64,000 nt of DNA from Hygrocybe punicea (lineage: Eukaryota; Basidiomycota; Agaricomycetes; Agaricales; Hygrophoraceae), in assembly GCA_963556145.1 (NCBI GenBank), contig OY744467.1, positions 124,001 through 188,000 on the forward strand, in the 5' to 3' direction. The translations under genes and the position numbers were made by a program. Below, in pieces: positions 1-64,000 of this stretch (within the stretch, counting starts at the first letter, position 1; the number at the start of each line of letters is the position of its first letter). A model generated the notes under the pieces. The model had not been told where the DNA came from, searched no databases, and saw nothing but the letters and a program-made list of their open reading frames with translations.

Positions 1-624
1 GGTCCATTCAGAGTCCGGAAACTGGGGGCACCGCGCCGAATTGAGCAAGGAGGATTTGGCGAGCTTGGGGTCTCGTGAAATGTTTTCGAGCGTCGACAAC
101 GTTTGTTGGAGCGAGACAGAAAGGCGAGACGGCTCCAGCTCTTCTTGGATGACCCACGGCAAAGATTTGAGGTCGAGCTTAGGCTTAGACGATGGCTCGA
201 GCTCTGCTTCGTCACTGGGGCTTCGAGGACGCTTAGGGGCTTTATGAACGGCAGTTTCTTTGTCTGGGGCCGGCGAAGTAACGGGCGACGGCTCCCGCGA
301 CTGTATGGTAGAGTCGTCGGGTCCTGCTGGTCCATGTTCTGCGGAGGAGTTGTCCAAAACAGTCCCTCGGTTCCTGGCATCATCGCGCCGATGGTCGATG
401 TTGTCGAGGATGCGGAGATAGACGGCAAACGTGGACTCGAGGACGTGGTCGCCGAGTCCGAGACCGGTGAGCACATCCTGTATTTCGAGGGTGGCTGAGG
501 CTTTAGAGATGTCTCCAAGCCGGAAACGGTCCATAATGCGAACGCACTCTTTGACCGTTTCCGCGTCGACGGCGCCAATTGGCGTGGGTGTAGAAGGTGA
601 GGGTTCATTTTGTGAATTAGACAT
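1..624 (-). CDS. hypothetical agaricomycete protein, N-terminal part, cut by window edge
   Basis: An uninterrupted reading frame runs on the minus strand from ATG at 622-624 to position 1, so the C-terminus lies outside the window. The visible 208 residues begin MSNSQNEPSP. After a Ser/Pro-rich leader comes a helical stretch (VKECVRIMDRFRLGDISKA, about residues 24-42) and then LEIQDVLTGLGLGDH. A polar middle carries the basic patch KAPKRPRSP, and the end reads PKLAKSSLLNSARCPQFPDSEW. I associate this architecture with a multi-copy agaricomycete protein that often sits upstream of retroelement-like genes, possibly gag-like, but no enzymatic motif is visible. The plus-strand frames here are shadows of it. 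The length, lack of stops and arrayed promoter motif upstream argue for a real gene; function unknown. Confidence 0.6.
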   Translation of the reverse strand, partial: MSNSQNEPSPSTPTPIGAVDAETVKECVRIMDRFRLGDISKASATLEIQDVLTGLGLGDHVLESTFAVYLRILDNIDHRRDDARNRGTVLDNSSAEHGPAGPDDSTIQSREPSPVTSPAPDKETAVHKAPKRPRSPSDEAELEPSSKPKLDLKSLPWVIQEELEPSRLSVSLQQTLSTLENISRDPKLAKSSLLNSARCPQFPDSEWT

Positions 625-831
625 GCAAAATGGGCAGATGGGAGGAACGACGTTTATTGCAGAAATAAGGCAGAGAATAATGGCTGGGAACTGGTTAACT
701 AAAGTAGCAAGAATGGAGAAGCGGGAAGCATACCTCGGAGACGAGACAAGGGGCTTAGGGTGCCCTTGATGTGTTTCCGAGGTATATGACGATGCGCAAG
801 GCAGAAGAATGCACCGGGGGCGATGTAAGGT

Positions 832-935
832 TGACGTCAGCTGGTGACGACAAGCGATGCGTCAGCTGGTGACGACAGGCGGTGCGTCAGCTGGTGACGG
901 CTCAGATATTATAGGCTGCGTCAGCTGGTGACAGC
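832..935 (-). promoter_or_regulatory. four direct repeats with CRE-like and E-box cores upstream of the edge gene
   Basis: The motif GTCAGCTGGTGAC starts at 836, 861, 886 and 920 (spacing 25, 25, 34). Each copy holds CAGCTG, an E-box-type palindrome. The first copy overlaps a perfect TGACGTCA (832-839), the ATF/CREB core. The block is about 210 bp upstream of the minus-strand start at 624, where an upstream activating region or retroelement U3 would sit. Binding is inferred from sequence only. Confidence 0.4.
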
Positions 936-1439
936 AGCGGGGGAACACGCTGGGTGTTGTGGTGAGCGTGAAGGGCACGGCCGTGTGATTAGCCAAATGT
1001 AAACAAGTTTAAAAGGTGAAAAGTAATACAGAAAAGCGCTTACTCATGCATTTCAACATCCCGTACATTCATCCATTGCTAAGAACTCCCTCCCAGCCTC
1101 CCCAAAAATTACTACCCTCGGAAGTGGAATTATCCTCGCAGTTCTGTGTCATCATTATTTCCGAGTCGTGGGCAGCCCCTGCACCCCACCTCCAAGCCCT
1201 ACGCCCTCGACACCTTCGGATTCTGGGTCAGTGTTGCTGCGTTGTTGGGAAGAGTGGTGACCATAGAAAAGTAACGAGTCGTATCGAAACAATGAACAAG
1301 GTCCTACAACGCATTGCAAAGTTTGGGTACGTGAGTGTCACGCCCCGGGAAAACGACAACCTATTACTACAAGAATACTGTCTCAGCTCAAATAGCGTAG
1401 TAGTAATTGGAATGCATCTTACTCAAATCAGGACAATCC

Positions 1440-1894
1440 CCCTTGCCGAAAAGATAATTTCATTAGTTGAAAGTGACGGCCCAAATTCCCAATCCTCCTC
1501 TTGCTCTTCATCACTTGTGGAATCTGGTTGTGAGTAGCACACACAGTGATCAGACACTCGGCGACGACTGACCTATCTCATCCTGGGCATCATTGGGCTT
1601 GGACCCGGCCATCCCCACATTACCGCTCTCACCAACCCCCAACCGACTAGCTCGGCCGCGTTTCGGCGGAGGCCTATCGCCATTGCGTTTCTTGGACTTC
1701 CGTTTTCGCCCCGCCTTGTCAGAGTCGCTCCCCGGTTCAGACTGTCCACCAATATCGTATACTCCTTGGAAGGCGAGAACCAGGAGGGATTGGATAATTT
1801 GGGTGAGCTCAATCTCTTTGCAATCAGATCTGGGCGGGAGTTTTGAAATTCGATACATGTCCGTGAGATCTTGACCTCCTACGCAGCCACACAA
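1440..1894 (-). CDS. hypothetical basic/acidic protein, probably multi-exon fragment
   Basis: The minus-strand frame 1894-1550 contains a predicted helix (ELTQIIQSLLVLAFQGVYD) followed by a strongly basic, nuclear-localisation-like segment (AGRKRKSKKRNGDRPPPKRG). Just downstream, 1530-1440 reads STSDEEQEEDWEFGPSLS and could be a second, acidic exon. No domain was recognised. The first ATG (1894) is followed by a possible intron boundary, and a start at the internal methionine of DMYRISKLPP is equally possible. Composition suggests a nuclear protein. It may be the remnant of a larger gene. Confidence 0.3.
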
Positions 1895-1896
1895 CG

Positions 1897-2369
1897 ATGC
1901 CTGAGCAGCGACTATCCCAATCCGCTATTGACGGCATTTTCGCCAAGCGGCCCGCTGCCGTCGTCGCCTGGGACACGCTAAAACCGTACAGTTTTGCTTT
2001 GCGTCGGGATGTCAGGAATCAGCCCAATCGTCGGGGGTTTATCAGTGACGCAGTGGTTGTTACATCGTTGCGTACTCCAGCAAAGAGTGCCAAAAACGCG
2101 CTTGGACGGACAAGCGACTCCCGCACAAGTCGATCAGCAAGAAGATGAAACAGGTTTTTGATGCTGGTTGGAATCATCTGCGGAATAACAATCATGATGA
2201 GTTTATGCAGGATATAGCAATGGCGAACGTGCCAGAGGTGACATTCAAGGAGGTTGGCAACTGGTTGTGTATATATGATGCTGCAGCGCAAGGGTCCACT
2301 CTTGACGACGGATGTCCCCCGATATTTGTCGGAGCGGCAGGGTCCATTCTACCCGGAAGGTGTGAGTGA
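1897..2369 (+). pseudogene. hypothetical gene fragment in two frames
   Basis: A start at 1897 opens a frame (MPEQRLSQSAIDGIFAKRPA ... AWDTLKPYSFALRRD) ending at 2148. The sense then appears to move to another frame reading DKRLPHKSISKKMKQVFDAG and continuing to 2369 (EVTFKEVGNWLCIYDAAAQG). The two parts read as one degraded gene with a frameshift or unrecognised intron around 2080-2120. No family was recognised. Confidence 0.3.
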
Positions 2370-2490
2370 ATTCATGTCGGAACGCGTCGACTCGTACCTT
2401 CAGCAGATGAGGCCTCGATGAAACTATGTTTTTGACTTCAATTACGTAGTGTAGAAATGCTTTGCTCGCTGTATCCTTTTCGCCTCTAAA

Positions 2491-3021
2491 CTATGGATCA
2501 ACCTCCATACCACTCTCCTCATCCTGCTCTCCGCCTTGCTTGGTGGACCCGTTACAAATATTGCTGACAGGTGCAGATGGATTGGAAGGACGTGGTTGAC
2601 TATTTGTCAACGGCGATGAGGGAGTCCAAGGAGGCGGCAATGGGGATGGGTACGACGCAGAAACTCGCGTGTATTCCCGCAAGCTTTCTCTCACCAGTCC
2701 ATTATGAGCAAAACATTTCTCGCAGATAAGTGCATATCTGGAAGGGGGCACGTTTGCCTCATGGCCATCATCACCCAATAGAGCGTCCGCGAGTTTGTCG
2801 TACCACTGCTTGCGTGGTGGTGGGAACGGTGGGGGAAGGGGAGAAACTGAAGAAAGACGACATGCATGAGGTATATGATTTGAGTACACCCGGAATGGGT
2901 GGTGTCTGGAAGTCGGACGTGGTAGTCGCTGAGGGGTACTAGGTGGCGGTGATTGCGGCTGAACGGGACTTGCTCGACAGTGGATATGCGAGGTTGGTGA
3001 ATCATCGTATCGTTCAATCAA
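2491..3021 (-). pseudogene. Lunapark-family C-terminal fragment (ER three-way-junction protein)
   Basis: The segment QWYDKLADALLGDD followed by RYALICEKCFAHNGLVRES is the signature of the Lunapark zinc-ribbon domain, which stabilises three-way junctions of the tubular ER. The first zinc pair (CEKC) is present. The second pair, normally about 15 residues further on, is replaced by EYTRVSASYPSPLPPPW, so the ribbon cannot close as in the family. The N-terminal transmembrane hairpins are also missing: upstream there is only a Pro-rich leader starting MIERYDDSP. The tail GMEVDP at the stop is typical of the family's acidic C-terminus. I read this as a truncated, diverged copy. It is unlikely to be the functional gene. 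Confidence 0.65.
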
Positions 3022-3356
3022 GTTTTTGGTAGAGTAACAATTTGTTTTCTTTTTGATCTCTTCCTCCTTGGAACGTTGTCTTCAAAAAAGGCAGCAGGGA
3101 GATACAACTTACCTTTGGCATCGCCGATGTTCGTGTACCATAGCTGCACAATTCGGCAAATGAATAGTATTCTGTAATTTGATCATTCGTTGCATGGGCA
3201 CATGCGCTCGAAAAGATGAACATACACAATTGGGCCTATGATCACAGGCGCAGCTGTGAGTGCCTTCCCAACCTGTCTCCCTGCGGTGTCCACTGTTACG
3301 CGAACATGTGATACGGAGAGTTCCGAACCACCCGGTATAAAGTTTCAGAGTTAGTC

Positions 3357-3638
3357 AGGCTTACTATCATCACCCCACACATCGGACAGGCCCAACTTTC
3401 GGCCACCTCGAATTTCTCACTCAATTCTAACTCAATCCACAGCAAACTGGATACAAGACATATAATACATCATATTGTTATTTTAGAAGTGTTTTTTAGG
3501 TGTAAAATGCAGTTTGTGGTTAGGAGAAAAAAAGGCAGTTGGTCACGCTTTGACAGGTGGGGCTCAAATATGCCACTGTGACATTGTGTGACTGGCTGAA
3601 AGCTGGGCCTGCGATGTGTGGGGTGATGATAGTATGCC
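3357..3638. repeat. inverted repeat, MITE-like (arms about 46 bp)
   Basis: The left arm at 3357-3403 (core ACTATCATCACCCCACACAT) and right arm at 3594-3638 are near-perfect reverse complements with a few mismatches, separated by about 190 bp of AT-rich sequence. No coding capacity is evident between them. Target duplications were not identified, so the assignment to a transposon class is open. Confidence 0.55.
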
Positions 3639-3910
3639 TTTTTCACCCTCAAGTGCACACAGGAGACGGGCGAGGATTTTTGTGATCAAATAATAGGTAA
3701 ATATCCAGTCAACATTATTTTCCACAATAGTTTCACAAGTGAGATGAAAGTATTGTAGAAAATAATGTTATGTATTCATACAGAAAATAGTGCATACAGA
3801 AAATAAATTATTTAGGCCTTTATTGTTTCATTATTGTGTACATGTTTCAGAAAAAAAAAGACCCAAATATTTGAATCAGTTTCTCTTTTCTGAATACATG
3901 TTCATAGTGA

Positions 3911-4335
3911 AACAGACCGTTGGGCCGATGTTCAGTGGGGTATTGTTACCCGTGTTAGACTGTTGGGCCAATGTTCAGTGGGGCTATTGTTACCTGTCTC
4001 AGACCATTGGGCCGATATTGTTACCCATCTCAGACTGTTGGGCCAAGGTTCTCTGGGGGTATTGTTACCCGTCTCAGACCGTTGGGCCGATGTTCTTCAG
4101 GAGCATTGTTACCCATCTCAGACTGTTGGGCCGAGATATTTTGGGGACATTGTTACCCGTCCCAGACTGTTGGGCCAAGATGTGTCAGGGATATTGTTAC
4201 CTGTCTCAGACTGTTGGGCCGAGATATTTCGGGGGAATTGTTACCCATCTCAGATTGTTGGGCTGAGGTGTTTTGGGGGCATTGTTACCCCATCTCAGAC
4301 CGTTGGGCCAGGGTTCTGAGGGGGCATTGTTACTC
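3911..4335. repeat. minisatellite, about 40-60 bp unit, roughly nine copies
   Basis: The phrase TTGGGCCGA ... GGGGCATTGTTACCC ... CAGACTG recurs about nine times with variable spacing. The open frames across it are repetitive (LLPVSDCWA-like) in all three phases, which shows they are by-products of the tandem repeat and not a gene. Confidence 0.8.
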
Positions 4336-4449
4336 ATGCAATATGTTCCAGCCAATGAAATATCATTATATAGGCCTGGTAGCAATGCATTGGAAAATTT
4401 GCGCCAAAATCTGACTTGGTGGGATGGTTTAGAGTCATCATATAACCCA

Positions 4450-5325
4450 TGAGATGTCCTGTGCAAATTTTGAACAAAATTGGTGGACCTGTTTTGGAGC
4501 TATAGTGCAAACAAGGGGTAGAAGGTGGTATGAGGAGCACATTGGCATATCTCAAGAATGCATTCACAAAATGGTCTGGGAGATCATTTCAATGGAATGT
4601 GGTGATCAAATAGCCCCCAGAACAAGTAATTTGAGGTTACTAGCTGCCCTGGAACATGTGCTATACAAGGGGGGTATGAGGAGCACATGGGTATATCTTA
4701 AGAATGAATTCATAAAAGGGTCCGGGAGATGGCTCCATTGAGTTCCCATGGTTAAATAACCCTCAGAACAAGTGATTTCAGATTCCTAGCTGGCCAGGAA
4801 CATGTGCTGTACAAGGGGGGTATGAGGAGCACATGGGCATACCTCAAGAATGCATTCACCAAAGTGTCCGGGAGATTGTCTCATTGGAAAGTGGTGATCA
4901 AATAGCCCCCAGCACAAGTTATTTGAGGTTGCTAGCTGGCTAGGAACCTGTGGTATGTCAGGGGGGTATGAGGAGCACATTCCTATATCTCAAGAATGCA
5001 TTCACCAAAGTGTCCGGGAGATCATTTCAATGGAATGTAGTGATCAAACAACCCCCTGGACAAGTAATTTCAGGTTGCTAGCTGGCCCAGAGCATGTGCT
5101 GTACAAGGGGGGTATGAGGAGCACATTGCTATATCTCAGGAATGCATTCATAAAAGAGTCTGGGAGATGGCCCCATTGTGATCCCATAGTGAAATAACCC
5201 CTAGAACAAGTGATTTCAGATCCCTAGCTGGCCAGGAGCATGTGCTATGCTAGGGGGTATGAGGAGCACCTTGGTGTATCTCAAGAATGCATTCACCAAA
5301 GTATCCGGGAGATCATTTCAATGAT
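4450..5325. repeat. 146-bp tandem satellite, six copies
   Basis: The anchor GGTATGAGGAGCAC occurs at 4527, 4673, 4819, 4965, 5111 and 5256, giving spacings of 146, 146, 146, 146 and 145 bp. Units differ in the segment after GGGAGAT. One type reads CATTTCAATGGAATG, another GGCTCCATTGAGTTCCC and a third TGTCTCATTGGAAAG. Their order suggests a three-unit (about 438 bp) higher-order repeat seen twice. The region is otherwise without coding sense. Confidence 0.85.
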
Positions 5326-5658
5326 AGCGACCAACACAACGAATCTATTAAATTTTGGCCTAGATTCTGTTTACATAATACTTATAACCCTTATCATGAG
5401 ACGCTCATGACCACCATGGACGGCACTAGCTTTTAAATGCGCTTGTGGTAACCCAGTTAGAATCCTAAACTTTAAGTTCTGGATTGGTCTGGTGGGATTA
5501 ACCATATTTATCTCTCTTGTGAAAGTGACAGCATGACAATGAAGTACAATACAATCTGTTGTAATATCATTGTGAATAATGTCCATCGCACCGATCAGAC
5601 GTCAGATAACTACCATTCCAGTGATATATGAGCTGGAGATGTAAAATACAAACAGAGG

Positions 5659-6904
5659 CTAAGACTTCCATACATTCCCCAACCATGCCATGGCTCTCCT
5701 GATGTGAACACCTAACTTGATATGCTTCCCTGCCCCTAAAGCACCACTAATCTGTGTTTCATTTTTGTGACGGTCACTGCTATGGCATTGTGAAGATGTT
5801 GGTGTCAAATCATGACAAGACAGGTTGCCTACCGATACCTTTGAGGTATTCTTCGGTTCTGTCCACCAAGTCGTCACTTGGTTTGATCCATGTTGAGAAA
5901 ACAGGGCATGCATGCATTGAGAAACCAGATTATTTTGATTCGCCAATCCTCTCGTGAAAGCTCGTAACTGGAAGCAATCTCTAAGATTGCATAGATCGAG
6001 TTCAAAGTCTATGGGTCTGCACTGCAGGGACCATTTCAGAGCGTCCAGATTAATTTGGGGTTTTCTCGTGGCAGTCATGAGGAAGAACTGAACTGAGGTC
6101 ATGTTGATGGTGAACAAAAGGACTTGAGGTTCCGCTTCGCTGAGTGAGATCTGGTGATAAGTGCATGCTGCACCAGCCATCATGACCTGGTTGAGTGATG
6201 CCACTTCCGTCGCATCAGGCTTTCCTTCCCCAGCACACACACCAAGCCTTGGTAGCACTGAGAGCGACCGTGTTGCACTCTCTTTCTAGCTGATGGGTTA
6301 TGGACCACACGAAATTGGGCATCTGATACTGGCCCATCAACTCGTCTGGCAGTATAGTGCCATAGATACCATTGGCTAGTTTCATCTTGAAGCTACTGTT
6401 GCGAGGGTTAAATCAGCATCTACCACCAACTGCTGTTAGAACTGGGAGTCACCGTAAATTCCACCCATTCCCACCAGGCTGATTAACATCCAGGACCCTG
6501 TTCCAAACCAACTCTTGCCAATCTGATTCCACCTTGTGATGTTGGTCAAGGAACAATTGCGCTTTGTCACATGTCCAAAGCATGTCACCAAGATCCAAAA
6601 TTGTTATGGAACCAAGTTGACCTGGTGAGATAACTTGCAGTCCATTGCTAATGTCTCTCAAAATAGGATTTTCTCTCCAGAGAGGCAGGCGTCCATGAAG
6701 GATGGGCAAGAGTTGGTCAGGAATGTTCTGAAGCTGATAAATCTTAAAAGAAGTCACGAAGCTGACGCTAAGAACATCGGTGCTCACTATGAGATTCAGA
6801 TCTTCCTCAGTGCATTGAATCATTTCATGAAACAAATCTTGAATGTCTTGTGGAACATTGTGAAATGGTAGTGTTGCGAAGACGGTGCAACTCATGTGAA
6901 GCAA
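5659..6904 (-). pseudogene. unrecognised gene, probably broken
   Basis: Two minus-strand open segments (6904-6449 and 6258-5659) are joined by coding-like sequence (LANGIYGTILPDELMGQYQM at about 6380-6330). The frame changes by one base near 6258, where NTVALS must join VLPRLGVCAGEGKPDA. Features visible are a hydrophobic/acidic N-terminal part (VPQDIQDLFHEMIQCTEEDL) and a later DFELDLCNLRDCFQLRAFTR. I do not recognise the family. The single frame break and the surrounding repeats suggest a decayed copy of a dispersed gene. Confidence 0.35.
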
Positions 6905-7439
6905 CCAAACTTTGAAGGATTCCGGGTTGTTGGCAATGCTTCAAAGTTGAAATATTAGTTAATGTTGCATAAAGAAGCATAAGACTAGTGCTGACTGGCT
7001 AGCGCTTCTGTCACTTTTACCGGAGGCAGTGGAACTAATGGTCAGCCTGGAAGTTGGGATTGAGCTACCTAAGTTATCAGAGCTGGTCAATACTCACAGG
7101 CTGGAAGTTGAATGCAACCTATCTAGGCTAGAAGTTGTGGGGCTAGAAGTTGTGGGGCTACATTGATTAGCTCAGAAGTTTATGAATGCAGAGCAAGATC
7201 AGACGTTGTATTGTATGAGTGATGTAAATGTATCATACACCCAATGCTAACCATACACAATAACTTTACAGTAAGATTGAGGTACTTACTGGTTGGGATT
7301 ATGGTCTTGGCTGAACATTGTTCTGGGAGCACAGGTTGAGGTTGAAGTTTGTTAGGGTTAGGTCCAGAAGGAATTGTTCGCAAAATAAAATGCTTATATA
7401 ATATTAAGCGCCTCAATCCTAAACCCCCATGTCAACCTC

Positions 7440-8893
7440 AACCCCAGTTCATGATGACTTAGAGTGCCTCATGGGAGCCAAGCTCTCCCAGGTTTTGTTG
7501 GATCTAACCAGTTTTTATGATCTCCCAGGAACCACTGCACCTTCATCCTCCAAGGTGGAGCAGATTAGGTTGAGGTCATTGTTGCGCTAAATTGTCCAAC
7601 TAAATGTGCTGAATGAATTCATCCCAGACAGAAACTGGTTCACAAGTGTCTCCAAATGAATGAATCAACAAATGGAGCAGAAGGTTATGATAAAATCATT
7701 AATATAGTGGCACAAGCCATACTCAATCCCAGTTAGTACCTTCAAGCTCCTTCAGATGTTGAACTAACATTGGAACCAAAAGTACCTATCAGGTGGGATG
7801 CTGATAGATGGGCAGATAAGGTCAAAATAGGCATCATCAATGAGGCTGGTGATGAAATGTGCATGGACCGGAATCTAAAGGACTACTATCAACAAGAAGA
7901 GTTGGGTCAAGTAGAGTTACCTGCCATCATCACTGACGTTCATGGACAGATTCTGCTGTGGTATCTTCCAAACATCCTTGGCACAGAGATCAAGGTCAGC
8001 TAACTGCATAACCACACAACAAAAAGGGTTTGGCACTGTTAATAATCAATCAACAGGGTGAGATCCACGATGCCGTCAAGATTATCTCCCCACTCTTGGA
8101 AAAAGCCATGGTTCAAAATCAAGCAAAGTTAGCTGGCCAACAACATGACAAGAATACTGCCAAACATGCCTGGTGGACCTCAGCCTTTCACCCACCACCT
8201 TTTCAACCCAAATTCCAAACTGGGGTGGTTGATTTCTCACCAGAATGGTTTGCAAGGGCACATAATGTGAAGTCACCATGAACCCAGGATTCTATGAAGT
8301 GTCTAACCTGACCACTGGCCCAGTAGACATTGGCTTACCAGTCCAACCCATCGATGAGCACAAAGCACCCACTCGTTTCACCCTTCTTGACCAAGCTGGG
8401 TAACCTACACAACCTCTTAGAAGCCATATTATCCATAACACACCCCCAATTGTGACGTGCCGGGAGTCAGGCGATGGATTTGATTAAAACCCAAGAAAAA
8501 CATCCCAGCGTTTCATCCTGGACAACATCCTACTCTGCAGTGGCCGTTATTGTCAATTGAGAAACAAAACGGCACAGAGATCCGGGAGGAGGGCCTACCT
8601 GCTTTGATGCCTTGGTATCGGCAGGCACACACAGTGGTGCTCTACTCAACGTGCCTGATCTTTTGCTTACACTCAAATATGATGCTGGTATGGTGGTACT
8701 AATTGCAGGTCGCCTCCTGTCTCACAGGGTTAGAAAGTGGACTTGGGGAGAGAGAATATGCTTGGCATATTTCATGAGAGACAATGTTCACGAGTGCTAC
8801 AATGTTGACCAGCCAAATTACCAGAACATCAATGACTATCAATCTATGCTCAGCATGGGTTACGCCTCCAGGCAGAAGGGAGAATTAAGTTAG
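7440..8893 (+). pseudogene. TET/JBP-like 2-oxoglutarate/Fe(II) dioxygenase remnant
   Basis: The coding sense runs in pieces: a degraded 5' part (about 7460-7690), then MEPKVPIRWDADRWADKVKI to LPNILGTEIK (7770-7999). An intron of roughly 58 bp follows, then GEIHDAVKIISPLLEKAM to VVDFSPEWFARAHN (about 8058-8270). The C-terminal core at 8534-8893 is the informative part. HRD (8573-8581) is the HxD iron pair, followed by PTCFDALVSAG, a strand with YDAGMVVLIAGRLL, the distal histidine in LLSHRV, and GERICLAYFMRDNVHE. That order (HxD, Gly-rich strand, H, then an Arg-containing strand) is the double-stranded beta-helix layout of basidiomycete TET/JBP proteins, which oxidise 5-methylcytosine. The frame is broken by TGA at 8558-8560 directly before the HRD motif. 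Family assignment rests on motif memory. Confidence 0.5.
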
Positions 8894-9219
8894 GCATGTT
8901 GCTCGCATATATTTTCACATTTATTATACAAGTTTTATACAAGTTTAGAATATCCTCAGGGTCAGTTGTTTGAGAGACTTTCAAAGCAAGGCTGGCTCTG
9001 TTTGTGAGGTGAGATGACTTGAGGGCACCTGAGTAGTGGTCCTGCTTGCCAGGAAACTCTTGTCCCACCAGGTCCCTATGTGGTCTCACAGTGAAAGGTC
9101 ACAATGTGAATAAATGCATGCGTTTAGTCTCGAGCACAAAAACACGTAAAGTCGAAAGCCCAGTAAATATAAGTGTAGTACAAACATGCTGATGGATATA
9201 TTAAAACTAATAAAAGAAG

Positions 9220-11252
9220 CTAACTGTCCTCCATGTCCACATCCTCCATTTTCACTGAAGCCTTCTTGGCTGCATTGGCCAAGTTGATTGCAGCAACCCT
9301 TTTGTCGTACTCGGCCCAAATGGTCTCCGCGAAGTTGAACACCAGTTGCTGCTGAGGTTTCAGTGGGTATTGTGTGAAGAAAATGCAGGGGTAGGCAGGT
9401 CCGACTGCAGTGACGAAGTCGATGTGTTCGGCCCTCAGCCAGCCAGACTTCCACCTGCATGCTGCGCAGTGCAGACGCACAGAGGTGTCATCACACTTGG
9501 CCATGACCAAGACATCCCTTGGCTTGGAAGGGCACTTGGCGTTCATGCACCATCGGAATGTTATGCCAAATGCCCTCAAGCCGGGAACAGTGATTCCCAT
9601 GGAGAATGACTCATCTCTGGTGATGATGGCTTCCGAGGTATGTTTAAGACATGTGAGGTCACCAGTGAAGGACCTTCTCAATGCCTCCTTGATGTCACGA
9701 GTCTGATCCACCACTAACTCCTGAACAAACCGCAAGATCAACATGGACACGAAGGAGGGGATTGTGCTGGCACCGCTGGAGTGGTCCCGAGGGACCTCTC
9801 GGGATCGGGGACGGAATCAGACGGAAAGGTCAAGGGTGGATGGGATAGAGGTCTGTCTACTACATCCGGAAGGGCTACTGACTAAGGGATAGGTCACGTG
9901 ATCATCCAGGCACAACTACTACACCACGGAATCAAAAAATTACGTTGAATTGGCCACTGCATAACCATTCATTTGTGAGTCAACCCGTCCAAACCGATAA
10001 AGCGCTTTGGACATGCCTACGTTCAAACCAGTTCTTCCAGATGGCGGAAGTGGTCGGGAACTGTCATTGCTGGCCCACAAGACAGGAGGATCAGGGCTTT
10101 GAAGCCCACCTTTGGGGATCTCACCAGCTGCAGGAGATCCGGTCCCAAAAATTCTGTGAGAAGCTGGTTTGGATTTAGAGAGGAGCAGGAGAGAGCTATT
10201 AGAAGTTCACCTTTGTGATGGGAACAATGGCAGGATTATGTCCTCCAGCATGTTGCAGGTAACCCGTACTGACATCCAAGTGAGTGTCAATGGTTACGAG
10301 GAAATTTCCTGGGACTGGGCTGGCTCGCAGGAAATTAGTCACCTCAAGTGACATCTTCTTGGGATTGGCCGATTTAGCCTTCATTATAGTGTTGCCTAAA
10401 ACTGGTCGACCAGCTTTTCCTGGTCGACCGGTTTTAGGCAACACTACTTCATTATGAGCTTGGAGATGAGAAGCTGGCAGTCAAGGATCAGTTACTGGGT
10501 TAGATCAACTGGCCAAATAGCTGACTTACGTTGTATGGGGAATTTGTGAACTCCTCTGTCAATAAAGAATTGAGGACATCTGGGAACATATAATTGTTCG
10601 TGTTGCTGTATAGGCTGAGGGTTGTAACAGCAAGCGGCACAAGTTGTTTCTTGTAACATTGTGCAGAAAAACCTGTAATCACATACTGGGTGGGGCTATG
10701 GTAAGTTCACATAAAGCTGGTCAGGTTGAAGCTCACCTGAGGCGGAACTCTGCGTTGTTTGTTGCAGTCGGGGCAGACAAAATTCGTTTTATGGTATGTC
10801 GAAGCCAGTATGCAACCCGTTTGTTTGTCCAATTTGGAGAAATGGACTCGCCGCTCGCATACCGAACACCACTTCAGGTCAATGCCAAAATCTCGGCACA
10901 TGCTACAATACTGCTGCTGAAGTTGGATGTCAGTCTTCAATGCTTTGTCTGCTTCACTCCCAGACAATACCTCATGTTCCCCATAAGATGGAGCCTGGTC
11001 AGACTTCCTAACCAGACCTTGACCAACCGTGTCTTCCAACTGCATCTCATCACATCCAACTTCATCTGTAAAATCGGAGTCGGCCAGTATGATAGGTGCG
11101 ACTGTACCAACTATACTAAGTCCTTGAAGTCGGCGTTGCACGTTGGTGAGAGCAAGGTCCTTGTCAGCCTTCTGCTTGGCCTGCTTTGCTTGCTTCTGAG
11201 CTGAGGCACTTCCCCCAGTACTCTTTTTAGTGTTTTGCGTAGTTCGGGCCAT
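9220..11252 (-). pseudogene. zinc-finger protein of a dispersed agaricomycete family, split by a hAT miniature element
   Basis: The start is ATG at 11252 (MARTTQNTKK). Exon 1 ends at 10737 with a GTGAGC donor. It has a Lys/Gln-rich N-terminus and a cysteine cluster CSMC-CSVC-H-C-H-CPDC (about residues 120-165), resembling a PHD/RING-type zinc site. Later exons read CYKKQLVPLAVTTLSLYSNT, LLISKLIMK + AKSANPKKMSLEV, THLDVSTGYLQHAGG, and FKALILLSCGPAMTVPDHF. The last exon, 9750-9220, has a second Cys group (CMNAKC...CAAC). The His- and SCG-containing segments could form a CHAT/caspase-like dyad, but that is speculation. A 60-bp element with its 8-bp duplication (10387-10454) sits inside the exon LLISKLIMK|AKSANP; removing it restores the frame. 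Around 9775-9935 the match to the gene is poor. Confidence 0.5.
10387..10446. mobile_element. 60-bp palindromic hAT-type miniature element
   Basis: The ends are TAGTGTTGCC and GGCAACACTA, and the whole 60 bp is almost one palindrome (TAGTGTTGCCTAAAAC... paired with ...GTTTTAGGCAACACTA). It is flanked by perfect 8-bp direct repeats CTTCATTA (10379-10386 and 10447-10454), the hAT hallmark. Its terminal ten bases equal those of the 4.9-kb element at 29782-34677, so the two probably use the same transposase. Confidence 0.85.
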
Positions 11253-11365
11253 TGGTTTTGGTTGGAGTTTAAGGGGTGTAGTATTACATAATAGTTGTAT
11301 TGTATTCCAAATCAGTGTTGGAATCCTTACCGCCTTTCTACCCATCAGACATGCCTCCACGCTGA

Positions 11366-12251
11366 ATGTTTCTTTTAGAATGGCCGACTACTAACCCCAC
11401 CGAAAAGGAGTTGATTGGGGCAATGAAGAATCGGGAGTCTGTGGGTTGGACAGAGAAGGTTAACGATGTCCAGATCTACCGCACCAGAACATTGGGCACC
11501 CCATACGTCACGACATTGCCTCTGCACTACAGGAAGTATTGGGACCAGCTGAACTACATCCATGTATATTATGCAGAAGTATACCGGTGGTTAGAAGCCT
11601 GGACTGAGAAAAACGATGAGGAGCCTTTGGTCCAAGATGCTTTGGACATTCACTCACGGCATATTGTGTACTCGGCCAAGGTGAAGCAACAGATATGGGA
11701 TTACATGGAAGGGTCAGAGAGTGCCTTTGACCAACACTTTCGCATTCCGCCCTTTGATGAATGGATCATCAAAGACCAGTTTCAGTTGCACACCGCGAAT
11801 CCTGGGACATTGAAGGAACGATTGAATATGGACCGCTTCAAGCTTGATCCATTTAAACACCTGGAGTCTTTCGGTGAGTGATTTCTTATTGCCGTTGTCT
11901 GCAAAGCCATCTCACAAAGTCGAGATGCCAGAGAACGTGTTTCGAGAGATGATATGTCCAGAGTCGGAGGAAGACCTGGCTGCTTCCATTGAAGGATCAT
12001 TCCAGCACTTTGACTTGGATAAATTGATGAATGGTTTGCTCCGTGACTTGGGCATAGAAAACAAGCAGATAGCTGAGAAGAAGGGAAAAGGAGAGGCGGT
12101 TTCTGGGAAAGGGAAGGAGGTTTTGGGCAGCAAGAAAGGGCAATCTAGCTCGGCCAGACCTGGGGAGAACACAGGGTTAGGTGTGGAGGCAACACTACTT
12201 TGCCCTGCTGCAGTTCCTCTTACAATTGGAAGGCACTGCCCCAGTGCCTGA
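11366..12251 (+). CDS. hypothetical two-exon gene
   Basis: Exon 1 (11366 to about 11874) encodes an aromatic/acidic protein (YWDQLNYIHVYYAEVYRWLE; IPPFDEWIIKDQFQL) and ends at a GTGAGT donor after LESFG. The likely acceptor is near 11907-11910, followed by KPSHKVEMPENVFREMICPE and a helical acidic segment (DLDKLMNGLLRDLGIENKQI). A Lys/Gly/Ser-rich tail runs to the stop at 12251. It is divergent from the neighbouring minus-strand gene (about 110 bp between starts), so the two may share a promoter. No domain was recognised. The upstream ATG in the same frame was not resolved. Confidence 0.45.
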
Positions 12252-12355
12252 AATGGATAGTAAGTTGATATTCCGTTATACACCTGGTATTTGCTGATAG
12301 CATCTCAGCGCATAGTGCTCTGCTGTGTGGTATCTCGTCGCTAGAGAGGCTGAAG

Positions 12356-12853
12356 ATGCCCCCAACGTTGTATATCGACCCCCACATCGTGTTCGGCCAG
12401 ATGCTGGATTTCAGCAACGTCACTCATCCAATCACCCCTCCACCGATTTCTCCTTCGATCATCCCTACAATCCCTCTTTTGATCACCCCCGCGATTCCCC
12501 CTCCGATCACCCCCACAATTCCCCATTCGACCACCCCTACAATCCCCCATCCGACCACCCCTACAATCCCTGATCACCCCCCCGGCCCTTCCGCCTTCGA
12601 CCGCCCTTATCCCGACCACCCCCCGATCACTTGGCCCCCCACTCGGGGACTGTACCGTATTGATATACCCCAGGCGCCTTCATTCTCGAAGATCAGCCCC
12701 GGAAAGAACGTCCTGAATGAGATTCGTTCCCACATCCCGAACTGGTCCCAGTTACTAGATCTTGCTTATGGCCAGTTCAATCATGGATTTCCTCAACGGC
12801 CATTGTGCGGTTTGGAAGAGCGCTTGTTAATAGCGCACCAAGAGATATACTAG
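12356..12853 (+). CDS. Pro/Thr-rich hypothetical protein
   Basis: A frame from 12356 begins MPPTLYIDPHIVFGQMLDFS. It then passes through a low-complexity array of IPTIP/ITPTIPHPTT-like units (about residues 25-85) and ends with a more ordered segment (LNEIRSHIPNWSQLLDLAYG) before the stop at 12853. The repeat also opens the other two plus frames, so only the non-repetitive C-terminal part supports coding. It could be a further exon set of the gene ending at 12251. Confidence 0.3.
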   Translation: MPPTLYIDPHIVFGQMLDFSNVTHPITPPPISPSIIPTIPLLITPAIPPPITPTIPHSTTPTIPHPTTPTIPDHPPGPSAFDRPYPDHPPITWPPTRGLYRIDIPQAPSFSKISPGKNVLNEIRSHIPNWSQLLDLAYGQFNHGFPQRPLCGLEERLLIAHQEIY

Positions 12854-13795
12854 CTTGGAGTTAGTGAGCGATTCAATGCTGGCCATGGATGGCAGCCGGA
12901 ATTGGGTAAGAATATTTATTTATTAAATGTCATTTTATTTACGTTCTACAGCAATATCTCTCCCATTGACTGGGGAATATGTTGCATTTGGTACGCTGGA
13001 GTGCCCTCATCCATCGTTTCTTGCAGAGGTAAATATGAAACTTCATATTCTGTCATTTCCACAACTAATTAATATCTGCCGCTTTCTAGGTCTGTTGCGA
13101 TTTCGACGTGCTCCAAATGGTTCTAAAAGATGCGGTTGTATTGAACATTGTCCTGTCCATCCGAGGGGGACGATATGGACCGCTCGACGACCTCCTCAAA
13201 TTAATTGAATCGGACCAAATTTACGAGTTCCTGAATTGCAGCATAAGTCTCTTGTTGTTCCACTTCTAATGGTTTTTGATGTCTATGTAGCTTGCGGATG
13301 ACGTTCCCTTTAGGAGTATCATTACCACGGACATTATTCATATCATTTTTTTAGGTATACTCTCTGTCCAGAGGCATTGGCAATATGCTGCCGGCCCCTC
13401 CCAACACATTCCGTTGGATACGCGCGTTTGCGCAGCCACACTCGTAAGTCTGATAGTGGTTCATGTGCTGCATCGTTTAATGATCTGCAAAGACTATATT
13501 TGCGGTCCTTCGGGCCAAATATAACAATATCGACTTCCCTGGGGGATTCAAACCACTTTTCAATGAGATCCGGGCCAAGTTTATCGCGATGGAAGTGGAC
13601 CGATACGATATCTTGGAGGAATTCTGGGTCCATTACTCCCCTTGTGACCGGTAAAATATATTTTTAGTACTACATGCTCCATGTAAATTAAAAATAACCG
13701 GCCTGAATTTTCACTAGTAATTTTCAACGCGATGCTAAACGTGAATAATCACCCCTACGGCTATCTCATCTAATAAGTAAGCGGCATGTTCATGC
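12854..13795. other. intergenic stretch with short coding-like fragments
   Basis: No complete gene is visible. A plus-strand fragment at about 13088-13245 reads DFDVLQMVLKDAVVLNIVLS followed by GGRYGPLDDLLKLIE. A minus-strand open segment at 13633-13343 reads LIEKWFESPREVDIVIFGPK. Neither can be joined to a recognisable gene; both look like remnants. Confidence 0.3.
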
Positions 13796-16700
13796 TTGGC
13801 GTTATGTGAATTTATCTATTGTATACAGAAACCAACTACTGACAACTATTCCATGGATTGCGGCTTGGCCTTCGGTCAGATGTGCTCTTGTGGAAGAACA
13901 TTTTCTCATTTAGGTGCATTTCGGAATCATCAAAATACATGCAAGCAAAGCAAGAAAATTTTGTCAAACGTGTTGGCGAAAGCTAAGCAAGTTATGGCTG
14001 CTAGAAAGCAGAATCGTACTGTTCCTGATATGACCATCGATGTTACTAATAATAATGACCAGCAAGCTCAGCCCCCCCCCAACCACATCCCCCAGCACCC
14101 GGACACTGCCCTCCCCCCGGAAACTAATGCCCAGTTGGACGATGTGAGACCTACAAAGCGTCCCAGACGGCTACCACCCCGTTTTTGAGTGGCTGGCCTG
14201 GAGATGCACGATAGGAAGTTGAGGGATATTCTTCCACAGGCTCCTCCTGCTTTGCCCCCTGATGCTGTTGCTATTGCGACGCCAGACCCTGCACCGCCAA
14301 ATCCGCCGCCCCCACCCGCTCGGGAACAAGATGACGCTGCTACCCACCGAGTTCGTGCTAGTCTTCGGAGGATTCTCGATACTGCCAAAAACTCTTTCAG
14401 GATATTCCGGTGATACTATGCTGAGAAATTCCCTTCTCATGATCCCAAAGGTGAGTCAGACTTGTTGACCATGTCCAATATAGTCAGGTTGGGCTCTAGA
14501 CATTCACCACCGGATGAAAACTTCGGCCCATATCCCAACAAGAGCTCATTCAGATTGGGTGAATGGTACTGGAATCAAGGCAAACAGAAGTCACAACAAG
14601 ATTTTAAAGGGCTTTTGGATGTCGTAGGAGATGAGGATTTTCAGCCAGCGGAAGTTCGAGCAATGCACTGGAAGAAGATCAACAACCAGTTGGCACTCAA
14701 CGACTGGGATAAAGATGAATGGGTCGACGAGGATGCTGGGTGGCAGGGCTCACCTGTCAAGATCTCAGTCCCATTTGACCGCAATATGAGCAATCCAGGC
14801 CTTCAGGACTACGTGATAGAGAAATTTCACTATTGGCCCTTGATGTCTCTTATTCACGAGAAGATTTCACGACAATGTGATGACTCTCAATTCCATTACG
14901 AACCTTACACGCTTCTCTGGCAACCGTCTGGTGACCGGGCAGAAATTTGCCTCCATGGCGAATTGTACACATCACTGGCCTTCATTGACGCTCATAATGC
15001 TCTCCAGGATTCCCCGCCAGAACCTAACTGTGAACTTCCTCGAATTGTTGTCGCCTTAATGTTCTGGTCTGATACTACTCACCTGACAAACTTTGGAAAC
15101 ATGAAGCTCTGGCCCTTATACATGTTCTTTGGCAACGAATCAAAGTATCGACGATGTAAGCTGTCGTCCAATCTATGTGAACATGTTGCCTACTTTGAGA
15201 GGGTATACCTTCTATATCTCGTTCTCCATGCACTTTGCTGATGACCGCGCTTAGCTACCTGATGCCTTCAAAGATTTCGCGAACAAATACACCAGCAACA
15301 AGAAACTCAAGTCAGAGTTTTTGGCCCACTGTCATCGCAAATGTATTCATGCCCAATGGCGGATTCTCCTCGATGATGATTTTCTTCATGCGTATGAACA
15401 TGAAATCGTGATTGAGTGCTGTGATGGCATTTTATGAAGATTTTACCCTCAGATTTTTACTTACTCAGCGGACTATCCTGAAAAGTCATTCGCTTCTTTG
15501 CACGTTGCACAACTTTGCTCACCTGTTGTATTGCAGGATCCTTTTGGCTGACATTTGAAACTTAGGAGTATGTCCATGTCTGCATTGCACGATTCCATTA
15601 TCAAGTGTACCGCTTGTAGGCACAAAAAGGGATAGGAACGATAGGATCAAGCTGGCTCGTGTCAACGATCCTTGGTACAGGAATTTGGTCTCTCAAGCTT
15701 GACGAGCCATTTATCAGCAAAATTTCGCTGTTGACAGTGCACCCGTGGAGTGAGTGCTCAAACCTGAATCATTCGTTCCTACTTCTGGAAGTGACCTGTC
15801 AAGGCCACCAGGTGGATGAGAAGTCTGAATTTCGACTATTCTTGTAGAGTGCCTTCTCAGACCGGCTTTCTAAATTCAGTTTCAATCATTTCTTGTTATT
15901 TGTGATTGACCTTCTGCACGAGATTGAACTAGGAGTATGGAAGTGTCTTTTCATTCACCTACTTTGAATCCTGGAGTGTGTAGATGGGAATTTATTGCAC
16001 GAATTGGATCGCTGGTGGGTTTTCCGTGTTTCTATTCTGGATGTCTTCCCATTTTTTTCTAGGTTCCGACTTATCCCCAGCTTCGGGAGAGACACAATCA
16101 GATACTTCACATCCAATATGTCTGAATTGAAGAAAATGGCCGCAAGGAATTATGAAGACTTTTTACAAGTGGGTTGATGTTGTGTTTGGTATCAATATTA
16201 AAGTCTGAAGACCCTGATAGTGCGCTATTCCATTTTTTGATGGCTTATTACTGGAACCCCATAACGGGAGAATCCTTCGACTCTTGTTCACCTTCGCTCA
16301 CTGGCATGCGCTAGCCAAATTGCGGATCCACAGCGATGATACCCTTGCTATCCTTGACCGTGAAACCACAATGTTAGGGTGTCAACTCCGCGCTTTCCAA
16401 TCGCAAACTTGTTCTGCTTATGCCACATGTGAGTTGAAACGCGAGATGGACGCTAGAAAGTGTCATCAAGCAAAGCAGAAGCTGAAAGTTGGCTTATTGA
16501 CGCCAGCAGGTGGTACCCAAGAGAATACTAACCAACGCAAATGGAAAGTCTTCAGTCTACGGACTTTCAAGGCTCACTCCATAGGGGATTATGTGACTAC
16601 TATAAAAAGAATTGGCACTACAGATTTGTATACTTCACAGATTGTGAGTTTTGTCAAGTTACAACCACTGTTACGACCACTATTTGTTGATGACTTTCTA

Positions 16701-18074
16701 TTTTCACAGGGTGAACTCGAGCATCGAAGTCCCAAATCTTGGTACGGCAGGACAAGTAAGAAGAACTTCATCCGACAATTAACCCAAATTGAGCACCGGC
16801 GAGCACGTATCAGACTTATCCACCACCAGAATATGTCTATGAAGCAAACCTCTTCAGGAGCCAAGCAAATGGAATTTGTACCGAACAGTCCCGAAGCTCA
16901 TCACCATTTTGGTGTTGCTGAAAACAACCCAGAGCACATTGGTTCTTTTTTGCGGCTTCACGCTGGAGATCCAGCGGTAAAGGTAGACTTCCACACTAAA
17001 GGGGGTGCACCAGCCAGTTAATTTTCCGACAGGACTTCTGGCCGAAGCTAAAAAGACACATCTTACCTCGTATTAAAGCCGTGTTGGATGCGGAGATGCC
17101 AGTCAACAATGGTTCCATTGCATCCACTAGCTCTCGGAGCAATAGCACTGCTGAACTCGACGGTATCCATTTCAAAGGGGACTGGATTTATAGACACAAC
17201 CTTATGCGGGTTAACTACACGACATATGACATATGACATGCTCAGGACACGGTCAATCCGAATATGGATCATCACAACGTTTTACTCTTCTCTGAAGATA
17301 CCAGTTCACCACACCATCAGTATCTGTATGCTCGCATCCTCAGCATTTATCATGTCAACGTGATCTACTCTGGACCTGGCATGTTGGATTATTGTGCCCG
17401 ACACATCAAGTTTCTTTGGGTAAGATGGTTTATAAACGTGGATGATACACCGGTACAAGCTGGCTGGGACCTGTGGCGACTTGATCGTCTGCAATTCCTA
17501 CCCATGAGCGAGGAAGACGCTTTTGGTTTCGTCGACCCTAAACATGTTTTATGTGGATGCCATTTAATGCCATGTTTTTCTGCAGGAAAGCACCACGCAG
17601 ATGGCATAGGGATTTCCGCATGTGCTCAAGATTCCAAAGACTGGCACCAGTATTTTGTGGGTCGGTGAGTGATTACAAATTACTCCTCCAATTTATAATC
17701 AATTTAATGGCAGCTTCGTCGACCGGGACATGCTCATGCGTTACAACTGGGGTCTGGCACCAGGACACATCTACAGTGGCATATATTCCAAGAGCCAAGA
17801 TGGAGAAAGTATTGCAATGTTACCTCCCAGCGATTCCGAAGATGTTGATGTGGGAAACGATGATACTGGGAACGATGGGTCACCAATTGTCTCTGGAGGA
17901 GCCTGCATAGACATAGGCAACAATGTAGAGGAGTCGGATTCTAGGAACCACAACAGCTCCAAAGATAGCGAGGGCTTAGATGATGACTTAGATGAGGAAC
18001 TCCACGATGAAGCAGAGCTACTGGCAATGGACGAGATGTACGGTGATTCACAAGACATTGAGTTATATGAATAA
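13796..18074 (+). pseudogene. Plavaka-type transposase (CACTA-like DDE transposon of basidiomycetes)
   Basis: An N-terminal C2H2-like finger (CSCGRTFSHLGAFRNHQNTC, about 13887-13950) is followed by a Pro-rich linker. Next come FGPYPNKSSFRLGEWYW, WQGSPVKISVPF, the core ALMFWSDTTHLTNFGNMKLW, LYMFFGNESKYRRCK, HAQWRILLDDDFL and IFTYSADYPEK. Then come CPCLHC, the segment LLFVIDLLHEIELGVWK, FGRDTIRYFTSN, LLFTFAHWHALAKLR and the acidic C-terminus ending at 18074. This order matches Plavaka transposases. Splice junctions keep the frame (for example acceptors near 15254 and 16230). In-frame TGA codons interrupt it at 14186, 14411, 15435, 15556, 15700, 15965 and 17234, nearly all where family context expects Arg. 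The first could instead lie in an intron. It is full length but inactive. Confidence 0.75.
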
Positions 18075-18697
18075 TTAGCGGAAATATTCTTAGTATGTTT
18101 GCCCTTTGAAAATATTGATTGCGCCCTGGTGAAACTGTTTTTGTTCATTTCGATTGCCATACTCCCCCCTGAACAACCTTTGATAACAGCCGTACACCAA
18201 CAACCACTACAACGAAGTTGCATCTACACGTATGTGATTTCAGGAAGTTGGAATTTTTCGTCAGGCATGGCTTTGGTCAGTTCATTATTCGATATGGTTC
18301 TTTTCACGCGGAACAGCTATCTATCGAGAATGTTTTGCAAGGCCGTGACGTGAGTACTCTCCTCCCTCTTACTGTCCTCAGCAACTGATAATCTTCTCAT
18401 TCAACATAAGTCTCATTGACTTTTGTGCATACGCTGCTGACCTTCACTGTAGACTTCTAATGAGACATTTACATCTTTGCTGTATGTACCCTTGCCGCCA
18501 ACTGTCCAGCCGATCTGGTAGCCAGTCGGTTCCGACACAGTGTAGTCATAACGGGCTTTATGCAAGCAAGTCGAAAGAGTATCTAGGTAAGGAGGAGATT
18601 TATTACAACGAGTACAACAGAATGGTGTTTAACTACTAAGTATTTTGTTTGGCCCCAATTCTTACAGGCCATTGTTAACTACAGGATTATCCTGCAC

Positions 18698-19484
18698 CTA
18701 TGCCAATGTTGAAAAATGGTGGCCAACGAAATTTGACGACTTACGGGCAGGTGACAACGTTGTCCAAACAGGTTGCTTGTTTGGGTATTCCATTTGGTAT
18801 TCGTCCAACATATCTTCTGGAATGTAGTTCCGAGCAATTTTGTTCATGTATCGTTCCACCTTGAGTTCAGCCTTGTATTTCATGTTCTTCAATGTCAACT
18901 CATAAATTTCATGTTGTGCGATAATCAGTTCTTCTTCTTTCTTCAAAAGACGTTCTCATAAGCCCTGGACTTTGTCATCTAGACTCCAGGTGAGATATAT
19001 TCAAAAAGCGAAGATATATCAACTCACTATCACTCGCAGAAACTTCACAGTCACTCCTCTCCTCACACTCGGAACTCTCCTTGTTTGAGTCATGGCGCAT
19101 TCGTTTCCCCCTAATTCTAGATCATTTCAACTCATCGATCAGAGTTTGTAAGGCTGGTTGAATTGAATGTGTACACAGGATGGTGACCTCGATCTCACCG
19201 GGTTGCTTTCTTGATAGACGACCTTTTTGCTCAGGGTTGGACATGGTTGAAAGTGAGGTCTGAGATTTTTCTTGAAATGACCAAGTACAGTGGAGTATAT
19301 TTGCACTGTTGAATAGCCCGGTCAATACTTCCTGCGGTGATACACAGCCAGTACTGACTGTCAGCCGGTATGTCTTAACTTTACGTTTCCAAACTGGTGT
19401 CCTAAGGGTGATCCATTCTGAGATAACCCACACTCCGGTCAAGCAAACATCTGCTAATATTCCCAGGTACATTTCATAATCAAT
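18698..19484 (-). pseudogene. coiled-coil protein gene convergent to the Plavaka transposase
   Basis: Read on the minus strand, 19472-19122 gives a segment with STGCVSPQEVLTGLFNSANI and QTLIDELK, interrupted by TGA at 19122-19124. It resumes as SRIRGKRMRHDSNKESSECE plus an acidic Ser-rich part, then after a short intron SLDDKVQGL, a second TGA at 18956-18958, and ERLLKKEEELIIAQHEIYEL. The final segment is a Lys/Glu-rich predicted coiled coil ending about 18700. Both stops are TGA at expected Arg positions. The tail-to-tail arrangement with the transposase suggests an accessory gene of the same element, but I do not recognise it. Confidence 0.45.
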
Positions 19485-19768
19485 TCAACTCACCAGCCAA
19501 GGTATAAAGTCATACCAGTTGGTGGCATGTTGCATCCAAACCCACCTTTTTACCCTTTATTCATCTGGCAGCCCTTGATGTCTGACTTTGCATCCGAACC
19601 TGTTCTGTCCACTGGCTGATGGGTGTGCAATGATGCATTACAGTGTGGTTCTAGGAAGAGACTGTAATTATGTCTCGATTCTTCCCTCTGAAGACATCTG
19701 TTAAGCACCATGAATAGAATGGTCACTGATCCTCTTGTCCATCATGGATGCCATTTCAGTCGAGTCAT

Positions 19769-21255
19769 TGTTATGTGAATGTTTGTTTCACCAAGAAGTA
19801 CCGGAGTTGACTTTGTTCAGGTATCTTCTTGTTGTTCAAGGGTTTTTAATATCCAAATAACCAATCAGGAAGGGGTTGATGTAAGTATATATACTTTATG
19901 GGTGAATAGATTGTAATAGTGAGGTCTCTTCAATTAAGAATTGAGACTTTGAGTGGATATAGACAGTGATTGTAAAGTGTGATGGACTGAATGAATCAAC
20001 AGAATGTAGTGATGAGGTCTCTTCAATTAAGAAATGAGACTTTGAGTAGGTATGAATAGCAATTGTAAAGCGTGATGTAATGATGATACTAATATTCACT
20101 ACTGGAATATAAAACATGAATTAATGAATACTGATAACAATATTCACCAATTTAATATGAATTGTTCTGGTCACAGGGCCTATTCAATCAAGAGTATCTC
20201 TGGGTATTATAATATCTGACTTAAATCCGAAGCTTCAAACGCACATTGGCTACTAGTTCAGGGATATCTTTAATACCTTTTGAATACTCTGTTTTGTTTA
20301 GGATGAAACCTTAACCTTAGAAATATATCTAGCTGACTAATGCTGACTAAAGAACTGAGTGAACTGAGTGAATTCTCCTTAGTGACAAGGGGAACTCAGA
20401 GAATGATACTATCAGAGTGAACTGAACTGGATTGAGAGTGAACTGGACTGGATTGAAGCACTAGCTACTACAATGAGTGACTACTAGCACTAATAGAATG
20501 AGGGATCACACTGTGTGAACCCAACTAAGACTGACTACTATTGGTGAGGGGGGAAATCCTACTGACTACTGGAATTTGGGGGCCCTATTTATACTGTTGG
20601 GGGACAATGGGGGACTGTGAACAATAGGAAAGTGGGAACAATGGGACTGAGTCATGAGAACAATGGATGACATCAAAGAGGCTGTGATCAATGGGCTGAG
20701 TGAGCTTCTATCTCCTTTTGGACTGTTTAGAACAATGAACTGTTCAGAACAATAGTTCTCCATTGTCTTTATGTAAGCAAACTATCAATCACTCTCTGAT
20801 GCATCCTATCTTATCCTTATCTTATCATCCTCTTGTTCACATCTTATCTATTCACTTCCCATTATCTAGTTGAGCCGCTTTTTATCAATACAAGTAAACA
20901 TGATTTGTAATCAATCCATTACTGCTAATATAGGTAAGAGTACTAGTTGTGCTTGTCTCCTTGCACGCGCAATGCAGAGAAATATATAATAAATACTAAT
21001 GAGTGGGGGATGTGCCTCTGTGCACTATACATAAACGGCTAGGTCTGGACATTGCTAGTGAAGCCATGATAAATAATATGAAGATATGCATATATGCTAT
21101 TTATGTCTGTTCACTAGCATGCGTAATATGGAAATGCGTAAAATGGGTACTAATGAGTGTAGGTGTGCATTCATAGTCTTGCACTTAAATATTTAAGTCC
21201 GTGGTCCGATGGTAAACCCATGACATTACACCCAAAAACACTTGGGGTCATGACA
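19769..21255 (-). mobile_element. probable solo LTR (Ty3/gypsy-like), minus orientation
   Basis: Read on the minus strand, the segment starts TGTCATGACCCCAAGTG at 21255 and ends ...CACATAACA at 19769, i.e. TG...CA. It has a TATA box (TATAAATA, around 20586-20593) at a sensible internal position. It is AT-rich and has no coding sense. Two copies of a unit beginning GAGGTCTCTTCAATTAAG (19921 and 20014, 93 bp apart) lie near its 3' end. No 5-bp flanking duplication could be matched, so the borders are tentative. Confidence 0.4.
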
Positions 21256-21308
21256 TCGTCCACACATTTTGTAATGTGAATGTTCTCATGACAAACGGCT
21301 TGACTTGC

Positions 21309-22529
21309 ATGGCTGAATCGGAGTCGGTGGATCTCGAGTCTTTAACACTAAAGTGAGCACCCTTCATCACCATGCATATTCTCACTTGTAAAATTTTTGT
21401 CATTCTGGTAGGGAATGTCGTGAGAATCTAGTATTTGAGCAGATGCTCAAAATATGCCCTGACCTTGAGAAACGACTACTGGAATCATCTGCAGAAGAGG
21501 TCGAGTTCATATCCAATCTAGTGAGCACTTTGTAAATATGTTTCTCTACCGCTCAAGGTGACTTTGTTCTAGCTAGGGAAGGGTGTCAGTGGGGCTCATG
21601 CCGACAACACAAAAGGCATGAAGTCAGCCATTCTTGATTGGATAACACCCAAGGGACAGAGCCTTGAACCTGCTCTCAGTCGTAAGGTGAAGACAACTCG
21701 TGGATTCCATCATGAGTTGACTGGTGCACTCCTTTGTCCCGCTGGAGTCAACTGGTCTTTACCTCAGTTTGTTACCCCCTCCTCCCTATTATGTACTGAA
21801 ATGAACCATGAATTTTTTCAGTATTAAAGAAAAGCTCCATAGTGGTGAGATGCACATCCATGGCAACCAGTGGCCTATCTTCCTCTATGTGGATCTCGCA
21901 TACGATCTGGAGGATCCTTGGAGTGGTTTATTGAGAAATCAGCTTTTGGTCACGGTTCGTAATAAATACTTCATGTGCACTTTGCCGTTTTATTTAATGG
22001 TATATAGGGTTTCAAACATGTATTCACTTCACCAAGCTCGGTTGATGATGAGGAGCCAAAAGCGACACGGTCAGGAAATGCTTGAATTCATGGTATGACA
22101 TGCGTCACAAAACCATCCCTGGTGTACATTGCCACGCAAGCAAGTGTTGTTGGATTCATGAAATGATTACCTCTCACCATTATTCAGGTCCGCTTCGCTC
22201 TCAGTTCCACGAGTACCTTCTCTCGCACCGCTACTGTCACAGATTCCGAGACATTCTACAACAGTCTCTTAGATCTACTTGAGGATGTCAACGAGAAGGA
22301 AGAAGTCAAGGATCTCCTCACGTGGTGAAACCGGTAAGCCATGTAACCTGTTGCAAGTGACGTTTCTCATTGTTATTATGTTGCATATAGCAAAATCTTC
22401 CCGCATTCTTTCTCAGAAGCCAGAGTTCCAATTGAGGGTAGCGCTTTGTCTCGCATCAGAGAGAAGAGGCGTGCATTCAGGGAAAATCTAGCCTGGGCAA
22501 GCGGAACTGGTGAACCCCTGATAGATTAG
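21309..22529 (+). pseudogene. DUF6698-like agaricomycete protein gene
   Basis: The gene is start-to-stop recognisable. ATG 21309 (MAESESVDLESLTLK) is followed by an intron, then ECRENLVFEQMLKICPDLEK. After a second intron come GMKSAILDWITPKGQSLEP, RGFHHELTGALLCPAG, IHGNQWPIFLYVDLAYDLED, FKHVFTSPSSVDDEEP, KATRSGNA and IHGMTCVTKPS. The end is VRFALSSTSTFSRTATVTDS to the natural stop at 22529. These blocks are typical of a dispersed agaricomycete family I associate with DUF6698; its biochemical role is unknown. Two TGA codons break it: 22083-22085 between GNA and IHGM (Arg expected) and one at about 22327 in LLTW|NR (Trp expected). All introns keep the frame, so the gene was spliced normally before these mutations. 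Confidence 0.55.
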
Positions 22530-22559
22530 CCTTCCCCAACAATATGAGTAAACTGTTTC

Positions 22560-23480
22560 CGGATGTCACCTGTATCTTTCTGCCTGGTAATGATATCATT
22601 TGTCCCCACTGGATATCATAATTCCATCGTGGATGCGAATTTCCAGTATGACTGCTGCGTTGCCAGCAATATCATGATGCATCTAATGAAATGTCACCAC
22701 TGAGACAGACCTTCCTGTTATCATATTGTCAAACGACAAGCATGTGCTGATCTTGCAGTCAGTTCTGAAATTTTGATGAAGGTGTGGCTTTGGTGTCATG
22801 ATGAGCACACTTCTGTGCCAGTGCCAATGATTACAATTATGACACACATCTAATGAAAATTTTATCATTGAGATCATCCTGCTATCATCCTCATTGTTGC
22901 TAATTGTTGAGCCTGATCTCAAAATTGTGGTCAAGCTGCCGCTTTGATGTCATGATTGACAGAATGAGTGTTGTTGTAGCAGACATAGATTCATGGCTTC
23001 TGCAGCACCATCACTAACATAGTGATATGGTGGCAGCTTGTACATCAAGATGATATAGTTGTGAAATTTCTAATACAAAGATAATCATTGTTGCTAATGT
23101 GTATTCCTGATATATCTGAGGCTATTGATCTCTGTCAATCATGAACTATCTTTAGTTGGAGCAAAGATATTGTTTGGTATTAACTATCATCTGGCTTGAC
23201 ATGATGTGTTTTCACCTACCTAACCATACATTATCTGGGTTGGCCTGACTGTTACCATGCTGATATTGGATTGCAACCATGACACATCAGATCAGAATTT
23301 ATCATATTGTGTTGGATAGATACTGTAGGTACTGTTTGTCACATTGACTGTCATCATGCTTGACATGATGTATTTTCACCTACATAACCATATAAGATCT
23401 GGATTGACCTGACTGTTGTCATAATGATACTGGATGTTAACTATGACATGCCTGATCAGGTATTACAAGGCATTATCATA
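22560..23480. repeat. AT-rich region with degenerate direct repeats
   Basis: A unit of about 160 bp containing GACATGATGTRTTTTCACCT and a CCTGACTGTT block recurs imperfectly at about 23196 and 23356. Weaker relatives are scattered from 22780. No coding sense was found on either strand. Confidence 0.4.
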
Positions 23481-23485
23481 TTGTG

Positions 23486-23866
23486 TTTGATTTCCTGATG
23501 ACTGAACTCATGACAAAGAAGCGTCGGCATGGTGAAGTCCATCTGTCCTCTGAAGAATTCTACTTGATCGACCAGTATGATTTTGATTTGACAAGTCGCC
23601 TTCAAGGTCTGTACTCATTTCCGATAAAATACAAGTGCTTGGCTTGTCTTGTTTAGAAAAGGGACTACACGGCAGCTTTTCGAAAATCTCATGTGTTCAT
23701 GTCGCCCTCTATATCAGTCTTGACCCTATGAAAGGCTGCCTAGAATCCCTAGATTGTTCAACGTTTCAACTCAGTTGTGCCCGCCTTCCAACCTCCTTCA
23801 TGATGGAAATAATCCAGGACATGCAGCTTATTATGAAGCAGCCCTCCTGTTGATCACATCAGCAAA
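23486..23866 (+). pseudogene. gene fragment interrupted by element A
   Basis: Coding-like sequence begins MTELMTKKRRHGEVHLSSEE (after TGATG at about 23500) and continues RDYTAAFRKSHVFMSPSISV. A stretch with three stops (TGA, TAG, TAG around 23730-23750) follows, then IVQRFNSVVPAFQPPS and finally HDGNNPGHAAYYEAALLLI at 23790-23866. Element A then starts. Taking out A with one CA dinucleotide gives an open ITKMKKPAP and a perfect GTAAGT donor at about 27783, which shows that the 3' part of this gene lies right of 27755. Confidence 0.4.
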
Positions 23867-24275
23867 ATCCAGGGTCCTTTTTGAAACCCTTGGTGGCCTT
23901 GCACTTTTTCACAACCTTTGGACTTTTTTCTAAGGTTTTTTGACACCTTTTTTCATGACTTTTGCACCTTTAGCTACTTGGACAGGTTGACAAATTTTGT
24001 TGGTGAATGTGAATGTTTTTTTCTCTCTTTGTTCACTTCTTTGCTTTTTGGTTCTGTCTTATGGTATAGAGAGGAATGGAAGAGCAGGTAGAATTACTTT
24101 TAGTGCCTGATGTAATTAGATTCTTTTCATACCCTTGGTGCTCTTGTGCCTCTTTTCAATCTTGTGAGCTTTTTTGTCAAGTTTTTTGGTTCACCTTTTT
24201 TAAGTCCTTGAAGAACTTGCACCTTATCTCAACTTGTTGAGCTTTTTGGCCAAGGTTTTTGGTCCACCTTTTTTA

Positions 24276-25087
24276 CAGCCGTTTGTAATGATCTTGGCAC
24301 TTTTTGAAAAATTTTGATTAAAAGAAATGATATGGACTTAGTGAAAATTTCTGTGCTCTACCTAGTATCTCATGAAATACTGCATGGATTAACACGGTTA
24401 TAGAGGGAAAGTTGTACTGTTTCTTAAGGGCTATCCACTTCTATAATTACATTTGGACAATATTTAGTATTTGGTGACTTGAGGATGAAACAAAAGGTAA
24501 ACCAGTACTTTTTGACACCCAAAATGACATTGTCAAATTATGGCATCAAATGAGCTCCTATGAAAAAGATTGTAGAGAGAAAATTGTTCACTTTTTCAAG
24601 GGCTAAAAGTACATATACCGTGTTTTTCTTTATTTTTGTCCTATGAGCTTGTAATCATGATTCTTGTGGCATTTCAAGCATAACATGGACAAACATAGCA
24701 CAAATGAAATATTGCCTCAAAGGACAAAAATAAAGAAAAACACGGTATATGTACTTTTAGCCCTTGAAAAAGTGAACAATTTTCTCTCTACAATCTTTTT
24801 CATAGGAGCTCATTTGATGCCATAATTTGACAATGTCATTTTGGGTGTCAAAAAGTACTGGTTTACCTTTTGTTTCATCCTCAAGTCACCAAATACTAAA
24901 TATTGTCCAAATGTAATTATAGAAGTGGATAGCCCTTAAGAAACAGTACAACTTTCCCTCTATAACCGTGTTAATCCATGCAGTATTTCATGAGATACTA
25001 GGTAGAGCACAGAAATTTTCACTAAGTCCATATCATTTCTTTTAATCAAAATTTTTCAAAAAGTGCCAAGATCATTACAAACGGCTG
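24276..25087. mobile_element. foldback MITE, Tc1/mariner type, 812 bp
   Basis: Two arms of 367 bp (24276-24642 and 24721-25087) appear to be perfect reverse complements around a 78-bp spacer. The ends are CAGCCGTTTGTAATGATCTT with TA on both sides (24274-24275, 25088-25089). The following CTTGGCACTTTTTGAAAAAT resembles Tc1 termini. A related tandem unit at 24195-24225 (CACCTTTTTTAAG...CTTGAAGAACTT) shows the unoccupied sequence. There is no coding capacity; it would form a long hairpin. Confidence 0.9.
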
Positions 25088-25279
25088 TAAACCCTTGAAG
25101 AACTTGTGCTACTTCTGAACTTTGTTGAGCTTTTTTGTCAAGTCTTTTGGACTTTTTCTAAAACATCATCCCTTACCTTTTGACACCTTTTTCTCAGTTT
25201 GTTAGATCGTTTTTAAAAGTTATTTAGTTTGGATTACGAGCAGTATTGGTAAATTTTGGACTAAATGGTATAGTAATTT

Positions 25280-26045
25280 GGAGCCCCCTACCGTTGTTGT
25301 TGTCACCGCTCTTGCCGCCACTGATGGTTTTGTCATCGTCGTCATTTTGCTGCTGCCGCCAGTGGGTGGTTGTGGTTGTTGCCAGGTGGCTGTGGTGGTC
25401 GCCAACGTCATCCCGCTGCTGCTGGTGCCAGTGGGTTTGGTGGTGGTGGTGATGGTCACTGTCGCCGTCGTCCTGTTGCTGCTGCCAGTTGGCAGTGGTA
25501 GCCATTGTCGTCGTCATTGTCCTGCTTGCTGCTGCCAGCTGGTGGTGGTGGTAGCCGTCGTCGTTGCCGTCGTCCTGTTGCTGCTGCCAGTTGGCAGCAG
25601 TGGTGGCCATTGTCATTGCCGTCATCCTGTTGCTGCTGCCAGTTGGCAGTGGTGGCCGTCGTCATTGTCGTTGTCCTGCTTGCTGCTGCCAGCTGGTGGT
25701 GGTGGTAGCTGTCGTCATCGTTGTCATCATCCTGCTTGCTGCTGCCAGCTGGCGGTGGTGGTAGCTGTCGTCATCACCATCATCCTGTTGCTGCTGCCAG
25801 TTGGCAGCGGTGGTGGCCATCGTCATTGTCATTATCCTGTTGCTGTTGCCAGTTGGCAGCATTGGTGGCCGACGATGATGATGACGCGCTGCTTCTTGCT
25901 GTGCAGTCTTGGTAGCCGTCGTTGTCGCTGCCACCCTGTTGCTGCTGGCAGTGGTGGTAGCCGTCGCTGCCATCCTGCTTGCTGCTGCCAGTTGGCGGTG
26001 GTGGTGGTTGCGGTCGTCATCCTGCTGCTGCCAGACTGTGCCGGT
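25280..26045 (-). repeat. CAG/CAA-rich minisatellite, unit about 45-90 bp
   Basis: Many copies of CTGCTGCCAGTTGGCAG linked by GTCGTC/GTTGTC-rich spacers. On the minus strand, open frames are repeats of NWQQQQDDGN-type peptides. On the plus strand they are Val/Leu/Cys-rich. All three phases of both strands stay open, so the frames are explained by the repeat. An inverted relative lies at 29340-29780 and 34686-34760. Confidence 0.75.
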
Positions 26046-26090
26046 TGGTGGTTGTGGTCACCTCACTGCTGCTGCCATCATTGACCTGGT

Positions 26091-27029
26091 TAGGGTTGAC
26101 CACGGGTAAAGGTCAACCCGCGATATTTCCAAAACAGATTGCATGGGTACGGGTACGGTTGCCGAATATGGCACCCGCGACCAAACCATAACCCATACCC
26201 GCGGTTCACGGTTTTCGACGGGTTAGCAACAACGAGGGCTATACGCCCGAGGTATATTTCTTTTTTTCATTTAACACTATACTAATATTCATTTTTTTAG
26301 ATAACAACAACAGCGGCATGAGCACGACACGTCACCACGTCACAATCGGCCCCACTCGTTCACACCCTGGCCCTCTCGTTAACGTTCCAACAACAACAAC
26401 AACAACAACAACAACCACAAATGACAATGAGAAAGCAGGATAGAAATCAGCCAGAGAGGTGGTGCACCCACCCTCTGGTTGTCAGGTACGTCTCAGTGTC
26501 TTTTATATCATTGCTGATGCTGTTCTTTTAGTTATATACTTTTCTTTGCTAAACGACGACGACGACGACGATGTGACGACGACATGACACGACGACGCGA
26601 TGCGACGACCTGACGGCAACGTCGTCAACAACGTGACAACGACACGACGATGTGACAACGACACAACACGACGACGTGACGACGACACAACACGACAATG
26701 CGACGCGACGCGACAACCTGACGGCAATGTCGTCGACGGCGGCTCTGGCCTAATGGCCAGGCCGTTCCATCAACAATGATGTGGTGTCGGTCGAATCATC
26801 ATCCAGGGACCACCAGGCCGTCACCAAATGCCCGCGCCATGTCAATTGATGTGTGCCGGGTGTTGGTGACGTCTTTCTGGGTGTTCCCCGTGTCATGGCA
26901 TAGAGCACCCACCCCAACCCGTCCTCAAACGGGTGCAGGTGCGGGTTTTACCCGCCTCGGGTATGGGTTCGACGGGTACGGGTGCGGTGTCCTGATTTGG
27001 GACCTGTGGCCAACCTGTGGTCAACCCTA
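26091..27029. mobile_element. hAT-like non-autonomous element, 939 bp
   Basis: The termini are TAGGGTTGACCACGGGT on the left and, reverse-complemented, TAGGGTTGACCACAGGT on the right (one mismatch in 17). The flanks are GACCTGGT and GACCTAGT, an 8-bp duplication with one mismatch. Subterminal sequence is rich in ACCCGTACCCG. Inside are a CAACAACAA tract, a short exon-like frame starting at 26419 (MTMRKQDRNQPERW) with a GTACGT donor, and GACGAC-rich repeats. No transposase was found. Confidence 0.65.
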
Positions 27030-27755
27030 GACCTAGTTAGTAGGGGTTGGAGGTGTTGGGTACTTACCTTAGCAGCCCGGTGTCCTTGCACCCCTCCTTG
27101 TTGTTGTGCTGGTCATTGTCGTGGTCATGGTCGTTGCCGTTGTCGTGTCTGTGGTCAAAGGTCAGTGAGAAAAATACTAAGTCAAAACTTACCAAAAGTG
27201 GCAACTCAGACGATGTTTGGCACTGCATTTTGCCAAACATCGGCCAATGGTCCGTGTGCGTCCTCCAAACATATATAAGTCGTGCACATAAGTCATGTAC
27301 AGTCATTTGGTAGCTTCTATCCGAGTATCGCTTCAATTCCTATACTGACTTATATGCTTACAGAACAACTGTAATAGTTTTATATGTATTGTAATTTTAA
27401 TTAATCAATTAATTATATAATAATATTGTCCTTATACATCAATGAAGATTTGAACACCCGAAGCAACTTATAAAACTATTTTTGTGTCATTTTCTGAGCT
27501 TTTCATGAGCGGTTTGACCTTTTGCAAGGGGAACCTAGCTTTAAAAAAGTGAAAAATCTTGTGGAAAAGAGTAGTCCTTTTGAACCTTTTTGCAAGAGAA
27601 ATCTTCTTTTTCAAGAGACATCACCTTTTCTAAGGGAAGGGACCTAGCTTAGAAAAGGTGAAACATCTTGAGAGCCTTTGAGAGCTTGCGCACCTTTGGC
27701 CTCTTGCAAAAGGGTTGCAAGGTGTGGGAAAAGGACCCCGGAATTTGCTGATGCA

Positions 27756-28078
27756 CCAAAATGAAGAAGCCTGCCCCAGTAAGTATCCCTATTACATTTG
27801 ACTCGGGATTCTTTGCATGATCTGATGGCCTTATGTCTTCAAGCCCGAGTCCATCATCCCTGTGCTCTAAGTCCCAAACAGAGACTATTTGGGGGCTGAT
27901 CACTGTCGCTTTCCATACAGCATTGGATTAGAGCGGAATCACTGAATATGTCTCACTGTTTACGTATGCACAGAGGGTACGCAATTTCTTTTGATTGGAG
28001 TAGAAGTAGAAGCTGACTCGCTTTTCACATAACTACAGAGAGTATGTGATGTATCACAGGAAGAATGCACGCTGACTC
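27756..28078. other. host sequence between elements A and B
   Basis: This contains the 3' continuation of the gene broken by element A: a GTAAGT donor at about 27783 and degraded sequence after it. It also has a short open minus-strand frame (DLEHRDDGLGLEDIRPS). No intact gene was found. Confidence 0.3.
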
Positions 28079-28325
28079 CATCAGTAAAACTACATATCCC
28101 CTTTTTGGGCCCTTTGCACCTTTTCCAAGGGGGAAAAGGTGGAAAAGGTGAAAAGAGCTTCACCTTTTCCAGGCCGAGTCCCTTATCCTGTAAAAAGTCA
28201 AACCTCTTGTAAAAGTAGGTAAAAGCACATAAAAAAGTTCTCTAAATTGCACTGGTGATCCTATTTTTGTGGGCAATTCAGTGAGAATTTTACAAGGTGA
28301 AGAAATGCGATATATAATATTCTTA

Positions 28326-28886
28326 CAGCTGTTTTCATTGAGGTGTGGAAACTCCAAAATTTGAAGGTGGCTGTGCATTTCCAAATATGTAGTCTGCCGA
28401 GATTCCGTGTACAATTTTGTAGCTCCGACTAAGTACTCTAAACACTCGACATGGCTGGGCTTGTTCCCACTGCAGTGACTGCACCAGCTCAATATGTCTA
28501 TCAACAGGATCTGTAAGGTACTTGGTTTCAGGAAGTTTTTAGTATACCCTGCAGATCACCAGAAATATGGCATCACTTCCAAGTTCCAATCCCTGTAAAG
28601 TACAGTTTGGGTGCAAATTCATCACATCTGATATCATTTTCATTATCTCCCTTCTTGAAAACTCCCCAACACTCTTTCTTGATGAAATCCAGGACCAACT
28701 GTATGATCACTGAAAGATTGCCATTTCTGTATCTACACTTACTCACACATTGCTCTGGACCAACAAGCAAGTGTCCTGCTTAGTCGGAGCTACAAAATTG
28801 TACATGGAATCTCGGCAGACTACATATTTGGAAATGCACAGCCACCTTCAAATTTTGGAGTTTCCACACCTTGATGAAAACAGCTG
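28326..28886. mobile_element. TA-flanked TIR element, 561 bp
   Basis: Arms of about 112 bp (28326-28437 and 28773-28886) start CAGCTGTTTTCAT and are about 95% reverse-complementary. TA lies on both sides (28324-28325 and 28887-28888). The interior contains an open minus-strand frame (QLVLDFIKKECWGVFKK) that I could not place. The CAG...CTG ends flanked by TA resemble the foldback element at 24276, so the same Tc1/mariner-type machinery is plausible. Confidence 0.6.
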
Positions 28887-29184
28887 TAATAATTATTCAT
28901 TGCATGAGGCAAATAATTAAATAATTTTGATTAGGCTATAATATATTTACAATAGTATTAATACATTGTTATTACGGTTCTGTTAAGTCACTAAAAGATG
29001 GAGGAATACTGAAGCAAGTGCAAGAAACATAAATATGTGTTGGACTTATATATGTTTTGAGGTCGCGCATGGACCATTTGGCAAAGTTTGGCAAAATGGA
29101 GTGCCAAACATTGTCACTTGCCACTTTCGGTCAGTTCTGACTTAGTGATTTTCGCCACTGACCTTTGACCACAGACACGACAAT

Positions 29185-29781
29185 ATGGCAACAGAGAAGA
29201 CAGCGTCGACAAGAAACGACAAGGAGAGGTGTGAGACCACCCAGGCTGATAAGGTACGTCTCCAACTGCCTCACCATCCCCAATCCCCGCTAACCAGGGC
29301 AGGACGGCACATAGAAGACGATGCCACCCCACAGCCAACCGGCAGCAGCAGCAGGACGGCGGCAACTACAACCGCTGCCTACTGGCAGAAGCAGCCGGAC
29401 GACAACAATGACAACAACTGCAACCACGACCACTCCCAACTAGCAGCAGCAAGATGACAGCGGCCACCAGCACTGCCAACTGGCCGCAGCAAGGAGGGCA
29501 ATGACAATGGCGGCGGCCACCAGCATTGCCAACTGGCAGCAGCATGCAGGGCAACGACGACGGCGGTGGCCACCAGCATTGCCAACTGGCAGCAGCAAGC
29601 AGGACAATGACGACGTCGACCGCTGTCACCACCGCCAACTGGCGGCAGCAGGACAACAACAACAACAACCCACCACCCACTGGCAGCGACGACCGCGGGA
29701 CGATGTTGGCCATCACCACCACCAACTGAGGCCAGCAGCAGCAGCACCGGGATGTCGCCGTGCCACAATTGGCAGCAGCAG
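29185..29781 (+). repeat. exon-like block plus CAG-rich minisatellite (inverse of 25.3-26.0 kb)
   Basis: ATG at 29185 opens ATEKTASTRNDKERCETTQ up to a GTACGT donor. Pyrimidine-rich sequence with an AG at about 29298 follows, then CAG/CAA-rich units encoding WQQQ-like peptides. The block is interrupted by the hAT insertion at 29782 and resumes at 34686. Whether it was ever a protein gene is unclear. Confidence 0.4.
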
Positions 29782-29929
29782 TAGTGTTGCCACGGCTCGG
29801 CTCCAAAGCCGTTAGCCGTTGAGCCGAACCGGAGTTTAGCCGAGCCGAGCCGTCGGACCAGCTAACGGCTCGGCAGGCTCGGCTTCGCTGTTAAGCCATT
29901 TTTGGACGGCTCTGAACGGCTCGAACCGA

Positions 29930-31395
29930 TGAATATGTCCAAATTAGGCAATCGAACGACGTGTCTGGTTTTCTCATCGTCTCCCTCCCTCTTTGCCAGG
30001 TATTATTCTCTCGTCTCTCCATTTCCTTCTGTCTCAAATCTTTCCGCCGCATTTCTCGCTATCCAACAGCAATCTCATGACCCTGCCCTCAAAGTCACCT
30101 GGGCTCGCGATGTCCTCTTCCTCGTTGATCGCCTACAGCAAAACGCCTCCCCAGACAACCCAATCGGCCCCGCTTACATCCTCGATCCACAGCTCGCCTG
30201 TCTCGTCCAGATCGCAATACCCCTCGTCCTCAACATCGCAAACCTTCAACCCCTTCCAAATACAATCCCCCGTCACGTAGCAGAGGCTATTTACCTCAGG
30301 GCAACATTTGCTGCTTCAGGCGCATATCCCGACTTTGTTCAAATCAACCCAAGATCCACTTTTCGAGACTTCGAGCTCGCATTCCGGCTGTCTGCCCAAC
30401 CAGCAACACCCCCTTTTCCATCCACCAGGACAGCCCGTACCGCGACTTTTTCGACTACCCCCGGCTAGGCTACACCCCCCGCACCTCGTTCACGTCGAAA
30501 ACGAGGGGTCTCCGGCCCTCACATTCCGCTGTCTGCCCAACCAGCAGCCCCCCCCCTTTTTTCATCCCCCGGGATGCCCTACCCGTCTGGTTTTCGATCA
30601 CCCCCGACTAGTGTAAACCCCCCACACCTCGTTCGCGTCGACAACGTGGGGTCGGGGGGTCTCAGGTCTTCGCATTCCGCCTGTCTGCCCAACCAGCAAT
30701 ACCCCCTTTTTCATCCCCCAGGACAGCCCGTCCCGCGACTTTTTCGACCACCCCCGGCTAGGTTACACCCCCCGCACCTCGTTTGAGTTGAATACGAGGG
30801 GTCGGGGGTCTCCGGCCCTCGCATTCCGCTGTCTGCCCAACCAGCAACCCCCCACCTTTTTTCATCCCCTGGGACGCCCCACCCCGTCCGGTTTTCGATC
30901 ACCCCCGACCAGTGTAAACCCCCCGCACCTCGTTCACGTCGATAACGAGGGATCGGGGGGTCTCAGGCGCTCGCGATCTGCCCGTCTGCCCAACCCGCTG
31001 CTAGATCTGGCTATTCCGCCGCGTGGTTCAGGCTCGGCAGGGATTATGAAAACTTCAACGACATTTCTCATGCAAAGGAAAGCTTTGAAACTGGCCTCAA
31101 GCTGGCCATAGAAAGCTGCATATATGTATGTTCCCGCGCTTCTCTCCATCCAATTCACCTCTCATTCTTTGCCAGCGCATGGGAATGGCTCACCTCATGG
31201 GCCAACTCGGTGTTCCAGCCAGCCCAGAACAAGCGGTCCCTCTTCTCCATCGTGCCGCAACATTGGCATCCCTTGATGTACCCCAACCTGCCTATGTCTA
31301 CAGCCTCCTCCTCCTCTCAGAGTTTGCTCATGTCACAATCCCTCCACACCTATTCAGCCCCCTCATCCCCCCTGGATCTACTGCAATTCAAGAAT
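29930..31395 (+). pseudogene. captured SEL1-repeat gene (SKT5/Chs4-like), truncated
   Basis: The block includes RYYSLVSPFP, LSAAFLAIQQQSHDPALKV, RHVAEAIYLRATFAASGAYP, FRDFELA, then (after the 150-bp satellite) SGYSAAWFRLGRDYENFNDI, AKESFETGLKLAIESCIY, a short intron, RMGMAHLMGQLGVPASPEQA, and LLHRAATLASLDVPQPAYVY to PPHLFSPLIPPGSTAIQE. This is the N-terminal half of the SEL1-repeat protein related to Skt5/Chs4, activators of chitin synthase III. The remaining SEL1 repeats are missing. The sequence switches to fatty-acid synthase at about 31393. Exon order and spacing are normal except for the satellite. Confidence 0.75.
30388..30985 (+). repeat. about 150-bp satellite inside the captured SEL1 gene (four units)
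   Basis: The anchor CTGTCTGCCCAACCAGCA starts at 30388, 30529, 30681 and 30829, with a degenerate copy at about 30982 (spacing 141, 152, 148, 153). Each unit also has a CACCTCGTT(C/T)..GTCGA..ACGAGG palindrome-like core. It separates FRDFELA from the next SEL1 exon, so it occupies an intron position. The same family is arrayed in opposite orientation at 35497-36370. Confidence 0.8.
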
Positions 31396-34157
31396 CACGC
31401 GGTCAAGGGCCACGTCTATCGCGAGGGCAGACCGGTCATTGAAGTAGTGTCAGTGTTCCTGTATCATGGTCGTTTCTCTGACTACCAGAATATGTTCGAG
31501 CCAACAGAAGAGCCCGATTATATGGTTGATCTCGCGGATGACGCAGCTGTTGGAGTATTACAATCTAAGGAATGGTTTGAGTGGGACGACGGCACGAAGC
31601 CACTCCTCGCAGGAACCCCTCTTATATTCCGAATCCATTGGCAAGTGTCCTTCAAGGACAAGATTTCTTACCGCGATGTTTCAGTATCAGGTGACGCCTT
31701 TGTTCGCGATCGGCTGAAATGCCTCGTCAAGGTCGGCTCCGTGGATTTCCAACAGGACAATTGCAAGGGCAATCCTGTTCTTGCCTACCTACAGCGTCAT
31801 GGCAGTCCCCAAGGGCTCCCGACTCTTTTGGCAAATGACGGATACACTCCAGCCAGCGCTGGAATGGTTTTCAATGCACCTCTCACGAACGGACCCCGTC
31901 ATTTTGGGAGATTTCAATCCTATTCATGTTAATCCTTACTTCTCCGACTATGCCTCCCTCCCCGCTACTATTACCCACGGTCTATGGTCCAGTGCGGCCA
32001 CCCGCCGTTACGTCGAGAACATCGTTGCGCGTGGCCACCCTGATCGTGTGATAGCGTTAGTTTTTTTTTTCCCTCCCCGTACGACTGTATACTGATTGAT
32101 GTGGTCCATTGTAGCTATAATGTCACCTTCGTCGGCATGGTCTTACCTGGTGATGAGTTGACCGTTACAATCAGGCACGTTGGAATGCGTGACGGAAATA
32201 TCGTGGTCAAAATCCAGACAGCCAATTCTCGCGGCGAAAAAGTTCTCGAAGGCTCGGCTGAGGTTGCACAGCCTACCACATATTCACGGGTCAAGGTTCG
32301 CAGGAGCCCGGCATGGGCATGGATCTATACAATAGTTCACCAGCAGCTCGTGCCGTTTGGGAAGACGACTCGGTCAGCCATTCCCGGGCTATCCTTTGTC
32401 ACGCCAAGAATGGAAAAGAGATTTACTATCAATTCGAAGATGTGCCGGCTGTGCCGGCTGCAGGTGAACCGGTTCTTGAGGCTGCACCGCCTGCATCCAT
32501 CCCTTCTCCTGTTGTTCCAGTGTCTGCACCTCCTTCCACGGCCGCCAGTATTGAAGATGTTCCCATGAAAGCCATCGAAATCCTGATCGTGGTCATTGCC
32601 CAAAAGCTCAAAAAGAAGGTTGATGAGGTTCCCCTTTCCAAGACCATCAAGGACCTGGTCGGCGGGAAGTCGACTCTTCAAAATGAGATTCTTGGCGATC
32701 TTCAGTTGGAGTTCACATCTGCGCCTGAGAAAAGCGAAGAACTGCCGTTTGAGGAATTGGGATCCGCGCTGGGTGTAGGATTTTCTGGAAATACTCAAAT
32801 GGAATGGTGTCACGGCTGATCAGTGGCAAGATGCCTGGCGGATTCAATGCTTCTACCATCAAGTCCCACCTCTCCAAGGCTTGGGGTCTTGGACTGTCTC
32901 GATCGGATGGCGTCCTATTACTTGGTTCCACAATGGAACCCGCAAAGCGACTTGGCTCTGAAGTCGAGGCGAAGGTGTTGCTGGATAGTGTTGTTGCCGT
33001 CTATGCCCAACGATCGGGTATCTCTTTATCAGCTGGAAGCGCTGCGGGGGGCGCCGGATCAGGAACCACCATGAATAGTGAAGAATTCCTGAAGTTCCAG
33101 GCCGAGCAAGAACAATTTGCAGCTCAGCATGTTGAGCTGTACATGCGCTATCTCAAACGTGATTCTCGTTCCAGTGAAATTGCGTTCGATAAAGAGAAGG
33201 CCAATTCGGCTGCTCTCCAGGCAAGGTTGGACAGCATTGCCAGAGAGCACGGCGACACATACATTGATGGTATTCAGCCGATATTTGATCCCCTTAAAGC
33301 ACGTCATTTCGACTCCTCGTGGAATTGGGCCCGTCAAGACGACTTACTCATGTACTACGACGTCATTTTTGGACGACTCGCCACTGTAGATCGCGATATT
33401 ACTGCGCGTGCTATCTCTCTTCTCAATCACGCCGACTCCGAGCTACTCAAGTACATGCAGTACAACATTGGCCAGTGTGATGAAAAGCGGGGCGAAAACT
33501 CCAAACTTGCCAAAGAGTTCGGCCAGCAACTCCTCGAGAACACTCGAGAGGTCATCGACAAGCCGCCTGTATATAAGGATGGTAAGCTGCTGCCTAATGT
33601 CCACGTCGTCTATGTTTTCATATGATTTCTTCTCAAAGTAACTTTCCCCACGGCGCCTCACACTGAAGTCACAGCCAAGGGTGATATAGTATACTCCGAG
33701 GTCGTTCGAGAGAATGTCCGCAAACTGGAGGCCTACGTGGAAGAAATGGCAAGTGGCGACACTGTGTCTGGCGCTGTAAATATCCAGAAAGTTCAGGACG
33801 ACGTTCTCAAGCTCTGGACGGTTGTGAAATCGCAACCGGGCATCAGCCTAGAGCAAAAGAATCATATCAAGGCGCTTTACGAAGGCGTGGTCCCTTCTCT
33901 TCGAAAGGGTCCTGACACTCGTAGTCGCGTTGCGTCTCAATTCCTTCACCCTCAGATTACCAGTGTTGCGTCTGTCTCTGTGACAAAATTCCTCTCCTCC
34001 ATTTGAAACGCAAAGTCGGCACGAATTGGGAGTACAGTAATAACTTGACCAGTGTCTACTTGAATATCCTTCACGAGATCGCTACTTCCGGCACCACATT
34101 CAAGGACAAGAACGCTCTCTTGACTGGGGTTGGGAAAGGCTCCATCGGCGTAGAGGA
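31394..34157 (+). pseudogene. captured fatty-acid-synthase pieces (dehydratase/MPT end of beta, ACP region of alpha)
   Basis: Part 1 (31394-32365): FKNHAVKGHVYREGRPVIEV, SYRDVSVSGDAFVRDRL, GDFNPIHVNPYFSDYASLPA, an intron at 32056-32114, FVGMVLPGDELTV. This is the MaoC-like dehydratase and the start of the malonyl/palmitoyl transferase (GMGMDLYNSSPAARAVWE), with frameshifts. The chain then jumps to alpha-subunit sequence (GKEIYYQFED). The double ACP-like domain follows (SIEDVPMKAIEILIVVIAQ, LVGGKSTLQNEILGDLQLEF), then GKMPGGFNASTIKSHLSKAW and AVYAQRSGISLSAGSA. An intron at 33582-33638 precedes the linker TNWEYSNNLTSVYLNILHEI and GVGKGSIGVE, where it ends at the ketoreductase start. Most of MPT and all of KR/KS are absent, so it is a non-functional composite. 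Confidence 0.85.
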
Positions 34158-34500
34158 GGTTGTCGTTGAGTTTCATCTTTCTTGATCGTAGGACCACTAC
34201 CGCCTGTGATCCACCCTGCGGATGTACCCTTGACAGAGACCACGACGGTCGAATTATTGTCAGACACAAAAACATGGCCGCCTAATCCGTCAGCGTCAGT
34301 TTCCCATCCAAACGGGTAGTCCTAAGAAAAGAAAGAAAAAAAAGTTAAACGAAAATGACAACGACGACGATAGATACGTTACAGCGACCTACCGCGTGCC
34401 AACCGGTGCCCAAGTCATACGATTCCTGATGGCCTGTCTCGTAGTACGAATTAAAAGTCATCTTGGCGAGCTCCAGCAGTGTTTCGTGGCGGAATCCACA
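34155..34500 (-). pseudogene. captured ATG15 (autophagy lipase) piece
   Basis: On the minus strand: LLELAKMTFNSYYETGHQES, YDLGTGWHA, an intron at 34392-34322 (GTAGGT...TTAG), DYPFGWETDADGLGGHVFVS, DNNSTVVVSVKGTSAGWITG and GSGPTIKKD. One shifted base follows, then KLNDNLLYA. This corresponds to the luminal region of Atg15 before the catalytic GHSLG, which is not included. Atg15 degrades autophagic bodies in the vacuole. It directly abuts the FAS piece in opposite orientation at about 34155. Confidence 0.75.
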
Positions 34501-35496
34501 GCCGTCTCCATGTTAGGACATTCTTTCCTTTTATGGTATATGAACCATGGCTAAGCCGAAGCAAAGCCATCTCAGGTAAAAGCCGTTCCTGAGTTGATGG
34601 CTTGGCTCAGCTTGTAAGCCAAATATGGTGTAGCCGCCATCAGCCGAGCCGAGCCGAGCCGAGCCGTGGCAACACTAAGCAGCAGTGGGGCGACAACCAT
34701 GACCACAAGCGCAACCACCCACTGGCGGCAGCGTCGAGACAATGATGACGGTTGCAACGAAAGACTAGCAAGGACGATGGGGCTTCAACTTATTGTCTAT
34801 AATTAATTATTGATTCAATCTTAAGCAACTTTTTTTTTAAAAAGGACTTTAGCTAGAAAAAAGTGTTGAAAGGTAATTCAAAAAAGGTATGTCAAAAGGT
34901 ATGACAAGTGAAGAAAAAAGAGTCAAAAGGTATGAGAGAAAAAAAAGTACAAGAACTTTAAACTTTTTCAAGCTGCTCAACTTGAAGTACTGAAAGGTGG
35001 AAAAGCCTGAAAAATGTTTGCAAAAAAGTTGAGAAAAAAGGTCAAGGTGTCAAAAGTGCAAAAAAAGGGGGATGTAAATTTACTGATGAGTCTATCTCAA
35101 CGTTCACCGTCCTTAAAGAGTACGTGATCTTGTTGGATTAGATCAGAATCTCATACTGAGTGTGTCTTACCGTTCGCCGCGTACGTGATCCAGTGGGGTC
35201 GAGCATCAGTAAAACAAGGGTCATCTTAGTTCGTCTTACTAAGTTCTTAATTTGTCTTAGTGGTGAGTTAAGACAGATTAAGATGAATTAAGACGAGATT
35301 TTGGTAAGACGAAATAAGACGAAATAAGAAGGTCCTTCCACTTACTTTTTCTTACTCGGTCTTATTTCTTCTTATACATTCTTAATGTCTTCTTATATGT
35401 TCTTAGTTTTCTCTTATATTCTTAGTTTTCTCGGATTTTGGACAGAATAAAAACAAATGAATTAATTTAATACTACAGAGAATGCTATACATAAGG

Positions 35497-36370
35497 TTGG
35501 GCCAAGAGACGGCAGGGCAACACGCTAGGACCCCCCAGCCTCTCGTCTTCAACGGAAACAAGCTGGGGGTGGTTAAAAACAGGGCGTGGTGGTTGAAAAA
35601 GGTGGGGTGGCAGTGGTTGGGCAGATGGCAGGAGCGCGAGGTCCTGACACCGCCCGAAGTCTCGTTTTCAACAGAAACGAGGCGCTGGGGGTGTACACTG
35701 GCCGGGGGTGGCTGCAAACGGCGCGGGAGGGGGTGTCCTGTTGGTAGAAAAAAGAGGGGTGAGCTGGTTGGGCAGAAGATGGGAACGCGAAGTCCTGAGA
35801 CCCCCCAACATCTCATTTTCGACAGAAACGAGGCGCGGGGGGTGTACACTAGCCGGGGATGTCCACAAACGGCACGGGAGAAGGTGTCCTGTTGGTAGAA
35901 AAAAGTGAGGTGGGGTGGTTGGGCAGAAGACGGTAACGCGAGGTCCTGGGACCCCCCAACGTCTCATTTTCAACGGAAACGAGGCGCAGGGGGTGTACAC
36001 CAGCCGGGGATGGCCATAAATGGCGCAGGAGAAGGTGTCCTGTTGGTAGAAAAAAGGGGGTGAGCTGGTTGGGCAGAAGACGGGAACGCGAGGTCCTGAG
36101 ACCCCCCGACGTCTCGTTTTCAACGGAAACGAGGCGCCGGAGGTATACACTAACCGGGGATGGCCGCAAACGGCGCGGGAGAAGGTATCCTGTTGGTAGA
36201 AAAAAGTGAGGTGGGGTGGTTGGGCAGAAGACGGTAACGCGAGGTCCTGAGACCCCCGACAGCTCGTTTCCAACGGAAACGGAGACACGGGGGTGTACTT
36301 GAGTTGGGGGTGGTCGAAAACCGCAGGGGAAGGCTTGTATTGGGTGTTGAAAAACTGGGGGGTGGGTCAG
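35497..36370 (-). repeat. 150-bp satellite array, opposite orientation
   Basis: The anchor GGTTGGGCAGA recurs at about 35617, 35769, 35918, 36069 and 36219, with a diverged copy at 35497; spacing is 149-152 bp. Each unit has CTCGTTTTCAACGGAAACGAG, a near-perfect palindrome. It is the same family as 30388-30985 but inverted. Long open frames on the minus strand are created by the repeat. Confidence 0.8.
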
Positions 36371-36399
36371 GGGAAAAGATGTCGGCATGAGGCGCTGGG

Positions 36400-36850
36400 A
36401 CGGTGGGCACGGCCATAGGCGTAGGCAGTAGAGCTACTCAGTCAAAAAAAAGAAAAATCATGATTTAAGAAAACTTACCCTGCTGTTGCTGCCACTGCCG
36501 TCGCCATCACCACTTCCTCATCCTCGTTTGTCATGAAACCTTACTAACCGGTCATCGAGTTTGGGATACAACAGCCGGGGAAGATCGCAGCCATCGCGAC
36601 CGTTGTGGACGGCCATGCCGTCATCGTTCCGAGGAATCGCCCCAGGTCTTCGTCCTGCATGGTGTTGATGTGGGTGTTGGAGTGGGTTGGGTACAGCCAA
36701 GGCTATAGGTAGAACCAGTAAAACAGGATGTGAAATAAAAACTTACTGATGGGGTGCTACCCCGCTGCACTGGCATGTATTGGTGGGCACCTGGTTGTAT
36801 TGTTCGCGTCAGGTTCGACAATGTGAGAGAACGGCGGTAAGTTGAATGTG
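36400..36850. other. non-coding flank left of the KDZ element
   Basis: No gene was recognised. A CTGTTGCTGCCACTGCCG stretch near 36480 recalls the CAG-rich minisatellite of elements A and B. The rest is unique and without a convincing frame. Confidence 0.3.
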
Positions 36851-36858
36851 TCACGCGC

Positions 36859-37405
36859 CACCTGACCTTCCCACACTTTGAGCCCAATAAGGCTTGTCGC
36901 CGGTGCTCGAAGTCCAGCCTAATTGGGCTCAACTTGGCTCAGCCTCAACACCGGCGGTAAATCTGTGGTTTGCTCTACATTTACCTCGTCAGCTCCTACT
37001 TTATCTCTGCGTTATCTATCTTATCTCTGGGGTTATCTAGCGCTGACAAAGAATTGATAGCGCTGGTGCATGGACCAAGTCGGGACTTGCCCCGCTGGCA
37101 CCTCCCGCCCTCAACGACGAGCGCGGTACATGCTTACATGTAAGTACCTCAAGCCTCTTTGTTTTACATGGTGTATTTATATGATTTCCGGTGCTTCTTC
37201 AGCCACGCAAAGCCCTCCTGCCATCAGAGCCGAGTCCGGATCAGCCTTGCTGGCACAGTGGCACCCCCTGCCCTCAACGACGAGCGCAGTACATGCCTAC
37301 ATGTAAGTGCTTCATCCCTCTTTGTCCTACGTGGTGTATTTATATGTTTTCTGGTGCCTCTTTAGCCACGCGAAGCCCTTCCGCTGTCCAACAAATGTGG
37401 GATCG
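36859..37405 (+). repeat. left TIR of the KDZ transposon
   Basis: It pairs with 44502-45049. The outer 100 bp carry a hairpin made of GAGCCCAATAAGGCT and AGCCTAATTGGGCTC. Within the arm, a unit beginning CCCTCAACGACGAGCGC (37108 and 37271, 163 bp apart) is duplicated. Each unit ends in a GTAAGT-like site, TATTTATA and a pyrimidine-AG, so the TIR resembles a promoter/leader with cryptic introns. Confidence 0.85.
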
Positions 37406-37646
37406 CATACACATCAATGGTGCTATTTTGGTGCAGCAGCCTCAACGCAGCCTTCCAACTCCCATCTTGGTGTTTTCCAATGACCCCGCACTGTCCTTTC
37501 CGGTGCTACTGTGTCACCTTTCACTATGGCATGCTCTTGGCATACAAGCTTAATTTAATCATCCTGTGTCCTGACCTTTTTTACTCAATAAAATGTGTTA
37601 CATTGTTCAGAATGAATAATACGACATATCAAGCATATATGAGTGT

Positions 37647-39504
37647 TCAGAAGTCAGCATTTAGCCAATTAGTATAGCTAAAATCCTCAACATTTCCTCC
37701 CATCATGGCAGTGCTGGGGCCCACGATAAGATTAGGGTCGAAACTGTAATCAAAGTTGCCATTATCTGGGCCATATAAAAGGTCATTGAATGCGCCAGGT
37801 AGGAACAGGTTGTTGTTAGGGATGCTGGTGATGACAGGGTTCACGTTGGAAGTCCCGCTGACGGCAGGAACAATGATAGCAGGGGTTACACCATTGAAAG
37901 TGGCGGGAGGATGAGCATCTGTGTTAGACAGTGGGGAGCAGTCGGAGCCGTCAGAGTTCCTGCTAGTATTCCTGTTGTCGTCATTTGGGCCTGCCCTGGT
38001 AGTATCAACTGCATCTGAGCTCCCATTGCCCCTCCTACACGTTTCCACGGGTTCGCGAGCACGTTTCTTTCCCTTATCTGAGCGCTCACGGCAGTGAGGT
38101 TCCTTGATTTCGCCATTCTCTATCTGACAATCACGTTCCTGGTCCAGCTGATCAAACTCGGCATCAGAGATGGTTTTCCAAACAATTTTCCCAGTCTGCC
38201 ATTTCCTCAACAACAACTCGAGGGTGGGGAGGGCACTAGACACGTCACTCAGGTTTGCGAAGGGTATTTCACTCGGCCACCCAGATATCATAACCCTGTG
38301 TTTCCTGACGATGTCTCGCCAATAATGCCTCCATTTCATTTCGGTATTGGGAAGACCTGTCACCGCACCTGCATATGGTCAACATCTTGATTTTCACTGA
38401 GTTGTTGTACATACGAAGTTCAGATGTCATCACATGTCTTATCTCACCCCGAACTTGAGAGACTCGGCCAGCATGATTTTTGGCAGCGCCTGCGATAAGG
38501 TTGAGTAGGCATGTAAGGTAAAATTTGCAGAAAGCTTCTTACCAGCCAGACCTTGGATTGCGTGGCCCTCCAGTTTGCTGATAAAATCTTGATTGTCCGT
38601 TTTCATTGTGCCAAGCATGAAATTTTCTACGCCTTCGGTAGCGAAGGCAACACCACGAATCGCTAAATCAGTCGATCTGCGAGTGGTGAACAAGAGTGAT
38701 TCACATCCGGTTCGTGATTTAAGGTTGTGAAGCTAATAAGACTGCGTCAAAAAAAAAAAAATCACCGATGAAATGAGAGATTTACCTCCTTCTCAACTGC
38801 TGCAATCATATAGTTGACATCATTTACCTTGGAGCGATTTGAAATCCATCGACCCTGAGTTTGTAAAGCCTTGTGCTCGTCCAGTTCATGGATCAGTTCC
38901 TGCTTTCGTTCGTCGGGTAAATTGTCGTACTCGTTCTGGTTGTTGGTGGATGTATCTATGAGTGCTTGTCGACCAAGGCTTGAGCCTGTCAAACGTCAGT
39001 AACCCAATGGCAAAGCGAGGAAAAGAACCCACCGCCTAAAGCAAGTTGTTCCTGTGATTTTTTCCAGCAGAAAGCATTCCATGCGGTTGTTTTTTTGTTG
39101 TGCCGTCCAAGAGATCCTTTCCCCATATGCAAGGCAGACTGTACGTGTCGTATGCTCCTGTGGTGGGTAACAGCAATATTTTCTGTAGCCTCGTTGATAG
39201 TTTTCCAAGCATCCGATATATCTTTTGAGTAAGCAGCAGCAGCCTGCTGTTGGCGAGCCTTCGCTGCACGACGGGCATCTTTGGTGAGTTTAGGCCAGGG
39301 TGCATGTCGCTTTTTTTCCTGGGTCCGATGGGACTTGACAGACGCTTTGAAGACATGAAGCGTCATAGCATAGAGGATTGGAACTGGGATATCTGAGAGC
39401 CAAAGCACATTGATCAAAATAGGAATACGAACATGAAACCAGAACAGACCCTCATAATATTTGACACGTCGGAGAACGGAGCCAAGCAAAAAGAAGAGTC
39501 GCAA
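37647..39504 (-). CDS. KDZ-element accessory protein of unknown function
   Basis: At least four exons. The first (39504 or an internal ATG near 39364, TLHVFKASVKSH) has basic helices (TKDARRAAKARQQQAAAAYS). The next, at about 38989-38780, contains DNLPDERKQELIHELDEHKA, and the third, at about 38680-38540, TDLAIRGVAFATEGVENFML. The last exon (to 37647) has MKWRHYWRDIVRKHRVMISG, WPSEIPFANLSDVSSALPTL and LLLRKWQTGKIVWKTISDAE. It then becomes basic (SDKGKKRAREP) and ends with a Ser/Asn/Gly-rich acidic tail. The GWPxxxPFxNxS block followed by LRKWxxGxIxWKxL recurs in agaricomycete proteins found beside KDZ transposases. It is probably DNA-binding or a transposition helper; the role is inferred from location. 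Confidence 0.65.
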
Positions 39505-39776
39505 TTTAGGCGGGAAATTTTTGATAGTTGATTGCCGGCTGTAATTTGTTCACACAAAGACGGCGAGACTAAGTGACAGTAAACTTGAATTTATAGAGGA
39601 AATAGGTCAGCTCACGCAAGCAGAATCACATGAAAATGAAAAGAAGCAAAACGAGCACTATGACAGTCAAAATCAGCCCGGAGCAAAGAGATCGGCAACA
39701 AAATTGGAGCCTTTGAGCCAACCTAGATTCAGTCTGTGAAGATATTAGACACAGTTTGAACACAGAGCTAACCGAG

Positions 39777-40888
39777 TTAACTAGCCATATTTTCATGGGC
39801 GTTAGTCAGGATTTGTGCAAGTTGCAGTGCTTCCCCGCTACTGAGACCCCATTCTTTTACCATTGCTAGAAGGCCATCCTTATCTCCGGATTGAAGAAGT
39901 TGCTTCATGGTGTGTGGGAATGACCCAGGAATAGTTTGCGAAGCCGATAAACTATCAATCGACGTAGTCGACTGATCAGCTTGGCCCGTCGTCAATGCAG
40001 ACAATTCCTGTAACGAAAATATGCCAATATACGCTAGAGCGAAAAATACAAACATACGTCATATTCTGCCATGGAGCCCACATTCAAATTAAGTGATTGG
40101 TCGCTTCCGCAGAGCTCAACGCCAGGATTGACAGCGAAATCAGATGCCTCAGCCCACCACGCCTCATCAGCATACTCCATGTATTCCCCATCCTCATCTT
40201 CGTCCACCAGATCCTGCCAAATGCCTCTGATCTCCAGGAGATGATGGCAGCGGCCAGGACTTTTGGTATCGACTACACCCTCTTCACAATGACAATCAAT
40301 TTGACAAGGGATCTTGACAGCAGCGGCGTGGCAAAGTTGCTTGAGTCAAACGAGATGAGGAACAGCGATATTTTCAGCAAAGTCTCGGATTAAAGGAGTG
40401 GAATGAGGGTCATCTGCGATCGTTGAAGTTATTGATCATGGAAACATGGTTTTCACTTTGATGCCAATGCCCTTTGAGGGAAGAACACCAGGACAGCGGA
40501 GAAGAACGGTTACGCCTCCATCGATTGCGTCCAGGGATGTGATCTGAGTTAAAAAATGAATCTTTAATCAACGAAAATGACTTCGCTAATTGTGTAGACA
40601 TACCGCGTCGAGGATGTCATTGAACGTGTCATGGGTTAGCTTCAACCAAGATTCTGAGGGACTGATGGCCACGTTGAGACCAAACCGAGAGATTTCTTGG
40701 AAGTAAGCAAGACAAGATGGGTTGAGAATGTTATCAGTGTGGTGGATAGCACCATTGCGAAGGTAACCGCGACAAGATGCCAAATTGCCTTCGTGATGGA
40801 GCAGGTTATGCTGAACCCGGAGCAACAATACATTGGAAGGTGAGTATTCAGGGCTGTCTTCTATGTGAGCTGACTTGGTGGACATCAA
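39777..40888 (-). CDS. KDZ-element small acidic protein
   Basis: The start is probably MSTKSAHIEDSPEYSPSNVL at 40888. The chain continues VQHNLLHHEGNLASCRGYLR, SRFGLNVAISPSESWLKLTH and NDILDA. After an intron come GGVTVLLRCP and, using a GT at about 40491 and AG near 40430, DDPHSTPLIRDFAENIAVPH. An acidic segment (DLVDEDEDGEYMEYADEAWW) precedes the last exon 40015-39777, which ends AQILTNAHENMAS. The intron choices keep one frame but are inferred. It is co-oriented with and downstream of the transposase, so it may be a second element-encoded factor. No domain was recognised. Confidence 0.5.
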
Positions 40889-41029
40889 TTGGTAAGAACT
40901 GGCTTGCACGCAAAGTCCGCTCTCGGTAGTCTACAGTTGTTCATGTTTCTTATGAACATTTAAGAACATCAATGTTCATGCTTTATTAAATAACTACGGC
41001 GCCGATGAATAAATATTTCGTACAGGAGT

Positions 41030-44000
41030 TCAATCTGAAATTGCAACTACAAAAGCTGTCACATCATCCAGACCTCTCCCAACCTCGTCGTCGTCGACAT
41101 TGCAATCACTGGCTACAACCTCATTCAACACGAAGGGATCCACGCCATCTTGTACATGGGTAGAAGCTGCAAGGTTCTGGGTGCAGCCTCGACGTACGCC
41201 AATTCCTGAACAACCCGAAAACCCAGGTAATCTCTCAATCCGATCTAAACGATGCAAAGTCAGTTCCTTTACCATCGATTGCTTTTTCCATTGCCTGCGA
41301 GTCTCCAGGGCAAGATGGGGTTGGGTCAAGTTAAGCTCTCTGATAACGCCCTCCATCTCAAGCCTCTCATAATGAATTCTTGTGCGTACACGCCGTACCT
41401 CCACGTTCAGTCTTGTCATCTCCTCGTTGGCACAGCACAACATGAGATATTTCACTGTTGCTTCACGGCGTGCTGGTTGTGCCCAAAGTTCAGAGCGGAT
41501 GTCCTTCCGTGAGTCTCGTAAGAGGTCGAATTCAGCTAAAAAGGTGTAATCGACAACTTGCTTCCACGTCAGAGGTGGTCGAGAGATTTTGGCTGCCTCC
41601 GTGTTATATGCAGAAAGTGCATTCCGGATAGCTTGAGATCGTCGTTGAAGTGCTTTTGATATCTGCTGTCGCATTTTGTAGCCTATATTCAATTGTATTG
41701 AGGCAGGTCAATGGGACACGAATGGCACTATGACTTACCGGTATCTGACATGTTAAGTTTCTTCAGCTCGAAAAGCCTCTGGACGACGAGTCGTTCAAGC
41801 TCATCCAAAGACCTTCGATATGAGCGATATGCAAGTTCTTGCTTTGCCTCCTGATATTGGGGGAATGAGGGTTGCCAGCGTTCACCGATGTCGAGTCTGT
41901 TCTCCAGCGCAGTAACACGTGTTTCAGAATTTTGGAGTTTAACATAAGCAGAGTCAACAATTCGTTGTGTTTGACGGATTGTGGAAAGCAAATTTCCGGG
42001 GGCGATGTCGTTGAAGACCCGATTTGCAGCACCTCGAGCATTTTCCCATTCCAACCTCGTGCATGTGAATACTGTAGCATTACAGGAAAATTACTATTGA
42101 CTTACTGGCATCGAGCAAGGTCATCAAGCGCCTCAACATAAATGAAAGAAAGTTGTGTTTCAAGAGGTTCTTCTGACAAGGACTCGAGATACTTCCGCTC
42201 TTGGTCAAGGTATAATTCGAAATCGCCTTCTGCAACCTTCAAGGACTCGCATACATCGTGCAATTCTTCAGTCAGGGAATGTTTGATTTTCAGAGCCGCT
42301 CGATAGTGATTGTATAAGAATTTCCCTTCGATTCCACTATGAGTGATCAGGTGTGGATAAAATAAAATTACAGTTACCCAGTTCGGCGTACTTGTCTTCA
42401 TCCCAAAAAAGGAAATGTTCTTCGATCGCCTGATGGTGGTGAAACTTGCTTGCGTGCCTTGTACCTCGTGCGACTGCATTGGAAGCTGAAAATATTCGCT
42501 CGCAACCTTCTCCTTCCGACCGACCCATGCCCTTTATGTACAATGGATGCCATTTCAACTGACATGCTCGGTTGTGTGCATGACCGTGGAAAGCACCAAC
42601 GGCAAGTCGGAATTGCGAGAATCGTGCAAGATTACCAAGGCAGCTGTTGTGAACAGTTGTTTCAAATGCACACCCGATATCGTACCGGCATCCAATCTTC
42701 AGTCCGTAAACTCTAATAAGGCAGTTGACTATTGCAAGGGGATACTTAGCACTATATATAGTTGGTCAGCGGCAGCATTAGACAATGTTCTAGATCTCAC
42801 CGTTCACCACTTCGAATCATATCACAGAATTTCAGCACGAAGCCATGGCGACAGGCGACAAGAAAGATCCCAGTTTCCTCAAACATCCCGAAAATCTTCT
42901 TCCGCCCTTCAGGTCCAGCATTGCACCATCGTTTGATGCACTCGGCAACAGAGTCTAATGTCTCATCCTCCCAGTCATCGGTTTGATCATCGGTTGGGTC
43001 TCGTTTGGCCTGGGAGAGTGTTAGAGGAAATTTAATATGATCGGAGAATAATTTACAGATCGGGCTGGAACTTCATCCTTAAATAGATCAACTTCAGCGG
43101 CATCCATCAGATAATCCAACCGTGCTAAGCGTGCATCGGCACACTCTTCTGTTCGCCGAACAGTGGCACCAGTCCGCTTGAGGGAATTCCCACCATCCAT
43201 ATCCAACAGGTGCGAAAACTCGAGATCTGGATCATCCTCCAACACATAGAAACAAGCAGGACAACAGTGGAGCATACGCCAATTTGGTGTATCATGGTGC
43301 AGCGCAGCTTTGATTTGGGCATCGACAAGATATATGATCTCCAGGTAAATATCGTAAGTAATGGCAAATTTGTCATTGAGAGATCGGCAAAAAGGTATCT
43401 GAATTCGATGTCAGACAATGTCAGACAACATCAAGCTGACGGCAAATAAATGGTAAGGTACATTATGTAAATGACACAAGGCCTTGACTTGGCTCTGAAT
43501 GCCGAACCGAGGATTGACGTGATGATGTTGACGATATGCTGCGAGAGTTTGGAGTGATATTGCAAGAGTTGGTTGAAGAGGAGCACAGCCAAGATAGCCA
43601 TGGCGAAGGAGTATCACATTAAGATGTTTAGTAGTTGCAAGGATAGGGAAGCGACGGAATTTTTGGGCTGGGTTGAGCGGGTTAGCACACGGAAGCCAAT
43701 AAAAATAGTCATCATACAAAAGGTGTCGATGACTTCAATATCAAATGAATGCGTGTCGGGAGAGACTGGCAGTGGCGAAATAGGATGCTGTTCCCCATCG
43801 TCTTCTGCACGGTACATAAGATAGGCATCCACTAGATCTGGGAGTTGGGTAAGCCAATGGCTTGTCCTGACATCAATCCGATCGATTCGATCGCGGTCAT
43901 CAATGCGATGGCTGCAGAGGAAAATGAATGTAGATCCCATCGTGAAGATGACAAGTCTTACATTCCAGAAAAATCTGACAGTTCTCGTGCAAATTCTTTG

Positions 44001-44360
44001 AATACCTCATGCTCACCGCCCGCGTGGCTGAGGTCAAAGGCTTCATCCCCTGGCGGAGGTTGATCGGTGAAGGTAGCAACCAAATCGTCCACTCCTCCAT
44101 CAACATCCATCTGGTAGACAGCATCCTGGTCTTCATATGACATCCCTGTATGGTAGACAAATCATTTCATGTCCAGTAATAAATACATTCGACATACCCT
44201 CTATATCAGCCTTACGCTTGGCAGAACCAGCCGCTTTGCGCTCAGCCTGTTTGCCGGCGGGAAGGACTTCTGCTTTCTTCTCATGGCGCTTGAAAGTATG
44301 AGTAACGGCCTTTTTTGAAAGCCCATAGATCTTGACACCTCGGGAATGTCGAGCTGCCAT
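41030..44360 (-). CDS. KDZ transposase with CxC1-like N-terminal region
   Basis: Ten exons can be joined with consensus splice sites in one open frame: 44360-44198, 44145-43962, 43911-43718, 43667-43441, 43398-43057, 43009-42801, 42751-42378, 42336-42106, 42055-41739 and 41682-41030. The basic N-terminus (MAARHSRGVKIYGLSKKAVT) precedes the CxC1-type part: SHWLTQLPDLVDAYLMYRAE, LLRHGYLGCAPLQPTLAISL, QVKALCHLHNVPY and HCCPACFYVLEDDPDLEFS with GGNSLKR. The catalytic part shows YD in CRYDIGCAFETTVHNSCLG, the GAFHGHAHNRACQLKWHP block and the Glu of GEGCERIFSASNAVARGTRH. The C-terminus is a long helical region. No stop or frameshift was found, so it is plausibly active. It is transcribed away from the right TIR. 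Confidence 0.85.
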
Positions 44361-44501
44361 ATGGTGGGTGGAAAGCAAGGTATGAAGGACCAAGAGATCA
44401 ACTGTGTATAAGAACTAAAGAACATGAGGATTACATGTGTCAGTGTCGACATGAGGATTACACATGTAATTAACGGACAGGGCAGGCTCTTTGGAAACGA
44501 C

Positions 44502-45049
44502 GCGATCCCACATTTGTTGGACGGCGGAAGGGCTTCGCGTGGCTAAAGAGGCACCAGAAAACATATAAATACACCACGTAGGACAAAGAGGGATGAAGCA
44601 CTTACATGTAGGCATGTACTGCGCTCGTCGTTGAGGGCAGGGGGTGCCACTGTGCCAGCAAGGCTGATCCGGACTCGGCTCTGATGGCAGGAGGGCTTTG
44701 TGTGGCTGAAGAAGCACCGGAAATCATATAAATACACCATGTAAAACAAAGAGGCTTGAGGTACTTACATGTAAGCATGTACCGCGCTCGTCGTTGAGGG
44801 CGGGAGGTGCCAGCGGGGCAAGTCCCGACTTGGTCCATGCACCAGCGCTATCAATTCTTTGTCAGCGCTAGATAACCCCAGAGATAAGATAGATAACGCA
44901 GAGATAAAGTAGGAGCTGACGAGGTAAATGTAGAGCAAACCACAGATTTACCGCCGGTGTTGAGGCTGAGCCAAGTTGAGCCCAATTAGGCTGGACTTCG
45001 AGCACCGGCGACAAGCCTTATTGGGCTCAAAGTGTGGGAAGGTCAGGTG
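44502..45049 (-). repeat. right TIR of the KDZ transposon
   Basis: Reverse complement of 36859-37405. One clear difference is CACACAAAG here against CACGCAAAG on the left. The transposase start at 44360 lies about 140 bp inside it, so the TIR probably carries the promoter. Confidence 0.85.
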
Positions 45050-46273
45050 TCACGCGCAGTGTGTTGAAACACACGTGACTGCTTTACTCGCACGGTGCTT
45101 AATATGGAAATATGGACTTAGCAGAATTTTGATGGCCCTCCTTTCCCTGTCATCCTCCATCCCCCATCCCCCAGTGTCATCCCCCTCCTGTCCCCAGTGT
45201 CACCCTCTCCAGCAGTATCATCCTCCCATCCCACAGCATCTCCCAGTCATTCTCCCAGTAAAATTCCCCCCTCTCATCCCCTCAGCTCCCCCATAACCCC
45301 AATGGCCCCTACTACCCCATCTTCTATTCCCAGAACTCAGCTCACTTTCTTAGTTGTAAATTGTAACACCAAATTTGCTCCTAAGATTCAATTGAATTAT
45401 CAATAATTCCCCCATCCCCATCGCCCATCCCCTCTCTCCCATGCCCTCTCTCCTCTCTTCCTCTCCCCCCTCCCCCTCCCCATCCTCCCACCCCCTCCCC
45501 TCCCCATCCTTATCCCACTCTCCATTTCCCTCCTACACTCCCTACCCCTCCCCATTCCCCATCCATAGTATCCCCCTCCCTCTCCCCCCCATCATCTCCC
45601 TCTCCATTTTCCACACTCCCCTCCCCTTCCCCCTCCCATCCCTCTCAATCCTCCTCTCCCTCCTCCCCCTCCTTCTTTCCCCTCTCCATCTCCAACCTCT
45701 ATTTTCCTCCACACTCCTATGCCCATCCCCATCCTCTAAGTTAGAGCCTAAGTCACTACTCCACTGCCAGTGGCAGGTTTCTACTTATCCTATCTTAGTT
45801 GTCATATCTGTCTTAATAGTCTTACTCATGTGAGACTAAGATGATTAAGACCATTAAGATGAGTAAGTAGAATCCCTGTTTTACTGATGTCATAGATTTT
45901 CCATAGAGCATATAACATTATTCTTAACTGTAACACTACACTCTCATCCCCACATCCCTCTCCCCATCCACATCCCTCTCCCTCTCCCCTCCTCATCCGC
46001 ATCCCTCTCCCTCTCCCCTCCTCATCTGCATTCCTCTCCCTCTTCCCCTCCTCATGCTCATGCTCATGCTCATCCCCCTCCCTCCCCTCCTCCTCCTCCT
46101 CCTCCCCCTCCCTCTCCTCCTCCTCCTCCTCCTCCTCCTCCACATCCCCCTCCATCCCATCTCCCCCATCCCCCTCCCTCTCCTCCTCCTCCTCCCCATC
46201 CCCATCCCCCCCTCCATCCCACCTTCTCCCTCCCCCCTCCCTCTCCTCTTCCCCCTTTCCCCTCCTCACCCCC

Positions 46274-46969
46274 CTCACCCTTCTCATGCTCACCCCCCTC
46301 ACCCTTCTCATGCTCACCCCCCTCACCCTTCTCATGCTCACCCCCCTCACCCTTCTCATGCTCACCCCCCTCACCCTTCTCATGCTCACCCCCCTCACCC
46401 TTCTCATGCTCACCCCCCTCACCCTTCTCATGCTCACCCCCCTCACCCTTCTCATGCTCACCCCCCTCACCCTTCTCATGCTCACCCCCCTCACCCTTCT
46501 CATGCTCACCCCCCTCACCCTTCTCATGCTCACCCCCCTCACCCTTCTCATGCTCACCCCCCTCACCCTTCTCATGCTCACCCCCCTCACCCTTCTCATG
46601 CTCACCCCCCTCACCCTTCTCATGCTCACCCCCCTCACCCTTCTCATGCTCACCCCCCTCACCCTTCTCATGCTCACCCCCCTCACCCTTCTCATGCTCA
46701 CCCCCCTCACCCTTCTCATGCTCACCCCCCTCACCCTTCTCATGCTCACCCCCCTCACCCTTCTCATGCTCACCCCCCTCACCCTTCTCATGCTCACCCC
46801 CCTCACCCTTCTCATGCTCACCCCCCTCACCCTTCTCATGCTCACCCCCCTCACCCTTCTCATGCTCACCCCCCTCACCCTTCTCATGCTCACCCCCCTC
46901 ACCCTTCTCATGCTCACCCCCCTCACCCTTCTCATGCTCACCCCCCTCACCCTTCTCATGCTCACCCCC
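46274..46969 (+). repeat. 24-bp tandem repeat, 29 copies, essentially identical
   Basis: The unit is CTCACCCTTCTCATG followed by CTCACCCCC. It repeats without visible variation for 696 bp. Because 24 is a multiple of three, every phase is open, giving 8-residue periodic peptides such as SHAHPPHP or GEHEKGEG. The homogeneity points to very recent expansion. Confidence 0.9.
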
Positions 46970-47204
46970 CTCCCCCCTACCCCTACCCCTCCCCTTCCTC
47001 CTCCCTCTCCTCCTCCTCCTTCTCATCCCCCTCCCCCCTCCCCCTTCCCCCTCCCCCTCCTCCTCCTCCTTCTCATCCCCCTCCCTCTCCCCTTCCACAT
47101 CCTCCTCCCCCCTACCCCTTCCCCCTCCCCCTCCTCCTCCTCCTTCTCATCCCCCTCCCTCTCCCCTTCCACATCCTCCTCCCCCCTACCCCTACCCCTC
47201 CCCC

Positions 47205-47705
47205 TCCTCCTTCTCATCCCCCTCCTCCTCATCCCCATCCTCATCCCCCTCCTCCTCATCCCCATCCTCATCCCCCTCCTCCTCATCCCCATCCTCATCC
47301 CCCTCCTCCTCATCCCCATCCTCATCCCCCTCCTCCTCATCCCCATCCTCATCCCCATCCTCATCCCCCTCCTCCTCATCCCCATCCTCATCCCCCTCCT
47401 CCTCATCCCCATCCTCATCCCCCTCCTCATCCCCCTCCTCCTCATCCCCATCCTCATCCCCCTCCTCCTCATCCCCATCCTCATCCCCCTCCTCCTCATC
47501 CCCATCCTCATCCCCCTCCTCCTCATCCCCTCCTCATCCCCATCCTCATCCCCCTCCTCCTCATCCCCTCCTCATCCCCATCCTCATCCCCCTCCTCCTC
47601 ATCCCCTCCTCATCCCCATCCTCATCCCCCTCCTCCTCATCCCCTCCTCATCCCCATCCTCATCCCCCTCCTCCTCATCCCCTCCTCATCCCCATCCTCC
47701 TCATC
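47205..47705 (+). repeat. 27-bp and related tandem repeats
   Basis: A CTCCTCATCCCCATCCT-type unit with CATCCCC repeats at 27 bp and variants shortened or lengthened by 9-15 bp. It is continuous with the polypyrimidine tract and less homogeneous than the 24-bp array. Confidence 0.75.
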
Positions 47706-47825
47706 CCCATTGACATCCCCCCCTCCATCCCACCTTCCCCCATCCCCCTCCCTCTCCCCCTCCTCATCCTCATCCTCACCCCCTCTCAGGCTCCCTCCTC
47801 CTCATCCCCCTAACCCCAAGTTGTC

Positions 47826-47939
47826 ACTACTTACTTATCCTATCTTAGTTGTCTTATCATATCTTAGTTGTCTTAATGGTCTTACTCAAGTGAACTAAGA
47901 CAATTAAGATGAGTAAGTAGAATCCCTGTTTTACTGATG
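47826..47939 (+). repeat. terminal repeat with hairpin (copy of 45782-45899)
   Basis: Both copies run CTACTTATCCTATCTTAGTT ... palindromic GTCTTA/TAAGAC zone ... CCCTGTTTTACTGATG. They bracket the polypyrimidine core directly (direct orientation, about 2 kb apart). An inverted relative is at 35214-35320. Confidence 0.65.
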
Positions 47940-47941
47940 AG

Positions 47942-48189
47942 GCATAGTAATTGTATACTTACTGTCTCATGAATTACATATGGGCTCGCAACTCGCATAT
48001 GATCTCGTTAGATCGAAACGGATTCGGACGTGGTCTTGCTATATTGCAGCAAAATTGCACGCTAACTGTCATGTTGCCGTTTGCCATCTTCAAGACGGTC
48101 ACAATGGTGCACTGGGCTAGTAAAGTATGACTCTCAGTGTTAACGGCCGCAAAGACGCTGTAATGACAATCTATTTACGAAACACATGA
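47942..48189. other. intergenic sequence
   Basis: Unique sequence right of the putative element C border; no gene or repeat recognised. Confidence 0.3.
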
Positions 48190-48645
48190 CTACATTTCGG
48201 AAAAATCAGTCGAAACACCCGGGTAAATGTAAGAGACGATATCCGGCTTCCCATCAGTGCAGTCAATCGTCACAGAATTACCCTTGTCCTGGGAAACCAT
48301 ACTGGCACTGGTAGCACTGCCGCCATCCTGCTAAAACCAGAGCACTATCTTGTTCACGGGTGTCAACGCATCTCTGCCCGCAATGAGCTCGTTGGTACTA
48401 ATGTAGACTACAAGGTGAAAACAAGGTGTTCATTAATATTTTCCCAGGTGTTAGGCAAAATAAAATGACTGGGAACGAAGGGCCCTCCGGCAGGATATTG
48501 GATGGATACGACGGCAGAACAGATCATTCCGTTGACGAGATCGAAGCCATTGGATGATGTTTCTGGGTCTGGGGCGACGTTCGGCGTATCGGTGAAGTCT
48601 TTAATTGACCCATGTCGATAGCGAGAGGTGGGGACCCGCCTGTAA
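48190..48645 (-). pseudogene. unrecognised gene, C-terminal part
   Basis: Minus strand: DFTDTPNVAPDPETSSNGFD, LVNGMICSAVVSIQYPAGGP and FVPSHFILP. A likely intron (about 48465-48415) leads to STNELIAGRDALTPVNKIVL, WF, then TAG where Gln (CAG) would fit. The end is QDGGSATSASMVSQDKGNSV and TIDCTDGKPDIVSYIYPGVS, terminating FSEM at 48190. The beta-strand-rich, small-residue composition suggests an extracellular or lectin-like fold, but I cannot name a family. One stop and an unclear 5' end make it a probable pseudogene. Confidence 0.35.
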
Positions 48646-48649
48646 TGAG

Positions 48650-49960
48650 TTAGCTAACCCGAAGGAGTAGGTATCTTTTCAGTTCAAATAAGGTTTCAAG
48701 TTTTACGCGTGGATCAATTATACACACCGGTTCAGGAGAGTTCCACCGCAAAAGGGACTGCAAGGCTGCTGAAGCAGCTTGAAGCCTTCTGGCACAATCC
48801 TGCAGCTTTTCGTCGATTGTATCGTCGTTTCGCAGGTGATCCCACACGAGGTCCTCCATTCCCCGAAGGCAAGTAGCGTCGGCGAGGTTGATCATGCCTA
48901 TGTCGGCACCGGGGTCAAGCGAAAGTATGGACTGAGGACAAAATAATAATTATCACCACTCTTGTCTGAATCGACAGGGATGTCTCACCCGTTTGGCATA
49001 TGAGTGCGCCACATTTCCCTATGAACTGTTAAGGTATCCGAGGTGATGGTGGCATACAAGGTTAGTGGCTCTCCCGTTTATCCCCAAGTTAGGTAAGACT
49101 CCCCATGCAGACCTTCTTCCCGACCTGCCTGGCGCTGCACGAGGTGGACTGACGCCAGTTCCGATGGTGACGAAGCAAGCAATGAGGTTATCGTTGAACT
49201 CAGGGATATTCGCTTTGATCTCGTGGATACTTCAACCGATGGCCGCACCTGCATCAATGAAATTCCTTCCACTCTTTTCCGATGGCCGGAAGTATACTGG
49301 AGTGGCAGTAGCAGCGTGTGGGCAGCTTCCCAGATTTTCCATCTCGCCCGCAGAGATAATTGGATCTGCTCTATCATTCATTACAAGGGTACGAACGAAT
49401 CGGGATGAGCTGCCTAGGGTGATCTTGCAACACCGTAGTTCCTAGACACTGCATGAAGTTGGCGTCAATCCGTGGATTAGAATGTGAAGATGAAGGCAGA
49501 TATGATAGCGTCCGTTGTCCACGTATCCGTCGGCATTGCCCTTCTGACCCATTTCCCGGAACGCGTTCTCCGCCGGACCTTCCCCAACCAGAGGAGTGCC
49601 AGATCTCACCCATTCACTTTCGGGAGCGACATTGTGAAATATTCGGGGGCCAAGTTTCGTCGTATTTCCTGATGGCATCAGCAACACTGTACTCGAGCCT
49701 TGCAAGCATGAGGGCTATTACATAGGCACGGATGAAGAAGCTGAAAGCGCTGCCGCGGTTGTTGCCGGTGTCGGTGTCTGTGTCTGTGTTGGCAAGGTTT
49801 TGGCCCCTTGTCCCACGCGGTCCATTAATTCTTTCATCAAAATAAGGCTTGCTTTGCCCCGCACGCTGCCATCGTCGAAATACAAGATTCGAAGACCATC
49901 CTGAGGAACGCCATCTGACAGTGGTAAGAAGGCCGAGGGTTTACCATCCGTACTATCCAT
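48650..49960 (-). pseudogene. patatin-like phospholipase, decayed
   Basis: ATG 49960 (MDSTDGKPSAFLPLSDGVPQ) leads to DGLRILYFDDGSVRGKASLI, matching the patatin oxyanion segment DGGGxRG, here DDGSVRG. LMKELMDRVGQ follows. The GxSxG nucleophile segment expected next is replaced by a Thr/Pro-rich stretch; then IALMLARLEYSVADAIRKYD. Further blocks in shifting frames are GQKGNADGYVDNGR, IRSYPCNE, DPIISAGEMENLGSCPHAAT, TPVYFRP, FIDAGAAIG, LIACFVTIGTGVSPPRAAPG and, after an intron, SILSLDPGADIGMINLADAT. The second catalytic Asp motif DGG reads DAG. Multiple frameshifts and loss of the serine motif show it is inactive. Confidence 0.65.
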
Positions 49961-50589
49961 TGTATTCAGTTGTCGGTGGAAGACTTGCGGATACTCGGAG
50001 ATGACCAATCTACAGGATAGCTGGCTATACACTGGGGCAACCAAAAGTACCAATCCTTGTTTCGAGTGTTGTCGATGAGGTTGTGGCAGTTGACACAACT
50101 TGACAGCGCCTCGCGAATCCTTTCTTGGTCGAGGCGGCAGGCACTGAGCGCGGTGTGAACACCAACTTCTATATGGGAATTGTTCCTAGACTATGGCAAG
50201 TCCGGATTCGATTGAGGCGGCGTCACTCAGGCACATGAATAGCCCCCTTCTACAGTGCTTATTCCTGCGATGACTTTACCACTGGCGCCAATCACCAAGG
50301 TATCTATAGACTTCAGGGCGACTCGGACAATGCCTTCAATTGAGTTTGTGTATCAACTATCGGTGCCTGTCAGTGGACAGTTAACTCAGGCGCAAAATCC
50401 TGCAGGATGCAGATCCCACTTTCCGAGGCTTCTCACAGCCCTTCAGACGAGTGGAGCCCCGTTGATTCGTCGAAGCCAGCTTTACCTTTAGTTGTTGATG
50501 GAACCTACAAGCAGGCTTCTCACAAAGGGTGAAAGGAATGGACTGGTGGTAGGTTCCTTCAAGTTGAATCCCTGGGATGTCTCATTGAT

Positions 50590-52071
50590 CGATGTCTCAG
50601 GCGACGGTCGTTATCGGTTTCTTCTCCGCATTACCGGCATTTTCACTCTTTCTCTTCCTCCTAGTTTGTTCCACCTTTCCTGCTTCACTGTGCTTAATCT
50701 GACTTCTGACCTCGTTAGCGTCGTGTTCTAAGACCTGGGCGTCGAGCGATCTATCCCATCTCCATTTTCTACCTATCTCTTCTCTTCTGGGATGTTGTCG
50801 TTGAACTGGGCTGGATCGTCAACATTCGATGGATGTCCCGTAGCCGGATCGACACAGGCGCATATTGTATTACACAAGGCATGGCTTTATTTTTTCCATG
50901 CCGCCAAGTTACTTAATAGTCTTGCAGCGCTCCTTCAGCAACTTGGTGCAACAGGGACCGCTATGTCAATTATGGCTATGTCCTGGTGCATCCTTCATGA
51001 CCATATTATCGATTCCACCAGGAGTCTTAGTCACTGGGCCGGGGTTGTGGGTGTAGGGGTGATTTCTCTTGTTCAAATGATTAACCTACTCGCTCCAATC
51101 TTGGTCCTTGGCGGTGTCCATCGTTACTATGGGATTGCAGGGTGAGGATCTCTGTACCATCTTTTTTCGCTGCTGATGGCCTTCATTTCAAGCTTTTGGG
51201 TACGATCCTTCTGATCTGATGCCAATTATTATTTATGGAGTCTCACAGTGCTGGATTACAACAACACCGAACGCCAAGGCACACTACGCTATGAAGATTG
51301 TGACTGAATACCTTTTTTATTGGGTAGCCTTTTTTTTCTCGCTTCTGACAGCGATCGCCTATTTGATAACGATGCGGAGTGGTGTGCGTCTACCAGCGGG
51401 CTTCCTATGGATTGGTTTTCCAACGCGAGGGAACAGGCTTTTCCGACTGGGGCTTATCAGCTTTGACTCCAGCCTTCGCGGTCGTCGAAAGTGGAGCTTC
51501 TCATTGGATTTATCTATCTCAGGTCGCGCTGTCAGTATCATGCTTCCAATTCCGATGCAATACTTCAGTCAATACACCGTGGAGATGGCGCCGAGGGAGG
51601 GGAGCCTAAGTGGTTCTGGCCGTGCGGCTCCCACGCGTCACGAATCTGCGTTCACCACAGACCGGATGACAACGGGGACCACGTACGAAATGGATCGAAC
51701 TAGCACAAACTCGTCGCATGGTGACGTGGATAACAGTGGTAACAAGAAATTCGCCGCACGATTACTACTGTAGGTCTTTGTCACTTTTCTGAGTGAACCC
51801 GGCTGAATGTACCTTTAGATTTCCCCTTTGTGAGAGTCCCTCATCTGTCATTCATGCTCTGGAAATATTGATATGCGTTGATTCTTGCTTCGTAGCATAT
51901 CTCGTGGTGATATCTCCCCTTTCGATAGCGAGATTCCTCCAGTTTGGCGGTGTCGAGGTCCCGCCCGGCGTAACTATATTTGTCGCTTCTTTCTTTGCTC
52001 TAGTGGGCTTGGTCGATGTACTTGTGTTCATCGTGGCTGGGGCGTCATTTGGAGTTGACTTTTCCGAGTAG
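50590..52071 (+). CDS. seven-transmembrane receptor-like protein, copy 1
   Basis: Recognisable membrane segments include PISIFYLSLLFWDVVVELGW, TGTAMSIMAMSWCILHDHII, VVGVGVISLVQMINLLAPIL and EYLFYWVAFFFSLLTAIAYL. After a long basic/Ser-rich cytoplasmic loop (SFDSSLRGRRKWSFSLDLSI onwards) come LICVDSCFVAYLVVISPLSI and VASFFALVGLVDVLVFIVAG. The LPLSIxRxxxF-type block near the end is typical of basidiomycete Git3/cAMP-receptor-like GPCRs. Introns: one at about 50879-50931 whose donor is GC (CAAG|GCATGG), one around 51142-51190, and one at about 51772-51818. The N-terminal exon is uncertain. The paralogue follows at 52750. Probably a surface nutrient or signal receptor coupled to a G protein (inference). 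Confidence 0.6.
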
Positions 52072-52749
52072 CCTTGTCTGTCTGATGACAGCTGGACACA
52101 ATTCTTTCATTGACATGGAGAGATACAACTACCTGAGCACGATTTATTTTGATGATAACTTACATCTAGTAATAATATATTATAGAGCCCCTTTGGTTGT
52201 CCAAAATTTCTCTCTGCATACTGTCGGTGGAGATTGGCACCGACGGCAATCGGAACGTGTGGAAGTTTCAGATGTATGTCGCCAATGCAGAACCAGTTCA
52301 TCGGGTCGAAAAGGCCCTATATGATAGTACGCTACAATGGCGCCCGCGTTAAGTTTGGAAGCTGTCCAGTGACATTGGACAGCCAGAAGTTGTGTGGAGT
52401 GTGGGAAGGGTGCCTGTAAAAGGACATAACCCGACTTTGGTTGGTCGACCGAGCGCCTGTTAATGCTGTTCGTGCTTGCCAGTGTGTGGTGGCAACCTTT
52501 AAAAACCTGGGACTTGGATCATGGGTTGATCACCCTTTACCAGCACTAATGGAAACATTGGCTGTCCCCAGAGGAACTATAGTACGTGTGCTCAGCAGCG
52601 GGTTTTTTCTAGACATCCCAACGATTACTGACTCGTTGCATCGAAGGCAATTGTTATTACCGGGTTTATCTCTGCCATCCCAACTCTATTTCTCCTGCTT
52701 TTCCTTCTGGTTAGTTCAGGCCTTAGACATTCCATCTGCTTTGCCTTAT

Positions 52750-54145
52750 TCTTCCATTCCCAGTATCGTGTTTTTCGAATGTGGCGTCGGGGAAGGATCA
52801 TCCCCCCGATCACAGTTTTCTATCTTTGCCTTCTCTTCTGGGACATAGTTCAGGCAATCAGCTGGATTGTCACTATTCAATGGGTTCATCTTGACCACGT
52901 CGTTGCGCATGATAAGACTTGCTTGCCTCAAGGTATGACGCCGACGGCATTTCCTCATGCAGAAACGACAAATTGTCACTCACATTTCGTCATTCCAGCT
53001 ATTATAAGACAACTTAGCGACACTGGTACTACCGTATCTATTGTTGGCATGTCCTGGTGTATTCTACACGACTTTGTCATCGATTCGTCCCCGATTACGT
53101 GGCGGGCTGGAGTTTTTTGTTTAGGGGTCTTATCCGTCTGCCAGATGTTGGACTTTCTGATCCCAAATCTAATTTTTCATGGTGCTCGCAATTATTATGG
53201 TGTGGCTGGGTATGTAACCCTGCCTCTCCTTGCATCGCTATGCTAACAGCTGTTGTAAAAGCTATTGGGTACGATCTTGTTTCTTTCATGGCCAATCGCA
53301 TATTTTAAGGATTTACATGATAGTGTTGGATATCGGATCAACATTTTATCACAAAATTTATCACCGGATATCTATGGTTCTGGGTGGCTTGCCTCTTTTT
53401 ATTCTTGACAGCCATTGCCTATCTCTATTCTGTGCTGTACGGTGTACGTCTACCAGCAGGCTTCTTATGGATCGGGTTCCCGATGCAAGGGGACAAGCTT
53501 CTCCGGCTTGGACTTTTCTCCTCCGACCCGAGCCATCATCACCTCCCAAAGTGGAGCTTTTCATTGTTGTATGCCACAATTCCCGGACGCATCCTCACTC
53601 TGATGCTTCCAATTCCTATTCAATATTTCGACCATTACACGAACGCCAACACGAAAGCCCACACGAAAGCCAACACGAAAGCCAACACGAACGCCAACAT
53701 GCATGAAGATATTGATGGCGTGGCCCCCGACATAGAGATGACTGCTTTCTCCAATGGTGCGACCCCCAATACGATAGCCGATCCGGCCCATTCTGACACG
53801 AACAATCATGACCGTGATGATCACCGTGCTTTTAGGCTGCTGCTGTAGGTCTTTGTATGTGTCAAGTGAACCATGGTAATCTCATTCTTTGCTCGTTCTA
53901 GATTCCCAATTTGTAAGCTGCCTCAGATGTTGTGTCCTTTTACAGTTCTGACACAGCAGGAAACAGCGTACTTTGTGCTAATAACTCCCCTTTCGATCGT
54001 GAGAGTCATCACATTTTGTCGGCCTGACATCCACATTGCACCCGGCTGGACTGTCTTCGTCGCCTCTTTCTTTGCACTCGAGGGCCTCGTTGATGTGCTC
54101 TTGTTCATTGGAGCCGGGCCTGCATTTGGGATTGATTTCTCTTGA
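52750..54145 (+). pseudogene. seven-transmembrane receptor-like protein, copy 2, damaged
   Basis: It aligns segment by segment with copy 1: IPPITVFYLCLLFWDIVQAI, donor CAAG|GTATGA (GT here), IIRQLSDTGTTVSIVGMSWC, FCLGVLSVCQMLDFLIPNLI, RNYYGVAG, an intron, AIGYDLVSFMANRIF. Three stops then occur where copy 1 has IIIYGVSQCWITT. The frame resumes with TGYLWFWVACLFLFLTAIAY, YGVRLPAGFLWIGFP, PKWSFSLLYATIPGRILTLM and the C-terminal VTFFCRP-less equivalent FVASFFALEGLVDVLLFIGA. A 12-bp tandem repeat encodes NTKA units (53640-53700) in the cytoplasmic part. The stops near 53306-53325 make it a likely pseudogene unless an extra intron removes them. Confidence 0.55.
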
Positions 54146-54149
54146 TTAG

Positions 54150-55330
54150 GTTGTTCACTCTGGCTGAATCATTGGGTGGGATGGAGAGTTTGGCGGAGCA
54201 TCCGGCGATGATGACGTATGGTAGGAAGAGTGGGCGGCCTCGGGGATTGATCATAATCTGGTGAAATGTTCAGTCGGGATCGGGGATGTCGAGAATTGTG
54301 AGATTGCAGTTGGGGCATCTTGACTGAGTCACTGAGGACATTAGACATTCGTTGCTTTCTTGCTGCTCTGTACCTCTTGGTGATTGTAAATGCTTATAGT
54401 TGAGTTCACATTATGGCAATTATCGGATGATCCTGAGAACTAAAAGCCTAGTGAAGTAGAGGCCCGCGAGAATCGGATGAGTGCGAGCGCAGCCGCAGAA
54501 AACATGGGGTTTTTGAGGCGCAGACGATGTGGAGGGCAACTCCGCTGTATGAAGGGTTTTCCCAGTTCGGAAAACCTTTCATACAACCTATTTTCTGCTG
54601 AAGACGCTGGCAGGGTCAGGGTCACCTCACAGTCACAACTTCAAGTCGCGTCCCTCTGTCCAACTCTAGCATCATCATGGAAAGATGCATGCCAACACCG
54701 CCCTTTGCGGCGAACGCCCACCCTGCTACACCTCAGCACGGGCTCAACATCGCTGCTGACGCGAAACTACAGTCAACACCTTCAAATCGTGGTTCAGCAA
54801 CCACATCGGAACATCTTAGGTTATTGGGTATTCCAGGTTGAGAGACTAATCCGTTCATTACAGCGTGCTCTTCGGTGATTGTTGTGATCCTATCATTGTC
54901 GACGCTGTAGAAATGCAGCGCTTGCTGGAAGATAGCGTTTACCTACCGGTTTGATAAAGTATATACTCTTTTCGTCGCTGGGAACATACGTTCCATTCCG
55001 TTCTGTCACTGCGTCGGGAAAAAAAAGTCATTTCTATTTCCCTGGTGTTGTTGCCAAAACAAAAGCGCACGTTATTATGCAAAACACAGGCCGGCAGGAA
55101 GAGAATCATGTTCCAACGCTTTGACAGCATTGTTGAGCAATCTATAGTGTTTGTCTATCTCGATGTCGTAGTTTTCAAGGTGGTCGAGCGCGTCAATGGC
55201 CAGGGGTGGCATACCAACTTAAGCACGGGCCAGAGTGATGGTATCCAATTCCCAGGTTGCACCCGCGAGCTCGCTGGCAACGGTCTACTTAAGCGTGTCT
55301 TGCTTAGAAGGAGGCGTGTGTGGGAAGTGG
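54150..55330. other. intergenic, no convincing gene
   Basis: A plus frame at 54477-54878 lacks recognisable domains. A perfect 16-bp inverted repeat (GTATGAAGGGTTTTCC and its complement, 54547-54584) with a 6-base loop lies within it. Nothing else is supported. Confidence 0.3.
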
Positions 55331-56661
55331 TCACTGGATGACTGCTTGCTCCCTAAAGGGACGTTGAGGAGTTGAATGGGACATTGGCCATCGTATCATC
55401 GGTTCGTATGTCAAAGAAGACACATAGACGAGGTCCTTGTGTTGCTTGATAAAAGAGGATGTTGGATTTTGTTGAAGTGTGGTCGACTCCCCTGGCGCAG
55501 CCTGGACCATCCAATCCAGCCTTGAACTCGGCAGACGCAGCTTCCTCCCAAACGGATCGCGAGGCTCTCTCAATTTTGCCCGCGCTGTCGCTGCAAGAAC
55601 AATCAAGAAACTGCATCCGGTAGCGAGGAGAATCGAGAGACGTATTTGTACGACGGGCTGAGAGACAGAAAGTCGTCGTTGTACTATATGGTTCTTTACC
55701 CCGTCTTCGACGGCGTTGTAAGCCTGAAAGTATCGAACCATCTGCCGTGCAGCTGGCGGTAACACAGGGGGAAACTCTTGAAATTGCAAGCCGACGATCT
55801 ATCCATATTGTGAATGCTGGGATGGTTAGAATGAAGGTTGGAACAGCGAATACTCACGCTAACAAGACTGTTAGCCACATCAAAGGCTATTCCATTCGCT
55901 CTGGACTTGTCCATATACTCGGGATCCGAGCTACTGAACATGCATTCAGCGACTTCCACATCAGCCTGGAAAACGTGTCTGGATAAAGGTACCGGAGCTA
56001 TCCAACGATATATTGTGGGTAAGGAAGCTAGCAAAGGTTATGTTTACAAAAGACCAGTTGGCCTCGAGTACAAACGACCCTTCAGGAGGATTTGCAAGGA
56101 CGTATAACACAAGGAGATCGTCATACAATTGGGGATCGACGTTGGCGTTGGCGATAAAGGATGCTCCTTGCCCTGTTTCATTCGCGGAAGCCATGGAGAT
56201 AACATGGTGCTTGGAGCAGGTACTAGGACCTGGTAGGAGGTGTTGAATAAATCGAACGGGTTGGACGGGAGTAGAACTAGATCAGCTGTCGGGAAAGAGT
56301 GGTAGTCACACTGGCCATGACATGAATTATTCCATTCGTTGGAAACGTACACCCAACCGGAAAGGTCATCGGGTATGAAGTCGAATAGCTCGTCGAGCGG
56401 CGCATCGGCCTTTTCCAACGATTTTGCACGCGAAGTCAGATTGACGATGGCATCTGGTATAAGATCAACCCATTCAGGGTCTGCCAGTCGACGACGTACT
56501 ATCTTCTGGCAGGTGACGATGTTGCTGACAACGGTAGCGTTTGCGATGGTAGTGCCTGCGCTACTGGATAAGAGCGCCAATACACATACCAGAGAAGCAA
56601 TGATGAAAGGAAGCTTCTTTCTAAAGTAATCCCGGAAAAGAATACTACAAAGTGCAAGCAC
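55331..56661 (-). pseudogene. hypothetical membrane protein with extracytoplasmic domain
   Basis: Minus strand from about 56661: a hydrophobic segment LPFIIASLVCVLALLSSSAG, then a luminal/extracellular-type region with N-glycosylation sites and cysteines (IVTCQKIVRRRLADPEWVDL, WVYVSNEWNNSCHGQCDYHS, FPTADLVLLPSNPFDLFNTS). One frame change near 56210 leads to ASANETGQGASFIANANVDP and FVLEANWSFVNITFASFLTH. After an intron come ADVEVAECMFSSSDPEYMDK and KSRANGIAFDVANSLVS. Two further exons contain LSILLATGCSFLIVLAATAR, a second membrane helix. This layout recalls a large agaricomycete family of uncharacterised membrane proteins. The frame break suggests decay, or a missed small intron. Confidence 0.45.
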
Positions 56662-56815
56662 CTCTGGTATGCTCGTGGCAGGAGAAACTGTCCAAAGGTT
56701 GGTACCTCTGCTGTTGAGGCTGTCTGGGACTAATCGTCGGTTGAGGTTAGATAGGTAGATTCGACGAAAACCAATCGCGATTACAGTGATGGAGATGTGA
56801 AACTATGCACCAAAG

Positions 56816-57363
56816 ATGGCTCTGGCCAGTGGAAAGCGAGGTAGGCCAATCGATGAAGTAGTCCCCGCGAAGAAAGTTGCCTTGGACCATATCTCACCTC
56901 CCCCAAGTCGCAAAAGCCCATTTGAGGTACTGCGGCCGCTTAGTCCGACAATTGGCTCCGAACCTCCTTCCCTCTTCATCCAGAGAGATGGTCCTTAGCA
57001 ATTTCGAAGGAGGCGACTACTTCATCGACTGCCCAGTCTCACTCTCGACTGGCAGGTCCATCTTTGGTGCCTGGATAATCGTTAACAGCACAGTCGTCGC
57101 CATCCTAGCTCGGGAAATCTACCAATCCAGGCTTTAAGAGTCGGTTCGTTGCCAACGCCGGGGAATTGAGCTTCTGGACGATTTCCCCCATCGTCACCTC
57201 GTTTGACATATTCCATGTACGAGGTATTATACCCCAGATCTTCTCTGAAAGAGATTTCTCCTTCACTGCCATTGCGAATCGTGCAGTCGTTAACAATGTC
57301 GTGACTCGACCACGTCCAAGCCCTCGCGGATCAATGTTTCCGCGGCAGCTGAACGAAGTTTGA
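56816..57363 (+). pseudogene. unrecognised gene in shifting frames
   Basis: It starts MALASGKRGRPIDEVVPAKK (an AT-hook-like GKRGRP). It continues in another frame as DYFIDCPVSLSTGRSIFGAW and IIVNSTVVAILAREIYQSR, and then FKSRFVANAGELSFWTISPI with IPQIFSERDFSFTAIANRAV to a stop at 57363. The order suggests one gene with frameshifts. No family was recognised. It overlaps the 3' flank of the P450 pseudogene on the other strand. Confidence 0.3.
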
Positions 57364-57405
57364 ACGAGTTCTTGAAGAAGGGTGCTACGCTGGATCCACG
57401 ACATT

Positions 57406-59318
57406 TTAGTCTCGAGCCGTGATGAACGGACTGAAAAAAAGAACTGACTTGATGGGTCTCTGAGAGTACTGGGCGTCGATATTGTCGGCTCTGAGTAGTT
57501 GGCCATCCTTGCCGATCGGACTGCTTATATCGTAAGTGGCCAACAGCGACGCCGCTGTCATCCACATCATTTCCCGGGCAATATCTGAAGACGCGTGTCA
57601 ACCTATTCGAAAACATAAATTGACTGGTATGAGAAGGTCACCTTTTCCCGGACATATCCTTCGTCCAAACCAGAAAGCAGCCTCTGTATCCATCCCAGCA
57701 TTGAACTCGCCATCCTTCGTGAGCCACCGTTCGGGAATAAAGTTGTCGGTGTCCTTGCCATAGGCGTTCTCGTCTCGCAGAAGAGCCCAAATATTTCCAA
57801 AGACCATGGTACCCTTCTTGATGAGGTGGTCTTCATAGTAGTCATCCTTCCTGGCACAATGGGGTACCTCAAGAGGAGTCACAGGATTCCAGCGGAGGGA
57901 TTCGTTCACGATGGCATCTATGCAGGGCATGGCGCCAAAGTCCGAAAAGTCTGGCAATCGTCCTTCAAGCCTCGCATCAACCACGGCGCGCCCTTTTTTC
58001 TGGATCTCGGGATGAAGTGCTAAGGCCAGTATACACGATCAGGTGCCTGCCATGGTCTTATCACACCGTCACCGTCAGTGCGCATCATATGTGGGGGGAG
58101 GGCAATTCTTACCGTGTCTGATGCACCTACAATAACGCTGCTGTCAATAATAGTATATCTAGGGGAAAAGAAATGGCATCGAACGAACCCAAATAAACAT
58201 TGCCCAGAGCAGAGCGCGTCATGTCCACGTCGTGTTCATGGTCGGTGTCTGGATCCAATGATTCGATGATGCCAGAAGCGAGAGAGGGCCTTGCGGTCCA
58301 TATAAAGGTTATCGGATGGCAAAGTCTATTTCCGCGGGAGACGCACTAGTTGATCTAACACGAACTGCCAAGGCAGCATACGAGCGTCTTGTAAAAGCTT
58401 GCGAGACTTCATGGCATTCCGTTTGAATACCGCTCCGGGGAACCAAGTCGGCACATACTTCAGGATAGGAAAGACGTCAACTGCAAAGAAGGTGAATTTT
58501 TAGGTACACAAGTGTAAGAAATGGATCATGCTGACCCAAATAATTATCACGTTGGTTAGACTCGGCAATGGTCGTAACGAGCTCATTGGTACGCTTGATG
58601 TAGGGGTCATCTGTAGCAGCGGGAGTTATACCGTACGTTGACAAAAGGATAAATTCTCCCGTCATGCTGAGTAGGTTCCTGGTAAGCGTTGATCAGGTGG
58701 TTGTTGACTGCTTGGTGAAAGAGCCTGCGTGTCGCTGAATGGAACCAACAGTTAATGGAGCGAGTGACTCGATTAAGAGACAACGAACTTTTAAAACGGT
58801 CATCGTAAGGCATGAATGGCAGAAGCCAGTTGCCTTGTACACTACAAAAACAATCTTGAAGAAAGGATAACCTGACACAGATAGACATACATCTTGTTGA
58901 GCATGACCACGTGGAGCCTAAGAAACAAAATGAGATCAACGTACCTATCAGAATATTCCAGACCTCATTTCCAGTAATTTTGCTACATCCTTTCGATCGT
59001 GTAGCACCAACATTGAAGCGCCAGGAATACGGAGACTTATTGTGTTCGATCCTGAGGCTGCAAGTCAGTACATGGGGAGGGAGGGGTCAACTCACCATAT
59101 TGCTTGGTCCATTCAAAGAACGTTTTCCTGGGATGCTTGAGTAATGGACGGGTAGATCGAAGGTCTAGTAGATTTCCTATGAGAGGCCAGCCAGGTGGTC
59201 CCTTGTAATAGGCACTTTTCTTCAGAGAAAGGACGATGAAAAGGAGGAAGAGGGCGAAACCCCCTACGATAAATGATTGGAACGTTGGGTGCAAATCGGT
59301 AAAGCCCATTGCAGTCAC
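57406..59318 (-). pseudogene. cytochrome P450, decayed
   Basis: Almost the whole P450 is recognisable. There is an N-terminal membrane anchor (FIVGGFALFLLFIVLSL), the hinge PPGWPLIGNLLDLRSTRP, RIPGASMLVLHDRKDVAKLL, NWLLPFMPYDDRFK and VNNHLINAYQEPTQ. Next come MTGEFILLSTYGITPAATDD, VDVFPILKYVPTWFPGAVFK, ESLDPDTDHEHDVDMTRSAL, the I-helix remnant ASDT and HPEIQKKGRAVVDARLEG. The C-terminal part has ExxR in NESLRWNPVTPLEVPH, FIPERWL, the heme-binding FWFGRRICPGK and finally IAREMMWMTAASLLATYDIS. Frameshifts occur near 58950, 58800, 58720 and 58665, and stops disrupt the I-helix region (about 58050). The catalytic motifs survive but the chain cannot be made. It probably once oxidised a small hydrophobic substrate in the ER membrane. 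Confidence 0.8.
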
Positions 59319-59592
59319 GGTACACGGTTACATGTGTGCAAAAAGTAGTACATGATATATATTGGAGAGCCATGTGTCGGGGATATTCGTAAGAGCCAGT
59401 TCGGCTACCGGGTCACTAGTTAACGTGAGACATTAGATACGGCTACGGCAATGCGGCACATGGCGGAGCTGGAAATATCCTTATCATACCATGGACAGCA
59501 AAGCGCACTTCCAAGCTAGCCATAGACGACGAGTTCATACTGTGCTCATCACGCTTGCGGCTCTCCTTCATTATTTCTCAGAAGTCTTCTCA

Positions 59593-60750
59593 ATGTCAAA
59601 AGCTAAGGGCAAAGATAAAGAGCAGAAGGATCCAACTCGAGCCCAGTGGAATGAAGCAGAATCTATAGCCCTTCTTGATTATTTGATCGAACACAAGGCA
59701 GAAGCGGGCGATGGAATGAATTTCAAGCTCACCACATTCCAGGCTGCTGTTCCCAGTGTTGGATTACACTATGTCAAAGGTCCTAAGAAGACGGCCAAGA
59801 TGCTCAAAGGAAGATATGGCGTAGTACGTTGTCTTGAACATTATTGGGGAAAAATATACAATTGACTTGATTTATTAGATTAAATCAACCTACAACCTCA
59901 TCTGCACCTGGAAAACATTATCAGGAGTGCACTGGGATGATGTAACCGGTGCAAGCATCACCACAGAAGCTGAGTGTAGGGTTTGGGATGAGTTCATTGC
60001 AGTCAAGGTTAGTGAACCGATAATACATCTTCAATACTACATTTTAACATAATACAGAGTCACCATGCTCTCATACCATTCCGAAACCGTGGCTGGCCCC
60101 TTCTTGAAAGGGTCGAAACACTTATACCGCCCATTGCCAAAGGACTTGAAGTCCACCGGCCAGAATTAGCCCTACCTTTTGGATCTGGTGACGATGAAGT
60201 ACTATCAGCTGACGAGGACGATAACTCACTTATCCAATCCATCAATACGGACATTGGTACTTCGGACAACAACGTGAGGGGGGGCAAGGAAGCAGAGAGC
60301 GTCTTATCCATTCAATCATCCCTATCTGTCTCATCAATTTCAAACAAACGCAAGCATTCACATTCTACTCCTGCAGATGACAGTGATCGCAAATCATTGA
60401 AGTCTATCCACTCCACACGGTCCTCCACTTCCAAATCGAATCTCAAGGCGAAATCATCCAAGGCCCCAAGCACTGAAGCATCAGCGGCTATTGGGAGGCT
60501 TGCCGATGCCATTGAGCTGAGCCTCTCACCGAATATTACCAATCCTGCAGCTCACAACCGGATGGAAGCAGCAAATGCAGTTATGGATGATGAAAATGGA
60601 CTCGACGTGATGCAGAAAGCAAGGTTGATCAAATTATTCGCCAAGGAAGAAGCCTTGGCAGAGATGTATCTTGTTGTCAGACGAGATAAGCTGGTGATGA
60701 CTTCTTTCCTTGCCGATGTTCTAAGCACTCCAGTCCCTTCCACGTCGTGA
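59593..60750 (+). CDS. Myb/SANT-like DNA-binding partner of the Harbinger transposase
   Basis: Exons 59593-59820, 59879-60008 and 60059-60750 (GT-AG, frame kept). The start could also be 59491, which would add a 34-residue leader; MSKAKGKDKEQ fits the family better. The Myb/SANT-like domain spans residues 12-105: WNEAESIALLDYLIEHKAEA, FKLTTFQAAVPSVGLHYVKG, KTAKMLKGRYG, IKSTYNLICTWKTLSGVHWD and AECRVWDEFIAVK. A Ser/Lys-rich linker (SISNKRKHSHST) follows, and a C-terminal helix (LDVMQKARLIKLFAKEEALA). In Harbinger elements this protein brings the transposase to the nucleus and TIRs. The frame is intact. Confidence 0.75.
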
Positions 60751-61019
60751 TTGTAGCTTGTTGTATGCCCCCCCTTTCCTACATGTTTGTATCCCCCCCC
60801 TTTCCCTATATGTTTGTAATTCAATTTCTGTGCCCCTTGGATTTAACAATTGAGAGATCACGAAAGAAATGATATAACAAATCATGTATGTATGACATGA
60901 ACGGCACGACATATTTATTCCTCTTCTGAACTGCTGCCTTCCTCATAGTACTCGTCATCATCCATAACCTCGTCTTCATCAACATCCATTGCATCGTAGT
61001 CAGCCCGCTCCTGAAGAAC

Positions 61020-62324
61020 TCACTGGTAATCGACCCACATTGCTTCCGCGATTCCATCTCGCCACACCTTAGCACCGTCATCGTCATCAAAGTTAATTGC
61101 TATCTCGTTGTTGTAGTTGAACGCTTCGTCGTCATCTCCACCGTCCTCCATTTCATCTTCATCTCCGCCCTCATTTGGAATAGATTGTTGCACGGAATGA
61201 ATTCGGATGAAGTTGTGCAATGCGCACAATGCGGCAGGGATCCGAGCCTGAATTTTGAGACTGTAACGTGGTGCCATTAAGAGTATGCGAAATCATTTCT
61301 TGAGAACTCCGAAGATGCGTTCAATTACGTTTCTTGCTGATGCGTGACGCAAATTGAATAGTTCTTCTTTATTCCTAGGCCTAGAGACATTGGGTTAATA
61401 TAGATAGCAAGTGAAATGACTTGCTAACAGACCGTAGACCAGCGTGACCCCATTCCTTTAGGTGGTATCGAATGCCGTGGTATGGTGTCAACAAATACTT
61501 GCATAAAGGGTAACCGGCATCGGCAAGAAAATATTTCCCTGGTGGAGGAAGAAACCCATGCCGGTGTGCATCCTCATAGACCCGGGCGTCACTTGCCGAC
61601 CCTTCCCAACCCGTGAGAGAGAATGAGAACAGCATGGAGAAGGTGCATGCGAAGAGGCAGTTTTGAGAGACACTTCCTTTCCGATTCCTGTAATATGAAT
61701 GAGTCGATGACGGCGGGGAACAATGTATATGGCTTCCATCGATAGCGCCAACTGCGTCCTTAAAAAAAGGGAAAAACTTCGAGTTGTCACGGATTTCAGG
61801 GGGGCATGGGTCTTCGGCTGTTGGAAGCTTGACGTATTTGGTATAGAACGGAGGGGAAGAAAGGAATCTTAACAGACGCCGAAAGTGCCTAAAATAAGTT
61901 ATGATCAGTTCATTCTACTTGATGGTCAGGCTGAAATTGATGGTACTTACCTTGAAATTGTATCGTTGGATCGTTGAAACCGCTCTGCAAGATGACGGAT
62001 GGTCAAACCTGTGACAGAAGCGTGTAAAAATATGGCGAGTTGCTCTTCAAGGGTAACCCAACGAGAATCTCCCAATCCAAGAAATCGCATGGTTGAAATG
62101 ATCTCAAGAAAAACTTCCTTTTGAACCCCAAGAGAATGATGGATCCGATCTGGATGTCCCAACAGAAGCTCGTCTACCCAGCCCTGACCAGAGAGGATTG
62201 ACGTGTGGAGAGGCCGTGGCGGAGCCCTGCGGTGGGGAAGGATGTAGTCGAAGAGAACGGTAATGAGAACCAGCGCATAGCGCATTAGACGGGAACGCTG
62301 ATTGGCAAGCGTAACCACTGGCAT
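61020..62324 (-). pseudogene. PIF/Harbinger transposase (DDE_Tnp_4), one nonsense mutation
   Basis: Exons 62324-61951, 61888-61433 and 61380-61020 join in frame. An N-terminal helix-turn-helix-like part (LEEQLAIFLHASVTGLTIRH, LAERFQRSNDTIS) precedes the catalytic core. The first Asp is in KDAVGAIDGSHIH, the second in GWEGSASDARVYEDA with FLADAGYPL nearby, and Glu in ARNVIERIFGVLKK. Directly after LKK a TGA (61293-61295) stands where Arg is usual (LKKRFRIL); the rest reads MAPRYSLKIQARIPAALCAL to the acidic tail and stop at 61020. All three acidic residues precede the stop, but the conserved C-terminal helices are lost, so it is probably inactive. Confidence 0.8.
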
Positions 62325-62464
62325 GTCTGCAGCAGGCAGCAGAATCGGACTTGGGGCTGTAGATTACTAGATAACCCAATTCTAACTCCGAAGCCGTATC
62401 TAGCGAATGTAACGTATCTAACATGAGATATTATCTAATAACCTGGTAGCCGAACTGGCTCTAA

Positions 62465-64000
62465 GTTAAGCTAGTTATTACGGTTTGTCCAGATGCAGAT
62501 GATTTTGTCGCACAGCAGGCACTGCCGGTAACTACTCTTTGCTATCAACGTGGAACACCACTGAAGTTAATCTTTCATGAGATCTACGAGCTAATTGTCA
62601 GGTTTTCCTTGCCACGGATGACACCAATTCAACTTCGACTCTTGATGAGTTTTGCCGGCACAGTCGGGTTTTCTGCCTCCATTACAGTCGGTTGCATAAA
62701 GATTGAGAAACACAATCCGCAAAAGCTTGTTTGTCTAAGTTTGCAATAGGGTCTGGTGTTACGATTCCAACTCCGCTTCCAACCCCGATGCCCATTCCGA
62801 TACCCACCATGACGATTCTGCACTGCACACCTTCCTTTTTCATTTCATTTTGTCCTTTGTCTTCCTTTCAACGTCATTGTTTCTTCATTCGGACATCCTT
62901 GTATTTTCTTATTCTTGTTCTCTTTTTGTCCCTCCTTCTAGAACAATCCAGACCGACCATGGACATATCCCACGACAAACCGATCACAATGGCTGTACTC
63001 CCGACATAGCTCATTACCGTAATTGTCATTGGCAGCATTGCCATCACCTTCCTGATCGGTTTCTACCTTGTTATGATCTATCTTTGGCATTGGCACCGAA
63101 ACCCTTCTGCCATTGATACTTCTGACTTCCACCTCAACAATATCTCGACACGTAATTGACAATTGCCATTCCCGGATATTTGGTTTCCATATTCGTACCC
63201 TGTGCCCACCATTATCCTCCCTGACGATCCGACGACATTCCTCACCTGCATGCGAACTCTGAACAATCCCCGATCATGGGACATTTCACTGGTCTCTCTA
63301 ATCCGACCATTGCCGAAGCACATTCTTTTGGACTTCGACCACAGACCATACGACTTCCCAAACAGTGAACCAACCCCTATCGCATATTGTTCGCACGACA
63401 CCGCTTCAATGCAGTACCCGACGACTTGTTCCCACAGCTTGTCACTCATGCCATGACTCGAAACCTGGACCCACATTCATTTATCTTTTTCCATCTTTCA
63501 TCTTGATACCTCCCACACTCGTTTACAATGATACCCTTTCTTGGACGAATACCGACATCAAGTGGACCTTCTTGTTCCACAAACAGGACAAGACACCGCT
63601 CCTCGATATGTCATCAACAGACATCGTCATCCGGTACAGCTTATGCTGTTCACATGTCTGACCTCGACTAGCCCACCGTCCTAGTTGGTTTTCCTTCCAC
63701 ACATTCCTTTGTTTTCTTTCTTGCAAACCTTGCCACTACATCCACACCACCTCAAGACATTCTCATCACCAATCCCACACTGGATGATACCCATCTTCGA
63801 CCCGACCGTGCAATGCACTTGCCAGATTGCACACTTGCTTGTTACAGCAAGTGTAGACCCCGAATAGGCAATTCTGCACATCACATGATCCGATGACAAA
63901 TCATCCGAGTCATCTGGACCTCACCTCTCCCTCAATGACACCCGGGCCTCCAGTTGGATCGCGAGAACATCGACATGAGGACGCCTCATGTGCGCCTCAT
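62465..64000. other. C/T-rich flank with a possible single-pass membrane protein fragment
   Basis: Around 62958-63160 the plus strand reads MDISHDKPITMAVLPT, a TAG stop, then a membrane helix (LITVIVIGSIAITFLIGFYL) followed by WHWHRNPSAIDTSDFHL. An open frame at 63163-63456 (PDIWFPYSYPVPTIILPDDP) may be its continuation. No family was recognised and frames shift, so this is at best a remnant. No other feature was found to the window end. Confidence 0.3.

Follow-up and report, generated by a model that had tools for sequence, protein, structure and literature searches.

A 4.9-kb element with hAT-type ends

The window, a stretch of 64,000 nucleotides of Hygrocybe punicea contig OY744467.1, contains at positions 29782-34677 an element of 4,896 bp. 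Terminal inverted repeats (TIRs) and a target site duplication (TSD) delimit it, and pieces of host genes lie between its ends together with a minisatellite array, a feature that had been left out of an earlier note on this DNA. The following features were assigned:

29774..29781, no strand: left TSD AGCAGCAG, exact match to 34678-34685
29782..29803, plus strand: left TIR, 22 bp, 100% complementary to 34656-34677
29804..30006, plus strand: left subterminal region, common to L043, L044, L045 and L046 (alignments from 29782)
30007..30380, plus strand: Sel1-repeat gene piece, first part, 96.0% to parent L052 (C1)
30376..30995, no strand: 151-bp minisatellite array, 4.2 copies, splitting the Sel1 piece and missing from L052, L044 and L049
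30997..31400, plus strand: Sel1-repeat gene piece, second part, 97.3% to parent L052 (C1)
31401..32364, plus strand: fatty acid synthase (FAS) piece 1 (beta region), 95.7% to parent L040 (C34), intron 32056-32114 retained
32363..34154, plus strand: FAS piece 2 (alpha: ACP, helical domain, start of KR; assigned with Pfam), 94.7% to L040, intron 33582-33638 retained
34152..34490, minus strand: ATG15 piece, inverted, 95% to parent L054 (C2), intron 34392-34322 retained
34515..34655, plus strand: right subterminal region, common to the copies U and E2 and to L064
34656..34677, minus strand: right TIR, 22 bp, pairing with the left TIR (100%)
34678..34685, no strand: right TSD AGCAGCAG, exact match to 29774-29781

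The short TIRs (22 bp) and the 8-bp TSD are those of a hAT element, and copies with the same ends and content (E1, with domain PF05699, and two loci on C7) contain a transposase. The exact 22-bp end is rare and was found at 12 sites in the genome, two of which are the ends of the window element. As the left flank is a CAG-rich repeat, the AGCAGCAG duplication taken alone is weak evidence; the same eight bases occur nine times in the window, three of them within 29401-29781. The two flanks joined without the element aligned, across their joint and without a break, to a repeat unit upstream with a score of 60 (best score in 100 single-base shuffles, 44). With this result, the perfect TIRs and the exact duplication, the proposed hAT-type ends and perfect 8-bp TSD were verified.

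A shorter version of the end, the 10-bp sequence TAGTGTTGCC, is present at 1613 (+) and 1617 (-) genome sites compared with 50 and 54 for the reversed pattern. Among the first 100 sites, all on C1, neighbouring pairs at most 6 kb apart were arranged +/- in 29 cases and -/+ in 8. The search for further elements with such ends and 8-bp duplications, which had been proposed as a check, gave at least five copies with exact TSDs. Copies with the 10-bp end and an exact 8-bp TSD measure 2,060 bp (L046, which also carries a SEL1 piece), 499 bp (L043), 1,262 bp (L051) and 201 bp (L007), and the window itself contains another (10387-10446), a miniature element of 60 bp that has TAGTGTTGCC ends and the exact 8-bp TSD CTTCATTA. 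The TSD of L003, a copy of the same end type, has one mismatch. A lone TAGTGTTGCC-type end was also noticed at 12188-12197 of the window. Several further hAT copies (C1:2255999-2256292 and others) have a 722-aa open frame and appear to form a separate family with recent activity; one of these copies and the TAGTGTTGCC end at C1:2256570 are about 0.3 kb apart.

No transposase domain was detected in the eight window ORFs scanned with Pfam and none of the six transposase pieces of E1 matched the window, as expected from the earlier claim that the element contains no transposase. The window element is therefore not an autonomous hAT. TIRs, TSD and host gene pieces without a transposase give it the build of a Pack-type hAT, a term defined in plants and used here for the likeness in build.

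Parental genes of the captured pieces

The parental genes, which the earlier note had suggested looking for, were identified on three contigs (the Sel1-repeat gene L052 on C1, the FAS gene L040 on C34 and the ATG15 gene L054 on C2) and look intact in the stretches read, which bears out the proposed content of three host genes. For FAS, Pfam analysis of the eight window ORFs detected the beta insertion domain, MaoC, the beginning of the acyl transferase, the alpha ACP and FAS_I_H. The Sel1 score in the window was weak (20.3 bits, cut-off 30.7) compared with 71.9 bits (E=4.1e-20) for the parent, and the piece is identified by its match to L052, whose protein has Sel1 repeats. Pfam alone placed L054 below the cut-off and a search of solved structures gave no match for it; the L054 protein is 61-63% identical to its best matches named lipase ATG15, in support of the inverted ATG15 piece. 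Most of the named matches belong to agaricomycetes.

FAS beta and alpha pieces had both been predicted and both are present according to Pfam and to the L040 alignment. One correction is needed, since a single parental ORF in L040 covers the last portion of beta as well as the alpha ACP, so that the two pieces derive from one fused gene; separate FAS1 and FAS2 sources were ruled out for this reason. Approximately 1.45 kb of L040 is absent between pieces 1 and 2. The alignments of the window to its parents continue through all three named introns. Parent and element alike have the introns, so that genomic DNA must have been the source, in agreement with the earlier conclusion that capture was from DNA. 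The gene pieces in the window element are probably passengers without protein function.

The minisatellite is shared with E1, in which the array is longer, and with L043, L045, L046 and L047. Outside the element, 0.9 kb from its right end, a 151-bp repeat again forms an array (35590-36298 of the window; 4.7 copies); this second array is inverted and about 71% like the one inside the element. A centromeric origin of the repeat was suspected from the clustering of its best matches per contig; it is not claimed here because scoring covered 40 of the 465 candidates and because the window, too, has short arrays, as at 35590-36298.

Related copies in the genome

Two stretches of C2, E1 and U, have gene pieces, order and joints in common with the window element. 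E1 (C2:2834001 onward) is collinear with window 29831-34152 at E1 2926-7446, and its FAS piece is followed by a transposase gene, a segment X and then FAS again, inverted and ending at parental base 2010. The stretch U (C2:2788301-2791800, minus strand) was examined as a test and contains inverted FAS from parental base 2009 and after it, just as the window does, ATG15 and the right end, with window 34152-34677 matching U 2432-2940. The joints SEL1|FAS and FAS|FAS are common to the window and E1, the first of them also to L044, and the joint between ATG15 and the right end is common to the window and U. Because their FAS copies end at neighbouring parental bases, E1 and U are read as the halves of one element, probably of about 13.9 kb (insertions in both counted) and parted by an inversion. 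The probable inversion spans about 57 kb, and its breakpoints, at C2:2,791,407 and C2:2,848,237 (L063, L059/L058), would have cut the element between parental FAS bases 2009 and 2010. A complete large copy was not found among the copies examined, and E1 lacks both its left end (the match begins at window 29831) and its right end.

Transposase evidence in E1 comes from its last exon, in which the hAT dimerisation domain PF05699 was detected with 45.1 bits (cut-off 21.4). Pfam found nothing over the cut-off in the other E1 transposase exons or in the L045 pieces; the remaining exons were assigned by eye, and only the last has Pfam support. All six E1 pieces recur in E2 and two of the six in L045. 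At two loci on C7 (C7:3260636 onward, which is L045, and C7:399371 downward) the exact 22-bp end is joined to SEL1 and to a transposase of this clade, with matching order and orientation. In a search with the last E1 exon, which scored 150 of the 314 candidates, E1 and E2 were closest and the next reached at most 74%, many without stops. Judging from these sequences, a related element could supply transposase for the window copy.

E2 (C2:983451 upward) has, one after the other, FAS, transposase, inverted FAS, ATG15 and the right end. It gave no SEL1 match in the genome search, its FAS piece is longer and about 500 bp separate ATG15 from the right end; E2 is therefore a cousin and not the parent. 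That E2 is intact over 19.1 kb, with the TIR at C2:1002549 as its end, is not claimed here, the flank being GTGCAATA at that TIR and CTGCAAGG on the right. L056 (3.6 kb between TAGTGTTGCC ends) was discarded as a partner element, with one of the six transposase pieces matching at 27% and flanks that, by eye, have no TSD. The right end of E2 (L055 1-150) sits inside a transposase exon that belongs to another hAT. This joint recurs on C35 (L064; 91% over 1,063 bp), and the nested unit was therefore duplicated as a whole.

Further copies share the pieces and joints of the window element in part (E2 and L043-L049). The 3' part of SEL1 has 13 genome matches: besides the window and the parent they comprise a scrap of 38 bp, a copy at 74%, perhaps a paralogue, and nine more, among them E1. 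ATG15 is found at six places (the window, the parent, U, E2, L064 on C35 and C2:1212309). Among the SEL1 copies L043, L044, L045, L046, L047 and L049, the minisatellite and the FAS pieces form a mosaic with no simple order of gain. The mosaic of the minisatellite against the SEL1|FAS joint requires loss or exchange between copies. Segment X (1.3 kb), which is bordered by an inverted scrap of FAS of 85 bp, lies in opposite orientation in two elements and was located as follows:

L039 7574-10000: segment X
L058 (E1 11353-12651): segment X
L045 6392-7685: segment X

Divergence of the window element, its sister and the parental genes

Over 3797 aligned columns, 88 differences from the parents are common to the window and its sister, 31 are found only in the window, 53 only in the sister, and at one column all differ. 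The 88 shared derived differences place the captures before the split of window and sister. FAS piece 2 lost its frame before the window and E1 separated, the two having deletions of 10, 9, 21 and 1 bp in common; a 41-bp 'insertion' and the first 1-bp 'deletion' in this alignment are effects of the cut point and were left uncounted. At codon positions 1/2/3, changes in FAS piece 2 number 3/7/8 in the window only, 12/6/8 in E1 only and 8/3/22 in both, the last being as expected if many of the shared changes arose in the constrained parent gene. RIP was considered; in this piece, 92 of the 121 differences of E2 and 28 of the 55 of the window are changes of the C-to-T type.

Probable origin of the window element by internal deletion

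The window element corresponds to E1 2926-7446 joined to U 2432-2940, without 8,829 bp of that arrangement, transposase included. It is likely an internal-deletion derivative of a hAT of about 14 kb that held these gene pieces beside its own transposase gene. At the FAS|ATG15 joint (34152-34154), where the pieces overlap by AGA, the parental FAS and ATG15 sequences share these 3 bp. E1 differs at the deletion site and is therefore not the direct parent. E1 and U would once have been a single element, later parted by the inversion; a sister of this element would have lost approximately 8.8 kb between FAS and ATG15 sites sharing 3 bp. Such a deletion would have put the FAS piece against the ATG15 piece, as in the step from Ac to Ds, and the short form may then have inserted at the window locus, moved by the transposase of a related element. 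As pieces and joints are common to E1 and U, the captures took place in an ancestor, before the window element existed, and this ancestor probably encoded a transposase.

The earlier note had regarded the element as a transposase-less hAT that captured the three pieces itself in its present form. Ends, TSD and pieces are indeed present and a transposase is absent, but the joints and the 88 derived differences shared with E1/U would need an independent origin and E1 holds a transposase right beside the pieces, so that self-capture is highly improbable. Fusion of a SEL1-FAS element with an ATG15 element by recombination between copies, instead of an internal deletion, is unlikely to a lesser degree. 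It draws on SEL1 copies without ATG15 in the stretch read (L043, L045, L046, L047), on ATG15 and right ends without SEL1 matches in E2 and L064, and on the spread of the minisatellite and FAS mosaic; against it, the neighbouring parental bases of E1 and U put SEL1, FAS and ATG15 together in a single element that is older than the window copy. That chance inverted repeats surround a segmental duplication, or that the assembly is at fault, has a negligible probability: the repetitive left flank would allow for it, but the perfect 22-bp ends, the exact TSD, a flank joint that matches a repeat unit and the five exact-TSD copies of this end type all speak against it. Internal deletion of a larger, gene-carrying hAT accordingly remains the preferred origin.

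Acquisition of the gene pieces

How the genes were first captured is a separate matter, on which the best-read joints (FAS|FAS and FAS|ATG15) have no bearing as they are deletion joints. The genes may first have been acquired during the repair of excision gaps, if unrelated DNA of the chromosomes served as the template to be copied. Such repair copying agrees with the three source contigs, the retained introns and the occurrence of both orientations, and it is the least certain part of the scheme. Alternatively, the outer ends of neighbouring or nested hAT copies could have carried off the DNA between them. This alternative concerns the capture step only and is compatible with the internal deletion proposed for the window element. 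The nested right end of E2 in an exon of another hAT, with its joint recurring on C35 (L064), is an arrangement of this kind, and tandem Pack-CACTA copies are proposed as a route in plants in the available part of PMC13317346; pieces from three contigs in both orientations would, on the other hand, need several such events, and transfer by outer ends is rather doubtful as the route.

A broader picture is tentatively put forward, with a chance of being correct that comes close to even. An agaricomycete hAT lineage would act as an accretor of DNA, its transposase-bearing copies gathering pieces with introns, in either orientation, from several unlinked housekeeping genes together with a minisatellite, exchanging parts between copies and shedding short derivatives that spread the shuffled pieces through the genome. 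Several states can be compared in one genome, namely SEL1 and minisatellite, in which no FAS was found (L043, L045, L046, L047), SEL1 and FAS without minisatellite (L044, L049), SEL1, minisatellite, FAS and transposase (E1), FAS, transposase and ATG15 (E2), and the trimmed form in the window. Because the parents are present with their flanking sequence, the limits of capture can be mapped.

Comparison with known gene-capturing transposons

In the Ac/Ds system, a hAT with its own transposase is shortened by internal deletion, and the product is mobile only in trans. Ac and Ds are plant elements, and the deleted parent proposed here differs in that it also carried captured genes. Plant Pack-hAT or Pack-TYPE elements, as far as the accessible text of PMC8903248 describes them, are alike in hAT ends, an 8-nt TSD and host gene pieces without a transposase. 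Apart from its fungal host, the element in the window is unlike them in having a transposase-bearing relative that carries the same pieces, and the short form is for this reason a derivative. How cut-and-paste transposons take up genes is unsettled, and a 2026 plant review states, in the part available, that an undiscovered mechanism may remain (PMC13317346).

Among mushrooms, the Helitrons of Pleurotus ostreatus are DNA transposons with one to four extra genes; they are rolling-circle elements without a TSD, and in the excerpt of that report the intact elements are without P. ostreatus gene fragments (PMC4289320). In Pyrenophora tritici-repentis, hAT capture of histone H3 is described, in the section at hand, as the first fungal case, again with a host gene between the ends of a fungal hAT and with a 5.6-kb form with full transposase beside a 2.3-kb short form that arose by short-repeat recombination (PMC3538342). 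It involves one gene and is called transcript capture in the available text of PMC6710886, unlike the three genes, introns, both orientations and minisatellite found here. The hAT-H3 elements of Pseudocercospora fijiensis and relatives resemble the present family in their TIRs (20 bp there), 8-bp TSDs, a hAT domain, captured host sequence and decayed copies, and differ, according to the same partial source, in a single intron-free gene (transcript or retrocopy), hundreds of RIP-altered copies and their ascomycete hosts (PMC6710886). With captured genes other than histone H3 and with retained introns, the window element is not a case of hAT-H3 transduplication.

Multi-gene capture of genomic DNA by a fungal hAT was not found among the best-ranked results of the literature searched, a coverage that mostly excludes subscription journals, and in the accessible part of PMC4994206 transduplication is mentioned in the reference list only. 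The earlier remark that such capture is little described in fungi holds insofar as the fungal literature is thin, but hAT capture of histone H3 has been published for ascomycetes. A gene-carrying hAT with a shortened derivative is thus not new in kind. What is new here is that pieces of several genes were taken up as intron-containing genomic DNA, lie in both orientations and are accompanied by a minisatellite, which widens fungal hAT capture from one histone gene of ascomycetes to several genes in an agaricomycete.
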